Positions 1-64,000 of a stretch of DNA of 64,000 nt are shown here, one piece after another. A program made the translations under genes and the position numbers. The number at the start of each line of letters is the position of its first letter. The stretch's first letter is position 1. The DNA is from Myxococcaceae bacterium (GTDB taxonomy: Bacteria > Myxococcota > Myxococcia > Myxococcales > Myxococcaceae): contig JAEUJQ010000045.1 in NCBI GenBank assembly GCA_016793095.1, positions 1 to 64,000 of the forward strand. Reading direction: 5' to 3'. A model generated the notes under the pieces. The model was given only the letters and a program-made list of their open reading frames with translations. It was not told the origin of the DNA and did not search any database.

Positions 1-135
1 CCGGAGGCTGCGTAATGCGACTGTCCGAAACCCCACCGGCAAGCCGTATGCGGGAAATCCGCACGTACGGTTTGAACGGGGGTCGTGCTTCCTTCGCTGT
101 GTCTTTCAACCCGCAGTAAGGAAGCACGATCTACC
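1..135 (+). mobile_element. Group II intron, 3' end (domains V and VI), truncated by window edge
   Basis: Positions 41-73 fold as a group II intron domain V: the GCCGT / ACGG arms and the GCGG-GAAAT-CCGC tip match the conserved bacterial hairpin. Domain VI follows: a stem of about 12 bp between 83-94 and 118-129, then the CTACC tail at 131-135 with A133 as the likely bulged branch-point adenosine. The exact 3' splice junction is uncertain by a few bases. The intron-encoded reverse transcriptase/maturase would lie to the left, outside the window. The junction sits directly at the kdd start codon. Confidence 0.85.
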
Positions 136-136
136 A

Positions 137-1186
137 ATGGCTGACACCGCGAGCGGGCAGATCGATCTCTACGGGCTTTCGCGCGTCAAGGGTGAGCAGG
201 GCGTGCTGCCGCAGCGGGCGCGGCTCATCGATCCATCGCTGCCTCTGCGGCCGGGCGAGCTGCTGATCGACGTCGAGAGCCTCAACATCGACGCGGCGTC
301 GTTCAAGCAACTGAAGGACTCCTCGGGCGGAGATCCCGCCAGGATCATCGCGGCTGTCCGCGGCATCGTCGGCGAGCGGGGCAAGATGCAGAACCCCGTC
401 ACCGGCTCGGGCGGCATGCTGATCGGCCGCGTACGCGAGGTCTCGAAAGAGCACCCGGCCGCCGGCGCGCTGAAGCCCGGCGATCGCATCGCGACCCTGG
501 TGAGCCTCACGTTGACACCCCTGGTGATCGAGTCGGTGCGCGGCATCAAGCCCGAGATCGATCGCATCGACGTCACCGGGCACGCGATCCTCTTCGCGTC
601 GGGCATCTTCGCGAAGCTGCCGACCGATCTGCCGGACACCTTGAGCCTCGCGGCGCTCGACGTCGCGGGAGCGCCGGCGCTGGTGGCGCGATGGGTCAAG
701 CCGGGCCAGACGGTGGTGATGATCGGGGCAGGGAAGAGCGGCGCGCTCTGCCTGGCCCAGGCGCGCGAGACGATGGCGGGCAACGGCACGCTGATCGCGC
801 TCGACATCTCCCAGCCAGCGCTCGACGCGCTCCAGGGCATCGGGCTGTGCGATCACGCGGTGGCCTGTGACGCGACGAAGGGCGTCGAGGTGATGCAGCA
901 CGTCTCGCGGCTCACGGGCGGAGCGCTGGCCGACCTCGTCGTGAACTGCGCGTCGGTGGGCAACACCGAGATGGCCAGCATCTTGTCGGTGAAGAACGGC
1001 GGCGCGGTGATCTTCTTCTCGATGGCCACCAGCTTCACCGCGGCGGCGCTGGGGGCCGAGGGCGTCGGGAAGGACGTCACCATGCTCGTCGGCAACGGCT
1101 ACGTCCCGGGCCACGCAGAGCTCACGCTCGAGCTCCTTCGGCGGAACGAGGCGCTGCGCAAGCTCTTCGAGCAACGCTACGTCTGA
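137..1186 (+). CDS. kdd: L-erythro-3,5-diaminohexanoate dehydrogenase
   Basis: 349 aa. Predicted to oxidise 3,5-diaminohexanoate to 5-amino-3-oxohexanoate with NAD(P)+ and release ammonia, a step of the lysine 2,3-aminomutase fermentation route. The protein matches the Fusobacterium/Clostridium Kdd family over its whole length: the block at residues 83-97 (KMQNPVTGSGGMLIG), a dinucleotide-binding loop IGAGKSG at 196-202, and the late block around FFSMATSFTAAALG with GAEGVGKD. Usual partners (kamA, kamD/E, kce, kal) are not in the window and could lie left of the intron. The ATG is 1-2 bp past the intron end, so the nearest AGGA-like ribosome site (119-123) is inside intron domain VI and poorly spaced. 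The gene runs convergently into the carbonic anhydrase gene. Confidence 0.93.
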   Translation: MADTASGQIDLYGLSRVKGEQGVLPQRARLIDPSLPLRPGELLIDVESLNIDAASFKQLKDSSGGDPARIIAAVRGIVGERGKMQNPVTGSGGMLIGRVREVSKEHPAAGALKPGDRIATLVSLTLTPLVIESVRGIKPEIDRIDVTGHAILFASGIFAKLPTDLPDTLSLAALDVAGAPALVARWVKPGQTVVMIGAGKSGALCLAQARETMAGNGTLIALDISQPALDALQGIGLCDHAVACDATKGVEVMQHVSRLTGGALADLVVNCASVGNTEMASILSVKNGGAVIFFSMATSFTAAALGAEGVGKDVTMLVGNGYVPGHAELTLELLRRNEALRKLFEQRYV

Positions 1187-1195
1187 GGCTCGACG

Positions 1196-1843
<648 letters not shown>

Positions 1844-1885
1844 TGCGCTCCCTTGGCCGGGAACGGCGGTCGGGACAAGCACCGA

Positions 1886-2281
1886 TCACAGGAAGAAGCG
1901 ATCAGTGACGCCCTGCGTCCTCGCCAGGATCGAGGTCCAACCGATCAACGAGTCCACCTTCGGCTCGACATCGGGCGGGGTGAGCCCCAGCGACGCCATG
2001 GAGCCCGTGCACGCATAGAGCGTGGCCTGACCCGAGTCGCGCACCACGTCGAGCAGCTGGCGAATGGTGGGCACCTGCCGCAGCTCCATGGTGGCGTTGA
2101 CGTCGTCGCGACCCTCGAGATCCGGCTCGTCCAGCTGCCCCCGCACCAGGCGCTCGAGGGCGAACCAGAAGAAGTACAGCTCGACCCGACGCCCCATCGC
2201 GGTCGCCGCCGCGGCGATCGAAACACCCTGGTGCACAGCGTCGTACTCACCTCGGTGCAGGAACACACAGACCGGAGCCAT
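1886..2281 (-). CDS. DsrE/DsrF-like family protein
   Basis: 131 aa. A small soluble protein that opens with a beta strand (VCVFLHRG) and has an HQGVSIAAAA helix and a TLYACTGSM segment, typical of the DsrE-like fold. Members move or sense sulfur, but many are uncharacterised. One Cys (in YACTGS) sits where DsrE-type proteins carry the reactive Cys. Start uncertain: the ATG at 2281 is used; ATG 2299 and GTG 2302 are in frame upstream but lack a well-spaced ribosome site. Pairs with the carbonic anhydrase gene downstream and is divergent from fni. No specific substrate can be assigned. Confidence 0.75.
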   Translation of the reverse strand: MAPVCVFLHRGEYDAVHQGVSIAAAATAMGRRVELYFFWFALERLVRGQLDEPDLEGRDDVNATMELRQVPTIRQLLDVVRDSGQATLYACTGSMASLGLTPPDVEPKVDSLIGWTSILARTQGVTDRFFL

Positions 2282-2405
2282 GGCGTCTCTTTCGCCCATC
2301 ACCTGCCGGAAACCAGCGCTTTTCGACCGGTCGCGTTATCGAGCCGACCGCCGAGCGACAAAGAGAAGTGGGATCAACGGGTTTGACGGTTGGATGGAGT
2401 GAACG

Positions 2406-3506
2406 ATGTCTGCTACGGCCCTACACCGCATGCCGGTCGACGAGACCACCGCGAAGCGCAAGGACGCCCACCTCGATCTCTGCGCGACCGAAGAGGTGGC
2501 GCCGGCCGAGAACACCACCCTCTTCGATCGGATGTTCCTCGTCCACTGTGCGATGCCGGAGCTCGCGGCCAGCGAGCTCGACCTGCGCGCCGCCCTGTTC
2601 GGCAAGCGCTTGAAGGCCCCCCTGCTGATGACGGGGATGACGGGCGGCACCGAGCGGGCGATGCAGGTGAACCGCGAGCTGGCCCTCGTCGCTGAGGAGT
2701 ACGGCCTGGCGTTCGGCGTCGGCAGCCAGCGGGCGATGGCCGAGCGGCCCGAGCTGACGAAGACGTTCGCGGTTCGCGACGTCGCGCCCTCGACCGTCCT
2801 CATCGGAAACATCGGCATGGTGCAGGCCGTACGGCTCGGGGTGGACGGCGTGCAGCGACTCTTCGAGGGGATCGGCGCCGACGCGATGGCGGTTCATCTG
2901 AACCCGGGCCAGGAGCTGACCCAGCCCGAGGGCGATCGGGACTTCCGCGGTGGCTTCGAGATCATCGGCGCGCTCGTGAAGGCGCTGGGCGCCGATCGGG
3001 TGCTGGTCAAGGAGACCGGCTGCGGCATCAGCCCGGCGGTGGCGCGCCGCCTGGTGGACGTGGGCGTGCGGGCGATCGACGTCTCGGGCCTGGGTGGGAC
3101 GAGCTGGGTTCGGGTCGAGCAGCTGCGCGCGGACGGCGTGGCGCGCGAGGTGGGCGCTCAGTTCTCGGGCTGGGGCATCCCCACGGCGGCGGCGGTGGCC
3201 TCGGTGCGCAAGGCGGTGGGGCCGGGGGTCTCGCTGATCGCGGCGGGCGGCATGCGCACGGGCCTCGACGTGGCGAAGGCGATCGCGCTGGGCGCCGACG
3301 TCGGCGGCCTCGCGCTGCCGATGTTCCGCGCGCATCAGGAGCGGGGCGTGAGCGGCGTCCGGGATGCGGTGAAGACCATCCTCACCGGGCTCGAGCAGGC
3401 GCTGGTGTTGACGGGGTGCCGGACCCCACAGGAACTGCGCGCCCAGCCGCGCGTGGTGACGGGTGAGCTGAAGGACTGGTTGGCGGCGCTGGCGGCGTCC
3501 GCGTGA
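2406..3506 (+). CDS. fni: Isopentenyl-diphosphate delta-isomerase, type II (FMN-dependent)
   Basis: 366 aa. Interconverts IPP and DMAPP using FMN and NAD(P)H. Family blocks are all present: RKDAHL near residue 18, TGMTGGT at 76-82, HLNPGQELTQPEG at 164-176 (with the active-site Gln), KETGCGIS at 202-209 and DVSGLGGTSW at 225-234, then the phosphate-binding AAGGMRTG loop. GGAG precedes the ATG. First gene of a mevalonate operon; its stop is about 20 bp before the mvaA start. Confidence 0.96.
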   Translation: MSATALHRMPVDETTAKRKDAHLDLCATEEVAPAENTTLFDRMFLVHCAMPELAASELDLRAALFGKRLKAPLLMTGMTGGTERAMQVNRELALVAEEYGLAFGVGSQRAMAERPELTKTFAVRDVAPSTVLIGNIGMVQAVRLGVDGVQRLFEGIGADAMAVHLNPGQELTQPEGDRDFRGGFEIIGALVKALGADRVLVKETGCGISPAVARRLVDVGVRAIDVSGLGGTSWVRVEQLRADGVAREVGAQFSGWGIPTAAAVASVRKAVGPGVSLIAAGGMRTGLDVAKAIALGADVGGLALPMFRAHQERGVSGVRDAVKTILTGLEQALVLTGCRTPQELRAQPRVVTGELKDWLAALAASA

Positions 3507-3526
3507 TCGAAGGAAGGGACACGACG

Positions 3527-4843
<1,317 letters not shown>

Positions 4844-4846
4844 GCC

Positions 4847-5755
4847 GTGACGGTGCACCTCACGTCGTTCGGCCCGGGCAAGGTGATCCTGCTGGGCGAG
4901 CATGGCGTCGTGTACGGGCAGCCAGCGCTGGCTGCTCCGATCTCCCGTGGTGTCCGCGCCTGGGCGGTGCCGTCGAAGAGGTGCAGCCTCGAGCTGCCCG
5001 CGGGGCTCAAGGCCGAGCACGCGCGATCTCTCGAGCGGGCGTTCGGGCGCGCGGCGAAGGCGACGGGTCACCCGAAGGTGCTGGTGACCCTCGAGAGCGA
5101 TCTCCCCCTCTCCCTGGGCCTCGGCAGCTCAGGCGCGCTGGCGGTGGCGGTCAGCCGGATCCTGCTCGAGGCGAAGACGGCGCGGCCCGCGAAGCCGGCG
5201 GAGCTCGAGCGGGTGGCCTTCGAGCTCGAGAAGGAGTTCCACGGCACGCCGTCGGGCGTCGATCACACGACGTCGGCGCGCGGCGAGATGATCCTCTTCC
5301 AGAAGGGCGCGGTGAAGGTGGTGCGGTCACCGAAGCCCGTGCGCGTGCTGGTGGCGATCGTCGGGGAGCGGCCGCCGACGAAGAAGACCGTGCTCGCGCT
5401 CAGGGAACGCCAGACGCGCTGGCCCACGCGGTACCGCCGGCTCTTCACCGAGATCGGCACGGTCGCGAAGGAGGGCGCGGCCGCGGTGTCGCGCGGCGAT
5501 CTCGAGTGCCTGGGCGATCTGATGAACGTGAACCAGGGGCTGTTGAACGCGGTCGGCCTGTCGAGCGAGGGGCTCGAGGCGATGGTGAACCGGCTGCGGC
5601 GCGAGGGCGCCCTGGGCGCGAAGCTGACGGGCGCTGGCGGTGACGGCGGCGCGGTGCTGGGGCTGTTCCGCGAGCCTGAGCCGCTGGTGGCGAGGTTGTC
5701 TCGCGAAGGGATCACCTGCTTCGTCAGCCAGCTGGCAGGCCCCCGGGCGCTGTGA
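4847..5755 (+). CDS. mvk: Mevalonate kinase (GHMP family)
   Basis: 302 aa; phosphorylates mevalonate with ATP. GHMP-kinase hallmarks: GPGKVILLGEHGVVYGQ at the N-terminus, the ATP-binding loop PLSLGLGSSGALAVA near residue 88, GTPSGVDHTTS carrying the catalytic Asp, and LTGAGGDGGAV near the C-terminus. Starts at GTG 4847, 3 bp after the mvaA stop. No phosphomevalonate kinase lies beside it, so either that gene is elsewhere or substrate use is broader than the name implies. Confidence 0.92.
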   Translation: MTVHLTSFGPGKVILLGEHGVVYGQPALAAPISRGVRAWAVPSKRCSLELPAGLKAEHARSLERAFGRAAKATGHPKVLVTLESDLPLSLGLGSSGALAVAVSRILLEAKTARPAKPAELERVAFELEKEFHGTPSGVDHTTSARGEMILFQKGAVKVVRSPKPVRVLVAIVGERPPTKKTVLALRERQTRWPTRYRRLFTEIGTVAKEGAAAVSRGDLECLGDLMNVNQGLLNAVGLSSEGLEAMVNRLRREGALGAKLTGAGGDGGAVLGLFREPEPLVARLSREGITCFVSQLAGPRAL

Positions 5756-5763
5756 GGGAACCC

Positions 5764-6750
5764 ATGCGAGCGACGGCGAAGGCGCACCCCAACATCGCGC
5801 TGGTGAAGTACTGGGGGAAACGTGACGAGCGGCTGATCCTGCCGCACCAGTCCAGCCTGTCGGTGACGCTCGGGCCGCTGGCGGTGACGACGATGGTCGA
5901 GTTCACGACGGAGCGCGGGGCCGACGAGGTGCGCATCAACGGTCGGACGGCGGCGGGCGCCGAGCGGGAGCGGGTGGTGGCGCTGCTCGACGTGGTGCGG
6001 CGTGAGGCGAAGAAGCGGCTGGGCCGCGCGCGCATGGTGTCGGCGGGAGACTTCCCGGCCGCGGCGGGGCTGGCGTCGAGCGCGGCGGCCTTCGCGGCGC
6101 TGGCGGTCGCGGCCCGGACGGCGGCAGGCTTCGCGCGCGACACGAGAGCCGAGTCGATCCTCGCGCGACGGGGCAGTGGCTCGGCGTGCCGGAGCGTGCA
6201 GGGCGGCTTCGTGCGCTGGAACCGGGGGCGCCGCGCAGACGGGAAGGACTCGTTCGGGGAGCAGGTGTTCGGCGAGCGGCACTGGCCCGAGCTGCGGCTC
6301 CTCGTCGGCATGGTGAGCCGCGAGGAGAAAGAGGTGAAGTCCCGCGACGGCATGCGCGCGACGGTCGAGACCTCGCCGTACTACCCGGCCTGGGCGAAAG
6401 ACGCCGAGGCCGAGGCGCGCCGCATCGTGCCGTTCATCAAGCGGCGGGATCTCGAAGCGGTGGGGACGATCGCCGAGCAGAACGCCTGGCGCATGCACGC
6501 CACTGCGTTCGCGGCCATGCCCCCGCTCTGCTACCTGAAGCCGCAGACGCTCTCGGTGATCGAGGCCTGCCGCGAGCTGCGACGGCGGGGCACCGGCGCC
6601 TGGTTCACCCTCGACGCGGGACCCAACCCCGTCCTGCTCACCACCGCGGGCGACGAGGCCACTGTCGCGAGGGTCCTCGAGCAGCACGGGGCGGCCGAGG
6701 TCGTGAGCTGCCGGCCGGGCGGTGACGCAGAGCTCGTCCCGGCTCCGTGA
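5764..6750 (+). CDS. mvaD: Diphosphomevalonate decarboxylase
   Basis: 328 aa; ATP-dependent decarboxylation of diphosphomevalonate to IPP. Recognised by AHPNIALVKYWGKRD at the start, QSSLSVTL, the phosphate loop region FPAAAGLASSAAAFAALA, GSGSACRSVQGGFVRW, and FTLDAGPNP carrying the conserved Asp. The ATG at 5764 is preferred because GAGGGA precedes it and family members begin right before this block; a GTG at 5752 overlapping the mvk stop is the alternative. Last gene of the operon; a GC-rich hairpin follows at 6795-6821. Confidence 0.94.
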   Translation: MRATAKAHPNIALVKYWGKRDERLILPHQSSLSVTLGPLAVTTMVEFTTERGADEVRINGRTAAGAERERVVALLDVVRREAKKRLGRARMVSAGDFPAAAGLASSAAAFAALAVAARTAAGFARDTRAESILARRGSGSACRSVQGGFVRWNRGRRADGKDSFGEQVFGERHWPELRLLVGMVSREEKEVKSRDGMRATVETSPYYPAWAKDAEAEARRIVPFIKRRDLEAVGTIAEQNAWRMHATAFAAMPPLCYLKPQTLSVIEACRELRRRGTGAWFTLDAGPNPVLLTTAGDEATVARVLEQHGAAEVVSCRPGGDAELVPAP

Positions 6751-6794
6751 CCCGCGAGCTCCGTTCGCGCCGGAGTGGTCTGGCCCGCGCATCC

Positions 6795-6821
6795 GGCCGT
6801 CTCCCTCTGGGAGCACCGGCC
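6795..6821 (+). terminator. Hairpin after mvaD, possible terminator
   Basis: A two-part stem: GGCCG (6795-6799) with CGGCC (6817-6821), and CTCCC (6801-6805) with GGGAG (6809-6813), separated by a small internal bulge and closed by a TCT loop. It lies 45 bp after the mvaD stop. There is no T-run, so it is not a classical intrinsic terminator and could instead be a 3'-end stabiliser. Confidence 0.4.
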
Positions 6822-6905
6822 CGCAGGTTGATCTGAGTCAGGCAGAAGCGCTGCTTCGAACGGGTCCGTGGATTTTTCATGCGCGCGCGCCGACGGCTGG
6901 GCTAA

Positions 6906-8105
6906 GTGCGCCCTGTGCATTTGCGAATCACTATCAATATCGGGCTTCTCGCCGTGCTCGCGGCCTGCCCGGTGGTGAAGCCAGATCCAGGGGCCGTGCT
7001 GCAGCGGAACGCGCTGAAGACCTTCGACCTCGAGGTCGCGCGGCCGACGCTGGAGCAGGCGGTCGCTGCGCTCACCGCGCTTCGCGAGGCCGTGCAGGGC
7101 TGGGCCGCGACGCCGGATGGGCAGGACGCAGCGCAGCTCGCCACCGCCCGAGCCCGGTTCGAGGCCGCGTTCCTCGTCTGGCAGCGGGCCGAGCTGCTGC
7201 AGTTGGGGCCCCTGGGCGCCGCGACGCGGGTCACGGCAGGGGAGGGGCTGCGCGACGAGATCTACTCGTGGCCGACGACGAACCTCTGCCGGGTTGACGC
7301 TGCGCTCGTCGCCAACACCGCACCTGACGACGCCTGGTTCGAGACTGCGCTCGCTACCTCGAAGGGCCTGGTGGTGCTCGAGGAGCTGCTCTTCAACCAG
7401 ACCGCGTCGAACAGCTGCCCTGCCAACGCGACGATCAACACGGACGGGAGCTGGGCAGCGCTCGCGGCGACCCGCGCGCTGGCGGAGCGCCGGAAGGCCT
7501 GGGCGCTGGGGGCTGCCCGCCACGTCGAACGCACCGCCGGGCGCGCGCGCGATGCCTGGATCGTCGAGGGTGGTTTCGGCGACAAGCTCGCGGAGGCGGG
7601 CTCACTGGGCTCGGCCTGGCGCACGCCGAAGGACGGCCTCGACGACGTCTACGCAGGCCTCTTCTACGTCGATCGCGCGGTGAAGGACTTCAAGCTCGGC
7701 GGCCCCGCTGGCCTGACGATGGCGTGCCTCGCGCCGTCCTGCCCCGAGCTGGCTGAGTCACCCCGGGCCGGTCTGTCGACGAAGGCCCTCGTCGAGAACC
7801 TCGTCATGACGCGCGCCATGCTGACGGGCTCCTTCGACCCGTCCTCGTCGGCCACCGGCTTCGACGATCTGCTCGAGGAGCGGGGCGCCGGAGCGCTCGA
7901 GTCAGACATGCTCGCCGCCCTCGACGCGGCGATCGGCGCGACCCGGGCTGCTCCCCGCACTGTCCAGGACGCCGCGACGGCCGACCTCAACGGGCTGCGC
8001 GCGCTGCACGCGTCGGTGAAGGCCTTCTCCGATCTCTTCAAGTCGCAGTTCGTCACCACCCTGTCGCTGAAGGTCCCGAAGGAGGGGGCCGGCGACAACG
8101 ACTAG
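6906..8105 (+). CDS. Imelysin family (M75-like) lipoprotein
   Basis: 399 aa. Predicted lipoprotein: a hydrophobic N-terminus ending in LAAC, with Cys21 as the lipidation site. The mature part is helical, with the imelysin-type FLVWQRAELLQLGPLG near residue 89 and GLVVLEELLF near 154, where imelysins have the GxHxxE-like motif (the His is not conserved here). Imelysins such as EfeO, IrpA and Algp7-type proteins bind iron or related ligands at the cell surface. Start uncertain: GTG 6906 directly follows an in-frame TAA; GTG 6915 and TTG 6921 are alternatives. An eight-codon frame (ATG 6879 to TAA 6905) abuts it. First gene of a four-gene operon; a Fur-like box overlaps its start. Confidence 0.85.
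   Translation: MRPVHLRITINIGLLAVLAACPVVKPDPGAVLQRNALKTFDLEVARPTLEQAVAALTALREAVQGWAATPDGQDAAQLATARARFEAAFLVWQRAELLQLGPLGAATRVTAGEGLRDEIYSWPTTNLCRVDAALVANTAPDDAWFETALATSKGLVVLEELLFNQTASNSCPANATINTDGSWAALAATRALAERRKAWALGAARHVERTAGRARDAWIVEGGFGDKLAEAGSLGSAWRTPKDGLDDVYAGLFYVDRAVKDFKLGGPAGLTMACLAPSCPELAESPRAGLSTKALVENLVMTRAMLTGSFDPSSSATGFDDLLEERGAGALESDMLAALDAAIGATRAAPRTVQDAATADLNGLRALHASVKAFSDLFKSQFVTTLSLKVPKEGAGDND
6922..6936 (+). promoter_or_regulatory. Candidate Fur box
   Basis: TGCGAATCACTATCA matches the 7-1-7 Fur consensus TGATAATCATTATCA at 12 of 15 positions. It is an AT-richer island in GC-rich surroundings and is followed by AATATC. It overlaps the first codons of the imelysin gene, so it would act as an internal or start-overlapping operator, or the true promoter and start are arranged differently from the model given here. 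Its place at the head of an iron-type uptake operon supports the call. Confidence 0.5.
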
Positions 8106-8123
8106 GCCCCGGAGAAGCGCCAC

Positions 8124-9227
8124 ATGCCACGCACGATCGCTGTCCTTGCACTCCTGGCCGCGGCCTGCGGCCCCATGACCCCTGGCGCCGATGCGGGCGC
8201 GTGCCCGATCGCCCTGGCGGGGGCGTACCCCGACGGAGGCTTCGCCACGAACGCCGCCGCCGAGCTGACCCTGCTCGGGAAGCTCAACGCGCTCAACGCG
8301 CCGATGCGCGCGGCCGAGCTCGACGCCGGCGCGACGGTGACGCGCACCCAGCTCGACGACCTGAACGGCGCCGGCAGTCCCTCACTGGCGAGCCTGACGA
8401 CCCCGGGCTTCCAGCCCGTCGCGGCCGAGACGTTCACGGCGTTCCTCGCCGCGCAGGGCAGGATCTGGACGCCGACGGAGCCTCCGAACGCCGGCGGCCT
8501 CTACGGCGTGGGGACGAGCCAGTGGATCTTCAGCGGCCGCGGCGTCGATCTGCGCCAGGTGATCGACAAGGGGCTCTACGGCGCGCTCTTCTACGCCGAG
8601 GCGGTCAAGCGCATGCCGAACGCGACGACGCCCGCGTCCATCGATCAGCTGCTGGCGCTCTACGGCGCGACGCCCGACTTCCCGCAGAACGACACCACGG
8701 CGCCGGGGCGCGATGAGCTGACGGCCAAGTATGCCAAGCGGCGGACGCCCCAGGGCACGCCGGGCGCGTACACGACGCTGCGTGACGCTTTCGTGCGGGC
8801 GCGGCTCGCAGCCGGGAACCCGGGCTGCGCTGCCGAGCGCACCGCGGCGCTCGAGACGATCAAGCTCGAGTGGGAGAAGATCTTCGCGTCGACGGTGATC
8901 TTCTACGTCAACTCTGCCGCGACGAAGCTGCAGGACCCGGCGGCCGACGCGGCGAAGCGAGCCTCGGCGATGCACGATCTGGGCGAAGGCGCCGCCTTCT
9001 TCATCGGGCTCAAGGCCGTCCCGGCGTCGAGCCGTCGCATCACCGATGTGCAGATCGATCAGGTGTTGACCGCGCTGAAGATCCCCTCGCTCGGCGGCGC
9101 GACGGCGCACCAGCTCCTCACCCAGGTGCCACCCGACGTCGATGGCCTGCTGATGGCGAACACCAGGCTCCAGAGCGTCTACGGCTTCACGGCTGACGAG
9201 ATGACCCGCTTCAGGACGAACTACTGA
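8124..9227 (+). CDS. DUF4856-like lipoprotein
   Basis: 367 aa. Signal peptide ends in AAAC, with Cys15 as the likely lipidated residue. A middle segment (RQVIDKGLYGALFYAEAV, about residues 144-161) resembles the DUF4856 signature seen in Bacteroidota proteins encoded beside imelysins. No catalytic motif is visible; the protein is probably all-helical. GGAGAAG precedes the ATG. Its stop overlaps the next gene's ATG by one base (TGATG), so translation of the two is probably coupled. Function unknown; context suggests surface metal or cofactor capture. Confidence 0.75.
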   Translation: MPRTIAVLALLAAACGPMTPGADAGACPIALAGAYPDGGFATNAAAELTLLGKLNALNAPMRAAELDAGATVTRTQLDDLNGAGSPSLASLTTPGFQPVAAETFTAFLAAQGRIWTPTEPPNAGGLYGVGTSQWIFSGRGVDLRQVIDKGLYGALFYAEAVKRMPNATTPASIDQLLALYGATPDFPQNDTTAPGRDELTAKYAKRRTPQGTPGAYTTLRDAFVRARLAAGNPGCAAERTAALETIKLEWEKIFASTVIFYVNSAATKLQDPAADAAKRASAMHDLGEGAAFFIGLKAVPASSRRITDVQIDQVLTALKIPSLGGATAHQLLTQVPPDVDGLLMANTRLQSVYGFTADEMTRFRTNY

Positions 9228-10543
9228 TGCGCGCTCGGCTCGCTCACCTGCTCCGGCGCCTGTCGGAGCATGAAGACGGCGCTTCGCTGCGCGTGTACCG
9301 CGCGCTCTTCGGTCTGCTGCTCGCCGGGGCCCTGGTGCGGCTGCACCTCACCGGGTGGACAGCGCCGCTCTTCTTCGAGCCGTCGTTCCGCTTCGAGTAC
9401 GAGGCCTTCGCCTTCATCCCCGCGATGCCGAAGGGGCTGGTCCCCTGGAGCCTGGCGGTGGGGGCGGTGGGCGCGCTGACGCTCGGCCTGGCGCGCGGCG
9501 CGACGCGGCGGCTCGGTGGCCTCGTCTTCCTGGCCTGCTTCGCGTGGCTCAAGCTGTACGACGTCACCAACTACCTGAACCACGACTACCTGGCGTTCCT
9601 GCTGGGCGCGCTGCTCACGATCTTGCCGCTCGACGGACCGACGGTGCCGCGGTGGGCCTGGTGGCTGCTGCGTTTCCAGGTCGGCGTCGTCTACGTGCAC
9701 GCCGGGCTCGCCAAGGTGAACACGGACTGGCTGCTGCACGGCCAGCCCCTGGAGACGTGGTTCGCGGCGAATCGGGGCTTGCCGGTGTTGGGCCCGCTCC
9801 TCGCGCTGCCCTTCGCGCCGCTCGTCGGGGGCTGGGCGGCGTGCCTCTACGATCTGACGATCCCCCTCTGGTTGTCGATCAACCGCACGCGCCGGTTCGC
9901 CCTCGCCGCGGTGCTCGTGTTCCACGGCGCGACGTACGCGCTCTTCGACATCGGCATCTTCCCCTTCCTGATGACGCTGAACGCGTCGCTGTTCCTCGAC
10001 CCCTCGTGGCCGCGGCGCTTCCTCGGGAAGCTGGTGGAGAGCCCTGGCCAGCAGCGCCCGCTCTCGCCGGCCCTCGCGGGTGCGCTCGTGGTGTTCGTCG
10101 CCTTCCAGGCGTTCTTTCCGCTGCGCTCTCACGCCATCAGCGACGACGTGTTGTGGGACGAGCAGGGCATGCGCTGGTCCTGGAAGGTGATGCTGCGCGA
10201 GAAGAACGGCGCTGTGAGCTACCGCGTGCGCGTGAAGGGCGAGGCGCGGGAGTGGCAGGTCGATCCCCTCGACGTGCTGACGCCGCGGCAGGCGAACGAG
10301 ATGAGCGGCCAGCCCGATCTCATCGTGCAGCTCGGGCGGCACCTGGGGCGCGACATGGCGGCGAAGCTGGGTCGGCCCGTCGAGGTCTTCGTCGACGCTC
10401 GCGTGTCGCTCAACCGGCGGCCTCCAGCTCCGCTCTTCCGCCCTGACGTCGACCTGCTCTCGCTCGAAGGGAGCGACCTGCGTCCGGCGTTGCTGCCATC
10501 ACCGCGAGGCCGCGGGCCGGTGGATCAGGTGGCGGTGAGATGA
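9227..10543 (+). CDS. Vitamin K-dependent gamma-carboxylase (VKGC/HTTM) homologue
   Basis: 438 aa. Multi-spanning membrane N-terminal part (about residues 25-260) plus a soluble C-terminal part (300-412). Resemblance to human GGCX is visible in order: NHDYLAFLLGALL (His119), a GLAKVNTDW block aligning with GVKKLDADW so that Lys163 matches catalytic Lys218, FHGATYALFDIGIFPF (His233), then a C-terminal WSWKVML block, FVDARVSLN and RPDVDLLS. The C-terminal part matters because many bacterial HTTM proteins lack it. VKGCs couple reduced vitamin K oxidation to Glu carboxylation; the Leptospira homologue reportedly does only the quinone chemistry. Sits between lipoprotein genes and a TonB receptor, 4 bp before the latter. 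Confidence 0.85.
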   Translation: MRARLAHLLRRLSEHEDGASLRVYRALFGLLLAGALVRLHLTGWTAPLFFEPSFRFEYEAFAFIPAMPKGLVPWSLAVGAVGALTLGLARGATRRLGGLVFLACFAWLKLYDVTNYLNHDYLAFLLGALLTILPLDGPTVPRWAWWLLRFQVGVVYVHAGLAKVNTDWLLHGQPLETWFAANRGLPVLGPLLALPFAPLVGGWAACLYDLTIPLWLSINRTRRFALAAVLVFHGATYALFDIGIFPFLMTLNASLFLDPSWPRRFLGKLVESPGQQRPLSPALAGALVVFVAFQAFFPLRSHAISDDVLWDEQGMRWSWKVMLREKNGAVSYRVRVKGEAREWQVDPLDVLTPRQANEMSGQPDLIVQLGRHLGRDMAAKLGRPVEVFVDARVSLNRRPPAPLFRPDVDLLSLEGSDLRPALLPSPRGRGPVDQVAVR

Positions 10544-10547
10544 CGCC

Positions 10548-12833
10548 ATGATCGCCGCTGTCCTCGTCGCCATGGTGTCGTCGCAGGGCCTGACGGAGCG
10601 ACCGCTCCTCGCCCCGCGTGCGACCCCGAAGCGCGTGCTGATCGCCCAGGCTGACGGAGACGGTGGGTACTGGGTGCTCGAGGACGAGCCGCCGCTCGCG
10701 GCGCCAGAGCCAGAGGACGGCGGGCTCGCCGACGCGGGCGTGCGCTTCTCGACGAGGGTGGTGGGCCAGCGCGGCCCGGACGTGCGGCGGATCACCGGCA
10801 GCGCCATCACGCTGCAGGAAGAAGATCTCGAGCGCCGCGAGCTCAACGACATCCACCGCGTGCTGGGCGAGGTGCCGGGGGTCTACTTCCGCGAAGAAGA
10901 CGGGCTCGGGCTGCGCCCCAACATCGGCCTGCGCGGCGCCAACCCCGATCGCAGCGCGAAGGTGACGCTGATGGAAGACGGCGTGCTGCTCACGCCCGCG
11001 CCGTACTCGGCTCCGGCGGCGTACTACTTCCCGCTCGTCACGCGCATGGTGGGGGTGGACGTCTTCAAAGGGCCGGCGGCGATCCGGTTCGGGCCGCAGA
11101 CGATCGGTGGCGCGATCAACCTGCGGACCCGCGAGGTCCCCAGGGGCAATCTGCTGAAGCTCGATGTCGCGGGTGGGAGCCGCTTTCAGGCGCGCGTTCA
11201 CGGCGTGGCGGCGGCCGGCAGCGAGCGTTGGGGCGTGCTGGCCGAAGGCGTGTTTCTGCGGGACGACGGCTTCAAGGTGCTCGACCGCGGCGGCAACACC
11301 GGCTTCGAGCGCAGCGAGTTCATGATCAAGGGTCGGGCGAACCCCGGGGATGCCTGGCGCCAGCACTTCGAGGTGAAGGCGACGCTGGCGCTCGAGGACA
11401 GCCGCGAGACGTACCTGGGCCTCGCGCGGAGCGACTTCGAGGCGACGCCCGATCGGCGCTACGCGACCTCAGCCCTCGATCGCATGCAGTGGAACCGGCT
11501 CTCAGTGGCCGGTCGCTGGAGCGCGCGGCCAACCGACGCGCTCACGATCTCGGCGGTGGCGTACCGGCACTCGTTCCTCCGCACCTGGAACCGGCTCGAT
11601 CGGTTCCGAAGAGGGCCAGGGCTCTACGAGCTGCTGGTGCAGCCGGTGCGCGGCGGACTCGACGGCCAGTACCTCGGCGTGCTGCGCGGCGAGGTGGACT
11701 CGAGCAGCGCTGACGAGTCGCTGATCGTGCTGAACAACCAGCGCACCTTCGTCAGCCAGGGCGTGCAGCTCGACGCCCGGCTCACCCTCGCGACCGGGCC
11801 TGTGCAGCATGAGCTCGAGGCGGGGCTGCGCTTCCACCACGACGAGATCCGCCGCAACCACACGGCGACGGGCTACGCGGTGACCGGGGGCCTGCTCGAG
11901 CGCGACGCCCTGCCGGTCGTGCAGGACACGCTCAACCTCGGCCTGTCGCGGGCGGGCGCGCTCCACCTGAACGACACCATGACCTGGGGCCGGCTGCTGC
12001 TCTCTCCGGGGCTGCGCGTGGAGCTGATCGACGGCGTCTTCGCCGACCGCCTCAGCGGCCGTGCGACGCGAGGGCTGCAGGCCGTTCCTCTCCTCGGGGC
12101 TGGCGCGGTGGTGGCGCTGCCATGGGGCCTCAATGTCTTCGGCGGGGTGCACCAGGGGTTCAGCCCGGTGACGCCGGGGCAGGGCACCGAGGTGCAGTCG
12201 GAGCGCGCGCTTCATGCCGAGCTGGGGCTGCGCGCCCCGTCCCGCCGCCGCCGCCTCGAGCTGGTCGGCTTCTGGAGCGAGTACTCGAACATCACCGGCG
12301 AGTGCACGGGCAGCGCCGGCTGCGTCGATGACGCCATCAACAGGCAGTTCAACGGCGGGGCGGCGCGGATCATCGGGCTCGAGGCGCTGGCGTCAGTGTC
12401 CATCGCGCTCCCCGCCGACCTCGAGCTGGTCCCGCAGGTGACGTACACGCTGACCAGCGCGCGGTTCCTCTCGGACTTCACGTCCTCGAACCCGATCTGG
12501 GGCGTCGTACGGACGGGCGACCTCATTCCCTACGTGCCCACGCACCAGGGCTCGGCGCGGCTGATCATGAACCGTGACGCGCTCTCGTTGTCGGTCGGCG
12601 CCGAGTTCACCAGCGGCTTCATCGAAGAGGCTGGCGACGGCGTCGGACAGCCCGTCGTCCCTGGTCGCCTTCTGCTGGACGCGACCGCGAGCTACCGCGT
12701 CGGCCTCTTCCAGTTCTACGTGCAGGGCACCAACCTCACGAACCAGCGCCTCGTCGTCGCCCGCCGCCCCTTCGGAGCCCGTCCCCTCGCACCCCTGGCT
12801 GTGCAGGGCGGAGTGCGCGTGCAGTGGCCCTGA
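10548..12833 (+). CDS. TonB-dependent outer-membrane receptor (FecA-like)
   Basis: 761 aa. The plug domain (about residues 75-190) contains EDLERRELNDIHRVLGEVPGV, the RGANPD block and IRFGPQTIGGAINLRT, typical of FecA/siderophore receptors; a 22-stranded barrel follows and ends in an aromatic-poor VQWP. The N-terminal hydrophobic stretch is short for a signal peptide, so the start may be imperfect. Likely imports an iron complex or another metal chelate across the outer membrane with energy from TonB-ExbB-ExbD. The substrate cannot be told from sequence. Last gene of the imelysin/VKGC operon. Confidence 0.93.
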   Translation: MIAAVLVAMVSSQGLTERPLLAPRATPKRVLIAQADGDGGYWVLEDEPPLAAPEPEDGGLADAGVRFSTRVVGQRGPDVRRITGSAITLQEEDLERRELNDIHRVLGEVPGVYFREEDGLGLRPNIGLRGANPDRSAKVTLMEDGVLLTPAPYSAPAAYYFPLVTRMVGVDVFKGPAAIRFGPQTIGGAINLRTREVPRGNLLKLDVAGGSRFQARVHGVAAAGSERWGVLAEGVFLRDDGFKVLDRGGNTGFERSEFMIKGRANPGDAWRQHFEVKATLALEDSRETYLGLARSDFEATPDRRYATSALDRMQWNRLSVAGRWSARPTDALTISAVAYRHSFLRTWNRLDRFRRGPGLYELLVQPVRGGLDGQYLGVLRGEVDSSSADESLIVLNNQRTFVSQGVQLDARLTLATGPVQHELEAGLRFHHDEIRRNHTATGYAVTGGLLERDALPVVQDTLNLGLSRAGALHLNDTMTWGRLLLSPGLRVELIDGVFADRLSGRATRGLQAVPLLGAGAVVALPWGLNVFGGVHQGFSPVTPGQGTEVQSERALHAELGLRAPSRRRRLELVGFWSEYSNITGECTGSAGCVDDAINRQFNGGAARIIGLEALASVSIALPADLELVPQVTYTLTSARFLSDFTSSNPIWGVVRTGDLIPYVPTHQGSARLIMNRDALSLSVGAEFTSGFIEEAGDGVGQPVVPGRLLLDATASYRVGLFQFYVQGTNLTNQRLVVARRPFGARPLAPLAVQGGVRVQWP

Positions 12834-12834
12834 G

Positions 12835-12881
12835 CTGACGTAAGTCGCTGATCTCGAAGGCGACTGGCTTACGCGCGTCAG
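12835..12881 (+). terminator. Imperfect hairpin after the TonB receptor gene
   Basis: CTGACG...TAAGTCGC (12835-12848) can pair with GCGACTGGCTTACGCGCGTCAG (12860-12881) with small bulges. It begins 2 bp after the stop codon. No T-run follows, so function as a terminator is uncertain. Confidence 0.35.
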
Positions 12882-12937
12882 AAGAAACCTACATGAAGGC
12901 GCTTGTGTGTTTTTGTGGGCGGGCGCATACGGCGCTC

Positions 12938-14119
12938 ATGAACAAGCACCTCGCACTGGCAGTGGGACTGCTGTTGGGTTGTGGACCGGAGTCGTCGGCG
13001 CTGATCGACAGCGAGACAGAGGTTCTCTCAGGACCGGAGGCCGATGCCTCGGAGTCCGCCCAGGCGTTGACGGTCGCGAACTTCTTCCCGCTGCGCACCG
13101 GCAACACGTGGATGCTGTCCGACGGCGCCACGTCCCGGACGGTGCGGGTGATCCGCTCGTCCGGTTCGTTGCACCTCGTCGAGGGCCTCTCCTCCGCGCC
13201 TGCCTGGATGGCGTTCGCAGGCTCCCGGCTGTGGGTGTGGAACCCGACCGATCGCGCCTGGCAGACCTTCGTGAACTTCGGTTCGGCCACGCAGACCCGC
13301 TTCTCGTTCGGCGGCCCGTGCGAGACGTTCACCGTTCGCCAGGTGGGCAACAAGATCGCCCTCATCACGCCGGCCGGCTCGTTCTCGCCTGCGGTCCGCT
13401 ACGAGTTCACGCTGAGCCCGCCGCCGCACGTGCGCTGCGCGATGCCCATGCTCGGAGCGCTGACGTTCGCGGAGACCGTGGGGCTGGTCGAGCTCCGCAC
13501 GCCGAATCAGGAGACCTTCGCGCTGACGAGCGCCTCGGTGAACGGCCGGAGCTGGCCGGTGCCGACCGCGAAGGCAACGCTCACGATGGACAAGGCTCGC
13601 TACCAGCTCGCGGCGGGTGGCTCGGCGACGCTGCGCGCCACCTTCGTGGTGAAGAACGAGACGACCCGGCCGCTGACGTTCCAGTTCTCGTCGAGCCAGA
13701 AGTTCGAGCTGTCGGTCGAGACGTCGACGGGCGACGTCGTGTACGTGTGGTCGGCCGACAAGGCGTTCCTCACGGCGCTCTCGAGCTTCACGCTGCAGCC
13801 CAACCAGTCGCGCACCTTCACCGAGACGTTCACGGTGCCGAACGCTGCCCCCGGCTGGCACACGGTGAGGGCCTGGCTGCCGACGCGCACCGGTCCGAAG
13901 CCCGAGGCGAGCGCCAAGGTCGAGTTCCTCGCCGCGCCGGCCCGCTGCTACGTCGGCGGCTGCTCGAGCCAGGTCTGCAGCGATCGGGCCGACGTGATCA
14001 CGACCTGCGAGTGGCGGCCGCAGTACGCCTGCTACCGCACGGCGACGTGCGAGCGGCAGACGAACGGGCAGTGCGGCTGGACGATGACGCCTGCGCTGCA
14101 GCAGTGCCTCGGCCAGTAG
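12938..14119 (+). CDS. Lipoprotein with BsuPI-like domain and eight-cysteine C-terminal cluster
   Basis: 393 aa from ATG 12938 (an upstream in-frame ATG at 12893 would put 15 residues before the signal peptide). Lipobox LLGC with Cys15. Residues 213-315 fit the BsuPI beta-sandwich family: VVKNETTRPLTFQFSSSQ, then VYVWSADKAFL and FTETFTVP. Residues 337-390 hold eight Cys (337, 342, 347, 357, 365, 371, 379, 390), matching the 'eight-cysteine-cluster' tail found on myxobacterial surface proteins. Probably a cell-surface, disulfide-stabilised protein of unknown role. Stands alone between the TonB operon and a convergent transglutaminase gene. Confidence 0.85.
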   Translation: MNKHLALAVGLLLGCGPESSALIDSETEVLSGPEADASESAQALTVANFFPLRTGNTWMLSDGATSRTVRVIRSSGSLHLVEGLSSAPAWMAFAGSRLWVWNPTDRAWQTFVNFGSATQTRFSFGGPCETFTVRQVGNKIALITPAGSFSPAVRYEFTLSPPPHVRCAMPMLGALTFAETVGLVELRTPNQETFALTSASVNGRSWPVPTAKATLTMDKARYQLAAGGSATLRATFVVKNETTRPLTFQFSSSQKFELSVETSTGDVVYVWSADKAFLTALSSFTLQPNQSRTFTETFTVPNAAPGWHTVRAWLPTRTGPKPEASAKVEFLAAPARCYVGGCSSQVCSDRADVITTCEWRPQYACYRTATCERQTNGQCGWTMTPALQQCLGQ

Positions 14120-14174
14120 CGGGGGCTCGTTTCCAGTTCGACTCCGCCTTCGTCCGGCCTGGGCGCCTCGGGCC

Positions 14175-15785
14175 TCACCTCCGTCTCACGCCGATCTTCG
14201 CCACCAGTTGGTAGGTGCCCTCTCGCTGGTCGTTGGTGAAGATCTCGGCGCTGCCCGAGCTGGGCACCTCGCACCTCGACGAGATGGCCGGCTCGTTTCC
14301 GATCGAGCACTCGCGTCGAGGGGAGCCATCGGGAGAGAAGTTCACCATCACGTAGCGACGGAGCGGGTTGTCGAGGCGGAGCTCGAGTGAGCCGTCCGTC
14401 TCGACCGCGAGGCCGCCAGGCTCCTTCAGCGTGAGGCCTTCGCGGGCCAGCCCGGGCCGTGCCTGGGGTTGGCGCAGGAACTCGGCGCGCGTGAGCGGCT
14501 GCTCGAGCAGCTGCCATCGCCGGTCGTCAGGGAAGTGATCGAAGATCGCGATCGAGGGCGGGATGAAGAGGTAGTCGGTGCTGTACGAGCGCGATCTGTT
14601 CGCCTGATCCACGGGATCGTCCCAGGTCGGATCGATGAGGTACCAGCGCCCCTCGAGCTTCGCCGCGTTCCAGGCGTGTCCGAAGGGCGCAGGGCGACCA
14701 TCGTCCTCACGCACGTCGCCGCCGAGGTAGACGATCTGGTCCCCCGTCGCCTTGCCGAGCGCGACCAGCAGGCGCGCATAGCCTTCGCAGACCCCGACGC
14801 GGCTGCTGAAGACGCTGTTCGCGTCCTGAGGCTTGCGCTGACCAGGCTTGAGGGAGTCGTGATCGTACTCGAGCCGCGTCACCACCCAATCGTGGAGCGC
14901 CTTCACGCGCGCGTACGGGTTCGGCTCTCGGGTGCGGATGTACTCGGCGACCGCGGCGATCGAGGTCTCGTCGTGCGGGTGCATGCCGGCCACCGTCGCG
15001 GAGAGCTCTGCTTTCCAGGGCCAGTGCGTTCCGCCCGTGCTCCAGGCGGCTTGCTCTGGAGCGGCGTCCTCCGATCCGGCCGGAGGCGGCGGTGGTTTCG
15101 CGGGCTCGTCGTCCTTCCACGAGATCACCTGAAAGCTGCCCTGGCCGTCGTCGTCCTCACCGACCGGGCCAGCGTCTGCCGCGGGTGGCGGTCTTGCGGC
15201 GTCACGGAGGGCACGCTCGTCGTCCGTCAGCTTGCGCCACCGCGTCGCGGGCCCGGGCCTGACGTCATCGCGGGAGGTCGGCGCGACCTCGAGCTTCGCG
15301 AGCTCGTCGCCGTCGCTCTTCGTCACATAGGGGTTCGGGTTGGCGAGGCGGTGCAGGCCCTCGAGGCCTCCGGCGAGCGCGAGCAGGCCACCGCGCCAGG
15401 GTTCGCCCTGAGCCCCGGGCTCGAGGAACCAGTCGCCCCGTGTGGCGAGCGCGGCGAACGTGACCTTGGGGAAGCGCGCCACCATTCCGCCGGAGAAGGC
15501 CAGGCAGATGACGAGCGTGCGGAGCGCGAGCCTCGCGAAGGGACTGAGCGTGCGCCTGGGCGTACCGACGAACTGCTTGCGGCGCGCGAGCTTCAGCTTC
15601 CACGCCCGGGTGGCGCGCCACTCCCAGAGCAACGGAAGAAGGGGAAAGAGCAGGAGACCGCCCGCGAGCGCGAGCTCCTCCGGCCCTCCGTGAAAGGCGA
15701 CCAGCGACGAGGCGAGCCACACCGTCAGCGTCGGCACGGCGATCAGCACCACGGCCGAGACGAGCCCAACGAACGTCCTGATCAC
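14175..15785 (-). CDS. Membrane-anchored transglutaminase-like protein
   Basis: 536 aa. Two or three transmembrane segments near the N-terminus (about residues 8-28, 36-54, 84-102), then a disordered Pro/Asp-rich linker (195-250), then a transglutaminase/protease core with the full triad: Cys333 in GVCEGYA, His370 in FGHAWN and Asp385 in YLIDPTWDD. A beta-rich C-terminal domain follows. Such proteins act as cysteine peptidases or cross-linkers in the periplasm; the substrate is unknown. It is divergent from the small coiled-coil gene at 15887. Confidence 0.88.
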   Translation of the reverse strand: MIRTFVGLVSAVVLIAVPTLTVWLASSLVAFHGGPEELALAGGLLLFPLLPLLWEWRATRAWKLKLARRKQFVGTPRRTLSPFARLALRTLVICLAFSGGMVARFPKVTFAALATRGDWFLEPGAQGEPWRGGLLALAGGLEGLHRLANPNPYVTKSDGDELAKLEVAPTSRDDVRPGPATRWRKLTDDERALRDAARPPPAADAGPVGEDDDGQGSFQVISWKDDEPAKPPPPPAGSEDAAPEQAAWSTGGTHWPWKAELSATVAGMHPHDETSIAAVAEYIRTREPNPYARVKALHDWVVTRLEYDHDSLKPGQRKPQDANSVFSSRVGVCEGYARLLVALGKATGDQIVYLGGDVREDDGRPAPFGHAWNAAKLEGRWYLIDPTWDDPVDQANRSRSYSTDYLFIPPSIAIFDHFPDDRRWQLLEQPLTRAEFLRQPQARPGLAREGLTLKEPGGLAVETDGSLELRLDNPLRRYVMVNFSPDGSPRRECSIGNEPAISSRCEVPSSGSAEIFTNDQREGTYQLVAKIGVRRR

Positions 15786-15886
15786 GAAGCGGCACCTCCG
15801 ACAGGCTCACGCTGACTGCGGGTCGTCATTGCACTGGCCCCCGGGGGGCGGTGTTAGATGCCGAGTCTGCACCAACAGGAGCCACG

Positions 15887-16213
15887 ATGGCCTTCATCAA
15901 CAAACTCAAGAGTGCGGTGTCGAACACTGCGTCCCAGATCGGCAATCAGGCTGCTGGCGCCGCGAAGCAGGCGGCCCGCGAAATGGCTCTGCCCGCGCTG
16001 ATCCTCGAGAAGGGGGCGCAGCTGCAGAAGATCGACAAGGAGCTTGCGAGCCTCGGCTGGTCCGCGTCCCCTGAGGTGAAGCAGAAGAAGGCGATGCTGG
16101 GACAGCAGCGGACGCAGGTGAAGCAGGAGCTCGAGTCTCTTCAGGGCGAAGCCAGGCAGCTGCAGGACAAGCACCGCGACGCCCAGCGGAAACTGATGCA
16201 GAACCTGCGCTGA
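15887..16213 (+). CDS. Small coiled-coil protein of unknown function
   Basis: 108 aa. No family recognised. The first 35 residues are small-residue-rich (TASQIGNQAAGAAKQAA), the rest a Lys/Gln/Glu/Leu-rich predicted coiled coil (about 40-105). ATG at 15887 preceded by AGGAGCC. Lacks a signal peptide, so cytoplasmic. A TTAGATG motif lies upstream at 15854-15860 in the divergent intergenic region and could be part of its promoter. Confidence 0.75.
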   Translation: MAFINKLKSAVSNTASQIGNQAAGAAKQAAREMALPALILEKGAQLQKIDKELASLGWSASPEVKQKKAMLGQQRTQVKQELESLQGEARQLQDKHRDAQRKLMQNLR

Positions 16214-16220
16214 CCTCTCG

Positions 16221-17795
16221 ATGACTCGCCGCACCTGGGTCCTTCTGTCCCTCGTCTCGTGCGCCCAGCCTCCGGCAGGGGTCTTGTTCCGCTGTGAGCC
16301 CGATGGGGGATGCCCTTCAGGGTCGGCGTGCACGCCGATCGACGGCGAGCGATTCTGTGTCGCAGACGGTGGCGTCAACGCCGGCGGCTCCGCGGGTGGA
16401 ATGGGCGGTGGCTCCGCGGGCGGAATGGGCGGCGGCTCCGCGGGCGGAATGAGCGGTGGCTCCGCGGGCGGAATGAGCGGAGGCTCCGCGGGTGGAATGG
16501 GCGGCGGCTCCGCGGGCGGAATGAGCGGAGGCTCCGCGGGTGGAATGAGCGGCGGCTCCGCGGGCGGAATGAGCGGCGGCTCCGCGGGTGGAATGGGCGG
16601 AGGCTCCGCGGGTGGAATGGGCGGCGGCTCCGCAGGTGGATCGACTGGCCCTCGTGATGCTGGTTTTTTCCCCGGTGGTGCCGGCCTCGTCTTCCCCGGT
16701 AGCCGCTTCCGAGGGATGACCGCCTTCGCCTCGCTCGATCTGTTTGGGGGAAACCCGGTGGTCCTCACGTTGAGGGACCTGGGAGACGGCGGAGCGACCG
16801 CCGTTGAGACCTGGACGCAGGGACTCGGTCGAGGCGCGGCGTTCGTGCACCAGGAAGACGCTGGCTTCCGTGCGACGCATGTCGCGTCCAACCGTCAGGG
16901 CCTTACGGTCGTGGGCGGCACCACCGCACAGAACACCCGCATCGACTTCATCAACCCCATGAACCTCGTCGGGACGGTCACTGTCGTTCCCGTGTCGGCC
17001 TTGAGGCGCCTCGCGCAGGTAAAGGTGCTCACCAACCCGCCGCTCGCCCTCGCGCTGATCGACACACTGCCCTACACCACGACGCTCGTGCGCCTTGCGA
17101 GCCCGTTCCCGGCTGCGCCTCTCAGCTCGGTAATGACGGGAAGCTCGGAAGGCGACGACTTCGCCGAGATCCCCGGTGCACAACGTCTGTCCCTGGTGGG
17201 GAGGTGCGCGGCCACTTGTTCTTTTGGAGCCGCGTTCGACAACAGCCCAGTCGCTGGTCCGACGGCACGCCTGGCGACCGCATCGACCATGGTCATGTCC
17301 GGGGCGACCTGGCCGGATACTCCGACCCTCACGTCCTTCACAGCAGTCAACGACGTGAGGTTCGCGAACGCGCCACTTCGCGTCGCGGCGGACGGCCAGG
17401 ACCTGGTCGTGATCGCAGGCACCGACCGGGGACTCGGGCTGCGAATCGAGCGCCACGATCTGAGCGACGGCGGGATCACCTCGTGGACCTCAACCACCGC
17501 CGTGCGGGTGGTCGACGCCATCCGGTCGGTGGAGGGGGCGGTCCTGCTCCTCGCCCACTTCGACGCGCCGACCAGCATTGGCGGAGTGACGGTGCCATGG
17601 GCGATGCAGTCCGGTCGGAACGTGCTTCTCATCCGGGTCGATCGCACGTCGCCACTCTCCGTCACCCCGTTCAGTGATCCCGGCGATCAGACTCCGGTCG
17701 CCTTCGCGGAGCTGTTGTCCAACACCAACCGGGCTGCTGGCCTGATGATCGTGGGCAACGAGGGACCTGACGGTTTCCTCTGGCGCGTGCCGTAG
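16221..17795 (+). CDS. Lipoprotein with GGSAGGM tandem-repeat stalk
   Basis: 524 aa. N-terminus MTRRTWVLLSLVSC is a lipoprotein signal with Cys14. Next comes a short Cys-containing segment (CEPDGGCPSGSAC, typical of myxobacterial surface proteins), then 11 eight-residue repeats (about residues 54-141), then a beta-rich globular part of about 380 residues with no recognised family. The Gly/Ser/Ala repeat should be a flexible linker holding the globular part away from the membrane. It starts 7 bp after the coiled-coil gene, so the two may be co-transcribed. Confidence 0.8.
   Translation: MTRRTWVLLSLVSCAQPPAGVLFRCEPDGGCPSGSACTPIDGERFCVADGGVNAGGSAGGMGGGSAGGMGGGSAGGMSGGSAGGMSGGSAGGMGGGSAGGMSGGSAGGMSGGSAGGMSGGSAGGMGGGSAGGMGGGSAGGSTGPRDAGFFPGGAGLVFPGSRFRGMTAFASLDLFGGNPVVLTLRDLGDGGATAVETWTQGLGRGAAFVHQEDAGFRATHVASNRQGLTVVGGTTAQNTRIDFINPMNLVGTVTVVPVSALRRLAQVKVLTNPPLALALIDTLPYTTTLVRLASPFPAAPLSSVMTGSSEGDDFAEIPGAQRLSLVGRCAATCSFGAAFDNSPVAGPTARLATASTMVMSGATWPDTPTLTSFTAVNDVRFANAPLRVAADGQDLVVIAGTDRGLGLRIERHDLSDGGITSWTSTTAVRVVDAIRSVEGAVLLLAHFDAPTSIGGVTVPWAMQSGRNVLLIRVDRTSPLSVTPFSDPGDQTPVAFAELLSNTNRAAGLMIVGNEGPDGFLWRVP
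16380..16643 (+). repeat. Coding minisatellite, 11 x 24 bp
   Basis: Eleven in-frame 24-bp units encode [GSA]GGSAGG[MS]. Units are nearly identical, differing mainly at one Gly/Ser codon (GGC or AGC) and at third positions. The in-frame array could change copy number by slippage without breaking the gene. Confidence 0.95.
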
Positions 17796-17802
17796 GCAGC
17801 CG

Positions 17803-19140
17803 TCACTTCTTCGCGCGCGCGCGGTCCACCAGGGCGCGGAGCGTGTCGGCGCCAGGGAGTCGCCGCAGTTGACCCGACTGCCCACTGGCGATGCGCCACG
17901 TCAGCGTCTCGACAGTGTCGAAGAGGCGGTCGCGCATCGAGCGGCCGTCATCGACGGGAAGGCCAGGCGACAGGGCGTCGCTGAGGGCGGGGAGCCACCG
18001 TGGATGGCAGGGCGTGGAGATCGCGAAGGTGCCAGGCCGCGCGATCGTCACCGTGCGCGGCGCATCCCCGTCGAGCGACGGCGGGGGCCCGAGCTTCTTC
18101 TGCAGCCGCTCGAGGACCTCGAGGAGCTGCCCGAGCTGGGCATCAGTGACGGGGGCGGGGAGCGAGAGCAGCAGGCGAGACCGCGGCCCGTCGAGGAGGC
18201 CCCGGCAGAACACGCCGCCCTCAGCGAGCTGGCGCAACCAGATGTCCGTCAGGCCTTCGTCGCCGAGCCAGATGGGCACGATCGGCGTCACTGAGGGGCC
18301 GGTGTCGAACGCGCGAACCCGCAGCGCCTCCTGCAGCCGCTCGGCGAGATCGAGCGATCGCTCCCGCCGATTCGGCTCGGCGTCGTTCAGCTCGAGCCGT
18401 CGCGTGATCGCGGCGGTGGACGCGGTGCCGACCCGCGAGGGCAGGAAGGGGACGAAGGCATCGACGACGGCGCGAACCCCTGCGATCGCGACCGTGCCTG
18501 GCCCAAGGCAGCTGACCGCGAGATCCACCTGGCCGGCGAGCTCGAAGTGATCGAGCACCCCCATGCCTGACGTCCCCAGCGGCCCGGGCCCGAGCGCGTC
18601 GATCACGACCAGCGGCACGTGCACGCGCTGCGCGATCTCCGCGAGCCGCGGGAGCGGAGCGAGATCGCCCTCCCACAACCGGACTCCGTCGATGAGCACC
18701 AGGCGCTGCTCGGCCGAGACCCCCGCCAGGGCGCTCGCCAGCTGCTCGGGTGACGAGAACGGCGTGCCGGCGATCGCCAGCCGTCGCGAGAGCCTGACGT
18801 CGACGAAGCGGCGAGCCTCGGCCTGCTCCAGCGCCCGGAGCACCGTGGCGACCGAGTCCACCACCGCCGCCGCGTCGGTCTTGAGCCGCGCCGCGAGCCG
18901 GGCTTCGAGCTGCGAGACGAGCGTGGACGACCGCGACAGCTCGGTGCCGAACCGCTTCAGGGCCGCGTTCGCGGTCTCTTTCACGCGGGCGTCCGTCGCC
19001 AGCCCGAGGACGTCGTCGGCGGACGCGTTCAACAGCCGCGATCCGTCAGTCTCGACCTCGGAGCCCGACGGCGTCGCGTCGAGCCGGGCGTTGGCGACGA
19101 GGCGGGGGGCTCCGTGGGGCAGGGCGAGGCTGAGCGACAT
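17803..19140 (-). CDS. Degenerate PLP-dependent alpha-oxoamine synthase-like protein
   Basis: 445 aa. The layout follows 8-amino-7-oxononanoate synthase-type enzymes: DVLGLATDARV, then FGTELSRSS...LEARLAARL, EGDLAPLPRLAEIA, a cofactor-Asp region reading VVIDALGPGPLGTSGMG (enzymes have DEAHSxGxLG), and VDLAVSCLGPGTVAIAG, where enzymes carry the Schiff-base Lys (T-x-SKA-G). The Lys and the His are absent, so it is unlikely to be a PLP enzyme. The last 90 residues are an extra domain without recognised homology. Convergent with the repeat lipoprotein gene. Confidence 0.75.
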   Translation of the reverse strand: MSLSLALPHGAPRLVANARLDATPSGSEVETDGSRLLNASADDVLGLATDARVKETANAALKRFGTELSRSSTLVSQLEARLAARLKTDAAAVVDSVATVLRALEQAEARRFVDVRLSRRLAIAGTPFSSPEQLASALAGVSAEQRLVLIDGVRLWEGDLAPLPRLAEIAQRVHVPLVVIDALGPGPLGTSGMGVLDHFELAGQVDLAVSCLGPGTVAIAGVRAVVDAFVPFLPSRVGTASTAAITRRLELNDAEPNRRERSLDLAERLQEALRVRAFDTGPSVTPIVPIWLGDEGLTDIWLRQLAEGGVFCRGLLDGPRSRLLLSLPAPVTDAQLGQLLEVLERLQKKLGPPPSLDGDAPRTVTIARPGTFAISTPCHPRWLPALSDALSPGLPVDDGRSMRDRLFDTVETLTWRIASGQSGQLRRLPGADTLRALVDRARAKK

Positions 19141-19177
19141 GGCCCGGGCGGGCTACCACACCCTCGCCACCGGCGGG

Positions 19178-19621
19178 TCAGGCCCGCGCTGGCAGCGTCG
19201 GCCCCCAGCGCCCTTCGCGATCGATCGTCCGCACGACCTCGCGCGCGTACCTCACCAGATCGCTCTCGGTGATGATCCCCACGAGGGTCAGATCGGTGCG
19301 GCTCTTCACCACCGGCAGGCAGCCCCACTTGTTCTCCACCATCGCGTCGAGCGCCTCTCGCAGCAGGGTCTCGGGGTAGACGACCTTCACGTCGCGCTTC
19401 ATCGCGTCCTTCGCGCGGACGAGCGCGGCCGGTTTCAGCCCCCGCTCCGCGGCTGCCTTGAGCACGTCGCGGTGGGTCACCAGCCCCACCAGCAGGCCGT
19501 CCTTCACGACCGGAAGGTGCCTGAGCTCGAGGTGGCCCATCTGGGCCTGGGCGAGCGCCAGCTCGTCGTCCTCACGGAGCGTCGTCACGTTCTTCGTCAT
19601 CAGATCGCCGACGTAGTGCAT
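19178..19621 (-). CDS. CBS-domain pair protein
   Basis: 147 aa. Two CBS motifs: MTKNVTTLREDDELALAQ with LPVVKDGLLVGLVTHRDVL, and DAMKRDVKVVYPETLLREA with LPVVKSRTDLTLVGIITESDLV. Stand-alone CBS pairs bind adenine nucleotides or similar ligands and sense energy state. The ATG at 19621 is preceded by GGAGGCTCT, a clear ribosome site. Transcribed away from rplC. Confidence 0.92.
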   Translation of the reverse strand: MHYVGDLMTKNVTTLREDDELALAQAQMGHLELRHLPVVKDGLLVGLVTHRDVLKAAAERGLKPAALVRAKDAMKRDVKVVYPETLLREALDAMVENKWGCLPVVKSRTDLTLVGIITESDLVRYAREVVRTIDREGRWGPTLPARA

Positions 19622-19863
19622 AGAGCCTCCAGAGTGGGCAGGGCCCATCGCTGCATCGGAGATGCCTCCGCGCGGCCCTCGTCTTTCCAGCGGGCTGCGC
19701 CCGAGCGCCACGCAAGCCATGCGTGGAACGCAACGATCGCGAGACGTTGGCAGCTTGCGTGCGGCCGGTGGCCCTGCTATTCGCGCCGCCCGCTCGGAAT
19801 CACCCGGGCTGCAGCACCGCACCGCTGGCCCTGCGCCATGTGCGAGAGAAAGACAGGACGAAC

Positions 19864-20535
19864 ATGAAGGGTCTCATCGGCAAGAAGGTCGGGATGACGC
19901 AGGTCTTCAACGACGAGGGCAACGCCGTCCCCGTCACGGTCATCGACATCACCTCGTGTGAGGTCGTCGGCCACCGCACCCCCGAGAAGGACAAGTACTC
20001 GGCGATCATCCTGGGCTTCAAGGAGGCGAAGGAGAAGCACCTCACGAAGGCCCAGGCCGGCAACTTCAAGAAGGCGGGCGCGAAGGCGAAGCGCATCGTG
20101 CGCGAGTTCCGCGTCGACGCCGCCGAGCTGGCGAACTTCAAGATCGGCGAGCCGGTGAAGGCTGACGCGCTCTTCAAGAAGGGCGAGCTGGTGGACGTCA
20201 CCGGCATCACCAAGGGCCGCGGCTACCAGGGCGTCGTCAAGCGCTGGGGCTTCCGCGGCTTCGGCCAGACGCACGGTACCCACGAGTACCGCAAGCACCC
20301 CGGCGCCATCGGGCAGCGAAAGACGCCCGGCCGCGTGTACCCGAACAAGAAGCTCCCGGGCCACTACGGCGTCGAGCAGGTCACCACCCAGAACCTCACC
20401 GTGGTGGACGTGCTGAGCGACAAGAACCTGCTGCTCATCAAGGGCGGCGTCGCGGGCCACAACGAGGGCCTGGTCGTGGTGAAGCCGGCGATCAAGCCGC
20501 AGATGCGTGCGGCGCATAAGAGCGGGAAGAAGTAA
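19864..20535 (+). CDS. rplC: 50S ribosomal protein L3
   Basis: 223 aa, full length. Starts MKGLIGKKVGMTQVF, has KGRGYQGVVKRWGF and HGTHEYRKHPGAIGQRKTPG, including the Gln normally methylated by PrmB. L3 seeds 50S assembly near the peptidyl-transferase centre. Unusually, neither rpsJ upstream nor rplD downstream is present; the neighbours are a CBS protein and a surface lipoprotein gene 41 bp downstream. It uses its own 240-bp upstream region; a weak TTGCGT/TATTCG pair (19755-19760, 19778-19783) is the best promoter candidate I see. Confidence 0.97.
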   Translation: MKGLIGKKVGMTQVFNDEGNAVPVTVIDITSCEVVGHRTPEKDKYSAIILGFKEAKEKHLTKAQAGNFKKAGAKAKRIVREFRVDAAELANFKIGEPVKADALFKKGELVDVTGITKGRGYQGVVKRWGFRGFGQTHGTHEYRKHPGAIGQRKTPGRVYPNKKLPGHYGVEQVTTQNLTVVDVLSDKNLLLIKGGVAGHNEGLVVVKPAIKPQMRAAHKSGKK

Positions 20536-20576
20536 GTCGCTCCCGCATGCTCGGGCCGGAGCCGACAGGGGAACAC

Positions 20577-22391
20577 GTGAGAGCCTCCATCGCTGCGAAG
20601 TCCTGGTCGAAGCCGGCCTTGTCGCTCGCGGTCGCTCTCGTCGTCTCCGCCTGCGGCTCCACCAGCCGGGTCACGCTGCTCAACCTCGGCGATCCCTGCA
20701 TTCCGGGAGACACCTTCGCCGAGTGCCGCGACGGCCTGTGCATCGCGCTCGATGATCGCTCGGGCTTCTGCACGAGCACCTGCATCGACACCTGTCCCGA
20801 CGACTTCGTCTGCGAAGGGGCAGGGCGCTACGGGAAGATCTGCAAGAAGCTCTCGGGCTGCAAGACGAACGTCGACTGCCCCGCGGGCCACACCTGCAAC
20901 CCGGAGACGGGCAACTGCTACATCGCCGTCTCGCGCGCGTTGTGCTCTCCCTGCCAGGACGTCTCTCAATGTCCGACGGGCGGAGCGTGCTTCAAGGCCA
21001 TCGGCTCGGGCGAGCAGTTCTGCACGGGGCCGTGCGGCGCCAACGACGCGTGCCCGAGCGGCAGCGCCTGTCGGGAGATCCCCGCGGGCAAGGACAACGC
21101 GCTCGTCAAGCAGTGCGTGCCTGCCAACGAGACCTGCAACGCGGGGCGGGGGATCTGCGACGCTTGCGCGGGTGACGACGAGTGCGGCGGGCCGTTCGAT
21201 CTCTGCGTGCGGAACATCGTGTCTGGCGAGCAGTTCTGCGGCCGCGACTGCAACCCCGCCAAGAACGTCTGCCCGGTGACCGGGTGCGATCCGAAGGCGC
21301 TCGACGCGGCCCAGAACCCCGACTGCCCTTCAGGGTTCTCCTGCGTGAACCTCAAGTCGCCCTCCGCCGAGGACGGCAGAGGCCCCTACCAGTGCGTGCC
21401 CAACTCGAACACCTGCCGCGGCTACTGCGATCCCTCGCGCGATCTCGGCCAGCTCTCGAGCCAGTGCGGGGTCGGCCGCCTCTGCCAGACGGGCACCTGC
21501 CAGCCCGCGCTCGATGGACGGCAGTGTTCTCCCTGCAGCAACAACGATGACTGCCGCCGCGGCGGCTTCACCGAGAACCGCTGCATCGTGAACGACTGCG
21601 CGGCCTGCCCGTTCAAGGGCGAGTCGTTCTGCTCCACCCCGTGCCTCGACGACGGCGCGTGCGTGCGCTCCTACGGGACGGGCTTCGTCTGCAAGGACGT
21701 GACGGATCCGACGGGCCCCACGCGGAAGTACTGCATGCCCCAGCGCGGCTCGTGCAAGGGGGGCCTGAAGCGGCTCGGCGAGGACTGCAACGCGAACGGC
21801 GCGCTCGACTGTCTCACCGGCGTCTGTGTGAAGGCCGGCATCAACGCGTTCTGCTCGAACACCTGCACGAAGGACACGCAGTGCGGGGACACCCGGTACC
21901 GCTGCTGCGAGGCCTCGGCGGCGGGCTACGACTGCGCTCCAGAGAAGCGCGCGAGCGACGGCCCGCTGAACGGCATGGGCGTGTGCGCGCCGATCGGAGG
22001 CCTGTTCGGCGACGACTGCACGCCCGGTCGGCCCCCCTGCCAGTCTGGCGCCTGCCTCGATCTCGGCACCGCGCGGGTCTGCAGCGTCACCTGTCCCACC
22101 GGCCAGTGTCCGCAGGGCTTCGCGTGCCGGAAGGCCCAGCGCTCGACGGCGAGCGAGCAGACGGTCGACGTGTGCTTCCCGTCTGGCGGTGGCGGCGCCG
22201 GAGCGAGCTGCACCTTCGGTCCGGCGGCCTGCGAGAGCGGCCTCTGCATCCGCAAGGACTCGGGGCCCATCTGCACCCAGGCGTGCATGAGCGACGCCGA
22301 GTGTCCGAAGGACTGGCGCTGCGACACCCTGGCCACCGTTGACAACCGGTCGGTTCAGGCCTGCCTGCCGCCGGCGCTGCAGGAGGGGTGA
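20577..22391 (+). CDS. Large cysteine-rich lipoprotein, possibly GltK-like
   Basis: 604 aa from GTG 20577 (AGGGGA precedes it; an ATG at 20547 would add ten residues). The signal peptide ends in VVSAC, giving a lipidated Cys. The mature protein is built from many short Cys-rich modules (CxxGLC, CPxGxxC, CxxDxxC), resembling repeated disulfide knots. It begins a same-strand block with a CglB-like gene and glt-like genes. In M. xanthus the lipoprotein GltK is encoded next to gltC-gltB-gltA, so a GltK role is plausible, but I infer that from position rather than from a recognised signature. Confidence 0.8.
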   Translation: MRASIAAKSWSKPALSLAVALVVSACGSTSRVTLLNLGDPCIPGDTFAECRDGLCIALDDRSGFCTSTCIDTCPDDFVCEGAGRYGKICKKLSGCKTNVDCPAGHTCNPETGNCYIAVSRALCSPCQDVSQCPTGGACFKAIGSGEQFCTGPCGANDACPSGSACREIPAGKDNALVKQCVPANETCNAGRGICDACAGDDECGGPFDLCVRNIVSGEQFCGRDCNPAKNVCPVTGCDPKALDAAQNPDCPSGFSCVNLKSPSAEDGRGPYQCVPNSNTCRGYCDPSRDLGQLSSQCGVGRLCQTGTCQPALDGRQCSPCSNNDDCRRGGFTENRCIVNDCAACPFKGESFCSTPCLDDGACVRSYGTGFVCKDVTDPTGPTRKYCMPQRGSCKGGLKRLGEDCNANGALDCLTGVCVKAGINAFCSNTCTKDTQCGDTRYRCCEASAAGYDCAPEKRASDGPLNGMGVCAPIGGLFGDDCTPGRPPCQSGACLDLGTARVCSVTCPTGQCPQGFACRKAQRSTASEQTVDVCFPSGGGGAGASCTFGPAACESGLCIRKDSGPICTQACMSDAECPKDWRCDTLATVDNRSVQACLPPALQEG

Positions 22392-22493
22392 GGGTCGGTT
22401 TTCCCAGCCCCTGAGAAGCCCCTGTTCTGACCGCGTTTCTGCCTTTTTTCGGCCCATGGGTGTGCTAGCACCGCGCACCCTCGACGACACCCG

Positions 22494-23948
22494 ATGCGCG
22501 CACCTGCTGTCAGGCTCCTGGTCTTCCTGGCCTCGCTCGCCGTGGCCCTGCTGGCGTGTCAGGACCGGCAGCGCACCCGTCGCGTGATCGAGTCGTTCGT
22601 GGTGGTGCCGGGCACTCCCGCCGTGGACGAGAAGACGCCGTCGGTGGACACGGATCCCACGCGCGCGACCGACAACTTCACCGTCAACGTGCCCCGGCAG
22701 TGTGACGTCTTCACCCAGCTGTCGGTGCGGAAGGTGGACATCCTCTGGGTGGTGGACTCGTCGGGCTCCATGGGCCCCAAGCAGCAGCGGCTCGCGCAGA
22801 ACTTCCAGGGCTTCATCAACCAGCTCGTCGCCGCGATGCCGCCCATCGACTTCCACATCGCCGTCACCAGCACCGACACGGACGACGCGATGGCCCGCGG
22901 CCGGCTCCGGCCCTGGAGCCTCGGAGCGCTGCGCGACGACTTCATCGGCTGCGCGCCCGACATGCAGGGCGTGGTGACGTGCAACACCGGCGGCAACACC
23001 TCGACCGCGGTGATGGCCTTCAACCAGATGGCGCAGGTGGGCACGAGCGGCTCGCCGCAGGAGCGCGGGCTGTTCGCCGCGTACCTCGCGCTCACCAACC
23101 CTCTCAACATCTCGACGGACGCGGTGGTGCGCTTCGTGCGTCCCGAGGCCGCGCTCTACGTCGTGTTCGTCTCAGATGAAGACGACGCCTCGTGCACGCC
23201 CCTCACGCGTCAGCCGGTCTGCACCGCCGACCCGGGCTGCCGCTGCGCGAACGATCAGATCCTCACCGCCGCCGGGAACTGGGGCTCCACCGACTACTTC
23301 GCGCGCTTCTTCGAGACCTACAAAGGCTACGGCAACGGTGAGGCGGTGGCGGTCGCCGCCATCGCGGCCATCGATCCCGACGCTGGCGTGCCGTCGCAGT
23401 TCGGCGACCCGAGCCCGCACGTGGGCTGCTGCCGCAACGCGGCTGATCGCGACGCGGGGTGCCCGCAGTCGGGGACGAACGACGGCGGCCTCGAGATCGC
23501 CTACTTCGCGAGCCGCTATGTGCAGGTCGCCGCCAAGACGGGTGGGGTGTCGGTGGACATCTGCCAGGACGACTTCTCGGGGGCGCTGGCCTCGCTCGGC
23601 TTCTCGGCGTCGGGGCTGCGGCGCGAGTTCCGGCTGACGCGCGGCCCCGATGTTCGGGAGCTCGCCGGCGTCGCCCGCGGTGTCGAGGCCTTCGTCTCGC
23701 CGCCGAGCTCGATGATGTGCATGGTGGACGGGAACTGCCCCGTCGATCAGTTCTGCCGAAACGGGCGCTGCTCCCGTCGCGTGCAGGTGCGCACCGACGG
23801 CCCCGCCAACGGCGCGCAGTATGTCCAGTGCGATCTCGCGGGCCTGCGCAACATGGTCCGCTTCGAGGGCACGTCGGTGCCCGAGTCCTTGAGCACGGTC
23901 GAGGTCTGCTACGACGTGCTCGCCAACTTCCAGCCGAGCTGTCCCTAG
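22494..23948 (+). CDS. cglB: VWA-domain cysteine-rich lipoprotein, CglB-like gliding adhesin
   Basis: 484 aa. Lipobox LLAC (Cys22). A von Willebrand A domain begins at VDILWVVDSSGSMG with an intact MIDAS (residues 88-94) and contains later strands FHIAVTSTDTDD and LYVVFVSDEDD. Many Cys pairs are present, with a Cys-rich C-terminal part. M. xanthus CglB is a Cys-rich outer-membrane VWA lipoprotein that works as the gliding adhesin with GltA/B/H/K. Position directly before gltA/B-like genes supports that role here, although in M. xanthus cglB is, as I recall, unlinked. A generic VWA lipoprotein is the alternative. Confidence 0.75.
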   Translation: MRAPAVRLLVFLASLAVALLACQDRQRTRRVIESFVVVPGTPAVDEKTPSVDTDPTRATDNFTVNVPRQCDVFTQLSVRKVDILWVVDSSGSMGPKQQRLAQNFQGFINQLVAAMPPIDFHIAVTSTDTDDAMARGRLRPWSLGALRDDFIGCAPDMQGVVTCNTGGNTSTAVMAFNQMAQVGTSGSPQERGLFAAYLALTNPLNISTDAVVRFVRPEAALYVVFVSDEDDASCTPLTRQPVCTADPGCRCANDQILTAAGNWGSTDYFARFFETYKGYGNGEAVAVAAIAAIDPDAGVPSQFGDPSPHVGCCRNAADRDAGCPQSGTNDGGLEIAYFASRYVQVAAKTGGVSVDICQDDFSGALASLGFSASGLRREFRLTRGPDVRELAGVARGVEAFVSPPSSMMCMVDGNCPVDQFCRNGRCSRRVQVRTDGPANGAQYVQCDLAGLRNMVRFEGTSVPESLSTVEVCYDVLANFQPSCP

Positions 23949-23960
23949 AGCAGAGGTGCC

Positions 23961-24746
23961 ATGAGCGTGCGAAACGTGTTTCAGATGACTGCGCTGTCGC
24001 TGGTGATGCTGGCCGGCAGCGCGTGGGCCCAGTCAGCCGAGGACGAGGCCGAGCTCGTCGAGCGGGTGGCGGTGCGAAACCGGCTCTACATGGTCGAGCG
24101 GCGCTGGGAGGTCGGCGGGAACGTCGGCTTCACGCTGCTGCCGCGGCTGACCGATCACTACAACTTCAACGTGTCGGTCGGCTACAACGTGGCCGAGTGG
24201 TTCGCCGTCGAGCTGCGCGCCGGCTACGCGTACTCCCGGCAGACCTCCCTCGCGGATCAGGTGAAGGAAGCGTTCCTGCAGCAGATGAACCTGCCCCGCA
24301 TCAACGACTTCTCCGATCTCTGGCAGATGAGCGCCAACGGCATCGTCGGGGTCCGGTTCCAGCCCATCTACGGGAAGATCAACCTGCTGGCCGAGCTGCC
24401 CGTGCACTTCCAGCTGTACTTCTGGGCGGGCGGAGGCGCGGGGCTCTTCAACCGTGAGTCGCTGCTGATCTGTCTGCAGCGCACCGGGAGCGGCTGTGGC
24501 CAGTACTACACCGAGACCAAGGTGAGCCCCATCGTCTCGTTCGCGCTCGGCTTCCGCTTCTTCGCGCACGAGAAGCACGCGGTGCGGCTCGAGGCCCGGT
24601 CCTGGTCCTTCCTCGACTCGTACTTCGTCAACGTGGACCGCGCGAACGTGAGCGCGGCCAACCCGACCGCCGGCGGCATGCAGTCACGCGACGCCGGCAT
24701 CACCACGGTCACGCAGATCGATCTCGGCTACAGCTTCGTCTTTTGA
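23961..24746 (+). CDS. gltA: Outer-membrane beta-barrel protein, GltA/NfsA-like
   Basis: 261 aa. Signal peptide with AWAQ cleavage site; mature chain made of alternating beta strands (VGGNVGFTLLPRLTDHYNFN, VSVGYNVAEWFAVELRAGYAY) ending in the outer-membrane signature YSFVF. Fits the myxobacterial 'OMP_myx_plus' barrel family, to which GltA/GltB and NfsA/NfsB belong. Presumed part of the outer-membrane platform that meets the trans-envelope gliding (or spore-coat) complex. 12 bp after the CglB-like gene and 14 bp before the next barrel gene. Gene letter given by order. Confidence 0.75.
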   Translation: MSVRNVFQMTALSLVMLAGSAWAQSAEDEAELVERVAVRNRLYMVERRWEVGGNVGFTLLPRLTDHYNFNVSVGYNVAEWFAVELRAGYAYSRQTSLADQVKEAFLQQMNLPRINDFSDLWQMSANGIVGVRFQPIYGKINLLAELPVHFQLYFWAGGGAGLFNRESLLICLQRTGSGCGQYYTETKVSPIVSFALGFRFFAHEKHAVRLEARSWSFLDSYFVNVDRANVSAANPTAGGMQSRDAGITTVTQIDLGYSFVF

Positions 24747-24760
24747 GGACGTCACTCACC

Positions 24761-25876
24761 ATGCGCACGACCTTCCTCCTCGCAGCCCTGCTGTTCGCTG
24801 GCCAGAGCGTTGCCGCTCCGGTCCTCGTGGCGCCGCTCGTCTTCGGCCAGACCGGCGGCACCGCCCCCGCGTCGTCGAGCGACGATGACGAAGACGAGCC
24901 GGCGAAGCCCGCGACGCCCACGCCCGACAAGAAGCCTGACGCTCCGGCGACTCCGGCGGCGACCACCACCACCGCGCCGACCAGCGCGACGCCCGCGACC
25001 ACCACGGCGACGCCTCCCCCGGCCTCGTCCGATCAGATGCGGCTCGTCAACGGCGCCCCGCTTTTCAACCCGAACGTCGGCGTCCACATCGTCGAGCAGA
25101 AGCGGTTCTCGGACTCGGGCCGCTTCGAGGTGACGCTCTACCCGGTGGCGCTGCAGGTGAACGGCAAGTTCACCCAGCACTTCGGCACCATGGGCCAGCT
25201 CACCTACCACCTGCAGGAGAACTTCGGCCTGATGATCACGGGCGGCGGCAACTGGTTCAACTCGGAGTCCTCGCTCAACGGCGAGCTCGTCGAGAAGGCC
25301 CGCGTCGAGGCGCAGGCCGCCTCGTCGCTGCTGTGGACCTGGGGCGTGCTCGGCGGCGTCGAGGTGACGCCCTTCTACGGCAAGTTCGCCTTCTTCGAGG
25401 GCACGCTCGCGCAGTTCTCGTTCGTGCTGAACGGCGGCGCCGGCATCGGCGGCACCCGCCACCAGCTCAAGCCCGAGAGCGCTCGCATGGACGGCACCAT
25501 CTCGCCTGCCACTTACGGCGACACCGGCTACCGCTTCATGGCCGGCCTCGGCGCGGGTTTCCGGCTGCAGCTCGGCCAGCGCTTCGCCTTCCGTCTCGAG
25601 GTGCGCGACGTCGTCTACACCGCGCGCGTCGAGCGGGTGAACGGCTGCGGCGTCGAGGACCTGCGCGCGATGGACACCGCGCTCCGTGGCGGCCGGCCGG
25701 TCTCGAGCGCGATGGTCGGCGGCTCCTGCCGCGTGGACACCTTCGACGGCACCGATCCCGACACCGGCCAGCGCCGCTCCAACGACGTTCCGCTCGCGCT
25801 CGGCCTCGTCCGCAACCCCTCGTCGGACGTGCTCAACAACATCGGCCTCTACGCCGGCGTCTCGTTCCTGTTCTGA
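24761..25876 (+). CDS. gltB: Outer-membrane beta-barrel protein, GltB/NfsB-like
   Basis: 371 aa from ATG 24761. Signal peptide, then a low-complexity Asp/Glu then Pro/Thr/Ala linker (about residues 32-92), then a barrel related to the preceding gene (FEVTLYPVALQVNGKFTQH, NFGLMITGGGNWF, FYGKFAFFEGTLAQFSF) ending GVSFLF. The linker may project into the periplasm toward the TPR proteins encoded downstream. Letter by order and by the paired-barrel layout. Confidence 0.75.
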   Translation: MRTTFLLAALLFAGQSVAAPVLVAPLVFGQTGGTAPASSSDDDEDEPAKPATPTPDKKPDAPATPAATTTTAPTSATPATTTATPPPASSDQMRLVNGAPLFNPNVGVHIVEQKRFSDSGRFEVTLYPVALQVNGKFTQHFGTMGQLTYHLQENFGLMITGGGNWFNSESSLNGELVEKARVEAQAASSLLWTWGVLGGVEVTPFYGKFAFFEGTLAQFSFVLNGGAGIGGTRHQLKPESARMDGTISPATYGDTGYRFMAGLGAGFRLQLGQRFAFRLEVRDVVYTARVERVNGCGVEDLRAMDTALRGGRPVSSAMVGGSCRVDTFDGTDPDTGQRRSNDVPLALGLVRNPSSDVLNNIGLYAGVSFLF

Positions 25877-25891
25877 TCGGTGAAAGCAACC

Positions 25892-27430
25892 ATGACTCGC
25901 GCACTCACGCTCGTTGCCCTGCTGACCGCGGCGCTCGCCTCGGCCCAGGACCTCGCGACCTACAACAAGGCCCTGTCGGCGTATAACGGGGGCTCGTTCG
26001 AGGACTCCGCCCGGCTCTTCTACGACGTCTACAACACCACGACGGACAACGATCTGAAGCTCAAGGCCGAGTACTACCTGGCCTCGAGCTTCCAGCGGCA
26101 GAACCTGCCGTTCACCGCGTTCGTCTTCTACTCGCCGATCCTGAAGGCTGGCCCCGCGCACCCGTTCCACGGCAAGTCCGTCGAGGCTCTGGTCACGCTG
26201 CAGGAGCAGCTGCAGGACGACTACCTGATCCCCTCGCAGCTCAACAACCTCTACGACAAGTACGCCGAGGCCTGGGCGACGCTGCCGCTCGAGGTGCTCT
26301 CGCGCATCAACTACCTCATCGGCCGAATCGCGCACCGCAAGGGCAAGCTCGACGAGTCGAAGCAGTTCCTCGAGGCGGTGCCCGACACGAGCCAGGTCTA
26401 CGCCAAGGCGCTCTACCTGCAGGGCATCTCGCTGTCCGACCCGCGCTTCCCGGCCACCAGCGAAGACGAGAAGCGCAAGCACCAGGAGGAGGCCGTCGAG
26501 ATCTTCGAGAAGGTGCTCAAGATCGACCCGCGCGCGAAGATGATGGACCTCGCCGAGATCCAGCAGCTCGCGAACCTGGGCCTCGGGCGCGTGCACTACG
26601 GGCTCGGCAACTTCGACAAGGCGGTCAAGGCCTACGACAAGATCCCCCGGTTCTCGAAGTACTGGGATCATGCGCTGTTCGAGAACGGCTTCGCCCGCTT
26701 TCAGAACGACGACTACGGCGGCGGCCTCGGGTCCCTGCAGGCCCTCTACGCTCCGCAGTTCGCGGGCGCCTTCGAGCCCGAGTCCTGGATCCTCACCTCG
26801 ACCATCTACTACTTCGCCTGTCTCTACGAGGAGTCGAAGTCGGCGCTGGTGCAGTACGAGAACATCTACCTGCCGATGGCCGAGGCGCTGAAGCCGCTCG
26901 TCGAGGGCGAGGCGAAGGACAACGTCTTCTACTTCAAGCTCGTTGACACGACTGACTCCGACAAGCTGCCGAAGCCGGTGCTCAACTGGGTGCGGTCGAA
27001 CGAGCGCATGCTGGGCCTGTTCTCGATGCTGAAGGCGATCGACCAGGAGAAGGCCACCATCGATGCCATCCAGTCATGGCGGAGCGCGAAGCTGTCGAAC
27101 GAGCTCGTCTCGTACCTCGATCAGAACCGGGGCACGCTCGAGCAGGTGGCCGGTCAGACCGCGAAGAACCGCGTCCAGGAGGCCTACCGCACGATCAAGG
27201 GCTTCGCGGACCAGGCCGAGATCATCCGCTTCGAGGTGGCCAAGGCCGAGAAGGAGTTCGCCGAGTCCGGCTCGGATCAGACGAGCCTGCTGCGGAAGCA
27301 GACCCTCTATCGCCCGTCGATGCCCGCGGAGAACTGGAACTACTGGCGGTTCCAGGGCGAGTTCTGGCGCGACGAGATCGGGTACTACCAGTACACCCTG
27401 AAGAAGGGCTGCCCGGTCGGCAGGAACTGA
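25892..27430 (+). CDS. gltC: Periplasmic TPR protein, GltC/NfsC-like
   Basis: 512 aa from ATG 25892 (a GTG 12 bp upstream is in frame). Signal peptide ends in ALASAQ. Tandem helical repeats through the protein (YNKALSAYNGGSFEDSARLFYDVY; LGRVHYGLGNFDKAVKAYDKI). No enzyme motif. Order after two barrels and before a 1219-aa TPR protein matches gltC/nfsC. Followed by an apparent intrinsic terminator before the next gene. Confidence 0.75.
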   Translation: MTRALTLVALLTAALASAQDLATYNKALSAYNGGSFEDSARLFYDVYNTTTDNDLKLKAEYYLASSFQRQNLPFTAFVFYSPILKAGPAHPFHGKSVEALVTLQEQLQDDYLIPSQLNNLYDKYAEAWATLPLEVLSRINYLIGRIAHRKGKLDESKQFLEAVPDTSQVYAKALYLQGISLSDPRFPATSEDEKRKHQEEAVEIFEKVLKIDPRAKMMDLAEIQQLANLGLGRVHYGLGNFDKAVKAYDKIPRFSKYWDHALFENGFARFQNDDYGGGLGSLQALYAPQFAGAFEPESWILTSTIYYFACLYEESKSALVQYENIYLPMAEALKPLVEGEAKDNVFYFKLVDTTDSDKLPKPVLNWVRSNERMLGLFSMLKAIDQEKATIDAIQSWRSAKLSNELVSYLDQNRGTLEQVAGQTAKNRVQEAYRTIKGFADQAEIIRFEVAKAEKEFAESGSDQTSLLRKQTLYRPSMPAENWNYWRFQGEFWRDEIGYYQYTLKKGCPVGRN

Positions 27431-27486
27431 GAGAACCCATCGGCGGCCTGCCGTGTCCAAGGCCGTCGGAATGGTTGAGGTTTCAT

Positions 27487-27520
27487 GGGGGTGCTGGCGC
27501 GGCTGGCACCCTTTCTTTCC
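27487..27520 (+). terminator. Intrinsic terminator between gltC- and gltD-like genes
   Basis: GGGTGC (27489-27494) pairs with GCACCC (27506-27511), extendable by two G-T pairs at the base, with an 11-nt loop and then TTTCTTT (27512-27518). It lies in the 141-bp gap between the third and fourth genes of the block, so it may split the operon or attenuate the downstream half. A TGTAGGGT motif at 27534-27541 could belong to a second promoter. Confidence 0.6.
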
Positions 27521-27571
27521 ATCAAACCCGTGGTGTAGGGTCCGCGCGTTTTTCCTCCGACAGGAGCCGCA

Positions 27572-30500
27572 ATGAAGTTCCACTCCCGACTGCTCTCCCT
27601 CTCAGCCGCCGCGCTGCTGCTGACCTCGCTGGACGCCCAGGCGCAGGCGAAGAAGGCCCCCGCCAAGGGAGCCCCCGCCAAGGCTGATCCAAAGGCCGCT
27701 GAGGCGAAGAAGCCCGAGGTGAAGAAGCCCGAGGAGCGCAAAGGGCCGGCCAGGTTCGACGCGCAGGGGCAGCCGAAGGCGGAAGACATCGAGAAGGAAG
27801 CCGTCGCTGACAAGAAGCGCGACGAGCAGATCGAATCGGCGAAGAAGATCATCCCGAAGATCGAGGACGGCAACCCCCAGAAGGCCGACCTGCTCTTCCA
27901 GCTCGGCGAGCTCTACTGGGAGAAGTCGCGCTACCTCTACCGGCGCGAGATGCTCAAGTTCTTCGATCAGCAGAAGGACGCTGACGAGAAGAAGAACCGC
28001 GGCGAGAAGGTGAGCGAGCCGAAGGAGGATCACCGCGAGTCCGAGCTGTACCGCTCCGAGACGATGCGGCTCTACGAGACGATCCTCCGCGAGTACCCGT
28101 CGTACGATCGCAAGGACGAGGTGCTCTTCAACCTCGCCTACAACCTCTACGACACCGGCAAGAAGGACCAGGCCGTCAAGCGCTACGAGGAGCTGCTCAA
28201 GGGCTACCCGGGCTCGAAGTTCGTGCCCGACACCTACGTGCAGCTCGGCAACCACTACTTCGACGTGGCCAACGTGCTCGAGAAGGCGCGCAGCTACTTC
28301 GAGAAGGCCTTCGCCACCACCAACCCGCGCATCAAGTCGTACGCGCTCTACAAGCTGGCCTGGTGCGACTTCAACGCGGGCGAGCACGAGAAGGCGCTCA
28401 AGAAGCTGCAGGACACCGTCGATCTCGCGGAGAAGGGCGGCAAGGAGAAGGCCTTCACCGACTTGAAGAACGAGGCGCTGCAGGACTCGGTGCGCATGTT
28501 CGTGCAGCTCAACCGCGCCGACGACGCCATCGCCTATTACAAGGCGAAGGCCGGCAAGAAGAAGCAGACGAGCCTCATCGGCAAGCTCGCCTACGGCCTC
28601 CAGGAGGCCGGCCACCACGACAACTCGATCAAGTCCTTCCGTTACCTGCTCGGCGACAACCCGAATAGCGAGTCAGCCCCGGACTTCCAGCAGGCGATCA
28701 TCAAGTCGTACGAGGGCCTGCGCCAGCGCGACAACGTGAAGGCCGAGGTGAAGAAGCTCGCCGAGCTCTACCGCCCGGGCTCGTCGTGGTGGGAAGCGAA
28801 CAAGTCGAAGAAGGACGTGCTGCGCAACGGCTTCAACGTCGCCGAAGAGGCCATGCGCACCACCGTCACCGAGTACCACAACGAGGCGCAGAAGACGAAG
28901 TCGGTGGCCACGTACCGGCTCGCGCGCGACATCTACAAGCAGTACATCGACGCGTTCGCGACCAGCGAAGACGAGCAGTTCGTCTCGGATCACGCGTTCA
29001 ACCTGAAGTTCTACTACGCCGAGATCCTCTGGGCCCTCGAGGAGTGGGAGCCCGCCGCCGGCCAGTACGACTCGGTCACCGCGTTCAAGATCCCCGGCCG
29101 CTCGGAGGCGAAGGAGATCAGCCAGGAGAAGTACCGGCAGACGGCCGCGTACAACGCGATCCTCTCGTACGACAAGCTGGTGAAGATCGAGCGCGGCCTG
29201 CTGCAGAAGAGCGATCTCAAGGAAGGGCAGGTCGTCGAGGAGACGAAGAAGAAGGACAAGGTCGAGAAGTCGAAGAAGGTGCAGAAGCGCACGATCAAGG
29301 AGCTCGAGGAGAAGCCGATCACGAAGTTCGAGCAGGCCCTCATCGCCGCGTGCGACAAGTACAACCAGCTCTACCCGAAGACGCAGGAAGAGGTCGACAT
29401 CGCCTACCAGGCGGCCGTCATCTATTACGACAAGAACCACTTCGTCGAAGCCGCGCGCCGCTTCGGTGACATCATCAACCGGTACCCCGAGGAGGGCCGC
29501 TCGGCTGACGCCGCCGACCTGTCCATGGGCGTGCTCGAAGAGAAGGAAGAGTGGCTCGAGCTGAACAAGCTGGCCCGCCTCTTCAAGGCCAACGAGAAGC
29601 TGATGAAGAAGGCCAAGCCCGACTTCGTGAGCCGCGTCGGCAACGTCGTCGAGGGCTCGCAGTACAAGTACGTCGACGAGGTCGTCTACAAGAAGGACAA
29701 GGACGTCAAGAAGGCCCGCGACCTGTTCCTCGACTTCCAGAAGGAGTTCCCGAAGTCGAAGAACGCCGCCCGCGCGATGGTGTACGCGATGGAGATCTCG
29801 CGCGAGGCCAACGAGCAGGACAAGTCGATCGAGATCGGCGAGCGCATCTTGAAGGAGTACCCGAACTCGATGTTCGACCTGCGCGTGAAGAACGGCCTCG
29901 CGTTCTTCTACGAGAAGCTCGCCAGCTTCGAGAAGTCGGCCGCGATGTACGAGAACTTCATCGCGACGTACGACCTCGCCGCCGGCGACAAGGCCATCGG
30001 CTACGAGAACATCAAGCAGCTGCTCAAGGACGAGAGGGACGCCCGCGAGAAGGCCGAGAAGGCGGCGAAGGCGGCCAAGAAGGAGCTGCCGAAGACCGAG
30101 GTCGTCACCACCTTCCAGGTGCCGAAGAACCCTGCGAAGTGGGCTGACAACACGCCCATCACCAGCGAGGAGCTGAAGGCGCTCACCGACGAGCGCGAGG
30201 CCCAGAAGAAGGCCGCCGCCGACTGGGTCGCCGACGCGCAGTACAACGCTGGCTTCTGGTACGAGGGCGTCGGCAAGTTCGACAAGGCCATCGCCGCGTA
30301 CAAGCGCTACGTCGCGCGCTTCAAGGACAAGAAGGACGCGCCCGAGATCGCCTTCAACATCGGCCTCGTGCTCGAGAAGACGAACCAGCTCGCCGAGGCG
30401 ACGAAGCACTACGACGCGTTCCTCACCACCTACGCGAAGGATCCCCGCGTCAACGACACCCGCAAGCTGGACCTGAAGTACCGCCAGTTCCTCATCGCGC

Positions 30501-31231
30501 AGAAGCTCAAGGACAACACCTCGGTCGATCGCCTCGCGAAGGACATCGCCGCTGCGTTCCCGAAGCTGAAGGAGGACGAGAAGAAGCAGGACCGCGCGAT
30601 GCTCGCGGCGGCCCACACGAAGTTCTACCTGCTCGAGCCCCAGTTCAACGCGTACACCGCGACCAAGTTCAAGCAGATCGCCACCTTCAAGAAGGACCTG
30701 CCGGCGAAGCAGAAGTCGCTCACGGAGCTCGAGAAGGCGTACACCGAGGTGCTGACGGTCGGGAATCCCGACTACGGCATCGCGGCCCTCACCCGCATCG
30801 GCCTCTTGTACTCCGACCTCGCCCAGAACCTCGTCGACCTGCCAGACCCGAAGGGCTTCGATGAAGATCAGCTCGCCATCTTCCGCGGCGAGATCGAGAA
30901 CCGCTACGTCTTCCCGCTCGAAGAGAAGGCCGTCGAGGCGCTCGAGAAGGCGCTCGCCAAGTCGTCCGAGCTGACGCTCTACACGGAGTGGACGATCACC
31001 GCGCAGGACAAGCTCAACAAGTACAAGCCCGGGACGTACGGGAAGACGCGCGACGTGCAGTACCGCGGCAGCGAGTTCTTCGTGACGTCGGGCTTCGAGA
31101 AGCAGCCGCCCGCCAACGACGCGCCCCTGCCGACCGAGGCCGAGACCCCGAAGGTCGCTCCGGCGCCGACCCCGACGCCCGCTCCAGGCCCCAGCGCCTC
31201 CGCCACCGGCGCTGGCGCCGGCAGCCGCTGA
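27572..31231 (+). CDS. gltD: Giant periplasmic TPR protein, GltD (AgmU)/NfsD-like
   Basis: 1219 aa, close to the length I recall for AgmU/GltD. Signal peptide with DAQAQ cleavage, a Lys/Ala/Pro-rich linker (about 26-60), then TPR-type repeats over nearly all the rest (for example NLAYNLYDTGKKDQAVKRYE near residue 185 and YNAGFWYEGVGKFDKAIAAY near 890), and a Pro/Ala tail (1185-1215). Extremely G/C-biased third positions and frequent AAG/GAG suggest strong expression. GltD shuttles in the periplasm linking inner-membrane motor parts to the outer-membrane platform in M. xanthus; the same is inferred here. Confidence 0.8.
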   Translation: MKFHSRLLSLSAAALLLTSLDAQAQAKKAPAKGAPAKADPKAAEAKKPEVKKPEERKGPARFDAQGQPKAEDIEKEAVADKKRDEQIESAKKIIPKIEDGNPQKADLLFQLGELYWEKSRYLYRREMLKFFDQQKDADEKKNRGEKVSEPKEDHRESELYRSETMRLYETILREYPSYDRKDEVLFNLAYNLYDTGKKDQAVKRYEELLKGYPGSKFVPDTYVQLGNHYFDVANVLEKARSYFEKAFATTNPRIKSYALYKLAWCDFNAGEHEKALKKLQDTVDLAEKGGKEKAFTDLKNEALQDSVRMFVQLNRADDAIAYYKAKAGKKKQTSLIGKLAYGLQEAGHHDNSIKSFRYLLGDNPNSESAPDFQQAIIKSYEGLRQRDNVKAEVKKLAELYRPGSSWWEANKSKKDVLRNGFNVAEEAMRTTVTEYHNEAQKTKSVATYRLARDIYKQYIDAFATSEDEQFVSDHAFNLKFYYAEILWALEEWEPAAGQYDSVTAFKIPGRSEAKEISQEKYRQTAAYNAILSYDKLVKIERGLLQKSDLKEGQVVEETKKKDKVEKSKKVQKRTIKELEEKPITKFEQALIAACDKYNQLYPKTQEEVDIAYQAAVIYYDKNHFVEAARRFGDIINRYPEEGRSADAADLSMGVLEEKEEWLELNKLARLFKANEKLMKKAKPDFVSRVGNVVEGSQYKYVDEVVYKKDKDVKKARDLFLDFQKEFPKSKNAARAMVYAMEISREANEQDKSIEIGERILKEYPNSMFDLRVKNGLAFFYEKLASFEKSAAMYENFIATYDLAAGDKAIGYENIKQLLKDERDAREKAEKAAKAAKKELPKTEVVTTFQVPKNPAKWADNTPITSEELKALTDEREAQKKAAADWVADAQYNAGFWYEGVGKFDKAIAAYKRYVARFKDKKDAPEIAFNIGLVLEKTNQLAEATKHYDAFLTTYAKDPRVNDTRKLDLKYRQFLIAQKLKDNTSVDRLAKDIAAAFPKLKEDEKKQDRAMLAAAHTKFYLLEPQFNAYTATKFKQIATFKKDLPAKQKSLTELEKAYTEVLTVGNPDYGIAALTRIGLLYSDLAQNLVDLPDPKGFDEDQLAIFRGEIENRYVFPLEEKAVEALEKALAKSSELTLYTEWTITAQDKLNKYKPGTYGKTRDVQYRGSEFFVTSGFEKQPPANDAPLPTEAETPKVAPAPTPTPAPGPSASATGAGAGSR

Positions 31232-31257
31232 ATCGACGAGACACGAGGAACACGCAC

Positions 31258-32622
31258 ATGAAGCTCCGAATCGCCGCCCTCACCATCGTCGCCACCGCCT
31301 CGGGACTCACCGCCTGCACCGCGGTGAAGGAAGAGACGAAGCCCGACGTCGTCGTCGCGCCCCCGCCGCCGCCGAAGCTGCCCAGCGCGAAGGAGAACTT
31401 CGACAAGGCCGTCGCCGCCTTCGACGCTGGCAACCTCGACGAGGCCAACACGCTCTTCACGAAGGTCGCCGAGAAGGTGCCGACGAGCCTGATCACCCAG
31501 TACAACCTGGGCGTCATCGCCGAGCGACAGGGCCGGCTGACCGACGCGCAGGCGCGCTACGAGGCCGCCAACAAGCTCGACCCGAAGCACAAGCCCACGC
31601 TGCTCAACCTCGGCCGCGTCTACCGCCTCGAGGACAAGTTCGCCGAGGCGATCTCGCTCTACGAGGGCGCGCTCAAGGACAACGAGTTCGACGTCGAGCT
31701 CAACAACAACCTCACGGTCGCCTACCGGCTCGCGAAGAACTACGGCAAGGCCGAGGAGACCGCGCGCCGCGTGCTCTCGCGCACCAAGGACAACCCGGAC
31801 GCGTACAAGAACCTCGCGCTCATCTACTTCGATCAGGGCAACCTGCCGCTCGCCCAGTTCATCTCGATCAACGCGAAGAAGCTCGATGAGAAGGATCCCG
31901 GCGTCTACAACAACCTCGGGCTCATCTACCTGCAGCAGCAGGAGAAGCGCCTCGCGCTCGCCCAGTTCCAGAAGGCCGTCAGCCTGAACAAGGACTTCGC
32001 GCCGAGCCTCTTCAACATCGGGGCGATGGCCCTCAGCTATCGCGACTACCTGACCGCCGAGAAGAACCTCGGCCGCACCGTCGAGCTCGACCCCACCCGC
32101 TACGAGAACTTCCTCGCCTACGGCTGGGCCCTCGACGGCCAGAAGGGCAAGGACCCGAAGAAGGGCGTCAAGGCCGGCGAGGTCTTCGAGAAGGTCCTGG
32201 CGATCAAGGCTGATCAGGGAGACGCGATCTGCGGCGCCGCGTGGGCCTACGCCGCAGACAAGACGGGGTGGGACAAGGCGCTCGGCTTCTTCGAGAAGTG
32301 CAAGGGCCTGTCGACGACCTCGGCGCAGGATCAGCAGCTCATCGACAACAAGGTGAAGGGCATTCTCGCCATGCAGAAGTCCGGACAGCCGGCCGCCCAG
32401 CCAGCCCCCGACAAGCCCAAGCCGGCCGCTCCCACGGGCCCCTCGATGCTCGACAAGGCCGAGCAGGAAGCCCAGAAAGACGCTCCTCCACCTCCAGCAG
32501 AGGGAGCGACCCCACCTCCAGCTGGCGCGCCGCCTGCCGAGGCCCCGAAGACGGACGCAGCCCCGAAGACCGAGGCTCCGAAGTCTCAGGGCGAGGCGCC
32601 CAAAGAAGAGAAGAAGCCCTGA
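31258..32622 (+). CDS. gltE: TPR lipoprotein, GltE (AglT)/NfsE-like
   Basis: 454 aa from ATG 31258, with ACGAGGAA upstream. Signal peptide ends LTAC, lipobox Cys20. At least eight TPR-like units (about residues 45-350; AEAISLYEGALKDNEFDVEL, NNLGLIYLQQQEKRLALAQF), then a Pro/Ala/Lys-rich tail of about 80 residues. Order and architecture match the TPR lipoprotein GltE/AglT. The stop codon is inside a perfect hairpin. Confidence 0.82.
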   Translation: MKLRIAALTIVATASGLTACTAVKEETKPDVVVAPPPPPKLPSAKENFDKAVAAFDAGNLDEANTLFTKVAEKVPTSLITQYNLGVIAERQGRLTDAQARYEAANKLDPKHKPTLLNLGRVYRLEDKFAEAISLYEGALKDNEFDVELNNNLTVAYRLAKNYGKAEETARRVLSRTKDNPDAYKNLALIYFDQGNLPLAQFISINAKKLDEKDPGVYNNLGLIYLQQQEKRLALAQFQKAVSLNKDFAPSLFNIGAMALSYRDYLTAEKNLGRTVELDPTRYENFLAYGWALDGQKGKDPKKGVKAGEVFEKVLAIKADQGDAICGAAWAYAADKTGWDKALGFFEKCKGLSTTSAQDQQLIDNKVKGILAMQKSGQPAAQPAPDKPKPAAPTGPSMLDKAEQEAQKDAPPPPAEGATPPPAGAPPAEAPKTDAAPKTEAPKSQGEAPKEEKKP

Positions 32623-32633
32623 TTCTCAGGGCT
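32615..32633 (+). terminator. Perfect hairpin overlapping the gltE-like stop codon
   Basis: AGCCCTGA (32615-32622) pairs perfectly with TCAGGGCT (32626-32633) around a TTC loop; the TGA stop is within the 5' arm. No T-run follows (TTGAGAATGAA). Likely an RNA 3'-end or processing structure, or a partial terminator; 145 bp separate it from the next gene. Confidence 0.4.
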
Positions 32634-32777
32634 TGAGAATGAACTGGGCGCGGCGGAAGTGGACAATCCGGCGCGAGGGTGGGCTTCCAAACGACTCGCC
32701 GATCCCCTAGTGTCCGGCAACTTTTCAGGAACCCCGGCTCTGCGACAGCTGTCTACAGAGCCCATGGAGGCTGCAGC

Positions 32778-33038
32778 ATGAAGCGTTTCTTGATGGCGTT
32801 CACGGTCGTTGCGTTGGCGGCTCCTTCCTTCGCGCAGGACAAGGTCATTCGCGAGGCCGACCGGGTGGTGACGCGCAAGAAGACGGTCATCGACTTCACC
32901 GACGTCGCGGTCGAAGGCGAGCTCACCAAGCCCGAAGGCAGCTACTCGGTCAGCAAGAAGAAGACGACGTTCCGCACGCTGATCAAGGTGCGCGACAACT
33001 TCAACCCCGAGCTGCAGAAGTCCGTCGACAACCTCTGA
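32778..33038 (+). CDS. gltF: Small secreted protein, GltF/NfsF-like
   Basis: 86 aa from ATG 32778, with GGAGG 8 bp upstream. Signal peptide ends in APSFAQ; the mature part is about 66 residues: VTRKKTVIDFTDVAVEGEL then VSKKKTTFRTLIKVRDNFNPEL. Short, basic, no Cys. Its position between the TPR lipoprotein and the FHA/TonB protein matches GltF/NfsF. The 5' leader holds CCTAGTGTCC (32706-32715), a possible promoter element. Confidence 0.7.
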   Translation: MKRFLMAFTVVALAAPSFAQDKVIREADRVVTRKKTVIDFTDVAVEGELTKPEGSYSVSKKKTTFRTLIKVRDNFNPELQKSVDNL

Positions 33039-33105
33039 CATCTCTCCGTCGTTCGACGGAGCTCCCTCTCTCTCTTCCCCAGCAGTGCTTCACCGAGGTT
33101 CGAAC

Positions 33106-34932
33106 ATGGCGAACAAGGTCACCTTCGAGATCACCAGCCCCGATGGAAAGGTCTCAGAGTCCACCTCCGAGCTCGAGAGCATCATCCTCGGGTCGGGTGA
33201 CTCCGCCAACGTCAAGGTCGCCGACCCCAAGGTGTCGAACCTGCACTGCATGGTGAAGATTGGTGCTGACGGCAAGCTGCTGGTGATGGACCTCGGCTCG
33301 GCCGAGGGCACGAAGATCTCCAACGAGGCGGTGAAGGAGAAGGCGATCGCCTCGGGCGATGTCGTGGAGATCGGCGGCACCAGGGTGAAGATCTCGCTCA
33401 AGAACGGCAACACCGCCGAGCAGAAGCCCGAGCCGAAAGAGGAGAAGAAGGCCGAGGGGAAGAAGGACAAGAAGAAGGACAAGAAGGACGCTCCGCGCGC
33501 CCTCGCCGGCACCGGCAAGAACGCCGCGGCGCTCTTCAGTGAGCCCCTGCCTGCCGAGGCGGTCCCCACCGACTCCGAGAAGGTGCTGCAGGTCGCGCTC
33601 CTCTGGGGCGACACCCTCATCAACGTTCAGCACTTCGGCGACGGCGTGCCGGTCACGGTCGGCGAGAACGAGCAGGCCCGGTTCAACGTCTTCTCTCCGG
33701 GCGTCGGCGACCTGTTCACGCTCGCCCAGGGCAAGGGCAGCGCCGCCACCGTCAACGTCCCCAGCGAGGCGGGCGTCATCCTCTCGACGAAGGGCGACAG
33801 CCACAAGTCGAAGGAGCAGCTCAAGGGCGAGGGCAAGCTGAAGGCCGCCGACGGAGGGGTTCGCGCCGACGCGATCGAGATCGGCCTCCACGACCGCGCG
33901 CAGATCTCGTTCGAGCAGGTCGCCTTCATCGTGCGCTACGTCCGCCCCAGCGCCGCGGTCACCCTCAACACGCTCGATGAGCACGACTTCACCTTCTTCA
34001 AGATCACCAGCATCTGCATCATGGCCTTCATCGCCCTCGTGGCGGCGATGGTCATCACGCCCATGGGTGAGGGCGGGCAGGGCGACGACATCTTCGGCAA
34101 CCCGTCGAAGTACGTGAAGATGGTCGTGAAGCCCGAGAAGAAGCAGGAAGTGAAGAAGTTCCAGGACAAGTCGGGGATCCAGGAAGGCGAGAAGGCCAAG
34201 GAGAAGGAAGGCAAGTTCGGCAAGCAGGACGCCAAGAAGAACGAGGCTGACCCCTCGAAGAAGGGCGCTCCTGTCGTCGACGTGAACAAGCGCGAGGAGG
34301 ACCGCAAGAAGGTCAGCTCGCTGATGGCCGGCATGTTCGCCGGCGGCGCGTCGTCGAACGTCTTCGGGCCTGGCGGCCTCGGCACCGGCATCAACAACGC
34401 GCTCGGCGGTCTCCAGGGTGGCGCAGGCGTCGGTGACGCACAGGGCGTCGGCGGTCTCGGTTCGCGTGGCGCAGGCTCTGGTGGCGGCGGCAACGGCCTC
34501 GGCCTCGGCGGGCTTGGCACGAAGGGCGGCGGTCGCGGCGCGGGTGGCTACGGCTCCATCGACCTGGGTGGCAAGGGCAAGGGCTCGACCCGCATCATCC
34601 CCGGCAAGACGACCGTCGTTGGCGGCCTCGACAAGGACGTCATCATGAAGGTCATCAAGCGCCACCAGAACGAGATCAAGTTCTGCTACGAGCAGGAGCT
34701 GCAGCAGAACGCGTCACTCGCGGGCAAGGTCGCGGTCGCGTGGACGATCGACCCGTCTGGTGGGGTCTCCGAGGCCGCGGTGTCGGAGAGCTCGATCGGG
34801 AACGCCAACGTCGAGAGCTGCATCCTCCAGCGGATCCGTCGGTGGAAGTTCCCGGAGCCTGAGGGCGGCGGCATCGTGAACGTCACCTTCCCGTGGATCT
34901 TCAAGGCCGCGGGCGACGACAGCGCCGAGTAA
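33106..34932 (+). CDS. gltG: FHA-TM-TonB trans-envelope protein, GltG/NfsG-like
   Basis: 608 aa from ATG 33106. Order: FHA domain (about 26-98; GSGDSANVKVADPKVSNLHC then LGSAEGT), Lys-rich linker (105-130), a second cytosolic domain (159-282), one transmembrane helix (300-318), charged linker, Gly-rich segment (405-510), and a C-terminal AgmX/PglI-type TonB domain (520-606; QNEIKFCYEQEL, RIRRWKFPEPEGG). This is the layout I recall for GltG, which senses the cytoplasmic side with its FHA part and reaches the outer membrane through its TonB part. Last gene of the block. Confidence 0.83.
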   Translation: MANKVTFEITSPDGKVSESTSELESIILGSGDSANVKVADPKVSNLHCMVKIGADGKLLVMDLGSAEGTKISNEAVKEKAIASGDVVEIGGTRVKISLKNGNTAEQKPEPKEEKKAEGKKDKKKDKKDAPRALAGTGKNAAALFSEPLPAEAVPTDSEKVLQVALLWGDTLINVQHFGDGVPVTVGENEQARFNVFSPGVGDLFTLAQGKGSAATVNVPSEAGVILSTKGDSHKSKEQLKGEGKLKAADGGVRADAIEIGLHDRAQISFEQVAFIVRYVRPSAAVTLNTLDEHDFTFFKITSICIMAFIALVAAMVITPMGEGGQGDDIFGNPSKYVKMVVKPEKKQEVKKFQDKSGIQEGEKAKEKEGKFGKQDAKKNEADPSKKGAPVVDVNKREEDRKKVSSLMAGMFAGGASSNVFGPGGLGTGINNALGGLQGGAGVGDAQGVGGLGSRGAGSGGGGNGLGLGGLGTKGGGRGAGGYGSIDLGGKGKGSTRIIPGKTTVVGGLDKDVIMKVIKRHQNEIKFCYEQELQQNASLAGKVAVAWTIDPSGGVSEAAVSESSIGNANVESCILQRIRRWKFPEPEGGGIVNVTFPWIFKAAGDDSAE

Positions 34933-34954
34933 CGGAACGGCTTTTCGATCCCTG

Positions 34955-34990
34955 AACGGCGTGTCCGGAAGCGGGCACGCCGTTTTCGTT
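34955..34990 (+). terminator. Strong intrinsic terminator after the glt-like operon
   Basis: AACGGCGTGTCC (34955-34966) pairs with GGGCACGCCGTT (34973-34984) with one G-T pair and a GGAAGC loop; the T-rich tail TTTTCGTTT starts at 34983. It begins 22 bp after the GltG-like stop. Confidence 0.88.
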
Positions 34991-35142
34991 TGAAGTGACG
35001 AGCGCCGGGCTTGGCCTCGGTCGCCTCACCGGCGCTCCCGGCAGAGGGGCCTGCTCCGCGTGGGAGGGGAGGGCTGAGACCCTGCGAGGAGCAGCATCGC
35101 GCAGTGGCAGGTTTCCTCCGACGCGGCTAGAGACTGCGGCGA

Positions 35143-36285
35143 ATGGACTTCGAACTGCCCGAAGACGTCAAGGCGTTGCAGACCACCATCCGCGACTTCT
35201 GCGAGCGCCGGGTGAAGGACAAGGCCCGCGAGTGGGACGCCGCCGAGAAGTTCCCTCTCGAGATCGTGAGAGAGCTCGGCCAGCTCGGGGCCATGGGCAT
35301 CCGCATCGGCGAGCAGTACGGCGGCGCCGCGATGGGCTCGCTCGCGGTGGCCGTCGCGGTCGAGGAGGTCGCGAAGTACGACGGCTCGCTGGCGTTGACC
35401 GTGGCCTCGCACAACGGCCTGGGCACCAGCCACATCCGCATGTTCGGCAGCGACGAGCAGAAGCAGAAGTACCTGCCCAGGCTCGCGACCGGTGAGTGGC
35501 TCGGCGCCTGGGGCCTCACCGAACCGGGCTCAGGCAGCGACTCGGCCGGCATGAAGACCGTCGCCGAGAAGAAGGGCGCCTCGTGGGTGCTCAACGGCTC
35601 GAAGATGTTCATCACCCAGGGCACGGTGGGCGACGCCTTCGTCGTGCTCGCCGTCACCAGCCGCGAGAAGAAGCAGAAGGGCATCACCGCGTTCATCCTG
35701 GAGAAGGGGCTCAAGGGGTTCAGCCAACGATCCATTCACGGGAAGCTGGGCATGCGCTCGTCCGACACCGCCGAGCTGCACCTCGAGAACGTCGAGGTCC
35801 CCGACAGCCAGCGGCTGGGGGCCATCGATCAAGGCTTCATCGACACCATGAAGATCCTCGATGGAGGCCGCATCACCATCGGCGCCTTGTCCGTCGGCCT
35901 CGGTACCGCCGCGATCCGGGAGTCCGTGAAGTACGCGAAGGACCGCAGCGCCTTCGGCCAGCCGATCGCCGACTTCCAGGCGATCCGGTGGATGCTGGCG
36001 GACATGCAGACCGAGCTCGACGCCGCGCGCATGCTCGTCTACCGCGCGGCCGCGCTGGCCGACGCTGGCCGCCCCTACACCCGCGAGGCCTCGGTCGCGA
36101 AGCTCTTCGCGTCGGAGGCCGCCACCCGCGCCTGCAACAAGGCCGTGCAGATCCACGGCGGCTACGGCTACACGCGCGAGTTCCCGGTCGAGCGCTACCT
36201 GCGCGACGCCAAGCTCTGTGAGATCGGCGAAGGCACCAGCGAGATCCAGCGCAACATCATCGCGCGCGAGGTCCTGAAGGGCTAA
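35143..36285 (+). CDS. Acyl-CoA dehydrogenase
   Basis: 380 aa; FAD enzyme that introduces the alpha-beta double bond in acyl-CoA and passes electrons to ETF. Signature blocks: [13 protein letters not shown] near residue 124, [13 protein letters not shown] near 149, [13 protein letters not shown] near 267, and [20 protein letters not shown] followed by [11 protein letters not shown], which holds the catalytic Glu of short-chain and related enzymes. Chain length preference cannot be fixed; the downstream meaB gene suggests branched or odd-chain metabolism. Confidence 0.93.
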
Positions 36286-36295
36286 GCCCGTCCAT

Positions 36296-37168
36296 ATGGA
36301 CCGCGCCTTCCTCGAGGGCCTTGGCCTCAGGGTGTCGGAGAGCGAGGGCGTCGTCGAGGCCGAGCTCGAGCTCTCTTCGGGCCTCGCGCTCAACCCGCTG
36401 ACGAGGCAGGTGTTGAGCGCGGTGCACTTCACCGTGCTGGGCGATCGTCTGCTCTACGTCGGCCCACCGGAGTTCGTCGGCGCCCAGCCGATCAACCTCG
36501 CGTTCCTCACCGGCTCGACGCGCCTAGAAGATCTCGTCGTTCAGACCCTGAACGATCATCTCTATCAGCTCGAGCGCCGCTCGAACGAGCTCTCGGCGCT
36601 GGGGATCAACCCGAAGGTCGATCCTGCGACGCTGCAGCTGAGCGTCGAGCTCGAACGCGGCCGCTTCAAGTTCACCCTGGGCGCGAGCCGGGCAGGGCAG
36701 TTCCGGGTCGCGCGCTGCCTGCTCGACGACCACGAGCTGTCGCTCTCGGGTGCTGCGACCTCGTTCGAGCTGAGCGAGTTCCGTGATCGGAGCGCGCTCG
36801 AGGACTTCCTCTACGCGATGTTCGGCGATCTCGCCGGCAGCCCGACGCCTCCGCCCCGAGCCAGCGACGAGGCGCCCGCGATCGGGGAGGACGTCGCCAT
36901 TCCGATGAGCGCGCTCTTCCAGGCGTTTGGTGACGCGACGGTGCCTCCCCGCGCGATCATGGAGTTCTTCTGCGAACTCAAGGTGAGCGGCGAGACGGTG
37001 CGCTTCGCCGCCGCGCGCGTTCAGGGGCGGACCTTTCGCGGGCTCCTGGCCGGTGCGGCGGGGAAGATCTGGGCTGATCGCTTCGAGCTCGACGAGTTCC
37101 CCGGCATCCGCGCCCTCGTGTCCGAGTTGATGAAGACGCCCATCGAGGAGATCGAGGTGGTGGAGTGA
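36296..37168 (+). CDS. Unknown protein (hypothetical, conserved context)
   Basis: 290 aa; no family recognised. Soluble, acidic, no signal peptide. Two related-looking halves: residues 5-100 (VSAVHFTVLGDRLLYVGPPE) and about 100-175, then a Pro-rich hinge (PTPPPRASDE near 182) and a C-terminal part (200-290). It starts 10 bp after the acyl-CoA dehydrogenase stop, and its own stop overlaps the meaB GTG, so it is firmly in that operon. Start ATG could also lie at an internal codon. Confidence 0.75.
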   Translation: MDRAFLEGLGLRVSESEGVVEAELELSSGLALNPLTRQVLSAVHFTVLGDRLLYVGPPEFVGAQPINLAFLTGSTRLEDLVVQTLNDHLYQLERRSNELSALGINPKVDPATLQLSVELERGRFKFTLGASRAGQFRVARCLLDDHELSLSGAATSFELSEFRDRSALEDFLYAMFGDLAGSPTPPPRASDEAPAIGEDVAIPMSALFQAFGDATVPPRAIMEFFCELKVSGETVRFAAARVQGRTFRGLLAGAAGKIWADRFELDEFPGIRALVSELMKTPIEEIEVVE

Positions 37169-38205
37169 GCAACGCGCAGGAGCTCGCAGACGGCGTGCTC
37201 GCAGGCGACGTGCGCAAGGCCTCGAGGCTCATGCGGCTCATCGACGATCAGCAGCCCGTCGCGACCGAGGCGCTCAAGCTGCTCTTTCCGAAGACGGGAA
37301 GGGCGTGGGTGATCGGGATCACCGGCTCACCGGGGGCGGGGAAGTCGACCTTGACCGATCGGCTGATCACTGCGTTCCGGGCCCGGGGGAAGACCGTCGG
37401 GGTCATCGCCGTGGACCCGACGAGCCCGTTCACCGGCGGCGCGATCCTGGGCGACCGCATTCGCATGCAGGGCCATGCGACCGACGGCGGCGTCTTCATC
37501 CGCTCGCTCGCCACGCGGGGCAACCTGGGCGGCCTGTCGCGCGCCACCGGCGATTGCCTCCGGGTGATGGACGCGATGGGTCGAGACGTGATCCTCGTGG
37601 AGACCGTGGGCGTCGGTCAGGACGAGATCGACATCGCCCAGCTCGCGCACACGACGCTGGTGGTGCTGGTGCCGGGCATGGGCGACGACATTCAAGCGAT
37701 CAAGGCCGGCATTCTCGAGGTGGCAGACGTCTTCGTGGTGAACAAGGCCGATCTCGACGGCGCCGATCGCATGGTGCGCGAGCTGCGGGCGAACCTCGAG
37801 CTCCGCCACGCGATCAAGGCGCCGCCGCTCGATCACGACGCGCACCACCGCATGGTCCGCGCGAAGGCAGAAGGGAAGCCGGTGGAGCCCGCGCCGGCCG
37901 GGCCGCCCGAGTGGGAGCCGCCGATTCAGAAGGTGATCGCCGCGAAGGGCAATGGGATGGACGAGCTGATGGCGGCCATCGACCGGCACCAGCAGTTCCT
38001 GATCGACACCGGTGAGAAGGCGAAGCGCGAGCAGACGCGCGCGATGACCCAGTTCCTCACGCTGTTGCGCGACCGGTTGCTGCGCGCAGGCCTCGACCGC
38101 CTGGAGCGAGAGCGGGGAAAGCTCACCGACGTGGCTGCCCGCATCGCCGAGCGACAGGCTGACCCGTACGTGCTGGCAGACGAGCTGGCGCGGACGATGA
38201 GCTGA
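37165..38205 (+). CDS. meaB: Methylmalonyl-CoA mutase-associated GTPase MeaB
   Basis: 346 aa. G3E GTPase that guards and reloads adenosylcobalamin in methylmalonyl-CoA mutase. Walker A GSPGAGKST near residue 54, VDPTSPFTGGAILGDRIRM near 88, ETVGVGQDEIDI, and NKADLDGADR for guanine specificity, followed by the usual dimerisation tail. GTG start overlaps the previous stop (GTGA). Its 3' 140 nt plus 29 nt beyond the stop are duplicated just downstream. The mutase itself is not in the window. Confidence 0.95.
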   Translation: MSNAQELADGVLAGDVRKASRLMRLIDDQQPVATEALKLLFPKTGRAWVIGITGSPGAGKSTLTDRLITAFRARGKTVGVIAVDPTSPFTGGAILGDRIRMQGHATDGGVFIRSLATRGNLGGLSRATGDCLRVMDAMGRDVILVETVGVGQDEIDIAQLAHTTLVVLVPGMGDDIQAIKAGILEVADVFVVNKADLDGADRMVRELRANLELRHAIKAPPLDHDAHHRMVRAKAEGKPVEPAPAGPPEWEPPIQKVIAAKGNGMDELMAAIDRHQQFLIDTGEKAKREQTRAMTQFLTLLRDRLLRAGLDRLERERGKLTDVAARIAERQADPYVLADELARTMS

Positions 38206-38234
38206 GGGGTCGCGCACGAGCGGCTGCTGCGTGC
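38066..38234 (+). repeat. Source copy of the meaB 3'-end duplication
   Basis: 169 bp covering the last 140 nt of meaB, its stop and 29 nt beyond. The same sequence, lacking 5 nt, recurs at 38278-38441. The spacer between the copies is 43 bp. Confidence 0.95.
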
Positions 38235-38277
38235 CGCTTGACCGTCGCCGAGCTTCAATCTCAGGCGCACGCAAGAC

Positions 38278-38441
38278 TGCGCGACCGGTTGCTGCAGGCC
38301 TCGACCGCCTGAGCGAGAGCGGGGAAAGCTCACCGACGTGGCTGCCCGCATCGCCGAGCGACAGGCTGACCCGTACGTGCTGGCAGACGAGCTGGCGCGG
38401 ACGATGAGCTGAGGGGTCGCGCACGAGCGGCTGCTGCGTGC
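38278..38441 (+). pseudogene. Duplicated, frameshifted 3' fragment of meaB
   Basis: 164 bp almost identical to 38066-38234; differences are a 4-nt deletion (CTGCGCGCAGG to CTGCAGG) and a 1-nt deletion (CCTGGAGC to CCTGAGC). No start or upstream half, so not a gene. A 17-bp third echo, GCTGCCCGCATCGCCGA, follows at 38442-38458. The copy ends 75 bp before the dif-like site. Confidence 0.95.
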
Positions 38442-38515
38442 GCTGCCCGCATCGCCGAAAGGCTCGAGTCAGCACGACGATCACCGCGCACAGCAGCCGG
38501 AAGACGCTCCCGCAT

Positions 38516-38543
38516 AGTTTACATAACGCTCATTATACGAATC
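38516..38543 (-). other. dif: Candidate chromosomal dif site (XerC/XerD recombination site)
   Basis: Read on the minus strand: XerC-type arm GATTCGTATAA, 6-bp centre TGAGCG, XerD-type arm TTATGTAAACT. The XerD arm equals that of B. subtilis dif as I remember it and differs from E. coli dif by two bases; the XerC arm shares the CG-ATAA core. The 28-bp site is an AT-rich island in GC-rich DNA, sits between convergent genes (meaB plus, PilZ minus), and marks a change in gene-strand preference across the window. Confidence 0.82.
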
Positions 38544-38600
38544 GACGACATGGGGCATGGCTGGCGGTTGATGCTTCAGGGCGCGCCGCCCGGCGGTTGG

Positions 38601-39065
38601 TCAGCTCAGGTAGCGCGTCAGCACGGAGTCGAAGATCGCGTTCTCGAGGCGCTCGGCATCGGCGGTGGGCATCGAGGCGATGCTGAACGACACCTTCGAG
38701 TTCCCCGTTTGTCTGATGGCCGCGACGACCTTCGCCGAGCCCGTCACCGGCTCGCCACCACCGATGCGAATCGAGAACCTCACTTCATCACCGACGCTGA
38801 GGTTGGTGGGCACGAGCGCGCTGAAGCCGCCGCCCGACACGTCGCGCGTGAGGCACTTGTAGGCGCCGTTGAGCTCCACCTGCCAGGCCTGCGCGATGCG
38901 GAACGTCCTGCGCGGTGACTGGCCCTCTCCAACGACGAGCCCTTGCGCCTGCACCAGCGAACGCGCGAGCTCCTCCTTCATCGCCCGGTGGCGGTCGTTC
39001 GAGCCGCTCTTCTTCGCGGCTTCGTGAACGGCCTTGAAGGTCTGCATCCATTCAGTGGCATCCAT
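38601..39065 (-). CDS. PilZ domain protein (c-di-GMP effector)
   Basis: 154 aa. Both c-di-GMP-binding motifs are present: RxxxR at residues 52-56 (RRTFR) and DxSxxG at 75-80 (DVSGGG), followed by the PilZ barrel strands VGDEVRFSIRIGG and GSAKVVAAIRQ. The N-terminal 45 residues are helical. ATG at 39065 has GGAGAG upstream. It is the last gene of the minus-strand nadD operon, 37 bp after nadD. A role in motility or surface control is inferred only from the domain. Confidence 0.92.
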   Translation of the reverse strand: MDATEWMQTFKAVHEAAKKSGSNDRHRAMKEELARSLVQAQGLVVGEGQSPRRTFRIAQAWQVELNGAYKCLTRDVSGGGFSALVPTNLSVGDEVRFSIRIGGGEPVTGSAKVVAAIRQTGNSKVSFSIASMPTADAERLENAIFDSVLTRYLS

Positions 39066-39102
39066 GGACTCTCCATGTCGTCCAATCAGCCGCGCCGCCA
39101 GC

Positions 39103-39660
39103 CTATCGCAGGCCGAGCAACTGCCTCGAAGCCAGGTGATCGAGCACCCGCCGCGGCACCAGGTGTTCGGGGCGGCGCCCCTCGGCCAGGAGCTGCCGGA
39201 TCTCCGTGGACGACACCTCGGCCATCGGCGGCCCGACGGCCTGCGGCGACGGGTAGCCGGCCCGGTGCAGCACCAGGACGTCGACCAGCTCCTGAATGCG
39301 GTCCCACGCCCGCCACTTGGGCAGATCGTTCAGGATGTCGCTGCCGATCACGAACTCGAACCGGGTGTCCGGGTGCCTGGGCAGGAGCCACTCGAGCAGC
39401 TCGATCGTCCGCCCCTCACCACCGACCTCAGCCTCGGCCCGGCTCACCCTGAACCAGTCCCCGCAATCCGCGCCCATCAGCTCGCACATGGCGACCCGAT
39501 CGTCGAACGACGCCAGGTCCTTCCCAAAGGGGTGGTTGAAGGACGGCACCAGCCAGACCTCATCCACCGGGCGTGTCGCCCGCACATACAGCGCGGCCAT
39601 CAGGTGCCCCACGTGCGGCGGGTTGAAGGAGCCGCCCAGGAGGGCCACGCGTCGACTCAT
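39103..39660 (-). CDS. nadD: Nicotinate-nucleotide adenylyltransferase
   Basis: 185 aa; makes nicotinate adenine dinucleotide from NaMN and ATP. GGSFNPPHVGH holds the HxGH-type nucleotidyl-transfer motif, and SSTEIR near the C-terminus is the family's second ATP motif. ATG at 39660 shares one base with the preceding gene's TGA (TGATG), implying coupled translation; a GTG one codon upstream is in frame. Confidence 0.95.
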   Translation of the reverse strand: MSRRVALLGGSFNPPHVGHLMAALYVRATRPVDEVWLVPSFNHPFGKDLASFDDRVAMCELMGADCGDWFRVSRAEAEVGGEGRTIELLEWLLPRHPDTRFEFVIGSDILNDLPKWRAWDRIQELVDVLVLHRAGYPSPQAVGPPMAEVSSTEIRQLLAEGRRPEHLVPRRVLDHLASRQLLGLR

Positions 39661-40340
39661 CACTTCACCGAGACCTTCGTCTTCGCGCCCGTGACGATCG
39701 GCTGCTTGTCGATCAGCACCTTTCCGTCCGCGAGGGACCAGGCCGAGAACACGAGCTGCTTGTCGAGCTGCTCGAGCAGCCCCACCGTCGATCTGGGCCC
39801 GCCCTTCGCGCGACCCGGCGTGATGAACGCACGCGGGCCGATCTGCACGACCTTCGGCTCAGGCTCCTTGCCGTGAACGAGGACCGCGGCGTTGAGCATG
39901 TCTTCCTTGTCGAGGTCGTTCTTGTCGTACACCACACAGCAGATCACGTCGCCGACGATGTCGACGGCTTTTCGCGGCACCGCGGGGTCCTGGTACTGCA
40001 GGCTGCCCTTCTCGGGCGTTCGCAGCACCCGGTCCTTCGTGCGCATGAGCTCTTCGGTGGCGCGCGCGAGCTCCCACGCAGTGCCGAACGCCGCGGGCCG
40101 GTCGAGCTGGTCGAGCCCGATCAGGAAGCGCTGCACGTCGACCAGGAAGTCCCCATTCGAGTAGTCCGCCTGGGCGCGCATCTCGTCGCGCTTGGCCTTC
40201 AGCCAGTCGTCCAGGTCTTCGTAGCGGCCTCCGACGAAGAGGAAGCGCCGGGCCCCGCGATCGGCCAGGAACCGCAGCGAGGCCTCGAAGAGCTCGAGGT
40301 CTCCCGCGGTGTCGCCAAAGATGCCGATCGCATTCGCCAT
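39660..40340 (-). CDS. Degenerate calcineurin-like phosphoesterase-type protein
   Basis: 226 aa. The start IGIFGDTAGDLELFEASLRF and FVGGRYEDLDD resemble the first metal motifs of metallophosphoesterases (GDxHG and GDxxD), but most metal ligands are missing: GDTAG lacks His, GGRYED lacks the first Asp, and no GNHD/E is seen. A VHGKEPEP and ITPGRAKGG tail may mark the last motifs. I infer a non-catalytic relative. Translationally coupled to nadD; starts 3 bp after the NamZ-like stop. Confidence 0.65.
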   Translation of the reverse strand: MANAIGIFGDTAGDLELFEASLRFLADRGARRFLFVGGRYEDLDDWLKAKRDEMRAQADYSNGDFLVDVQRFLIGLDQLDRPAAFGTAWELARATEELMRTKDRVLRTPEKGSLQYQDPAVPRKAVDIVGDVICCVVYDKNDLDKEDMLNAAVLVHGKEPEPKVVQIGPRAFITPGRAKGGPRSTVGLLEQLDKQLVFSAWSLADGKVLIDKQPIVTGAKTKVSVK

Positions 40341-40343
40341 GGG

Positions 40344-41522
40344 TCAGTACAGCAGGTGCTCCTGTCGAAGGCCCAGGAAGGGGGTGAGCTCGGCCGGGAA
40401 ACTGCCGACGATCTTCCCCAGCGGCCAGCCGGCTTCAATCCCCCTGCGAACGCGCCCGGTGCCGCAGAGCAGATCGAACGCGGGGATGTCGTCCACGAAC
40501 TCGTAGGCGTCCGCGCGCCAGGCGAAGTGGTCGCCCCCGAGGCGGTGACACGTCTGGAACACGGCGATCCCCGTGACGAAGGGATCGAACGCGCGGCGAT
40601 CGGTGACGTGCAGGAACGCCCCCTGACACGAGGCGCCCTGGAACTTGTCGAAGGTCGGCGTGAAGGAGCAGGCGCGGAACCGGACCCCCGGCAGCGAGAG
40701 CGCGTTGAGGGCAGTGGCGACCTCGTGCCCATCCAACCAGGGGGCGCCGAACTGCTCGAAGGGCCGACAGGTTCCCCTGCCCTCGCTGACGTTCGTCCCC
40801 TCCCCCAGGCACATGCCCGGGTAGACGAGCGCGGTGGCTGGCGTGGGCATGTTGGGCGAGGGCGGAATGAAGTCCCGCCCGGTGTCCACCCAGCTCATCG
40901 AGCGGCGCAGGCCCGTGCAGGGCACCACCTCGAGATCGCAGCCGAAGCGCTCCCGCTCGTTCAAGAGCCTCGCGATCTCGCCGGCCGTCATCCCGTGCCG
41001 GGTCGGCAGCTCGTACAGGCCCACGAAGGACCGGAAGCGCTTGCCGACGAGGTTGCCCTGCACCACATCGAGGCCGATGGGGTTCGGGCGATCGAGCACG
41101 AAGAACTTGAGCCGCGCCTTCGCGGCGGCCTTCATCGCGAGGGCCATCGTGTAGATGTACGTGTAGTAGCGCGCCCCGACGTCCTGGATGTCGAAGACGA
41201 GCGCGTCGAGGCCCTCGAGCCACTCCTGCTTCGGCGAGAGTGATTCGAAGGTGCTGCCGTAGAGCGAGTGCACGGGCACGCCGGTGCGGCGATCGACGGC
41301 CACGTCGCCGACCGCCACCATGTACTGCGCCTCGCCGCGGATCCCGTGCTCCGGCCCGAACAGCGCGCCCAGGGTGACGCCGTCGGCCTCGTGGAGCAGA
41401 TCGACCAGGTGACGCAAGCGCGCGTCGACGCTCGTGGGGTTGACGATCGCGCCCACCTTGAGGCCCTGGAGCGGCCGGAAGTGCTGCTTCACCCAGGCGT
41501 CGATGCCGAAGCGGACGGCCAC
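40344..41522 (-). CDS. namZ: DUF1343 / NamZ-like exo-beta-N-acetylmuramidase (GH171)
   Basis: 392 aa. Family signatures: VGAIVNPTSVD, LFGPEHGIRGEAQ (with the conserved Glu-His), VFDIQDVGARYYTYIYTM, DRPNPIG, PTRHGMTAGEIA and the YPGMCLGEGTNVSEGRGT block. Characterised members release MurNAc from peptidoglycan fragments. Most secreted relatives carry a signal peptide; this one has none, suggesting cytoplasmic recycling of imported muropeptides. GTG start 1 bp after the TPR gene's stop, with GGGGAAG upstream. Confidence 0.88.
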   Translation of the reverse strand: MAVRFGIDAWVKQHFRPLQGLKVGAIVNPTSVDARLRHLVDLLHEADGVTLGALFGPEHGIRGEAQYMVAVGDVAVDRRTGVPVHSLYGSTFESLSPKQEWLEGLDALVFDIQDVGARYYTYIYTMALAMKAAAKARLKFFVLDRPNPIGLDVVQGNLVGKRFRSFVGLYELPTRHGMTAGEIARLLNERERFGCDLEVVPCTGLRRSMSWVDTGRDFIPPSPNMPTPATALVYPGMCLGEGTNVSEGRGTCRPFEQFGAPWLDGHEVATALNALSLPGVRFRACSFTPTFDKFQGASCQGAFLHVTDRRAFDPFVTGIAVFQTCHRLGGDHFAWRADAYEFVDDIPAFDLLCGTGRVRRGIEAGWPLGKIVGSFPAELTPFLGLRQEHLLY

Positions 41523-41523
41523 G

Positions 41524-42963
41524 TCACTTCCCCTTCTTCACGGGCCCCAGCTCGAACTCGAAGACGGGCTCGCGGCGCTTCTTCTCGAACTCGGCGTCGC
41601 GGAGGGCGAAGACGGCGTGCCCGGCGAGCAGCGGGTCGCCCAGCGTGTCCTCGACGACCTCGGAGCTCTCCACCACGCCCTCGGCCGTCACCTTCACGCG
41701 CACCTTCAGCAGGCCCTTGAGCTGAGGCGAGGCGCGCTTGCGGGTCGTGTAGAACTCCTCGAGCGTCTTCGCGACCATGCCGTAGATGCGATCGACGCTG
41801 CCCTTCGCGGGCTTCGCTGGCAGCTTGAAGGACTCCTCGAGCTTCTTCGCCTCGGCGTCGCAGTCGGGGGCCTTCGGCGTCGTCTTGCCGCGGCCGTTGC
41901 GGAAGCGCTCGAGTGCGACGATGGGCTGCTTCTTCGCGAGGGCGAGCTGGCCGAGCCGGTGCCACGTGTCGGCGGCGTCGCGGTCGCGCTCGAGCGCCTC
42001 GAAGAGCGAGTTCTCGGCCCCGTCGAGATCCTGGCGGGCCTCCTTCAGCTCGGCGATGCGAATCAGCGGAGGGACGGCCTGCTTGTCGATCTTCGCGATC
42101 AGGGCTGCGGCGCGCTCCTCGCCTTCGAGGTCCTTCTTGCCGCGGTAGAGCTCGAAGAGGCGCGTGGCCACCTCCAGCTCCGGGTTGCCAAGCTTGAGCA
42201 GGCGCTCGTACTCGACGAGGGCGCCCGCGCGATCGCCCGAGTCCCACTTGAAGCTGGCCACCATCCGCCGGGCCTCCCGGTCCTTCGGCTGAAGGTCGGC
42301 GAGCATGCTGAGGTGCTCGGCGAGCGCGGGGGTCTTCTCGGCCTGCTCGAGCTTCACCAGCTCGCGGAGGGCGCCGGGCTGGTCGGGCCACTGGGTGATG
42401 GCCTTCGTGAGCTCGGTGCGCGCCTCGGCGGCCTTCCCCTGCTTCGCGTAGACGAGGCCGAGCCCGGCGTGGGCCTCGGCGTCATCGGCGAGGGCGAGCG
42501 CCTGCTGGTACTTCGCGGCCGCCTCGTCGAGCTCGTCCTTCACGCGGGCCAGGTCACCGAGGGCGACGAGGGCCGGGTAGAACTTCGGGTCCTTCTTGAG
42601 CGCGAGCTCGAGCGAGGTCTTCGCGGGGTCGCGCATCTTCCAGCCGACGTAGATGCGGCCCATGCCGTAGTGCACCCAGGTGAGGTCCGGGAACATCTGC
42701 GAGATGTTCTTCAGCTGGTTCCACGCGTCGTCGGTGGGCATCGAGCACCACGCGATGTACACGCGCACCATCGGGTCGCCGGGCCGGCTCTTCGCCAGCG
42801 TCTGCAGCTCGATGCGGGCTTCGTCCACCTTGCCCCGCCAGGCGGCGCTCTCGATGCGGCGCAGCTCCTTGAGGACGTCGGCGATCGGCGCGTCCTGCGT
42901 GGGTGGCTCGGCGAGCGCCGAGGCCCCGGCGAGGACGACCCCGGCAAGAAGTCGAAGGTTCAT
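41524..42963 (-). CDS. Periplasmic TPR protein with TonB-like C-terminal domain
   Basis: 479 aa. Signal peptide (LAGASALAE), about nine TPR-type repeats (residues 30-340), then a C-terminal domain (about 385-475) with LKVRVKVTAEGVVESSEVV and HAVFALRDAEF, the pattern of the TonB/AgmX-type C-terminal fold. Four conserved features of a trans-envelope adaptor, but no enzyme motif. First gene of the five-gene minus operon ending in PilZ; divergent from the permease gene. Confidence 0.82.
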   Translation of the reverse strand: MNLRLLAGVVLAGASALAEPPTQDAPIADVLKELRRIESAAWRGKVDEARIELQTLAKSRPGDPMVRVYIAWCSMPTDDAWNQLKNISQMFPDLTWVHYGMGRIYVGWKMRDPAKTSLELALKKDPKFYPALVALGDLARVKDELDEAAAKYQQALALADDAEAHAGLGLVYAKQGKAAEARTELTKAITQWPDQPGALRELVKLEQAEKTPALAEHLSMLADLQPKDREARRMVASFKWDSGDRAGALVEYERLLKLGNPELEVATRLFELYRGKKDLEGEERAAALIAKIDKQAVPPLIRIAELKEARQDLDGAENSLFEALERDRDAADTWHRLGQLALAKKQPIVALERFRNGRGKTTPKAPDCDAEAKKLEESFKLPAKPAKGSVDRIYGMVAKTLEEFYTTRKRASPQLKGLLKVRVKVTAEGVVESSEVVEDTLGDPLLAGHAVFALRDAEFEKKRREPVFEFELGPVKKGK

Positions 42964-43068
42964 GCAGGCTGTCTAGCGCATCATTTGCGGCAGTCGATCA
43001 CCGTCGCAGCGTGATCCACCTGCATCCACGGGTGAGCAGGCGGCCCGACGGATGCACAGCACCGGCAC

Positions 43069-44463
43069 GTGGAGCGACTGACCGCCACGCTGCAGTCCGG
43101 TGCCACGAGCCTCACGGCGTACCTCGCGGCGCACGTGCTGCTCTGCCTCATCCCGGCCTTCTTCATTGCGGGCGCGCTCTCGACCCTCGTCCCCAGAGAA
43201 GGGATCACCCGTTGGCTCGGCGCGGGGGCCCCACGGTGGATCGCCTACCCGGTCGCCGCGCTCGGCGGCAGCTTGATCGCGGTCTGCAGCTGCACCGTCC
43301 TGCCGCTGTTCGCCTCGATCCAGAAGAAAGGCGCGGGGCTGGGACCGGCGATCACGTTCCTCTTCTTCGCGCCAGCGGGGAACATCCTCGCGTTGTCGTA
43401 CACGGGCGCAGCGCTGGGCGGCGACTTCGCGCTCGCACGGGTCGCGCTCTCGATCGTCTTCGGGGTGGGCATCGGGCTGGCGATGGCGTCGCTGTTCCCC
43501 GACGGCCACGGTGGCGCGTCAGCGGCGATGCCGGTCGCTCCGTCGCCGGTGCGGCCAGCCGCGGCAGCGCTCCTCGTCTCTCTCGTCGGTGTGCTGCTCG
43601 CCGGCACGTTGAAGCTCGCCGTACTCGACGTCCCGGTCCTCTCCGCAGCGGCTGCGGCGCCAGCGTTGGCAACCCTCACGGATCTGCTGCGCTCGCTCTT
43701 CCCGTTCGATGCGAGCCGGGGCGAGGAGGGCCTGACGGTGCACGGCCTCGTGCTCGTCCTGCTGCTCGGAGTGTGGAGCGTCGTGGCGTGGCGCGGGCTC
43801 ACGCACGTCGATGACTCGCTCACCCGCTGGAGCGTGGCCGCGCTCGGTCTGACGGGGCTGATGCTGCTGGTTGCGGCGACGAAGGTCCGGGTCGAGGGCG
43901 CGAGCCTCGAGGTCTCGTTGACGGTGCGCACGCTGGTGATCGCCGCGCTGCTCGGCGTCGTCACTGGTGTCGGGCGCCGACTGGATCCGTTCGACGCGCG
44001 CCAGTGGCTCTGGGAAACCTGGCGCTTCGTTCGCCAGATCATGCCGCTGCTGTTGATCGGGGTGTTCGTCGTTGGCCTGGTCCGCGTGTGGATCAGACCG
44101 GAGTGGGTGAAGGCGATCGCGGGGCAGAACACGGTGCTCGCCAACCTCGCCGGCGTGAGCTTCGGCATCGTCATGTACTTCCCGACGCTGGTCGAGGTGC
44201 CGGTCGCGAAGATGTTCCTGGGCCTCGGGATGCACCCCGGCCCGCTGCTGGCCTACCTCATGGCTGACCCTGAGCTGAGCCTCCAGAGCGTGCTCGTCAT
44301 CTCGAAGCTGCTGGGCGCACGACGCACGGCGGGGTGGATCGCCCTCGTCGCGGTTTTCAGCCTGGGCGCAGGGCTGCTGTGGGGGCTCGGGCCGACGGGG
44401 TCGCGGCCTGGTGGCTGGTGGGCGGTGCGTTCGGCTGGCTGGCGGCCACCGTCGGGGGCGTGA
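43069..44463 (+). CDS. ArsP/SO_0444-type permease
   Basis: 464 aa; 8-10 transmembrane segments in two halves. CSCTVLPLF near residue 74 carries the CxC motif of the DUF318/ArsP and SO_0444 families, with FLFFAPAGNILAL after it; the second half has FPTLVEVPVAKMFLGLG and a matching loop. Relatives export organoarsenicals or Cu/Zn. GTG start. The last 26 residues look non-membrane and Arg/Pro-rich; an overlapping frame gives a better tail ending at 44510 (see findings), so a frameshift near 44390-44400 is possible. Confidence 0.85.
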   Translation: MERLTATLQSGATSLTAYLAAHVLLCLIPAFFIAGALSTLVPREGITRWLGAGAPRWIAYPVAALGGSLIAVCSCTVLPLFASIQKKGAGLGPAITFLFFAPAGNILALSYTGAALGGDFALARVALSIVFGVGIGLAMASLFPDGHGGASAAMPVAPSPVRPAAAALLVSLVGVLLAGTLKLAVLDVPVLSAAAAAPALATLTDLLRSLFPFDASRGEEGLTVHGLVLVLLLGVWSVVAWRGLTHVDDSLTRWSVAALGLTGLMLLVAATKVRVEGASLEVSLTVRTLVIAALLGVVTGVGRRLDPFDARQWLWETWRFVRQIMPLLLIGVFVVGLVRVWIRPEWVKAIAGQNTVLANLAGVSFGIVMYFPTLVEVPVAKMFLGLGMHPGPLLAYLMADPELSLQSVLVISKLLGARRTAGWIALVAVFSLGAGLLWGLGPTGSRPGGWWAVRSAGWRPPSGA

Positions 44464-44522
44464 AGCTGGTGTCATGGGCCCTGAGGAGACCGGCGAAGGC
44501 GCCGGCGTGAAAGGAGCGCGCG

Positions 44523-44753
44523 ATGGACATCAAGATCCTGGGCAAGGGCTGCGCGAAGTGCCTCAAACTCGAAGAGATGACGAAACAGGCGCTCGCGAAG
44601 CTGGGACGCCAGGCCGACGTGACGCATGTGTCCGATCTCGACGCGATCACCCAGTACGACGTGATGAGCACGCCAGCATTGGTGATCGACGGCGTGGTGA
44701 AGGTGCAGGGGCACCTGCCGCGTCGGGAAGACCTGGAAGCGTGGTTGAGCTGA
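44523..44753 (+). CDS. Small thioredoxin-like redox protein
   Basis: 76 aa. Complete glutaredoxin/thioredoxin-like fold of the minimal type: MDIKILGKGCAKCLKLEEM with the CxxC pair at Cys10-Cys13, and the cis-Pro segment VMSTPALVIDG. Such proteins are commonly encoded next to ArsP-type permeases and may feed metal or reduce the permease CxC. AAAGGAG lies 8 bp before the ATG. Confidence 0.93.
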   Translation: MDIKILGKGCAKCLKLEEMTKQALAKLGRQADVTHVSDLDAITQYDVMSTPALVIDGVVKVQGHLPRREDLEAWLS

Positions 44754-44910
44754 CGTCGGTCTTCAGAGCTCGAGTGGGCGGCACCGGAAGTGCGCCTCCC
44801 GCACGAAGTTCCAGCGCTTCGCCGAGGGACGCGCGTTCATGGGGACGAGGACGGAGGGAGCGGTATGAACGCCAGGTCGTTGCGGCAACTGGCTTCGGTA
44901 CGCCGTGCGG

Positions 44911-45591
44911 TCAGCGCGCTGACGGTTTGAGGCTGCGCAGCTCACGACGAGGAGGCGAGAGCCGCTTCTCCAACTGGCGGGCCTCCTCGTGGCGGCCCTC
45001 GCGATGCAGCAGCTCGGCGAGCTTGCGGAGCGCGACCGGTCGAAGAGCGTCAAGGCGCAGGAGCGCTCGCAGCTCAGCCTCGGCGGCCTTCCGTTGGCCT
45101 GACTCGGCGAGGGCCTGGGCGAGCTGCAGCCTCGCGCCAGACGCCTGAGGCGCGGACTCGAGGTACCGACTCCACTCGCGCGCCGCCTCCTTCCACCGCG
45201 CCTGCGCCGAGAGCAGCCCCGCGAGCCTCAGGCGCGCATCCGGGAAGTCGTGACGCAGCGCGAGGGCCACCTCGAGCGCCCGGGTGGCCTCTTCGCGCCG
45301 TCCGGCCTCGTCCTGGGTCAGGGCCCACAGGTAGTGCGCGCGCGGGTTCTCGGGCGTCAAGGAGCGCGCGATGTCGCTGTGCCACCCTGCCCGCTCGAGC
45401 CCCACGCCCAGCTTGAGCCCCAGGCGCGCCGCCTCGAGGCGGCAGAGATCCCAGGTGGGATCGGCGGCCACGAGGGCTTCGACCTGAGCCAGCGCCTGGG
45501 CGTCGTTCCCCTGCTGCTCGAGCGCGAGCGCCGAGTCCAGCTTCGCCTGGTGGGGCGCGGCGAAGAGCACGAGCGCGACGAGGACAGTCAC
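44911..45591 (-). CDS. Short TPR protein
   Basis: 226 aa. A hydrophobic start (VTVLVALVLFAAP, from GTG 45591) acts as a brief signal or anchor, followed by about five TPR-type repeats (QAKLDSALALEQQGNDAQAL; HYLWALTQDEAGRREEATRA). Basic C-terminal tail (RRELRSLKPSAR). No enzyme motif. Stands alone between the thioredoxin-like gene (convergent) and mutS2 (divergent). Confidence 0.78.
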   Translation of the reverse strand: MTVLVALVLFAAPHQAKLDSALALEQQGNDAQALAQVEALVAADPTWDLCRLEAARLGLKLGVGLERAGWHSDIARSLTPENPRAHYLWALTQDEAGRREEATRALEVALALRHDFPDARLRLAGLLSAQARWKEAAREWSRYLESAPQASGARLQLAQALAESGQRKAAEAELRALLRLDALRPVALRKLAELLHREGRHEEARQLEKRLSPPRRELRSLKPSAR

Positions 45592-45997
45592 GACCCGGCA
45601 CGTAGCACGCCACCTGCGGCCCGTGAGCCCAGTCGTCTTCCTGCGGCGCGCTCTCCCGGCCGTTGAAGGCTGGCTGCGACGGACCGCCCCGGTTCAGGCG
45701 CTCCCGGCGCCTGGGTGCGAGATCGTCTCGGACAAGACGGGCGACCACCGCTCACGGTCGCCCGGCCCGCCGTGTCGTGTCGTGCGTGTCAGGCGAGGCT
45801 CGCTGAACACGTCGCAGGCCCCACGGGGGACGCCCCTGGCCGCAATGAGACGACCTCGCGTCGTGGTTTCGGCGAAGTCCAGTTGGCCGCCGTCGAGCCA
45901 CCGAAGCGCCAGAGCGACTGGCCGGTCGGGGAATCGACGGTGATCAACTCCATCGAGCGATGGCATATGCAGGCCTCGCCCACCACCCGGAGCGCCC
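45592..45997. other. Intergenic region upstream of mutS2 with one perfect hairpin
   Basis: About 406 bp between divergent genes. It holds no convincing frame. CGGGCGACC (45738-45746) pairs perfectly with GGTCGCCCG (45756-45764) around a 9-nt loop; no T-run follows. The region should carry promoters for both the TPR gene and mutS2, but I see no strong -35/-10 pair. Confidence 0.5.
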
Positions 45998-48409
45998 GTG
46001 GACGTCTCAGATCGCACCCTCACCGCACTCGGCTTCGACGACGTTCGAGCCGCCATCGGCGCGCGCTGCCGCACGGAGGTAGGCCGGGCCCGTGGTCTCA
46101 AGCGCCCGTTCCTCGATGGCGTTCCCGAGGTGCTGGCCAGCCTCGAGCACGTCGAGGAGGCCCGCGCGCTCAAGCAGGAGCCCCTCTCGCTGCCGATCGG
46201 CGGCCTGGTCGATCTGCGCCCCTCACTCGATCGCGCCTCCAAGGGCGGCATGCTCGAGCCGCGCGAGCTGATGGCCATCTGTCAGGCGCTGTTCGCGTTC
46301 GAGCGGGCCTATGAGGTGCTGCAGGAGCGCCGCGAGAAGGTGCCGCACCTCGCCGCGCTCGGCCGACGCATGCCGTTGCTGGGCCGCCTCGCCACGCGCC
46401 TCGATCGCAGCTTCGAGGCCAGCGGCGAGATCTCCGATCGCGCGAGCGACGAGCTCCGCGACGCCCGGGAGCGCGCCCGCGGCCTGCACCGGCGCATCCG
46501 GGCGCGGCTGGACGAGCTGCTCCGTGAGGAGCGCTTCGCGGTCAACCTGCGCGAGGCGTACTACTCGGTGCGCAACGATCGCTACGTGGTGCCGGTGCTC
46601 TCGAGCCACCAGCGGGAGGTCGAGGGCATCGTCCACAACGCGAGCCAGTCGGGCCAGACGCTCTTCGTCGAACCGCAGGAGCTGATCGGCGTCGGCAACG
46701 AGCTGGCCATCGCCCAGTCGGTGGTGCTCGAGGAGGAGCGGAAGGTGCTGGTCGAGCTCTCGGGGCTGGTCGCCCGCGAGGCGGCGAAGGTCGAAGACGG
46801 CCTGCTCGCGTCGGCCGAGCTCGACGAGCTCGAGGCCATCGCCATCCTCTCCCTCGAGCTGCACACCTCGACGCCGTCGGTGCACCCGGCGCACGGGCCG
46901 CTCAACGTGAAGGGGCTTCGGCACCCGCGGCTGGTCCTCAAAGGCGATCAGGTGATCGCCAACGACGTCGATCTCTCGCAGGGCGCACGGGCGCTCGTGG
47001 TGTCAGGCCCCAACGCTGGCGGCAAGACCGTCACGCTCACCGGCGTCGGCCTGTGCGCGCTGATGGTGCGGGCGGGCCTGCCGATCCCCTGCGATCCCGG
47101 CTCGTCGATCCCGCTCTTCAATCAGGTGCACTCGGCCATCGGCGATCTGCAGGATCTCGAGCAGGGGCTGTCCACCTTCTCGGCCCACGTGACGGTGCTG
47201 AAGAGCGTGGTGGCCACGGCGAAGAAGGGCGCGCTGGTGCTGATCGACGAGATCGCCGCCGACACGGACCCACGTGAGGGCGCCGCGATCGCGACCGCCG
47301 TGCTCGAGGATCTGCTCGAGAAGGGCGCGCTGGTGCTCGTCACCACGCACCTCGAGGAGCTCAAGGCCCTCGCGCACCTCGACGAGCGCTTCGTGAACGG
47401 TCGCGTGGGCTTCGACGCGAAGAGAATGGCGCCCACGTACCGGCTCCAGCTTGGCGCGGCGGGCGCATCGTCGGCCATCGACATCGCGCGCCGGGTCGGG
47501 CTGCCGGAGTCCGTCTGCAGCCGCGCCACGGCCCTCGCCCAGAACGCAGGCGGCGCCCTGTCGAAGGCGCTCCAGGCCGCTGAGGAGGAGCGCCGTCAGA
47601 TGCTCGATCAGCGTGATCAGGCCGAGCGCGACGCGAAGGAGGCCAGCGCCCTCAAGGCCGCAGCCGAGGCGCAGCTCGCCGAGCTGCAGCGGAGGAAGAA
47701 GGAAGAGGAGCTGAAGTTCCGGGAGTCGCTGCGCGCCGAGCTCGAGTTCGCCCGCCAGCAGATCCGTACGCTCGTCGAGCGCCTCGAGACCGATCGCAGC
47801 GACAAGGCGCTCAAGGCCGCGAAGGACGCGGCGGCCGAGCTGAGCGCCCGCATCACCGATCAGACGACGGCAGAGCGCGCGGTGCGCACCGAGCTCAAGA
47901 GCGGCCCCGAGGAGCTGCTCCCGCTCGAGCTCAAGCCAGGGGCGAAGGCGCGGCATCGCTCCCTGGACGCCGAGGTGGAGATCATCGACGTCTCGCACGA
48001 CGCCGCGGTAGTGACGATGGGCGCCCTGCGCATGCGGGTGCCGGTCTCGGAGCTGCTCCCTGCGAAGAAGTCCGCCGCCTCCCCCGCCCGCTTCCCCTCC
48101 GCGACGGCGAAGAAGGACGAGCAGCTGAAGCGGGCTGAGGCTTCTTCTGCGAAGCCGATGACGCTCGCGAGCCCGACGCTCGATCTGCGCGGCCAGCGAG
48201 CCGAGGACGCCCTGCGAGAGGTCGAGCGCTTCCTCGATCGGGTGTCGCGAGACGGCGAGGCCGCCGCGATCCTCCTGCACGGCCACGGCACGGGCGCGCT
48301 CAAGACGGTGATCCGCGAGCACCTGCGCTCGTCCCCCTACGCGAAGACCTTCAGGCCCGGTGACGGCCCCGAGGGCGGCGACGGCGTGACGGTGGTGGAG
48401 CTGGCGTGA
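45998..48409 (+). CDS. mutS2: MutS2 (endonuclease/ribosome-collision factor) with Smr domain
   Basis: 803 aa. Lacks the MutS mismatch-recognition domain; has MutS core helices, Walker A GPNAGGKT near residue 332, Walker B LVLIDEIAADTDPREG, GAAGASSAIDIA, a long coiled coil (525-630), and a C-terminal Smr nuclease domain with LDLRGQRAEDAL and LLHGHGTGAL. Bacterial MutS2 suppresses recombination and, in B. subtilis, splits collided ribosomes. GTG start 45998; stop overlaps the next start (GTGA). Confidence 0.95.
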   Translation: MDVSDRTLTALGFDDVRAAIGARCRTEVGRARGLKRPFLDGVPEVLASLEHVEEARALKQEPLSLPIGGLVDLRPSLDRASKGGMLEPRELMAICQALFAFERAYEVLQERREKVPHLAALGRRMPLLGRLATRLDRSFEASGEISDRASDELRDARERARGLHRRIRARLDELLREERFAVNLREAYYSVRNDRYVVPVLSSHQREVEGIVHNASQSGQTLFVEPQELIGVGNELAIAQSVVLEEERKVLVELSGLVAREAAKVEDGLLASAELDELEAIAILSLELHTSTPSVHPAHGPLNVKGLRHPRLVLKGDQVIANDVDLSQGARALVVSGPNAGGKTVTLTGVGLCALMVRAGLPIPCDPGSSIPLFNQVHSAIGDLQDLEQGLSTFSAHVTVLKSVVATAKKGALVLIDEIAADTDPREGAAIATAVLEDLLEKGALVLVTTHLEELKALAHLDERFVNGRVGFDAKRMAPTYRLQLGAAGASSAIDIARRVGLPESVCSRATALAQNAGGALSKALQAAEEERRQMLDQRDQAERDAKEASALKAAAEAQLAELQRRKKEEELKFRESLRAELEFARQQIRTLVERLETDRSDKALKAAKDAAAELSARITDQTTAERAVRTELKSGPEELLPLELKPGAKARHRSLDAEVEIIDVSHDAAVVTMGALRMRVPVSELLPAKKSAASPARFPSATAKKDEQLKRAEASSAKPMTLASPTLDLRGQRAEDALREVERFLDRVSRDGEAAAILLHGHGTGALKTVIREHLRSSPYAKTFRPGDGPEGGDGVTVVELA

Positions 48410-49362
48410 AGCTCGGGAGCCTCGAACTGGCGACGCCGTTCATCCTGGCGCCACTCGAGAGCGTGAGCGACGCGGCCTTCCGCAGGCTGTGCTGGTCGCT
48501 CGGAGCCGGCCTGACGTGGACCGAGATGATCCGGGCGCGCGGCCTCACCCGGAACAACCGGAGCACGATCGAGCTCATCGACTGCTTCGAGGCCGACGTG
48601 CCGACCGGGGTGCAGTTGATGGTGGTGAACGAGGGCGAGCTCGAGGAGGCGCTCGAGCGGATCGAGCAGCTCGCGGCGACGACCCACCCTCACTTCCGCA
48701 ACCTGCGCGCCGTCGATCTCAACTTCGGCTGCCCATCGCCCGAGGTGATCAAGGTGGGCGCCGGTCCGGCGTTGCTCAAGCGGCGCAACAAGCTGCGGTC
48801 GATCTTCGAGGTGTTGCGGACCTGGAAGCAGCGCACGGCCCTGCCGATCGGAGCGATCACCGCGAAGATCCGCCTCGGCCTCAACCGGCTGGAGATGGAT
48901 CAGAAGGTGTACCTGCCGATCGTCGAGCTCGCGAACGAGCTGCTCGACGGGCTGACCGTCCACGCTCGGCACGCGCGAGAGGAGTCGACGACGAGCGCGC
49001 ACTGGGAGGCGCTCGCCGAGGTGAAGCAGCGCGCCACGGTGCCCATCATCGGCAACGGAGACGTCGTCTCGCTACAGACGGCGCAGCGGCTCATCGAGCA
49101 GACCGGCTGCGACGGCGTGATGATCGCCCGAGGCGCGATCCGCTCGCCGTGGATCTTCCGGGAGCTCACGGGCCAGGGGCCAGGTCAGCCCGCTCTCGCC
49201 GAGGTCGATCTCGCCGAAGAGGAATGGCGGCGCCGCGCGACCTCGCTCGGCAGCAAGCCCAAGTACTTCGAGTGGCACGCCGAGGGCTTCCGTCGCATGC
49301 GTGATCGCCATGCCGGCAGCGCGACGTCCACCGCGCTGCCTCCGAACGAGCACATGCGCTGA
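48406..49362 (+). CDS. dus: tRNA-dihydrouridine synthase family protein
   Basis: 318 aa. FMN enzyme reducing tRNA uridine to dihydrouridine. LAPLESVSDAAFR at the start, VDLNFGCPSPEV with the catalytic Cys near residue 109, AKIRLGLN, LTVHARHARE, IIGNGDVVS and GVMIARGAI are all family blocks. GTG start overlaps mutS2 by 4 nt. Subfamily (A, B or C) not assigned; convergent with rnr. Confidence 0.93.
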   Translation: MKLGSLELATPFILAPLESVSDAAFRRLCWSLGAGLTWTEMIRARGLTRNNRSTIELIDCFEADVPTGVQLMVVNEGELEEALERIEQLAATTHPHFRNLRAVDLNFGCPSPEVIKVGAGPALLKRRNKLRSIFEVLRTWKQRTALPIGAITAKIRLGLNRLEMDQKVYLPIVELANELLDGLTVHARHAREESTTSAHWEALAEVKQRATVPIIGNGDVVSLQTAQRLIEQTGCDGVMIARGAIRSPWIFRELTGQGPGQPALAEVDLAEEEWRRRATSLGSKPKYFEWHAEGFRRMRDRHAGSATSTALPPNEHMR

Positions 49363-49371
49363 CCCGCGCGT

Positions 49372-52143
<2,772 letters not shown>

Positions 52144-52410
52144 CACCTGCTCTGCATCAATTGCCAAAAGAAACTCGTCGTGACCCGCGATGGAAAACGA
52201 GAAGGCCAGTGACTGCGCCGCTGTCGAGCGTCGCCGCCGCTGGCCCTCGTCGTGGTGCAACGTGTGCGTCGCCGCGCCCGCGCGAGTCAGTGCCGGGTGC
52301 AGCATCGAACGAATAACCAGCGTGTGGCGGCTGCGCTCGTTCGAGTCCGCAGCCACGCGTTCGACAGCCTGACGCCAGCGCCTCGAGGGCCTGACGGTTC
52401 AGGGAGTGCG

Positions 52411-53094
52411 TCAGAAGTACCAGGCCGCTCCCACCGCGGGGGTGATCGTCGTGAGGGTGAAGGTGCCGTTGTCGAAGCCCAGCGCGAAGCCCAGCCCGAG
52501 CCGCCCGGTCAGGGAGAACGAGGGGGTGAAGAAGTACTCCGCGCCACCGCCCACCTGGCCGAAGAGCCCCATGCCTCGGCCGATGCTGGCGCTGATCGGG
52601 GCGCCCAGGCCGACCTGCACGTTGATGAGAGGGCGGAGCGAATCGCCGGGGCTGCGGAAGTGGTAGTCCATGCCCACCAGCGCGCCGAAGCCCATCGCGA
52701 AGCTGCCACCCACCGACATCCCGAAGCCGAGATCGAAGAGCAGCGTGAAGCCGTCCGTCGCCCAATATGAGAAGCCGACCGTACCGGCGTCGAACAGGAC
52801 GCTGCCGGTGCCGGTCGTCCTGGGGATCGCCTGGCCGCCGAAGGTGGCGCGAACGCCGAAGGCGCCCTTCCCTGCCGAGCCGCCCTCCGCGACGGGAGCA
52901 GCCTTCGGCTTCTCGGCCGGCTTGTCGCCCTCCTTCTGGGGAGGCTGGGTGGCGTAGGGGTTGTCGTTGGGCTGGTTGACGGGCTGGGTGGTGGTCCCCG
53001 AGCCCGGCGTCACCGGCGTGATCTCCGTGCCGATCTCCTGGGCCACGGCCAGCGAGCTCAGCGCCATCACCACTGCCACACACAGTCGCTTCAC
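52411..53094 (-). CDS. Secreted outer-membrane beta-barrel-like protein
   Basis: 227 aa from GTG 53094, preceded by GGAGGACC. Signal peptide ends LAVAQ; a disordered Thr/Pro/Asn/Lys segment (about 20-72) precedes Gly-rich alternating strands (FGVRATFGGQAIP, GFTLLFDLGFGMSVGG, YFFTPSFSLTGRLGLGFALG) and a terminal AWYF typical of barrels. No family named with confidence. It follows the H1-tailed gene (98-bp gap) and precedes rnr on the same strand. Confidence 0.8.
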   Translation of the reverse strand: MKRLCVAVVMALSSLAVAQEIGTEITPVTPGSGTTTQPVNQPNDNPYATQPPQKEGDKPAEKPKAAPVAEGGSAGKGAFGVRATFGGQAIPRTTGTGSVLFDAGTVGFSYWATDGFTLLFDLGFGMSVGGSFAMGFGALVGMDYHFRSPGDSLRPLINVQVGLGAPISASIGRGMGLFGQVGGGAEYFFTPSFSLTGRLGLGFALGFDNGTFTLTTITPAVGAAWYF

Positions 53095-53192
53095 GGCGGT
53101 CCTCCTGTGCCCACGTCGGGGCTGGGGTTGATTCGGTGCAACGCGTCTGCACGACCCACTCGCGCGGGTCCGTGCGCAACCTTCTTCGGCGC

Positions 53193-54503
53193 TCAGGGCA
53201 GCACGACCTCGAGCGGCTTGACGTCCACGGTGACGCGGAACTGCTTGGACACCTGCATGGGGTTGTGCGTCTTCGCGAGGAAGAAGTCGAGGTCGAGCAC
53301 GCCGGGGTTGCGCGGCGTGAAGAAGAACTCGCGCACCGGCCCCTGCGGCTCGAGGTTCACCTCGCGCAAAGAGAGGCGCTTGGCCGCGCCCGGCTCGATG
53401 CTCCAGACATGGCCCTGCTTCTCGGGCAGGCGCACGACGAGGCCGTGGTTCACCTTCACGGTCGCCGTCTTCGGGTTGCTCGAGGCGCCCTCGATGGTGG
53501 TGAGCTCGAGCGAGTCCCGGGCGACGGGCGGGTACTCGGGAGCCCGCGGCTCGCACACGTCCGCCTGAATGGTGCCGCCCCACCCCGTGGTCTTCTCGAT
53601 GACGCCGGTGGCGACCATGATCTCGCCGACGAACTTCTTGAGGCCCTTCTGGCCCTTGCCCTCGATGGTGAAGGCCACCTGCTGCCGCGTGCCGTGGTTG
53701 GTGACCACGAGGTAGTACTCGTCACCGCTCAGCTCCAGGCGGCCGCGGAGGGTCGCGTAGCCTCGCTGCCCCACCGACATGCCCGGCTGGCTGATGGTCT
53801 CGATCTCGCCTGGCGAGAAGAGGCGCAGCTTGACCTCCTCGGCGGCGGGCTCGGCGGCAGGCTCGGCGCTCTCGAGCTTCTTGGCCGAGTACTTCCGCAC
53901 GTCGATCGTTCCGCCGTAGTTGTGGTGCTTCTTGATGAGCCCCGCCACGGAGACGCGGTGCTCGGTGTACGCCGGCAGCACTTCCTGATCGGGGCCCTGG
54001 AGGAGGAACCAGAGCTCGCGCTTGTCGCGGCCGATCACCTCGAGGTACGGGAAGCCCTGGTAGACGATCAGCCGGCCCTTGAGCTGGCCCTCGCCGAACA
54101 CGCCGCGCGCGCCGACCGTCAGCACCTGCTCCATCTCGCGCTTGGTGAGCTGCTCGAGCTCGGACGGGAGCTTCGTCGCACGAGGCAGGGGCTTGTCGGG
54201 CATCGGGCCGCCCCAGCCGTCAGAGCGTCGGGTCGGCGCGCTGATCGCCGGTGCCGGAATGGCGGCGCCCTTCTTCTGCGGCCGGGCCTCGGCCTTCTTC
54301 GGGGCCTCGACCGGCGCGGGCTTCTGAACTGCCTTCGCAGGAGCAGGCGTCGCGACAGCCTTCGTCGGCTTCGCAGCAGCCTTCGCTTTGGCCGGCTTCT
54401 TCGCAGCCTTGGCCTTCGCGGGCTTCGCCGCTTTCGCTTTCACCGGCTTCTTCGCGGACTTCGCAGGCTTCGACTTGCGGGCGGACGCCTTCTTTTTTGC
54501 CAA
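53193..54503 (-). CDS. Protein with histone H1-like Lys/Ala tail, OB-like repeats and chagasin-like end
   Basis: 436 aa from TTG 54503, which has GGAGAGA upstream. Residues 1-80 are Lys/Ala/Pro repeats (KKPAKAKAAKPAK) resembling histone H1 tails. Two related beta-rich units follow, each ending alike: VSVAGLIKKHHNYGGTIDV and IMVATGVIEKTTGWGGTIQA (about residues 120-330). The C-terminal 100 residues (VRLPEKQGHVWSIEPGAAK; FFFTPRNPGVLDLDFFLA) resemble chagasin-type beta sandwiches. No signal peptide. A DNA- or RNA-binding role for the tail is inferred; function unknown. Confidence 0.78.
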   Translation of the reverse strand: MAKKKASARKSKPAKSAKKPVKAKAAKPAKAKAAKKPAKAKAAAKPTKAVATPAPAKAVQKPAPVEAPKKAEARPQKKGAAIPAPAISAPTRRSDGWGGPMPDKPLPRATKLPSELEQLTKREMEQVLTVGARGVFGEGQLKGRLIVYQGFPYLEVIGRDKRELWFLLQGPDQEVLPAYTEHRVSVAGLIKKHHNYGGTIDVRKYSAKKLESAEPAAEPAAEEVKLRLFSPGEIETISQPGMSVGQRGYATLRGRLELSGDEYYLVVTNHGTRQQVAFTIEGKGQKGLKKFVGEIMVATGVIEKTTGWGGTIQADVCEPRAPEYPPVARDSLELTTIEGASSNPKTATVKVNHGLVVRLPEKQGHVWSIEPGAAKRLSLREVNLEPQGPVREFFFTPRNPGVLDLDFFLAKTHNPMQVSKQFRVTVDVKPLEVVLP

Positions 54504-54691
54504 CGCCGTCTCTCCTTGGGGCACGCTCCGCGTCGGTGCGAGCGGCGGGAGCGCACTAGCGCACACTTCACCCGCGAGTCAATCCAAGTCCTGCAATTTC
54601 CAGCGTTTTTTCAGGTTTGCAGAGGTCAGCCCTACAGCTTCCAGGGGGTTGCCGATTCCACTGAGCGTTCGAAGCAGGTACGAGGCGCGCC

Positions 54692-55897
54692 ATGACTCTG
54701 CTTCCCGTTGAGGCGGCCCTCGAGCGGATTCTGCGGTTGTGCCAGCGGCTGGACGCGGAGGTGAGCCCGGTCGGACTGGCGTTGGGACGAGCGCTCGCCC
54801 GCGACGTGAGGGCGGGCCGCACCCTGCCTCCCTGGGACAACTCGGCCATGGACGGCTTCGCAGTGCACACGCAGGACACGGAGCGACCCGGCGCGACCCT
54901 GAAGATCACCTCGACGATCCACGCGGGCGAGCGGCCGGCCACGCGGGTCGAGCCGGGGTGCTGCGCGCGGATCATGACGGGTGCGCAGGTGCCCGCGGGC
55001 GCCGACGCGGTGGTGATGCAGGAGAAGACCCGGCCGGCCGCCGAGGGCGCGGTCATCATCGACGAGGTACCCAGGGCGGGTCAGAACATCCGCCGGAGGG
55101 GCGAAGACATCGAAGAAGGAGCGCTGCTGCTGCCGGCCGGGCGCGCCCTCGGAGTGGCGGAGCAGGCCGCGTTGTGGGCCCAGGGCATCAGCGAGGTCGA
55201 CGTGGGGCGGCGGCCGCGGGTGGCGATCGCCTCGAGCGGAGACGAGCTCTGTGACGTCTCGGAGGCCCCCAACGGGCGCATCGTCGACACCAACACCCCT
55301 GTCCTCGCGCAGCTCGTCTCCCTGAACGGCGGCACGGCCACGGTGCTTGGGCGCGCGTCGGATCGCCTCGACGCGATGCGCGACCTCTTCCGCCGCGGCC
55401 TCGAGCACGACGTGCTGATCACGGTCGCGGGCGCCTCGGTCGGCGACAAGGACTTCACCCGTGAGGCGCTGGAGAGCCTCGGCGTCGCGGTGGACTTCTG
55501 GAAGGTCGCGATGAAGCCGGGGAAGCCGCTCGCGGTCGGGCGGAAGGACCGCACGCTGGTGTTCGGCCTGCCCGGAAACCCTGTCTCGGCCATGGTGACG
55601 TTCGAGCTCTTCGTGCGCCCTGCGCTGCGGGTGTTGCAGGGCCTGCCGGTGGCCGTCCCTCTCCTTCCGGCGAGGCTCGCCGAGCCGATCAAGAAGGCGG
55701 CGGGGTTACGCCACTTCATCCGCGCCCGACTCGAACGGCGGGGGACCGAGCTGTGGGCGGTGCCGCTCGTATCCCAGTCATCTGGCGCGCTTGCGAGCGC
55801 CGTCGGTGCCACCCACTTGATTTCGATCGGCTCAGATGAGACGCAGATCCCGTCAGGCGCCGTCGTCGATGTCCTCCCGCTGTCCTGGGGAGCCTGA
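54692..55897 (+). CDS. moeA: Molybdopterin molybdenumtransferase MoeA
   Basis: 401 aa; inserts molybdate into adenylylated molybdopterin. PPWDNSAMDGFAV near residue 45, ARIMTGAQVPAGADAVVMQE, SSGDEL, GRIVDTN, VAGASVGDKDF and MKPGKPLAVGR are all intact, followed by FGLPGNPVSAMVTFELFV. Normal length with a complete domain IV. Preceded by 188 bp shared with the divergent H1-tailed gene. No other molybdenum-cofactor genes are in the window. Confidence 0.95.
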   Translation: MTLLPVEAALERILRLCQRLDAEVSPVGLALGRALARDVRAGRTLPPWDNSAMDGFAVHTQDTERPGATLKITSTIHAGERPATRVEPGCCARIMTGAQVPAGADAVVMQEKTRPAAEGAVIIDEVPRAGQNIRRRGEDIEEGALLLPAGRALGVAEQAALWAQGISEVDVGRRPRVAIASSGDELCDVSEAPNGRIVDTNTPVLAQLVSLNGGTATVLGRASDRLDAMRDLFRRGLEHDVLITVAGASVGDKDFTREALESLGVAVDFWKVAMKPGKPLAVGRKDRTLVFGLPGNPVSAMVTFELFVRPALRVLQGLPVAVPLLPARLAEPIKKAAGLRHFIRARLERRGTELWAVPLVSQSSGALASAVGATHLISIGSDETQIPSGAVVDVLPLSWGA

Positions 55898-55997
55898 TGG
55901 AGCTGTGCAACCTTTGTCGAAGGTGCGCATCAGAGCCGTCGTAACCAGCAACGCGCCCGGCCATGTGGTCCGGAGCCACTCTGAACGAGGGGTTGTG

Positions 55998-56669
55998 ATG
56001 ACGACCGAGACGACGATGTTGCCGATGAAGAAGCGCACGACGCACCTCGAGCTCTACTCCGAGTCGCCGCTGCCCACCGAGCGCGGGCAGTTCCGCATCG
56101 TGGTGTTCCGCGATCGGCGCAATGGGCGCGAGCACGTCGCGATGGTGAAGGGCGACGTCTCGGGTCGCGAAGGCGTGCCGGTGCGGGTCCACTCGGAGTG
56201 CCTCACGAGCGAGGTGTTCGGCAGCCTGCGCTGCGACTGCCGCGCGCAGCTCGATCGCGCGATGGACTTCATCAACCAGCAGGGCTGCGGGGTGCTGCTG
56301 TACCTGCGCCAGGAAGGCCGAGGCATCGGGCTGGGCAACAAGATCCGCGCGTACAAGCTGCAGCAGGAGGACGGCCTGGACACCGTCGAGGCCAACCTGA
56401 AGCTGGGCTTCGGAGACGATCTGCGTCGCTACGACGTGGCGGCGGAGATGCTGCATGGCCTGGGCGTGCAGTCGGTCGATCTCATCACCAACAACCCGCT
56501 CAAGATCGCGGGGCTCGTCGATGAAGGGGTGCCGGTGCGGCGCCGAATTCCGTCGCGGACCCTGACGAATCCGCTTAACGTCGAGTACCTCAAGACGAAG
56601 CGCGATCGGTCAGGTCACCTCATTGAGTTCCTCAGCGAAGACGGCGCGAAGGCCCAGCAGGCGGGCTGA
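55998..56669 (+). CDS. ribA: GTP cyclohydrolase II
   Basis: 223 aa from ATG 55998, preceded by GAGGGG. First step of riboflavin synthesis: GTP to the pyrimidinone phosphate. Zinc ligands CLTSEVFGSLRCDC, the RQEGRGIGL block, and NNPLKIAGLV are present. It is a stand-alone RibA without a fused RibB half. 100 bp after moeA; no FMN riboswitch-like structure seen. Confidence 0.95.
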   Translation: MTTETTMLPMKKRTTHLELYSESPLPTERGQFRIVVFRDRRNGREHVAMVKGDVSGREGVPVRVHSECLTSEVFGSLRCDCRAQLDRAMDFINQQGCGVLLYLRQEGRGIGLGNKIRAYKLQQEDGLDTVEANLKLGFGDDLRRYDVAAEMLHGLGVQSVDLITNNPLKIAGLVDEGVPVRRRIPSRTLTNPLNVEYLKTKRDRSGHLIEFLSEDGAKAQQAG

Positions 56670-56709
56670 GCAGAAGCGGCCAGCATCGCGCTCGGCGCCC
56701 CCGATCACC

Positions 56710-57522
56710 GTGAGGTTCTGGGGCGTGCGGGGCTCGATCCCCTCTCCTGGCCCTGAGACGAGCCGGTACGGGGGAAACACTCCCTGCGTGGAGGTCCGCA
56801 TCGGCGAGGAGCTGGTGCTGTTCGACCTCGGCACCGGCGTGCGGGAGTTCGGCCAGGCCGCCCCCCGGCCAGTCGAGGGCGCCATCTTCCTCTCGCACTA
56901 CCACTACGATCACCTGCAGGGCCTGCCGTTCTTCGGGCCGATCTTCGACCCGCGCAGCCGGTTCGTCATCCGCGGCCCGACGCGCGATGGCCGGACGGTG
57001 AAGGACGTCATCGCAGGGCAGATGCAGCAGCCGTTCTTCCCGGTGACGGCCGAGATGGTGTTCCGCGCTCACCTCGAATACGAGCCGTTCGCCGCTGGCG
57101 ATCGGGCGCACGTCGGCCAGGGCGTGATCACCGCGATCGAGACGCACCACCCTGGCGGCAACCTCGCCTATCGGATCGAGTGTCGCGGGCGCTCCATCGT
57201 CTACGCGACGGACACCGAGCACGGCACGGCGCGCGACGCCCAGCTGGTGGAGTTCGCCCGTGGCGCCGACGTCTTCATCTACGACGCGATGTACACCGAG
57301 GACGAGTACCTGGGCCGGTCGGGCTCTCCCAGGATCGGCTGGGGCCACTCGACCCTCGAGACCGCCGTGAAGGTCGCTGACGACGCCGACGTGGGCACCC
57401 TCGTGCTGTTCCACCACGAGCCGACGCGCACCGACGACGCCATGGACGAGCTGGTGAAGACCGCGAAGCGCCTGCGGAAGAACACCATCGCCGCGAAGGA
57501 AGGGCTCGTCCTCAAGCTGTGA
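56710..57522 (+). CDS. Metallo-beta-lactamase-fold hydrolase
   Basis: 270 aa from GTG 56710; a TTG at 56623 would add 29 basic residues and overlap ribA by 47 nt. Neither start has a clear ribosome site; relatives begin just before RFWGVRGSIPSPGPETSRYG, which favours GTG. HYHYDH gives the HxHxDH metal motif, with later ligands in ETHHPGG, YATDTEHG and WGHST. Belongs to the 'MBL with GVRGSIP' group, often linked to signalling domains or cyclic-nucleotide phosphodiesterase activity; the substrate is unknown. Confidence 0.88.
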   Translation: MRFWGVRGSIPSPGPETSRYGGNTPCVEVRIGEELVLFDLGTGVREFGQAAPRPVEGAIFLSHYHYDHLQGLPFFGPIFDPRSRFVIRGPTRDGRTVKDVIAGQMQQPFFPVTAEMVFRAHLEYEPFAAGDRAHVGQGVITAIETHHPGGNLAYRIECRGRSIVYATDTEHGTARDAQLVEFARGADVFIYDAMYTEDEYLGRSGSPRIGWGHSTLETAVKVADDADVGTLVLFHHEPTRTDDAMDELVKTAKRLRKNTIAAKEGLVLKL

Positions 57523-57531
57523 GGGCCGCGC

Positions 57532-58269
57532 TCAGGGGGCTGGCTGGCGCTCGTTCTGCGGCGGCTGAACGGCCTCGGGCGGCAGCGGGTGTTCGCCCGA
57601 CAGCCGCTTCACCCGCAGGGCCTCTTCGTTGAGCCGCTGCTCGCGGCGCGCGCGCCACCGGCTGACGAGGAAGGTCACACCGCCGATGAGGACGAGCGCG
57701 ATCAGCACGTTCCGCTGGCCGTGCTTGATCGCGGCGATCAACGAGTCGAGCTCTCCGCCGAACTTGAAGCCGAGGTAGACGAAGATCGGGGCCGAGCCGA
57801 GCGCTGCGATCGAGTCGTAGACGAGAAATCGCGAGTACCTCATGCCCACGGAGCCGGCCGTGAAGTACGTGACCGCCCGTACGCCGGGGAGGAACCGCGC
57901 GAGCATGATGATCTTCTCACCGTGCTTCTTGAAGAGCTGCTCGACGCGCGCGCGCTTCTCGGGCGTCACGATGCGCCCGAACAGGCCTTTGGGGCGCTCT
58001 CCTTCGAGCCCCGGCTGACCCACCTTCGAGCCCAGCCGCCGGCCGAAGAAGAAGATCATCGAGTCCCCGATGATGATGCCCAGGTAGCCCGTCAGCATCA
58101 TCAGCTCGAGCCGGGCCTTGCCGTCGTGGACGAGGTAGCCGCCGAGGATCAGCGACACGTCTTCCGGCAGCGGCAGCCCCAGCCCGCAGACGAAGAGAAT
58201 GCCGAACACCACGCCGTAGGCGAGCCACCCACTGGCGCCGCCGACGAGGTTGAAGAGGAAGCTCTCCAA
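57532..58269 (-). CDS. DedA family membrane protein
   Basis: 245 aa. GLGLPLPEDVSLILGGYL, GDSMIFFFGRRLG and ARFLPGVRAVTYFTAG are the DedA/SNARE-associated signatures (the last with the conserved Arg and Gly residues). Four to five transmembrane segments; C-terminal 40 residues are soluble. DedA proteins move undecaprenyl phosphate or phospholipids across the inner membrane. TTG start with GGAG 7 bp upstream. Last gene of the long minus-strand run. Confidence 0.93.
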   Translation of the reverse strand: MESFLFNLVGGASGWLAYGVVFGILFVCGLGLPLPEDVSLILGGYLVHDGKARLELMMLTGYLGIIIGDSMIFFFGRRLGSKVGQPGLEGERPKGLFGRIVTPEKRARVEQLFKKHGEKIIMLARFLPGVRAVTYFTAGSVGMRYSRFLVYDSIAALGSAPIFVYLGFKFGGELDSLIAAIKHGQRNVLIALVLIGGVTFLVSRWRARREQRLNEEALRVKRLSGEHPLPPEAVQPPQNERQPAP

Positions 58270-58293
58270 ACGGTCACTCCAGGCGAGCTTCGA

Positions 58294-59298
58294 CTACTTC
58301 TTCGGGCCAGGCCGGCTGGCCTCGACCTTCTGGAGCGCGTCGATCACCCAGCCCTCCAGCGGCTTGCCGTCTTCGAACATGCGCGCGACCGACTTGAGGC
58401 CGAAGTAGCCGCGGTTGGCGGCGGCGTCCCAGGCGGCGTCGTTGGCGTCCATGGCCTTCATGGCGACCGCGAGGGTGAAGAGGGCGGTCGCGTAGTCCTG
58501 CACGTTCTGTTCGGTCGCGCCGGCGAGCTGCGCCTCACGCAGCACGACCGCGCCGCCGGCCCAGCCCCCCACCTTCTTCGAGACGGCGGGCTCGATCGAC
58601 AGGCGGGCGAACTCGCGCACCAGGCCCTCGACGTTCGGCTTCTCGGACGGACCGACGATCAGGTACGCCTCGCCGCTGTCGCCCGCGACCGCCCGCACCG
58701 TGTCCTGGGCGTCGAGCAGGTTGACGACCAGCAGCGCCTCCTGGGTCTCTGGCGTCTTGAGGGTCGCCCGCGCCTTGAGCAGCGGCCCGTCGAGCACGGG
58801 CAGGTACGCCTTGAGCGCCTTGCGGTAGTCGCCCTGCACCTGCCCCATCAGCTCGTCGAGCTTCCACCCCGTCCACGCCTTCTGCAGCACCGCCTCGAGG
58901 CCCTTCAGATCCTGCAGGTCCTTCGACTTCGGGCCCGCGTTGAACGGCGGCTGGGCGGTGGCGACGACGTACCCGAGGTAGCGGCGCAGCGGCACCTGAT
59001 GCGACTCGAAGAAGGCGTCTGCGGCCTTCCGGACCTCGGGGTCGCCGCCGATCACCCGCCCGCGCACCGCCTGACGAACGGGGTGGTAGACGACCTTGGG
59101 GATCGGATCCTTCCGGGTCACCGGGCCCTGGTCGAAGCCCATCGCGTTGAAGATCGCGAAGAGCGCGAAGATGCGCTCGTCGTTCCGCAGCTCCACGCCT
59201 TCGCCCGTATAGAGGCTCGCGAACCAGTCGCCCTGAGACGCGGCGACGGCAGGGGTGGAGAGGAGAGCCGCAGCCACTGCGGGGACGAGAGCGCGCAT
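58294..59298 (-). CDS. Secreted protein of unknown function
   Basis: 334 aa from ATG 59298 (GAGGT upstream). Signal peptide ends AVAASQ. Helical mature protein containing FALFAIFNAMGFDQGP, FFESHQVPLRRYLGYVV and LLDAQDTVRAVAGDSGEAYLIVGPSE; a metallopeptidase-like role is possible but no HExxH is present. I do not recognise the family. Lies between a cyclic-nucleotide-binding gene (63 bp) and DedA (24 bp) on the same strand. Confidence 0.75.
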   Translation of the reverse strand: MRALVPAVAAALLSTPAVAASQGDWFASLYTGEGVELRNDERIFALFAIFNAMGFDQGPVTRKDPIPKVVYHPVRQAVRGRVIGGDPEVRKAADAFFESHQVPLRRYLGYVVATAQPPFNAGPKSKDLQDLKGLEAVLQKAWTGWKLDELMGQVQGDYRKALKAYLPVLDGPLLKARATLKTPETQEALLVVNLLDAQDTVRAVAGDSGEAYLIVGPSEKPNVEGLVREFARLSIEPAVSKKVGGWAGGAVVLREAQLAGATEQNVQDYATALFTLAVAMKAMDANDAAWDAAANRGYFGLKSVARMFEDGKPLEGWVIDALQKVEASRPGPKK

Positions 59299-59361
59299 GA
59301 CCTCGTGGGTAACCCACCCCACCCCGACGTTCAAGGAGCGACGACAGCCGGTCGGGCGGCG

Positions 59362-59814
59362 TCAGACCTTGACCAGGGTCTTCAGGGCGTCCTTCGTGGT
59401 GATGATCTTCTGGCCGAAGGTGGTGCAGATCGCCATCAGCAGCTTGATGCAGGCTTGCGGCTTCACGCCCATCAGCTTCTGGAAGTCCGCCTGGCGGATC
59501 TCGAAGGCCGTCACCGGCGTCACGGCGGTCGCGGTGCACTGGCGTTGACCGGCGGTGATGAGCGAGAGCTCTCCGAGCCAGTCGCCGGGCCCCAGCTCGC
59601 CCATGGCCAGCTCGGCGCCCTTGTCGTTCTTCGTGGTGAGCGCGACCCGCCCCTCACCGAGGACGATGAGGGTGTCGCTCACCATGTTCTCGACGAAGAG
59701 CGGGGTCCCCTGGGGGTAGGCTCGCGGCGACGCGATCTGAGCGAGGATGCCGATCCCCGTGTCGGTGAAGCCAGAGAGCAGCGGGCTCGCACGAAGTGCG
59801 GCGGCGGCGTCCAT
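59362..59814 (-). CDS. Cyclic nucleotide-binding domain protein
   Basis: 150 aa from ATG 59814 (GTG 59832 in frame upstream). Single cNMP-binding domain: YPQGTPLFVENMVSDTLIVL, then GELGPGDWLGELSLI and RQCTATAVTPV where the phosphate-binding cassette lies. No DNA-binding helix-turn-helix is attached, so it is a sensor or regulatory subunit rather than a CRP-type regulator. 56 bp after the caspase-fold gene. Confidence 0.9.
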   Translation of the reverse strand: MDAAAALRASPLLSGFTDTGIGILAQIASPRAYPQGTPLFVENMVSDTLIVLGEGRVALTTKNDKGAELAMGELGPGDWLGELSLITAGQRQCTATAVTPVTAFEIRQADFQKLMGVKPQACIKLLMAICTTFGQKIITTKDALKTLVKV

Positions 59815-59870
59815 TGGTGGATGACCTAGCACGAGATCGCGGGCGCTTCCCCAATTCCCTTCAGTTGCTT

Positions 59871-61139
59871 TCAGTGGCGCTTCACGACGAGCCCGAGGAC
59901 GTCGTCACCGAGGCGGGCCTGCTCGGCCGTGGGCCTGAGGAGCACCACGGTCTCTCCCTCGATGGCCAGCACCAGGCGCACGGCGGCGTCGAGCTTCTCG
60001 AGGGTGGCGGCGGTCACCGCCCGGTGCTCACACACCTGCTGCAGCGCGGGCTGAAGTCGCTGGCGCAGCGACTCGAGGAGCGGGAGCGGCGAGGCCAGCG
60101 CGATGGCGGGACAGCCTGCGGGCGGTTGGGCGAGGCGGATGAGGTTGGCGGAGCCGGCGCGCGCCGTGAGCTGCCCCTCGTCGACGAGGCCGAACCCCGA
60201 GGCGGGAACGGAGACCCGGCCTTCCTTGCGCCGGCCTTCCCGCTCGAGCTCGACGAGCCACTCGCCCGTGGGCACCAGCAGCTTCTCCGCCGCGGGCCGC
60301 ACTGCCGAGAGCACCACGTCGCGGCTCGACGGGTCCCGCAGCACGAGCCGCTCCACGCCGGGAGGGACGAGCAGCCCCGGCCCATCGCCGAGGCGCGTCA
60401 CCACGATCTCGCCGTAGCCCGACAGGCGCATCGCCCAGCCGGGGTGCTGGCCGCTCTCCCCGCCGGCGGTGCGCTCGTAGGCAAACCGGTAGGCCTCGTC
60501 CAACGACACGGCCCCGTCGAGCGTGACGTCGGCGGCGCCGCGCAGCCCGGCCACCAGGTGCTGGGTGAAGACGCTGCCCCGGAGCTGCCCGGCCTCGAGC
60601 GAGGGCTCCGACGCGGCGCTCGAGGTGATGAAGGCGTCACCCTGAACGGTGAGGCGATCTTCGGCCTCGATGGTGAAGCTGGGCGCCTCCTTCGCGGCGG
60701 TCTCGATCAGCCCCGATGACTGGCACGCATCGACGATGGTGACGCGGGCCTTCGCGCCGGTCGCGGTGACGCGGCGCTTGAGCTCCTTCCAGCGCACCTG
60801 CTCGCCGCCTGGCAGGAGGCCGTCCTCGGCCGTCGCGTGCGTCGAGACGTAGACGAAGAGCAGCGTCTGGGGATCCTGCTTCGCCTCGTGCTTCGCCCAC
60901 TCGAGCGCCGCGAACAGCTCGGCGATCGGCCGGCCTCGCAGCAGCCGCACCCTGCCCGGCTCGACCTGCCCGGCCTCGACGAAGACCCTGGCGACGCGGG
61001 AGGCGTCCTGTTCGGCATAGCGCAGCGGCGCGCGCGGGCCGCCGCCGCCGTTGTGGCCGTAGACGATCGCGAGCCGCTTCACGCCCGCGAACGCCGGCGT
61101 CGGAGCGAGGATCAGGGCGAGCCAGAGAGCCGTTCGCAT
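59871..61139 (-). CDS. Secreted caspase-fold (C14) peptidase
   Basis: 422 aa from ATG 61139. Signal peptide ends TPAFAG, unusual for caspase-like proteins. The p20-like core has the catalytic dyad: His101 in VYVSTHA (in place of SGHG) and Cys139 in VTIVDACQSSG. RYAEQDASRVARVF is the expected first helix. The C-terminal 200 residues are beta-rich (VERLVLRDPSSRDVVLSAV) then helical. Its start overlaps the end of the DUF4145-TPR gene by 28 nt. Probably processes periplasmic or secreted targets; none identified. Confidence 0.85.
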   Translation of the reverse strand: MRTALWLALILAPTPAFAGVKRLAIVYGHNGGGGPRAPLRYAEQDASRVARVFVEAGQVEPGRVRLLRGRPIAELFAALEWAKHEAKQDPQTLLFVYVSTHATAEDGLLPGGEQVRWKELKRRVTATGAKARVTIVDACQSSGLIETAAKEAPSFTIEAEDRLTVQGDAFITSSAASEPSLEAGQLRGSVFTQHLVAGLRGAADVTLDGAVSLDEAYRFAYERTAGGESGQHPGWAMRLSGYGEIVVTRLGDGPGLLVPPGVERLVLRDPSSRDVVLSAVRPAAEKLLVPTGEWLVELEREGRRKEGRVSVPASGFGLVDEGQLTARAGSANLIRLAQPPAGCPAIALASPLPLLESLRQRLQPALQQVCEHRAVTAATLEKLDAAVRLVLAIEGETVVLLRPTAEQARLGDDVLGLVVKRH

Positions 61140-62371
61140 TCCGCCTTCGCCTTCTCGACCCCCAGGGTCGCGGCCCTGCACGCGTCGGACTTCGCCAGAC
61201 CGTGATCGCCCTTGAGCTGCGCGATGCCGGCGCGAACGAGGAAGGCGTCGCCGAAGTCCGGGTAGTCCGCGAGCAGGTGATCGAGCTTGTCCCTCGCGGA
61301 GTCGAGATCGCCGGACTGCACGTACATGAGCGCGAGGTTGAAGCGGGCGTTCACGAAGGTGGGGGTGGCGGCGATCGCGGCGAGGAAGTGCTTGCGCGCC
61401 TGCTCGTAGTCCTTCTGCGCGAGCGCGGCCCGGCCGGCCAGGTTCGACGCGGCGGCGAACCCGGGACAGGCGAGGGCCTTGTCGAGCGCCGGGTGCCGTG
61501 AACGATCCTTCTCGAAGGTGGCGCGGGCGAGCAGGTAGGCGGACTCGGGGTTGGCATCCACCACGCCGAGGGCTGTGGCGTCGGTGGCGATGGCTGCGAG
61601 CCGGGGCGCGTCCTCCACGCGACGGCACGAGGCCGGCGGGAGCGGCTCCCGCCACGACGTGTAGAGCGTGTCGAGGCCAGCGAACGGGGTCAGCTCGATG
61701 GCCTTCGGCGCCCCACCTCCTCCGGTGCGCGTGCCCGACGGCTGGGGCGCGCGGGTCACCAGGAAGCCGACCCCGAGCGCCGCCACGAGCCCGATGGCCC
61801 CCAGGAGGATCGGGAGCGGCCCCCGGCTCGGCGTCGCCGGGCTGACAGGCGCGGGAGCGGGTGCAGCCGTCTGGTGCACCGGCGGCGCCCCCGGCTGCGT
61901 GGACGGCACCGGCGGAGTGCGCCCCGTCGGCTCGAGCACGACGCCCCGCTTCTGGGCGTACCAGCCCAGCACGGCCAGCATCGAGTTCAGCGAGGCGACG
62001 ACCTCTTCTTTGCCGACGGCCACGCCCGCGTCCTGAAGGCTCCCGGAGTGATCGTGGGACGACAGGTTGCCCCACGCCTGCACGGTGCCCATGTGCGCGA
62101 GGATGGTGGTGGGCACCACCCCGGTGTTCGCCTGCTGCCGGAACTTCGTGATCAGCTCGTCCAGCATCGCCTTGCCGGGCGTCTGCTTGAGCTCTTCGGT
62201 GACGAGCGAGCGCAGCAGCGCCTCGAGCACCAGGCGCGCGTTCTGCATCACGCCCTTGAAGTCCCCTGCCCGCCCGCGGCTCACCATCGCCTCGAGATCG
62301 CTCTGCAGGCGGCCGAAGTGCGGCGCGTAGGACGACAGGCGGTTCAGCAGCGGTTCGAGCTCGACGGCCAT
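61112..62371 (-). CDS. DUF4145-like/TPR membrane protein
   Basis: 419 aa. N-terminal cytosolic domain (about 1-135; ARLVLEALLRSLVTEEL, MGTVQAWGNLSSHDHSG) resembles the DUF4145/abortive-infection-type helical domain; Pro/Ala linker (150-185); one transmembrane helix (186-206, PILLGAIGLVAALGVGFLV); then a periplasmic TPR-like part (300-410, DYEQARKHFLAAIAATPTFV). Starts 4 bp after the CsgG-like stop. It could link a cytosolic signal to the secreted caspase-fold protein. Confidence 0.8.
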   Translation of the reverse strand: MAVELEPLLNRLSSYAPHFGRLQSDLEAMVSRGRAGDFKGVMQNARLVLEALLRSLVTEELKQTPGKAMLDELITKFRQQANTGVVPTTILAHMGTVQAWGNLSSHDHSGSLQDAGVAVGKEEVVASLNSMLAVLGWYAQKRGVVLEPTGRTPPVPSTQPGAPPVHQTAAPAPAPVSPATPSRGPLPILLGAIGLVAALGVGFLVTRAPQPSGTRTGGGGAPKAIELTPFAGLDTLYTSWREPLPPASCRRVEDAPRLAAIATDATALGVVDANPESAYLLARATFEKDRSRHPALDKALACPGFAAASNLAGRAALAQKDYEQARKHFLAAIAATPTFVNARFNLALMYVQSGDLDSARDKLDHLLADYPDFGDAFLVRAGIAQLKGDHGLAKSDACRAATLGVEKAKAECERLSGSP

Positions 62372-62375
62372 GGGC

Positions 62376-63056
62376 TCACTTTGCCAGCGCCGCGAGATCG
62401 AGGCGCGCGAGAATGAAGTCCGGCTGCTCCGCCACCACCTGGTTGAGCAGCGTCTTCGCCTTCTCCTTGTCCTTCTCGTCCTTCGCTGACAGGGCCTGGC
62501 CGTACTTCACCGCCGTCTCCAGCTTGAGCTTCACGGCCTTCTTCGGCGGCGCGGCGAGGGTCAGCTTCGCGGTGTCAGCGAGCCCGGCGATCAGCTTCGC
62601 CGCCACCACCTGTTCGCCCTCCAGCACGTCTTCGGACGTCACCTTCGCCCGCGCGGTGACGACGATCTTCAAGTCGGACAGCCGGAACACCTTCGCCTCG
62701 AGCAGCAGCGCGTCCTTCGATGGCCGCAGGATCGTGCCCGCCACCTGGTAGTGCGCGCCGACCATGCCGCCCACCTGCACCGCCGTCTTCTGATCGAAGT
62801 TCTTCGTGGACTGCAGCTTGAGCTCCTTCATCGCGTCTTCGATGCGGGCGCGCTCGACGACGTCGACGCTCCCCGCGCCGACGAGATCGGTGATCAGCAT
62901 CTCGGCCAGGCCCTTGCGGAACATGGTGAGGTCGCCCAGCTTGTCATCGACGTCGAAGTAGAGGACGGCGACGACAGGCCGCCCCGCGCCCGCGTCGGGT
63001 TGGGCGAGGGACGACGCCGCGAGGGTGAGCGCCGCGAGGGAAGCAAGCCGTGTCAT
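62376..63056 (-). CDS. CsgG/FlgO-like secreted protein
   Basis: 226 aa. Signal peptide ends SSLAQ. VVAVLYFDVDDKLGDL, RKGLAEMLITDLVGAGSVDVVERARIEDAMKELKLQ and VGAHYQVAGTIL fit the CsgG/FlgO-type domain (about 25-150), which makes periplasmic or outer-membrane assemblies. The C-terminal 60 residues form a TPR-like helical pair. No lipobox Cys, unlike true CsgG. First gene of the minus-strand run; divergent from the gene at 63118. Confidence 0.8.
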   Translation of the reverse strand: MTRLASLAALTLAASSLAQPDAGAGRPVVAVLYFDVDDKLGDLTMFRKGLAEMLITDLVGAGSVDVVERARIEDAMKELKLQSTKNFDQKTAVQVGGMVGAHYQVAGTILRPSKDALLLEAKVFRLSDLKIVVTARAKVTSEDVLEGEQVVAAKLIAGLADTAKLTLAAPPKKAVKLKLETAVKYGQALSAKDEKDKEKAKTLLNQVVAEQPDFILARLDLAALAK

Positions 63057-63117
63057 GGGTTCGTTCTACCCCTATGCTCGCGCGCCACCAACGCGCCCCG
63101 AGCGCCGATGGAGCGGA

Positions 63118-64000
63118 ATGGACCCTGCCCTGCGGAAGACCGTCGACGCGCTGTTCGACCCGGCCCGGGTGACGTGGAGCTTCGTCAGACCCAACCCCGG
63201 AGACGAGCCCGGCGCGCAGGAATTCTTCGTCGGCTGCGGCACCCGCGAGGCCGGGCGGGACGCGCACCCGCGCATGCTGAACTGGAAGCTGCCGCAGTGG
63301 CGGGGCGCGAACCTGCGCTCGTCCACTGAGGCGGTGGCGGCGAGCGCCGGCGTGCTCGATGGCGGGGGCGTGCCCGTCACCTTCCGCTCGCACGAGGCCA
63401 CCTTCGACGTCACCGTCGGGGTGCTGCTCGCCGCGCACCGGCTGCTCCACAAGGCGTGGCCCCCGGGCATGGCGGCGCTCGTCGAGTACGTCAGCGAGTG
63501 GGAGCAGGGCCGCACCGAGGCCGCGGGGCCGTACGATCGCGCGCTCGCGTCGGTCTTCTACGCGTCGATGCACGTCTTCAGATCGACCGGCAGCGCGCGC
63601 CCGCTCATCGAGCTGATCGCCGAGGTGCTGTCCCTCGACCCGTCGCCCGCCGACCTCGCCACCCTGCCCGCGGCGCTGGTCCCCGCGCGCGTCACGCGGC
63701 GCCTCAAGGCCGACGCCGATCTGTACCGCACCGAGCTGTCGCGGGCGTGGAAGGTGCAGCTCGATCTGCCGCTCGATCAGTCGGCTGAGGCGGCCTACCG
63801 GCGCATCGACGCGCTCTTCCTCTCGTCACCGCAGGACGTGACGGTGCTGAAGCTGCTCGCCCGGCCCGACGCGCAGGCCTCGACGTACGGGCGCGGCTTC
63901 GAGCTGATGGCGGTGCACGCGCCGAACGAGCCACAGGCCTGGGGCCGGCACACCATCTCGATCCCGCCCGAGAGCCCCGGCTCGCTCGCCGATCTCGCGC
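63118..64000 (+). CDS. Unknown protein, truncated by window edge
   Basis: At least 294 aa, open to the window end. Starts MDPALRKTVDALFDPARV, with GGAGCGGA just before the ATG. No signal peptide or membrane segment. Mixed alpha/beta with an N-terminal part rich in Trp/Arg (WKLPQWRGAN). No family recognised. The frame keeps strong third-position G/C bias throughout, so it is a real gene. Confidence 0.75.
   Translation, partial: MDPALRKTVDALFDPARVTWSFVRPNPGDEPGAQEFFVGCGTREAGRDAHPRMLNWKLPQWRGANLRSSTEAVAASAGVLDGGGVPVTFRSHEATFDVTVGVLLAAHRLLHKAWPPGMAALVEYVSEWEQGRTEAAGPYDRALASVFYASMHVFRSTGSARPLIELIAEVLSLDPSPADLATLPAALVPARVTRRLKADADLYRTELSRAWKVQLDLPLDQSAEAAYRRIDALFLSSPQDVTVLKLLARPDAQASTYGRGFELMAVHAPNEPQAWGRHTISIPPESPGSLADLA

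Follow-up and report, generated by a model that had tools for sequence, protein, structure and literature searches.

The window, a 64,000-nt stretch of DNA from an uncultured member of the Myxococcaceae, contains a 28-bp site that is almost certainly a myxobacterial chromosomal dif, as judged from sequence comparison. It is of the same kind as the dif of M. xanthus DK 1622, which was published in 2009 (PMC2731167), and is an ordinary, expected feature. This dif would mark the terminus of the chromosome and give orientation to the draft contigs. The flanking sequence suggests a little-described element that targets dif.

Sequence and setting of the dif site

The minus strand from 38543 to 38516 reads GATTCGTATAA-TGAGCG-TTATGTAAACT (Table 1). 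The XerC-like arm, 6-bp centre and XerD arm described in the initial annotation are all present, exactly as claimed. The first bases of the XerC arm depart from the family form GTC. As the initial annotation proposed, the XerD arm appears identical to that of the B. subtilis dif. The annotation had also placed the site between convergent genes, and it does lie between meaB and a PilZ-domain gene, in a gap of 395 bp. The meaB-dif-PilZ order is maintained in same-genus genomes.

Table 1. Positions of the predicted dif site, its neighbours and the putative scar in the window.
Feature	Position	Strand	Basis
Predicted dif site, 28 bp, GATTCGTATAATGAGCGTTATGTAAACT	38516..38543	-	Sequence; single genomic copy; homologues in 91/96 family genomes
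XerC arm, 11 bp, GATTCGTATAA	38533..38543	-	By-eye alignment to published dif sites and relatives
Central region, 6 bp, TGAGCG	38527..38532	-	Position between the arms; GAGCG common to most same-genus sites
XerD arm, 11 bp, TTATGTAAACT	38516..38526	-	Identical to the XerD arm of M. xanthus dif
meaB (methylmalonyl-CoA mutase-associated GTPase), XerD-side neighbour	37165..38205	+	Pfam PF03308; same neighbour in L021, L023
PilZ-domain gene, XerC-side neighbour	38601..39065	-	Pfam PF07238; same neighbour in L019-L023
Putative scar, 26 bp of int2 recombinase coding sequence	38244..38269	+	100% to L154 12644-12619
Partial copy of meaB 3' end and following sequence	38278..38441	+	131 bp identical plus shorter pieces
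Third meaB-tail piece, 17 bp	38442-38458		
Putative scar, 54 bp from end of two-recombinase element	38459..38512	-	94% to L154 12078-12131

The recombination machinery is encoded in the same genome. XerD (contig C85) and XerC (contig C79) both scored above curated cut-offs, and an FtsK gamma domain on contig C2 could be aligned with its counterparts in 2j5o and 2ve8 over 58 residues. A third Xer-like recombinase, of the PRK01287 type, was also observed (L168 3105-4256); its 20.6-kb contig, G000:C72, also has an open frame of 3,878 residues. From the known system, we infer the enzymatic steps at the window dif as follows. The GGGNAGGG sequences that point at the site from both sides would guide FtsK, which would pair the two dif copies of a chromosome dimer at the division septum. 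FtsK would then activate XerD, followed by XerC, for strand exchange in the 6-bp centre, and this exchange would resolve the dimer.

Copy number and conservation

Only one match to dif was found in the 8.81-Mb draft genome (93 contigs, 98.65% complete) when up to three mismatches were allowed. The initial annotation had named several copies, as of plasmid or mobile-element sites, as an objection; dif is single in the whole draft. For the family search, a pattern modelled closely on the window XerC arm missed most relatives, and the pattern KTCNNATAAKNNNNNTTATGTNAACT, drawn from family sites, was used instead with up to two mismatches. Sites of this type were found in 91 of the 96 family genomes, mostly once each, and in 81 of the 83 family genomes of good quality. 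In genus g23 the most frequent site type is GTCCGATAACATGCGTTATGTAAACT, which equals the dif published for M. xanthus DK 1622 (PMC2731167) without the two leading bases; this puts the host within the Myxococcaceae or close to them.

Second dif-like sites occur on separate contigs of some relatives, such as the 73.5-kb G061:C2 and the 147-kb G106:C2. Their centres and flanks differ. The sites L157 (G106:C2), L158 (G085:C25), L159 (G112:C131), and L160 (G100:C148), on separate contigs of which some are perhaps plasmids, have a common upstream layout, GATAAC..GTAAG (or similar)..TTTACT/TTTATT. They may be plasmid dimer-resolution sites with accessory sequence.

Terminus position and KOPS polarity

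The distance from dnaA to dif was 0.464-0.499 of the chromosome circumference in all 20 relatives measured (19 of the family and one of the order). These have complete or near-complete chromosomes with one dominant chromosome contig, and for nine of them the chromosome length was rounded to 0.1 Mb. The homologous sites thus lie opposite dnaA. Because the window genome is a draft, its own evidence for the terminus is limited to KOPS polarity.

For two relatives, G082 and G016, octamers in the 400 kb surrounding the site were ranked by how strongly they are skewed towards dif. The top two words, GGGCAGGG first and GGGGAGGG second, both match the E. coli KOPS GGGNAGGG. The window contig played no part in choosing this word. 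On 264 kb of that contig, which has only 38.5 kb of sequence on one side of dif, 53 of the 59 copies of GGGNAGGG point towards dif (p about 1e-7), with strand counts of 10/0 on the left and 6/43 on the right; none of 20,000 shuffles equalled this polarity. The counts on the two sides were 75/9 and 13/72 in G082, and 63/23 and 13/81 in G016. The polarity switch on the window contig is located between 1.2 kb before and 2.3 kb after dif; in this contig and the two relatives, the switch brackets dif or falls within 3 kb of it. The average sign change of the GC skew is in the right direction, but it is small in this lineage, and GC skew by itself is too weak for placing the terminus. Another word, GAGAAGGC, has a stronger strand skew towards dif than KOPS on positions 1-264000 of the window contig (85 to 15). 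It is absent from the top words of the two relatives, and its skew may reflect gene direction and codon use.

The polarity check proposed in the initial annotation thus gave a flip at dif in the window contig and in two relatives. Together with the position of the homologous sites in relatives, it agrees with the claim that the site marks the replication terminus. The proposal of a probable chromosomal dif is likewise backed by the single copy, the terminus position by homology and the KOPS polarity. In the family, the E. coli octamer GGGNAGGG is strongly polarised, and it is therefore usable for ordering myxobacterial contigs.

These data bear on two other explanations of the site. It is scarcely conceivable that it is a functionless AT-rich sequence that arose by chance. 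Nothing but the shortness of the site speaks for this, whereas dinucleotide-preserving shuffles of the window gave no match within three mismatches of dif, the site is conserved across the family, and its position and polarity fit. Chance was rejected on the shuffles, the conservation, the dnaA distance and the KOPS polarity. The second explanation, very improbable, assigns the site to a plasmid or to an integrated element that exploits Xer (as a pdif or IMEX attachment site), so that it would not be the dif of the chromosome. The second dif-like sites of some relatives (G061:C2 and G106:C2) and the recombinase-element debris that adjoins the window dif could be taken in its favour. However, those second sites have other centres and flanks, the window site is the sole one in its genome, the KOPS polarity over 264 kb of the contig switches at it, and meaB and the PilZ gene flank dif in same-genus genomes too.

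A putative scar between meaB and dif

From meaB to dif the sequence is a patchwork, in which the meaB tail is followed by a 26-bp piece, then by a partial copy of that tail, a 17-bp piece, and 54 bp up to dif (Table 1). The 26-bp and 54-bp pieces have counterparts on contig C171 of G003, a genome of the same genus (L154). On that contig, the 54 bp separate a dif-like site from the stop codon of the tyrosine recombinase gene int2, and the 26 bp lie inside the int2 coding sequence. When the C171 module was compared with the whole window genome, it matched these two pieces and gave two weak matches of 71-80%, one of which is in the XerC gene. Both strong traces are within 300 bp of dif. At L021 and L023, in the same genus, dif is beside meaB without this debris. 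Since pieces of the module lie beside the window dif and none at the dif of L021 and L023, an insertion appears to have been lost from the window and to have left a scar. The XerD-side flank thus looks like what remains of a decayed element, which would once have been located at the outer edge of the XerD arm and whose decay would have left dif intact. The window scar is without the TGGCCCATTT stretch, which borders dif in the intact element.

It is unlikely that misassembly or ordinary spacer, with no mobile-element scar, accounts for the debris between meaB and dif. The meaB tail pieces are oddly interleaved, which misassembly could produce. However, the 54 bp are missing from the dif flank of L021 and L023, whereas L154 has them between dif and int2, and the 26 bp come from the coding sequence of a recombinase. 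These pieces so close to dif are moreover, but for the two weak matches, the sole traces of the module in the genome.

The dif-edge element in relatives

At L154 12037-14611 (G003:C171), a dif-like site is accompanied by two tyrosine recombinase genes that read towards its XerD arm; the other side of the site has the type I restriction-modification genes HsdM, HsdS, and HsdR. The second recombinase gene, int1, is directly upstream of int2. Two recombinase genes are beside the site in L154, G067, and G080, and among the ORFs scanned in L154 no third was seen beside int1 and int2. Relatives of int2 (E below 1e-25) were found in five of the 96 family genomes. In G003, G080, and G067, the int2 contig also has a dif or dif-like site, and 74-165 bp separate the end of int2 from the XerD arm of that site. 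The int2 contig of G018 shares at least 127 identical overlapping bases with each of two dif-bearing contigs, and the dif contig of G001 breaks off inside an apparent int2 3' end (by eye); because of these contig ends, int2 of G018 and G001 is also placed at dif. A scan of named genomes added a Myxococcota MAG (L178), in which 90 bp separate int2 from a dif-like site, and the MAG SJ496 (L186), in which an int2 fragment abuts dif.

In G018, normal-dif and variant-dif contigs meet the same recombinase contig (G018:C627, C401, and C576; L162 4786-4949, L163 8425-8588, and L202). The normal dif is connected to the chromosome on its contig, and the variant dif to different DNA. An integrated element together with a circular or tandem one would be expected to give this pattern. 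The two dif contigs are different through the XerD arm and become identical at its last three bases and beyond. Should they represent two junctions of a single element, the exchange would have taken place outside the XerC/XerD crossover region; this would favour the element's own recombinases and speak against a host-XerCD crossover in the dif core. Two sets of element border sequence, TATGTGGCCC and TAACCGGCCAATCC, were found. In addition, a palindrome, GAAATGGGCCACATA-AATGTAAAC-TATGTGGCCCATTTC, was observed at G067:C23:118585-118621 (in L212) and, near-perfect, at L154 18152-18183. Its spacer resembles an XerD arm, and it is possibly two element ends joined.

A complete right junction of the element was not found in the relatives searched. 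In G067, no clear second site was seen between dif and the homologue of the G021 XerD-side gene, about 12 kb beyond dif. G067:C50 was considered as the other junction, but no gene in common with the XerD side of the relatives' dif was seen on it to support this. No end overlap closes G003:C171, no dif-like sequence was found near the meaB loci of G001 and G018, and PLSDB contained no int2-encoding plasmid.

Taken as a whole, it seems fairly probable that the Myxococcota dif serves as the attachment site for a family of integrative elements with two adjacent tyrosine recombinase genes, and that the window dif bears a dead scar of one. The elements would insert where the XerD arm ends on its outer side, probably with the ATGTAAAC of that arm as the core, keeping a working dif on one side and adding a variant dif on the other. 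The open-licence papers searched, where absence is weak evidence, describe no elements with two recombinases at this edge of dif. If confirmed, the flanking element would be mobile DNA that uses its own recombinases at the dimer-resolution site and spares that site.

Comparison with known systems

The closest comparison is the dif of M. xanthus (PMC2731167). Both sites are 28 bp long, with XerD arms identical at 11 of 11 positions, a single copy, a location at the terminus, and XerC and XerD encoded elsewhere in the chromosome. However, the XerC arms are identical at only 6 of 11 positions, and the M. xanthus centre is CATGCG whereas that of the window is TGAGCG. The dif sites of E. coli and other proteobacteria share the arm plan, the 6-bp centre, the FtsK gamma domain and, by sequence, the same octamer GGGNAGGG. 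They differ in the sequences of the XerC arm and centre, and the KOPS role is here read from sequence.

Several kinds of mobile DNA are comparable to the putative element. The IMEX, including LME-1, GGI, and the CTX phage (PMC9765430, PMC4246890), are also mobile DNA at dif, flanked by a dif at one end and by a variant of it at the other. However, they use the host Xer recombinases, whereas the scar element has two recombinase genes of its own, and its crossover seems to fall outside the Xer core. The IS1202-family insertion sequences of Acinetobacter (PMC10132070) likewise have a fixed insertion place beside dif and keep dif, but they use a DDE transposase and insert on the XerC side; the element here has tyrosine recombinases and is on the XerD side. 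The GInts, which excise as circles, are islands that also have several adjacent tyrosine recombinase genes at one end (PMC5385486). They carry three recombinases plus GinD (the ginABCD operon), whereas two recombinase genes were seen here. Unlike in the GInts, the 3' end of the recombinase genes faces the attachment site in the element here, and that site appears to be dif.
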